Shown here piece by piece: positions 1-9,356 of a DNA stretch of 9,356 nucleotides. The position numbers and the translations under genes were made by a program. Origin of the DNA: Deltaproteobacteria bacterium (GTDB taxonomy: Bacteria > JAUYMQ01); assembly GCA_030698575.1 (NCBI GenBank), contig JAUYMQ010000544.1:1-9356 (forward strand), in the 5' to 3' direction. Each line of letters opens with the position of its first letter. The first letter of the stretch is position 1. Below the pieces are notes generated by a model. It did no database searches. It saw only the letters and a list, made by a program, of their open reading frames with translations, and was not told the origin of the DNA.

Positions 1-896
1 TAGCCCAACACCGGCACGCTCGCGTTCTGGCCCGCTGTGGCTCCGGTTCCAGCGGCCGCCGGGGCGATCAGCAGCCGGCCGTCAGAGACCACAACCTTTC
101 CGACTTCCGTGTAGACAAGCGCCCCGCCAGTCGTGCCCCGAGACAGCAGGACGGAAACGGTTAGCGTTTTGTCGAGCGTGCTATGGATGAATATGCACTT
201 CTCGCCCGCGAGCTGACCGAGGGCGGAGGCGGTTATGATGTCGTGATTGTTCGTGTCTCGAATCTCCAGTGATTCATGCAGCGCGACCTCTTTGGCGTTT
301 CGGTCCACAAGCCCGATCTCCGCTGTACTGCCCTGCATCTCCGCTTTCGCGAACCCCGCCGCGGTCAGTGCCAGCGCGCCGACATCGCCGTCGTCGAGGG
401 TGCGGTCTGCAGCGTCGTATCGCCCACCGGCCAACACGGGGCTGCCGACGACAGCGGCGTCCTCGGCCGCGGCTCCCGCAACCTTGACGCGCCCCGCGGC
501 GTCAACCGCGAGCGCCCCCGCGTCTCCGTCATCGAGAGTGCGATCCGCCGTGTCTACGCGCCCGCCCGCGAGGACGGGGTTGCCGGCCGCGGCTGCATCT
601 TCGGCTGCTGCGCCAGATACCAGCGGCCGCCCGGATGTGTCGACCAGGATACCGCGCGCGTTCGTCCCGTCGGTGCCGCCGATGAACAGAGGGCTGCCCG
701 CGACGGCCGCACCCGCGGCAGCGGCCCCTACAAGGACCAGGCGGCCCGATGAGTCGACGGTGATCCGATAGAGGTTGGTGCCGTCGCTGCCACCCACCTG
801 GACGGCGTCGGCTGGATGGGCGGAACCGTCGGCCTGCGCGACGAGGCCACCGGCCGCGCCTGTTCCGTGGAGGTATTGGTCATTTCTGACTGTAAT
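1..896 (-). CDS. Repeat-containing tail tip/fibre-like structural protein (partial, open at left edge)
   Basis: The frame is open from just after the upstream gene's TAG (911-909) to the window edge, giving about 298 residues. The last two visible bases are TA, so a stop could lie one base outside. No ATG, GTG or TTG occurs in this frame before GTG at 797. ATT at 896 lies 8 nt behind AGGAGG (910-905) and is the best start; ATT at 902 is too close. The N-terminus would read MTVRNDQYLHG. Residues 28-187 are repeats: two units with VGGSDGTN or IGGTDGTN and a VDxSGR strand, then two 46-residue units with AAAEDAA, GG-R and DRTLDDGD. Residues 188-298 form a different C-terminal part predicted to be beta-rich (HDIITASALGQLAGE, then VVVSDGRLLIAP). 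GG-DGTN/VDxSGR repeats are common in phage fibre and tip proteins. The place right after the distal-tail-like gene supports a virion tip role, but no receptor-binding or enzyme motif is visible, so the exact function is inferred. Confidence 0.72.
   Translation of the reverse strand, partial: MTVRNDQYLHGTGAAGGLVAQADGSAHPADAVQVGGSDGTNLYRITVDSSGRLVLVGAAAAGAAVAGSPLFIGGTDGTNARGILVDTSGRPLVSGAAAEDAAAAGNPVLAGGRVDTADRTLDDGDAGALAVDAAGRVKVAGAAAEDAAVVGSPVLAGGRYDAADRTLDDGDVGALALTAAGFAKAEMQGSTAEIGLVDRNAKEVALHESLEIRDTNNHDIITASALGQLAGEKCIFIHSTLDKTLTVSVLLSRGTTGGALVYTEVGKVVVSDGRLLIAPAAAGTGATAGQNASVPVLG
336..611 (-). repeat. Tandem 138-bp repeat (two 46-residue units) in the fibre-like gene
   Basis: Unit 1 is 611-474 and unit 2 is 473-336, in register with the codons. 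Both encode AAAEDAA-x2-G-x-PVLAGGR, then D-x-ADRTLDDGD, then GALA. A related but shorter 38-residue unit (725-612) lies upstream, with DGTN replacing the DRTLDDGD stretch. A first partial unit lies at about 815-726. The array probably grew by unequal duplication within one gene. Confidence 0.85.
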
Positions 897-904
897 TGGA
901 ATCT

Positions 905-910
905 CCTCCT
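905..910 (-). promoter_or_regulatory. Shine-Dalgarno sequence placing an ATT start for the fibre-like gene
   Basis: AGGAGG overlaps the TAG stop of the upstream gene. The following 8 nt lead exactly to ATT at 896-894. The nearest ATG (883-881) is 21 nt from the site and in another frame that closes at 730-728. This makes ATT the best-placed start codon. Confidence 0.6.
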
Positions 911-1277
911 ATTGTTCGATAACTACGAGTGTCACCCGATACCGCCGCGAACTCGCAAACCCCAGCACCCGATCTGCCCGGAAACTCGCTCGGTCGATCC
1001 TCGCCGTCACGGTGTTGGACTCGCTCCCGAACGCCGCGATCCAGAAGTCCCCATATCCCCAGCGGATGCCGTCGAGGTGGTCTCGCAGGGTGTCCAGATC
1101 GGCCTCGGGCATGCCCGCGGGTGGGGTCTGGATGTGCCACTCTCTTTTGTCGCTGGCGATCACGTCGCGGCGTTCCAGGCCACCGGCGGTGCGGGCCATA
1201 TCGGCGATGTCGATTCCGATCTCTTCGAGCGATCCAACGGGGTCGAGGGGGATGGTGTCGAACTTGGCGTCGCTCAT
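909..1277 (-). CDS. Short distal-tail-like minor tail protein
   Basis: This 122-residue protein begins at ATG inside the ATGA overlap with the tape measure stop, which implies translational coupling; a G-rich GGGGGTG lies just upstream. The N-terminus has the strand FDTIPLDPVGSLEEIGIDIA and an EWHIQTPP segment. A helix (EADLDTLRDHLDG) follows, then WGYGDFWIAAFGSESN. The end is a run of basic/aromatic beta strands, RRYRVTLVVIEQ. The position straight after the tape measure and a C-terminus ending in an RYxVxLxVIE strand fit a distal-tail (Dit N-domain or lambda gpM-like) protein that caps the tube at the tip. Its length matches the beta-sandwich domain alone and leaves no room for a Dit galectin-like C-domain. 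The family call rests on position and pattern, so the name is moderate in certainty. Confidence 0.7.
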   Translation of the reverse strand: MSDAKFDTIPLDPVGSLEEIGIDIADMARTAGGLERRDVIASDKREWHIQTPPAGMPEADLDTLRDHLDGIRWGYGDFWIAAFGSESNTVTARIDRASFRADRVLGFASSRRYRVTLVVIEQ

Positions 1278-4200
1278 GTCGGCACCCCCACGCCGTGCCG
1301 CCGCAGCGCGTTGGCTTTTCTACCTTCCGAGACCGCGCTGCGTACCCAGCTCTTGACCGCGGCTTCGCTGGTGCCCATCATGGGGCCGTTGACGACCACC
1401 TCCACGTAGATATCTCCGGTGTCGCCAGTGTCGCCACCGCCGCTCTCCCCCGGCCTCAGCACCCTCTCCCCGCGCCGCAGCATCGCCGGGCCGTCATGCG
1501 GCATGATCCCGCCGCCGTGGAACGACGGGATGTCCATCGCGCCGAACCCGGCTGTAGCAACCCGGAACCCGCGGGGAAGGTTGACCGACGACAGCCGCTC
1601 GGCGAACTTCTCCGTCTCATCTCCCGCCTTGGCCGCCGCCATCGCCTGGTCCCAGGTGAGACCGGCGAGATTGCGCTGGGCATCTTGCATGTTGACGAGG
1701 TTGTCGTCGAGGCTGGCCAAGGTGTTGGACAACCCCGCGACCGCGCCGTCGAGGAACGCGAACGGACGGAAGCCCAGAATCTTGATGTTCGTCAGCGCCG
1801 AGAACAGGCCGTGGATGATCCCGATGAAGGTCCGCTGCAGTCGATTGACGACCATCCCGAACGACAGGAGTATCTGTCCCAGGAACTTGATCACGGGGAA
1901 GAGCGCCTGGAACGCGGGTGTGAGTATGCTGCTGGCGATGATCCCGAGGGTCTGCAGGACGGGGGTTAGCGCCTGTGACACCACCAGGATCAGCGGCAGC
2001 AGGGGTTCGAGGAACATCCCCAAGGCATCGGCCGCGGCTTGCAGTATCGGATTGACAATCGCGAGGATCTGCGCGAAGGTCTCGGACTGCATTATCAGCG
2101 CCACAATCGCGCCGATGGCGTCGGGAGGCATCGACATGGATACGCCGCGCTTTCCCGAGGCAACGCCTGTCACGAAATCCTTGAGCTTGCCCGCTCCCTC
2201 CGTTACGAACGCCCGCAGCTTCGTGCCCATTTCCCCGAGCGTTCGGGGGAGATCGAAGAGGCGCTCCTTGAGATTGCTGGCCGCGCTCGTGATAGTGGAG
2301 AGAGAGAAGCCAAACTGCAGACTCTTCCCTTCCATGATGGCCGCGGCCAAGGCGGCTCCCTGCAGCGCGTTGGCGAGAGCCGGGAACTGGCCTATCAGCA
2401 TGCCTTGCGCCTGGGCGACGGCCTGCTCTCGGGTCAACTTGGCTTCCTCGGCTTGGGCTAGATCCTCCAGACCATCCTTGAATCTCTTTGCTGCCGCCAG
2501 CGCCTCTTCGAGGTTCCCTTCCGCGCCCTTCAGCGCGTCAACCATCCGCAGGAACTCTCGCTCCGCGACTTCCGCGACCGTCCCGATCCCCTCGACGATG
2601 GACAGCAGCCGCGTCGCCATATCTTCGCCGATCATCTCTCGCTCGTGCGCCGTCTGGATCAGGTCGGTGGCACTCGCCAGGAGCTGCGCCAGACGCCCTT
2701 CTGCATCCGCAGAGGCTCCAATGCCAGCAGCAGGCGCCGCACTCGGGACATGGCCCGCCTGAAACCCCGGCGCACCCATCTTGCGGAACCATGCCAGGAG
2801 TGCAGCGGGCCCGCGGCTCCAGATCGAGTGCGGCGTGATGGCCTCTCCCGGAGCGAGAATGGCGGGGATGGAATCGGGTCCTCCCATGCCGGGGAGGATG
2901 GCGCCGTGTTGCAGGCCGCGCATTCCGATGCGCAACGCCCCTGGGTCAATGCCGATAGCCTGAGCGTCGCGCCGGAACTGCTCCACGCGCTCTGCCGCCG
3001 TCTGCGCCTGCCCCGCGACGACCGTGATAACTTCGGCCAAATCGCCCAGCCGCTTGAATCCCGTCAGGCCCGTCACCCACGCGACCGAGAACGCCTCGGC
3101 CATAGATATACCGAGCTCCTGCGCCTTCGAGACGGCAACGGGGTCCGCTGTGAGACGCTGGGCCAAGATGCGGGCGAAGTCGGAGCCGCCCTTCTCCAGC
3201 GCCGCCAATGTGCCGGTGACGATGTTTCCTTGTGCCGCCAGCCCCTGACCGAGACCCGCTTGCTGCAGATCCAGTAGGGCCGGTCGGCGAAGCTGAAAGG
3301 GTCCTCCGGTTTGAAGATGCGGCAGACCGCTGCCCTCCTGCTGGCGAATCACATCAAGGAGACCCGGGGTGACGCCGGGGACAAATTCAGCGGGAGGGAT
3401 GGGAGGCCCGGGGGGTCCGAACACCTCTCCCTGGGCGTCTTCCAAGGCGCGCTCCATCTCTTGTCTCAGGCTGTTGGCCGCGCTGTCTGTTATTTCTGGC
3501 GTGATAGACCCGAACACGATGCGCAACGTCTCAACAGGGACCGTGATGTCGCCCTGATCTGTCCCGAACAGCCACGGGACGCGGGATTGAATCTCGTCCC
3601 TCAACTTCTCCCACAGGCTGACGATCCGCGCCCCTTGGACGTCCCAGTCGATCAGGATGATGGTAAACGTCAGCGCCGCGGTTATGGTGATAGGCCAAGC
3701 GGCTGCCCCGATGATCGTTCCGAACGTGACCGCGCCGCCCGCGCCGATGGAAGCGCGCAGAATGTTGGGAATGGACGTGTCGAACAACTCGTCGAAGAAC
3801 CTGGTTGTGCGCTGCTTGAACTCTTCGGGCAGGTGCTCCCACACCACATCGAGCACGAACGCCACGGTGAAGGCGAAGGATGCGAATCTCGCCCCTGCCA
3901 ACAGGCTGCTACCAATGACGGCCCGGAGACCCCCGAGCGCCACCAGGGAATTGCCGATGGTTGCCGCAACAGAAGGAATCGCTCCCATCGACCAGCCCAG
4001 AACGATGAGGCCGGCAATCGGCAGGCGAATGGCTGTGCCGACATTGCTGCGCCAGTGCTCGCGGACGAACTCTACCGGGTCGCTATCCCAAATCACCCTG
4101 CCTAGATCTACGAAAATGTCCGCCGCCACGGAGACGCTTCCGACGACCTTGCGAGCGAGACTGATATCCTCCGCTTCCCACAGCGCCTGCAGGTCGGCGA

Positions 4201-6301
4201 CAAACCTGACGATGCTCCGCGGTCCCGGAATCAGCTCCAGCGTTTCGATAATCTTGGTTCCCAGGGAAACACTCTGCGTGCCCCACAGATCGTTCACGCG
4301 CTCCCAGAAGTCGGCGACGGCTTGTGTCTGAGGCAGAAGGCGCAGGGCCGCGACGGTACGCTCCGAGAAGGAAAGATCCTCGGTCTTCCAGATTCCCTCC
4401 AGCGCTACCAAGAAACCCGCGAGCGCGTTCCCCTCCGGGTCCAGCCCCATCAGCACCGCCGTCTTGCGGGCCAGAGTGATCGCCGAGCCGATCCACCAAT
4501 CCGCGATGGATTCGATTACGCCAACGACAGAGCGAATGGTGATGTGAACGGAACTCATAACTTTTTCCGGCAGGGTCAGCGTCTCATCCGACCACAGGTT
4601 TCGCAGGCGCGCGGCGAGTTGTGACACAACATCGGCGCCGGGGATCAAGCGAAGTGTGCTGACAACCTTCTCCCCGAACGCCAGCTCCTCGGCATCCCAG
4701 ATCCCATGCAGAATACGCAGGAACCCGACAAGAGCGTTCTCCTCCGGATCGAGACCGAGGAGGGAGACGGTTTTCTCTGCCAGCACGACGGCCACGCCGG
4801 TCCACCAAGACGCAATGGACTCCAGCACGCCCGCAACCGCGCCTATCGTGACGCTGACCGTCTCGACGACCTTCTCCGGGAAGCTCAGATCGTCGCGTTG
4901 CCAGGCCGCCCGGAGGTCAGAGATGAAGTCTGCGATGATCGCGCCACCAGGAACGAGATGGAGCGCGCCGATCACCTTCTGCGAGAAGGCGAGATCCTCT
5001 CTTTCCCACATGTCGCCGAGCGCCGCAATGAGCCCGGCAATGGCGCTTGACTCCGGTTCCAGACCCAGCAGGGTCGCAGTCTTGCGAGAGAGGCTGATCG
5101 CGGCACCTATCCACCAGTCGGCGATGGATTCAACCAGGCCGACTACCGTGCCCGCGACAATGGAAACGCTCGCGACGATCTTTTCCGGGAACGTCAGATC
5201 CTCGCGCGCCCACGCCGCCCGGATGTCCTCGATCATGCCACTGGCGAGCTCGCCGAAGTCGGACGTTGCCCACCAGTTGCGCAACTTGTCGAAGTTGTCG
5301 ATCATGAGCTTGACAGCCCCGACGATCAGTACCGCCTTGAGAAGGAAAGGAGCAACGAATCCCAACAGCGCCGCCAGCCCCACCAGCCGAAACACGATGA
5401 TGGCGGCTCGCAGCGCCCCCGCGAGTGTCCCGAGAACCGCGATCACGCCCAGCACCGCGCCGGTCATGACCAGCCACGTCGCAACCTGGCGCTTGACCGC
5501 GCCGTCCAAGTTGTTCCACCAAGAGACGGCAGAGTTCGCCCACTCCAGCACGAGACGCGCCGCGGGCAGGAAGTTCATGAGGAACGCTTGCCCGGCGACA
5601 GAGATGCGCTGGCGCGTGGTGTCCATTTCCCGCCCCAGGAGATCGAAGGCGCGAATCGTTCTGTCGTCTAAGATCAGGCCGAGCTCGCGGGCTTGGCGCG
5701 CGAAGTCCTCGATCCCAGCTCGCCCCTGCAGGAACATGGGCACAAGTCGGCGCCCCGCGTCTCCCATGAGGTCCATCAACGTCGTCGCCATCTCGGCCTC
5801 GGTGTTGAGGTTTGAGATGCGATCGCCGACCGTCAGGAACAGTTTCTCGATGTCCTCCAGGCCAGCGCCAACCTCTTCTTGGCTGATGCCCAGGCGCTCG
5901 AAGGAGCGGAGGTATTGCGTGTTGCCGCGGGCCGCTTCGGCTGAACGCCGCAGGAACGAGCGCAGACCGCTCTGCAGCTCCGAGAACTCGACGTTCGTCT
6001 CGCCGGCCGCGAACGCCAGCTCCTGGACCGCGCCGGTTGTAAGTCCAGTCTGATCCGCGACGCGCTTGATCTCGCGGGCGTATTGGGTCGTCTTGACGAG
6101 CCCGACCGCCATGACCGCGGTCAGGCCGGCGAGTGCGAGGGAGGCGCGTCGGCCCCACTTCTGCATGGATTCCAGCGGCTTCGTCACGTTCTTCAAGGCG
6201 CGCTCCATGCGACCGGCCTGGCGCGCTGTCTTCTCGGTTTCGCGGAGGAAGCGGGCGGTATCGGCGGTAACGAGAACGCTGAGCGTGGCCAGGGTACTCA
6301 C
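1274..6301 (-). CDS. Tail tape measure protein
   Basis: This is the longest gene, 1675 residues. It starts at GTG (6301) behind AGGAGGTG (spacer 10 nt from AGGAGG). It would line the tail tube, set its length and leave with the DNA at ejection. The N-terminal 250 residues are helical and typical (LSVLVTADTARFLRETEKTA; then VADQTGLTTGAVQELAFAAG). Strongly hydrophobic stretches lie at about 273-334, 757-822, 854-884 and 1391-1480. Residues 360-668 are three exact 103-residue repeats, with degenerate copies to about 748. A Pro-rich linker (GPPGPPIPP) follows at about 961-970. Residues 1200-1310 are Ala/Glu-rich and helical. A Gly-rich PAxLxxGE motif occurs at about 1131-1152 and again at 1594-1615, followed by the usual acidic/Gly linker and a beta-helix end (IYVEVVVNGP...ALRRHG). 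At the usual 0.15 nm per residue the tail would be roughly 250 nm (inference). No lysozyme or peptidase motif was recognised. Confidence 0.97.
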   Translation of the reverse strand: MSTLATLSVLVTADTARFLRETEKTARQAGRMERALKNVTKPLESMQKWGRRASLALAGLTAVMAVGLVKTTQYAREIKRVADQTGLTTGAVQELAFAAGETNVEFSELQSGLRSFLRRSAEAARGNTQYLRSFERLGISQEEVGAGLEDIEKLFLTVGDRISNLNTEAEMATTLMDLMGDAGRRLVPMFLQGRAGIEDFARQARELGLILDDRTIRAFDLLGREMDTTRQRISVAGQAFLMNFLPAARLVLEWANSAVSWWNNLDGAVKRQVATWLVMTGAVLGVIAVLGTLAGALRAAIIVFRLVGLAALLGFVAPFLLKAVLIVGAVKLMIDNFDKLRNWWATSDFGELASGMIEDIRAAWAREDLTFPEKIVASVSIVAGTVVGLVESIADWWIGAAISLSRKTATLLGLEPESSAIAGLIAALGDMWEREDLAFSQKVIGALHLVPGGAIIADFISDLRAAWQRDDLSFPEKVVETVSVTIGAVAGVLESIASWWTGVAVVLAEKTVSLLGLDPEENALVGFLRILHGIWDAEELAFGEKVVSTLRLIPGADVVSQLAARLRNLWSDETLTLPEKVMSSVHITIRSVVGVIESIADWWIGSAITLARKTAVLMGLDPEGNALAGFLVALEGIWKTEDLSFSERTVAALRLLPQTQAVADFWERVNDLWGTQSVSLGTKIIETLELIPGPRSIVRFVADLQALWEAEDISLARKVVGSVSVAADIFVDLGRVIWDSDPVEFVREHWRSNVGTAIRLPIAGLIVLGWSMGAIPSVAATIGNSLVALGGLRAVIGSSLLAGARFASFAFTVAFVLDVVWEHLPEEFKQRTTRFFDELFDTSIPNILRASIGAGGAVTFGTIIGAAAWPITITAALTFTIILIDWDVQGARIVSLWEKLRDEIQSRVPWLFGTDQGDITVPVETLRIVFGSITPEITDSAANSLRQEMERALEDAQGEVFGPPGPPIPPAEFVPGVTPGLLDVIRQQEGSGLPHLQTGGPFQLRRPALLDLQQAGLGQGLAAQGNIVTGTLAALEKGGSDFARILAQRLTADPVAVSKAQELGISMAEAFSVAWVTGLTGFKRLGDLAEVITVVAGQAQTAAERVEQFRRDAQAIGIDPGALRIGMRGLQHGAILPGMGGPDSIPAILAPGEAITPHSIWSRGPAALLAWFRKMGAPGFQAGHVPSAAPAAGIGASADAEGRLAQLLASATDLIQTAHEREMIGEDMATRLLSIVEGIGTVAEVAEREFLRMVDALKGAEGNLEEALAAAKRFKDGLEDLAQAEEAKLTREQAVAQAQGMLIGQFPALANALQGAALAAAIMEGKSLQFGFSLSTITSAASNLKERLFDLPRTLGEMGTKLRAFVTEGAGKLKDFVTGVASGKRGVSMSMPPDAIGAIVALIMQSETFAQILAIVNPILQAAADALGMFLEPLLPLILVVSQALTPVLQTLGIIASSILTPAFQALFPVIKFLGQILLSFGMVVNRLQRTFIGIIHGLFSALTNIKILGFRPFAFLDGAVAGLSNTLASLDDNLVNMQDAQRNLAGLTWDQAMAAAKAGDETEKFAERLSSVNLPRGFRVATAGFGAMDIPSFHGGGIMPHDGPAMLRRGERVLRPGESGGGDTGDTGDIYVEVVVNGPMMGTSEAAVKSWVRSAVSEGRKANALRRHGVGVPT
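4058..4297 (-). repeat. Degenerate continuation of the tape measure Trp repeat
   Basis: Residues 669-748 keep the motif in W673 (WGTQSVSLGTK), W708 (WEAEDISLARK) and W738 (WDSDPVEFVRE, where E replaces K). W673 to W708 is 35 residues, as in the regular units; W708 to W738 is 30. The 103-residue order is broken because the ELIPG type of third follows directly on another of its type. Confidence 0.75.
4298..5224 (-). repeat. Three tandem 309-bp (103-residue) units in the tape measure gene
   Basis: Units are 5224-4916, 4915-4607 and 4606-4298 (residues 360-462, 463-565, 566-668). They have identical length without gaps. Each begins [IL]R-x2-W, contains an ESIA-x-WW segment, then a GL-[ED]-PE segment, then W-x4-L-x-F and a final LxL[VLI]P. 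Within each unit three Trp-anchored thirds share W-x4-h-x-[FL]-x2-[KR], where h is hydrophobic. They sit at unit positions 5, 38 and 73. Divergence among units indicates old duplications. Confidence 0.93.
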
Positions 6302-6336
6302 CGAACCGACACCTCCTCTGCGCGAAAAAGAGGCCG

Positions 6337-6594
6337 CTACGCCTCCCCCTCCACGTCCATCAGCTCAACCTTGCTCATGCCGCGCCTACTCTTCGGAGCC
6401 GGCTCACCCCGGCTCTTCTCGACCTCTTCTCTCTGCTCATCCGCTTCCTGCGCCCGCAGCGCGTACAGCGCCTGAATCGCCGTCAGTTCCCAACCCTCGT
6501 GCTTGGCCAGGAACTCTCGCCGGCCCATACCCCGATCCTCAGCCGCCTGCAGGGTGAATCTCAGCCACTGCCCCCAGCGGCTCCCGCTTCCCCC
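6337..6594 (-). CDS. Tail assembly chaperone T part, probably made as a G-T fusion by -1 frameshifting
   Basis: This frame is -1 relative to the G gene and is open from a TGA at 6612-6610, so it overlaps the end of G. A slip at GGGGGAA would join 176 residues of G to 84 T-frame residues, giving about 260. The T part reads QWLRFTLQAAEDRGMGRREF, then ELTAIQALYAL, then a charged acidic/basic tail. The R-E-[FL]-x6-EL-x4-A-x-Y pattern is the usual one for tail chaperone second halves. In lambda-like phages G and GT bind the tape measure and recruit tube subunits, and are absent from the virion. An independent start is possible at ATG 6528 (63 residues), with GAGG 8 nt upstream, but it would lose the conserved WLRFTLQAAE segment. 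The TAG stop is followed by the tape measure ribosome site. Confidence 0.8.
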   Translation of the reverse strand, partial: GGSGSRWGQWLRFTLQAAEDRGMGRREFLAKHEGWELTAIQALYALRAQEADEQREEVEKSRGEPAPKSRRGMSKVELMDVEGEA

Positions 6595-7118
6595 ATTGCT
6601 TCGACCAGGTCATCGACGTCGGAATCGTCCATGCCGGAGAGTTCGCGACCCTTCTCGAAGATCCGATCGAGCACGCGCGCGTTCTTCTGTCCCAAACCGA
6701 GGATCTGCGCGTCGCCATCGTCACCATCGAAGATGCGCCGGCCCTTGGCGTCGCGAATCACTTGCGAACAGAATCTAGCCCGGAAGTTGGCCATGCGCTT
6801 CTGGCGCTCGGTTGCGCCCTTCTTCTTACGTTCCTGCATCGAGCGCCGGCGCGCGGTTCTGCTCATGCCCGCGGCCGGGTCCTCTTCGGGGATCAGGCTG
6901 GACTCGAAACGGTCCCGCTCGATGCCGCTGAGCCCGTGTACCCACACTCCCAGCGCGGTCAAGGGTCCCGTGTACCCCTTCGGCTTCCACTCCGGGGTCG
7001 GGACCCATTCGCGGAGCTGGTCTTCTGCGCCGAGGATGTCTTCGGCGCTCAGTTCGTAGTGCGCAGCCGCCTCCGGCTGCGCGGTCTTCGTTGCTTCTGC
7101 CTCCTGCTGACTCGACAT
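6561..7118 (-). CDS. Tail assembly chaperone (G-like)
   Basis: ATG at 7118 lies 7 nt behind AGGAGG. The product is 185 residues. The N-terminus is acidic and Ala/Glu-rich. A basic stretch follows (SRTARRRSMQERKKKG, about residues 85-100), then the conserved segment FRARFCSQVIRDAKGRRIFD. Next come the ILGLGQKNARVLDRIFEKG helix and MDDSDVDDLVEAMGEA. The last part (ARVLDRIF, L-x-GM, DVDDLVEAMGE) is characteristic of tail assembly chaperones encoded between tube and tape measure genes. These are cytoplasmic and bind the tape measure while the tube polymerises. The family is recognised from this pattern and from position. The stop TGA at 6563-6561 is bypassed when ribosomes slip into the T frame. 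Confidence 0.9.
   Translation of the reverse strand: MSSQQEAEATKTAQPEAAAHYELSAEDILGAEDQLREWVPTPEWKPKGYTGPLTALGVWVHGLSGIERDRFESSLIPEEDPAAGMSRTARRRSMQERKKKGATERQKRMANFRARFCSQVIRDAKGRRIFDGDDGDAQILGLGQKNARVLDRIFEKGRELSGMDDSDVDDLVEAMGEAGAAGGSG
6588..6594 (-). promoter_or_regulatory. Probable -1 frameshift site (GGGGGAA) with following hairpin
   Basis: In the G frame the codons are ATG GGG GAA. A Gly tRNA on GGG can slip back onto an identical GGG. AGCGG-GAG-CCGCT (5-bp stem, 3-nt loop) follows at once. The site is inside the only 46-nt stretch (6609-6564) where both frames are open. Pairing of the A-site tRNA after the slip is imperfect, so the exact slip codon is less certain than the event. Confidence 0.65.
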
Positions 7119-7165
7119 TCTGCCGCCTCCTCTGATGGTGTAGCCTCGTTGCGGTGTTGCTCCCC

Positions 7166-7585
7166 TTACGCCTCAGCCCTGGTCAACGTCCCGTCACCCA
7201 TGAACGTCACGCTCGTCGTCGCCAGTTCCCCGACCGCGCCGAGGAACGGATAGGAGAACAATCTCACATTGCCGGTGAACGACGGGTTGCTCGCCCCGAC
7301 CCCGGCACTTGTGGGGAAGATGACAGCCGATACCGCCGATGCCGCGCCGATCATCGCGAACAGGTTGTCGTTCACGTCGTCGTCGGCGAAGTCGTCGGCG
7401 AGTTCGACGGTGATCGTGAAGTCCTTGAGCCCCGGCAGGCGCTTTTTGACAAGCTCTTGCATGCCCGTGACCTCGACTTCCTCCGCGGAGTATTCGATGG
7501 TGATGGACCGGACATGGTCGCTCCAATCGTCGGAGTCGAGTACGAAATCAGCGTCGGTGAGAATTATCTTAGCGATGGGAACCAC
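7166..7585 (-). CDS. Major tail tube protein (second of two paralogues)
   Basis: The product is 139 residues from GTG 7585, or 136 if translation begins at ATC 7576. ATC 7576 is 8 nt behind AGGAAG, while GTG 7585 overlaps that site, so ATC fits better; the N-terminus would then be MAKIILTDADFVLD. Key segments are DWSDHVRSITIEYSAEEVEV, KKRLPGLKDFTITVEL, DDFADDDVNDNLFAMIGA, FPTSAGVGASNPSFTGN and GAVGELATTSVTFMGDG. This arrangement (SxHV, YSAE-x-x-EVT, LPGLKDxxxTVE, ASNPxxTG, LATTSVTF) is the one I know from small phage tail tube proteins. Subunits would stack as hexameric rings around the tape measure. It follows the first tube-like gene but is separated from it by a terminator, and it directly precedes the chaperones, the usual place for the main tube gene. 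Confidence 0.88.
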   Translation of the reverse strand: MVPIAKIILTDADFVLDSDDWSDHVRSITIEYSAEEVEVTGMQELVKKRLPGLKDFTITVELADDFADDDVNDNLFAMIGAASAVSAVIFPTSAGVGASNPSFTGNVRLFSYPFLGAVGELATTSVTFMGDGTLTRAEA

Positions 7586-7590
7586 TTCCT
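7585..7590 (-). promoter_or_regulatory. Shine-Dalgarno sequence favouring an ATC start for the tail tube gene
   Basis: AGGAAGTG matches the ideal AGGAGGTG at seven of eight bases. From AGGAAG there are 8 nt to ATC at 7576-7574. The annotated-type start GTG 7585-7583 begins within this element and so would have no usable spacing. Confidence 0.5.
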
Positions 7591-7608
7591 TTTCTGGTTG
7601 TAGGCATC

Positions 7609-7632
7609 AAAAAAGCCGCCCCAATTGGCGGC
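7609..7632 (-). terminator. Intrinsic transcription terminator
   Basis: Read on the minus strand, a perfect six-pair all-GC stem (GCCGCC / GGCGGC) with loop AATTGG is followed by six T. It lies 30 nt beyond the stop of the first tube-like gene and about 20 nt before the second. No convincing promoter is seen between it and the second gene, so some read-through is probably required for the chaperone and tape measure genes. Confidence 0.88.
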
Positions 7633-7661
7633 CGACCGTCGCGCTGTGCGGTTGTCTGGTG

Positions 7662-8384
7662 CTACACAATGCCCACGGATAGCAAAAACTCCACCTCGTT
7701 CCCCACCCCATCCACGGTAAACGAGCAGCGCCACCAGTCATCGGTAATCGCGCCGGCCAGCGACAAGAACTCCGATGTCGCCGCCGTTACAGTCGTGAAC
7801 GTGATGCGGGTGGTCGCGCTCGTGAAGTCGCTGTTGTCGTCGGACTCGACCGTTATCACCGCGGCGGGAGCACTCACCACAGAGAACACATGCAGCGCCG
7901 CATACACTTTCTGCGTCGCCGACACCGCACCCAATTGGCTTCCGGCCAGGCTAGCTCCCGTGTCGGTGTCCTCGTTCGCCAGGATCTCTCCGCGAGCCAC
8001 CCTGTCATTGCCCGCGAAGTCAACGGAGAACTTGAACGCTTCCCCGACAGCTGCGCCGGGAGCGTAGCGGTACGCGCCGACCTCGGTCAGGAACGCCACA
8101 TCTCCAATCGCATCGCCGTCGGGCGTCAACGTCAGTGGGGAGAGGGTGGAGCTGCCGATGCGGGTGAACAGTTGCGGGTCGATCAACCCCGTGCCGGCTT
8201 CATAATACCCCTCGTGCGCGCCGCGAACATCCAGCAGGCCGGGCAGGCGCTTGCGGGTTGTGTCCTGGAAAGCGGTGACGGGGACTTCATCCGCGGAATA
8301 GGTCAGCTCGTGTTTGCTGAATTGTCCGCCGAAGTCGTATTGGCTGATTTTGAGTCCGCAGTCGATCAGGATTAGCTTCGAGAT
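7662..8384 (-). CDS. Tail tube-like protein with C-terminal beta-rich extension (ATC start)
   Basis: The product is 240 residues from ATC 8384. The frame has no ATG, GTG or TTG between the upstream TAG (8390-8388) and TTG 8186, and TTG would remove the conserved N-domain. ATC 8384 is 8 nt behind AGGGGG. The N-terminus MSKLILIDCG aligns with MAKIILTDAD of the gene at 7585-7166. Both then carry YSA-[DE]-EV-x-VT-x2-Q and KRLPGL-x-D. Residues about 55-240 differ: YYEAGTGLIDPQLFTRIGSS, then strands ending in WWRCSFTVDGVGNEVEFLLS, which suggests a carbohydrate-binding or decoration-type sandwich. This could be a minor tube subunit, a tube terminator, or a tube protein with a surface domain. The paralogy is seen in the sequence; the role is inferred. 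Confidence 0.78.
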   Translation of the reverse strand: MSKLILIDCGLKISQYDFGGQFSKHELTYSADEVPVTAFQDTTRKRLPGLLDVRGAHEGYYEAGTGLIDPQLFTRIGSSTLSPLTLTPDGDAIGDVAFLTEVGAYRYAPGAAVGEAFKFSVDFAGNDRVARGEILANEDTDTGASLAGSQLGAVSATQKVYAALHVFSVVSAPAAVITVESDDNSDFTSATTRITFTTVTAATSEFLSLAGAITDDWWRCSFTVDGVGNEVEFLLSVGIV

Positions 8385-8387
8385 TTT

Positions 8388-8615
8388 CTACACCCCCTTG
8401 CTGTCTATGACTGCCCCGCATGCCTTGCACTGGAACTGCACGTTGCCCATCGTCGCCCCCGGCACAACTTGCCGTTGATGCTCCGGGTGGTCGCAATTCA
8501 CTTCCTCCGGCTCCGCTGCCTGCTCCACACCCAGGAGGGAGAGCGCGGCGTCGATGCTGGCGCGGGCCGCGATGAGCTGCGAGAGGATGATGTCGCGCTC
8601 CTGGTTGGGAGTCAC
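8388..8615 (-). CDS. Small zinc-ribbon-like phage protein
   Basis: The product is 75 residues from GTG 8615, which shares a GTGA overlap with the upstream stop; an upstream in-frame GTG (8633) would give 81 but ignores the coupling. Residues 1-35 form an amphipathic helix (NQERDIILSQLIAARASIDA). The C-terminal half has CDHPEH and, about 23 residues on, CKACG: a Cys/His set that could bind one zinc (C-x-H...C-x2-CG). Short proteins with a helix and then a C/H...C-x2-CG ribbon are frequent beside phage connector and tail genes, with no firmly known function. Expression is presumably coupled to its neighbour. No enzyme motif is visible. Confidence 0.8.
   Translation of the reverse strand: MTPNQERDIILSQLIAARASIDAALSLLGVEQAAEPEEVNCDHPEHQRQVVPGATMGNVQFQCKACGAVIDSKGV
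8393..8398 (-). promoter_or_regulatory. Shine-Dalgarno sequence placing an ATC start for the first tube-like gene
   Basis: AGGGGGTG differs from AGGAGGTG at one base and overlaps the end of the zinc-ribbon-like gene. Eight nt after AGGGGG comes ATC at 8384-8382. No standard start codon lies within reach in the conserved frame. Confidence 0.6.
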
Positions 8616-8902
8616 GACGCTTCCGCCTCGCACAACATCACTCTGACGCGGCCCCTAACCACTTGCTCGCACACGCCCTCGTAACACTTGCAGACATGCG
8701 CGTGGGGATATTGTGACAGCACAATCGCCCAGCCGCGCTTCCCTTCAACACATTCGCGCACTCTCGGCTCGGCCAGTCCGTCAATCGTCACCGTGTCCAC
8801 CCTGGCCACATCGTCGAGCGTATAGTAACCGGGGGCGCCTATCTGCGGCGGTACCGGGAACAGACCGGGGCTGCAAGAGCGGCACATACAGGTGTGCGCC
8901 AT
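8612..8902 (-). CDS. Cys-rich small phage protein of unknown function
   Basis: The product is 96 residues. ATG 8902 lies 7 nt behind GGAGG. Cysteines fall in two clusters: C-x-C-x2-C near the N-terminus (residues 5, 7, 10) and C-x-C-x4-C (71, 73, 78), with further Cys at 51 and 91 and nearby His residues (3, 67, 69). Between them is DTVTIDGLAEPRVRECVEG, then RGWAIVLS, and near the end GRVRVML, which look like beta strands. I do not recognise the family. The paired clusters suggest that the two ends come together on one metal ion. Position between a connector-region protein and a tube-like gene suggests a minor virion or assembly role (inference). Confidence 0.72.
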   Translation of the reverse strand: MAHTCMCRSCSPGLFPVPPQIGAPGYYTLDDVARVDTVTIDGLAEPRVRECVEGKRGWAIVLSQYPHAHVCKCYEGVCEQVVRGRVRVMLCEAEAS

Positions 8903-8966
8903 TCCATCTCCTCCAATGATCCGGCACCGCGCCGCCCCATGGGTGGGAGGAGGAGGCGAACCCCCG

Positions 8967-8979
8967 CGGCGCAGCGCCG
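8967..8979 (-). other. Small hairpin in the gap between connector-region and Cys-rich genes
   Basis: CGGCG-CTG-CGCCG forms a five-pair stem just after the TAG at 8986-8984. No T-run follows; the next bases are G-rich then pyrimidine-rich. It is therefore not a standard terminator. The rest of the 81-nt gap (8983-8903) holds only the GGAGG site of the next gene. Confidence 0.3.
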
Positions 8980-8983
8980 AAAG

Positions 8984-9356
8984 CTAACTCGCAGGAATCG
9001 TCTCGTCGTGCGTGACGCGTACCGTGATCACCCGGACGTACACAATGGGGCTGTCCTCGTCGGCATCGAACTCGGATTCGATCTCAACGGAGACCCGGGT
9101 CGCCGCAACGGACGTTTGGTTGAGCAGCCGCGAAATCCACTCGGCGTCTGTCCCGGCCGCGGCAACGGTATCGGAGGCTGTCAGCTCCCTGTCGGCGTCG
9201 ACGGTGCCATCGGACGGCCAGCTTTCACCGATCGTGTCATACGCCTGCATGAGGCGGTCTCGCAACTCGTCGGCAAGCTCGTCGCGGTCCTCGTCCGTCG
9301 ACGCCATGGCCTTGTAGTCGATCAGCGGCCGGGCGATCCCGATGAAGCCGGTTCCG
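8984..9356 (-). CDS. Connector-region protein, partial (open at right edge)
   Basis: The frame is open through the window edge, giving at least 123 residues. ATG 9307 would give 107, but only AAGG two bases away precedes it. The residues before it (GTGFIGIARPLIDYKA) look coding, so the true start is probably outside. The visible protein has an acidic helical part (DEDRDELADELRDRLMQAYD), then WPSDG and DAEWISRLLNQ. It ends in two or three beta strands (TRVSVEIESEF, IVYVRVITVRVTHDE). The location upstream of tube genes suits a head-tail connector, neck or tail-completion protein. No family-specific motif is recognised, so this role rests on gene order alone. Confidence 0.68.
   Translation of the reverse strand, partial: GTGFIGIARPLIDYKAMASTDEDRDELADELRDRLMQAYDTIGESWPSDGTVDADRELTASDTVAAAGTDAEWISRLLNQTSVAATRVSVEIESEFDADEDSPIVYVRVITVRVTHDETIPAS

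Follow-up and report, generated by a model that had tools for sequence, protein, structure and literature searches.

Initiation at AUU, AUC, AUA and GUC is known to work in bacteria at a reduced rate, in an IF3-repressible manner and with extended Shine-Dalgarno (SD) sequences (PMC5472188; PMC13009471; PMC13068326). The start codon of infC in Streptomyces is ATC (PMC5472188), as is that of rnhC in Listeria (PMC13068326), while in Staphylococcus aureus cvfC1 begins at AUU and ccpN at AUA, both behind extended SDs (PMC13009471). In Streptomyces sigR the annotated GTG lies within the ribosome-binding site AGGAGGTG and the true start is a GTC three codons further on (PMC5472188). In phage genes, ribosomes are known to re-initiate close to a stop codon, and they do so less when IF3 is raised (PMC2268962). 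Here we describe a phage locus in which both tail tube genes quite probably use AUC initiation in place of an ancestral AUG, GUG or UUG, judging from their sequences and those of their homologues. An AUC start is of a known kind; its use in tail tube genes and its clustering are unusual.

The window, i.e. the whole stretch of 9,356 nucleotides that was analysed, is one entire contig (C62) of a fragmented deltaproteobacterial bin (4.13 Mb, 653 contigs, single assembly) and encodes the tail operon of a siphophage on its minus strand, to which all window features given below belong. A small gene (8615-8388) with a GTG start and a CxxC (zinc-ribbon-like) end, syntenic with its counterparts in the relatives L002 and L094, lies upstream of gene 1 (8384-7662, 240 aa, stop TAG 7664-7662), which encodes a tail tube protein with a C-terminal extra domain. 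The profile search matched most of this protein to the phrog_9522 major tail protein (E-value 2.4e-35), and its homologues were found at 80+ loci. Gene 2 (7576-7166, 136 aa) encodes the major tail tube protein, matched over most of its length to the phrog_4574 major tail protein (E-value 7.4e-18); against Pfam Phage_tail_2 its score stayed under the family cut-off. The gap between the two genes contains an intrinsic-terminator-like hairpin, GGCCGCCAATTGGGGCGGCT-TTTTT (7633-7614), at a place where the relative L001 has only ~18 nt between its tube genes. The tube genes directly precede the tail assembly chaperone (7118-6561, phrog_344 profile) and the tape measure identified by profile search (6301-1274, 1,675 aa), and the operon continues with a small gene (1277-909), after which comes a repeat-rich ORF, open at the contig end (896-3). 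Behind the end of the chaperone (6600-6528) lies a second frame in which no start of its own is evident, with the G-run GGGGGAA close by; a programmed frameshift, as usual for such a gene pair, is possible there. Another contig of the bin (C58; L071, 1-5408) carries a head module comprising small and large terminase, portal, protease and the start of the capsid gene, with ATG starts. This module and the tail operon probably belong to the same phage, because the tail's relatives carry related terminases.

The original prediction placed the starts of both tube genes at ATC, 8 nt behind the core of an SD, at codons that align with each other. Both codons, ATC 8384 and ATC 7576, were confirmed, with AGGGGG and AGGAAG, respectively, ending 8 nt before them, and in the alignment of the paralogues (31% identity, E-value 7e-11) residue 1 falls on residue 1 without gaps. 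The start region of gene 1 reads AAGGGGGTG-TAGAAA-ATC(8384)-TCGAAGCTAATCCTG. The SD (8399-8391) matches AAGGAGGTG in 8/9 positions, is separated from the ATC (8384-8382) by the 6 nt of the spacer TAGAAA, and falls within the 3' end of the upstream gene; its duplex with the anti-SD (-11.8 kcal/mol) is at the strong 5% edge among gene 1 homologues. The TAG stop of the upstream gene (8390-8388) is in frame with gene 1 and ends 3 nt before the ATC, an arrangement that, as read from the sequence, is the geometry of termination-reinitiation and resembles the one in many relatives (e.g. TAA-TTG in L094). The first in-frame ATG, GTG or TTG of gene 1 is TTG 8186 at residue 67, as had been claimed, and according to the alignment a start there would remove the invariant residues T37, G49 and G59. 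In gene 2 the region reads AAGGAAGTG-GTTCCC-ATC(7576)-GCTAAGATAATT, with the start codon at 7576-7574 and the SD (7591-7583) again matching AAGGAGGTG in 8/9 positions across the spacer GTTCCC, and with a weaker duplex (-6.5 kcal/mol). For these energies the anti-SD was taken as standard; the 16S gene was searched for in the bin and not found. Both sites share the pattern AAGG(G/A)(G/A)GTG - 6 nt - ATC. At least 8/9 matches to AAGGAGGTG occur at four sites in the window (both strands), two of which belong to the tube genes and a third precedes the tape measure. Since such near-consensus SDs occur at ~0.19 per kb per strand and 3.0% of the codons in the bin ORFs are ATC, two SD-ATC pairs at homologous codons far exceed chance.

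The comparison with homologues proposed in the original prediction was carried out on ~90 loci from IMG/VR, GTDB genomes and phage records, which yielded 117 distinct gene starts (61 for gene 1 and 56 for gene 2). ATG, GTG or TTG stands exactly in the ATC column in 106/117 cases (88 ATG, 11 TTG, 7 GTG), including 53/56 for gene 2; ten further homologues start at most two codons away, and one, L146, carries an insertion and has its ATG nine codons upstream of the column. The multiple alignments are gapless in this region, with ISKLILID and IAKIILTD of the window set against MAELVLTN and MSEIVLKD (both from L001), MAKLILKG and MAKIVLRD. None of the 117 distinct starts is ATC, all being canonical, and most of the homologues are only 30-49% identical to the window proteins; no relative above 49% identity over the tube proteins emerged when these, the tape measure and the two genes that follow it were used as queries. 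On this alignment both ATC codons occupy the ancestral start position of their genes. The original prediction regarded the ATC starts as inherited and used: the homologue column upholds the ancestral position, while inheritance of the ATC itself is contradicted by the 117 canonical starts. By this comparison the two ATCs are derived in the window lineage, after the duplication, and since the canonical state is found elsewhere in both paralogues, the change most likely occurred independently in the two genes, i.e. twice. Avoidance of CATG was considered as a driver of the G to C changes and rejected (37 CATG versus 36.5 expected).

The last ORF of the operon could be a third case. It follows the TAG at 911-909, after which 37 codons pass without a canonical start until GTG 797, which would truncate the first of its GG(S/T)DGTN repeats. 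An AGGAGG (910-905; duplex with the anti-SD -10.2) overlaps this stop and lies 8 nt upstream of the putative start ATT (896-894), from which the product would begin with MTVRNDQYLHGTG; ATT 902 is an alternative. The relative in L212 has the N-terminus MANIKVKDHDANARYLKATG, and the one in L211 has an ATG ~35 residues before the first repeat. We regard ATT 896 as the probable start, on a weaker case than that of the tube genes because there are two distant relatives only. If it holds, AUH codons would be found at three of the eight gene starts visible in the contig.

For gene 2, the sole canonical alternative is an in-frame GTG (7585-7583), three codons upstream of the ATC and inside the SD, which the original prediction did not mention. 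A gene 2 product starting there (MVPIAKIILTD) would leave AUC to gene 1 alone. The codon is canonical and in frame, and a few homologues begin two codons upstream of the ATC column; however, it belongs to the SD, at a distance of ~1 nt from AAGGA, and offset -3 is used as a start by 0/56 distinct gene 2 homologues. Moreover, the example of sigR demonstrates that a GTG so placed need not be the true start (PMC5472188). We consider this alternative unlikely, if plausible, and on account of the position of the GTG inside the SD, the lack of homologues at its offset and the sigR parallel, ATC 7576 is favoured as the start of gene 2, with less certainty than ATC 8384 for gene 1.

The remaining alternatives concern the reality of the codons or of the genes. 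A sequence or assembly error hiding true ATG codons could be suspected in a single assembly of a fragmented metagenome bin, the more so as the relatives carry a canonical codon in the start column. Such an error would nonetheless have to hit two start codons independently (three with ATT 896), while the 7,974 coding bases examined, in which 638 single substitutions could create a stop, contain neither a stop nor a frameshift. To our knowledge, C for G twice would also be untypical of a systematic error, and we find this explanation improbable. A decaying prophage, whose starts were lost by mutation and whose genes are silent, would agree with the deviating start codons and with the presence of the contig in a bacterial bin. 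Yet every ORF is open, including that of the 1,675-aa tape measure, the SDs are retained, and there are ~46 possible nonsense substitutions for each one that would destroy a start of the two tube genes (638 in the coding bases examined versus ~14), which makes decay highly improbable. Two start codons hit without any stop or frameshift argue against random error and decay alike. Finally, a fusion of gene 1 with the upstream gene by read-through of TAG 8390-8388 is scarcely credible: the upstream gene does share the frame and ends 3 nt before the ATC, but read-through cannot account for gene 2, located after the terminator-like hairpin, TAG is a real stop at which gene 1 itself ends where its homologues end, and in the relatives the two genes are separate, each with its own start.

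The best reading is AUC (and AUU) initiation aided by SD pairing, weakly folded leaders and, in gene 1, re-initiation. The predicted leader folding energies of the AUH genes are -10.6, -7.1 and -7.4 kcal/mol, compared to -25.1, -21.1, -10.6, -17.0 and -21.9 kcal/mol for five canonical genes, a small comparison of three starts with five. The anatomy and position of the sites, the lack of another start before residue 67 in gene 1 and the derived state of the codons are directly visible; from these we infer AUC initiation itself, its strength and its IF3 sensitivity. In a tailed phage (or prophage), AUC would have been substituted for AUG, GUG or UUG at the same place in both tube genes. The ordinary initiator tRNA (CAU anticodon) would pair with the first two bases of AUC, and the mismatch at the third could be tolerated if the 30S subunit is kept in place by the SD helix (AAGGGGGTG or AAGGAAGTG) together with a leader of weak folding. 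In gene 1 a strong SD and the re-initiation geometry come together, so that ribosomes terminating at the TAG of the upstream gene, 3 nt before the ATC, may re-initiate; the SD of gene 2 is weaker, and this gene is located downstream of the terminator-like hairpin (7633-7614). Initiation would be expected to be lower than at AUG and sensitive to IF3, and by analogy IF3 control of the tube genes is possible. The purposes suggested in the original prediction, limitation of tube protein or a response to IF3, would be in keeping with other AUU, AUC, AUA and GUC starts (PMC5472188; PMC13009471). A weak start for a many-copy protein is odd and counts against the AUC reading. We also speculate, although we think it rather unlikely, that the AUC, AUC and AUU starts of late structural genes represent a system of relaxed start choice in this phage lineage, in which synthesis would be kept low early and released late in infection as IF3 activity drops, or, in a variant, through a factor or an initiator tRNA that the phage encodes on the missing part of the genome.

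The rest of the bin gives some indications about the translation machinery. Among 313 ORFs from 80 sampled contigs, enrichment behind SD motifs is seen for ATG, GTG and TTG but not for ATC (some antisense ORFs are still included in this set), which implies a host without general use of ATC starts. One candidate for an ATC start (C12) turned out to be an antisense artefact. No tRNA genes were detected within the window, and no initiator-type tRNA with a GAU anticodon was seen among the best 30 of 42 tRNA hits in the bin, which have ordinary anticodons. The infC gene of the bin (L088, contig C76, 3466-3987) has no ATG, GTG or TTG before residue 31 and displays AGGAGG-5 nt-ATA, which suggests that it starts at AUA, a typical mark of IF3 autoregulation. 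Should this bin be the host, AUH initiation sensitive to IF3 is probably at work in it.

Gene finders mostly permit only ATG, GTG and TTG, and the N-termini of such genes are lost or misplaced as a result; gene 1 would lose 66 residues. If true, two or three AUH starts in a virion operon would mean that structural proteins needed in quantity can be made from weak start codons, and the locus would offer a naturally occurring case in which codon identity can be weighed against SD strength, re-initiation and IF3.

Among the known systems, infC resembles the tube genes in its AUH start behind a strong SD, but it encodes an autoregulated fidelity factor, whereas the tube genes encode structural proteins of a phage, for which no feedback is known. 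sigR shares the layout of gene 2, with a GTG inside an extended SD three codons before the non-canonical start; it differs in using GTC rather than ATC, in its demonstrated repression by IF3, and in being a regulatory gene whose start is conserved across the genus. rnhC, cvfC1 and ccpN also have AUH starts, with extended SDs in the staphylococcal pair, but they are single cellular genes, while here two or three such starts occur in one phage operon. The closest likeness in gene order, sequence and the N-terminal motif M(A/S)K(L/I)(V/I)L is to the siphophage tail pairs of phrog_4574 and phrog_9522, from which the tube genes of the window differ in that the relatives examined all start with ATG, GTG or TTG.
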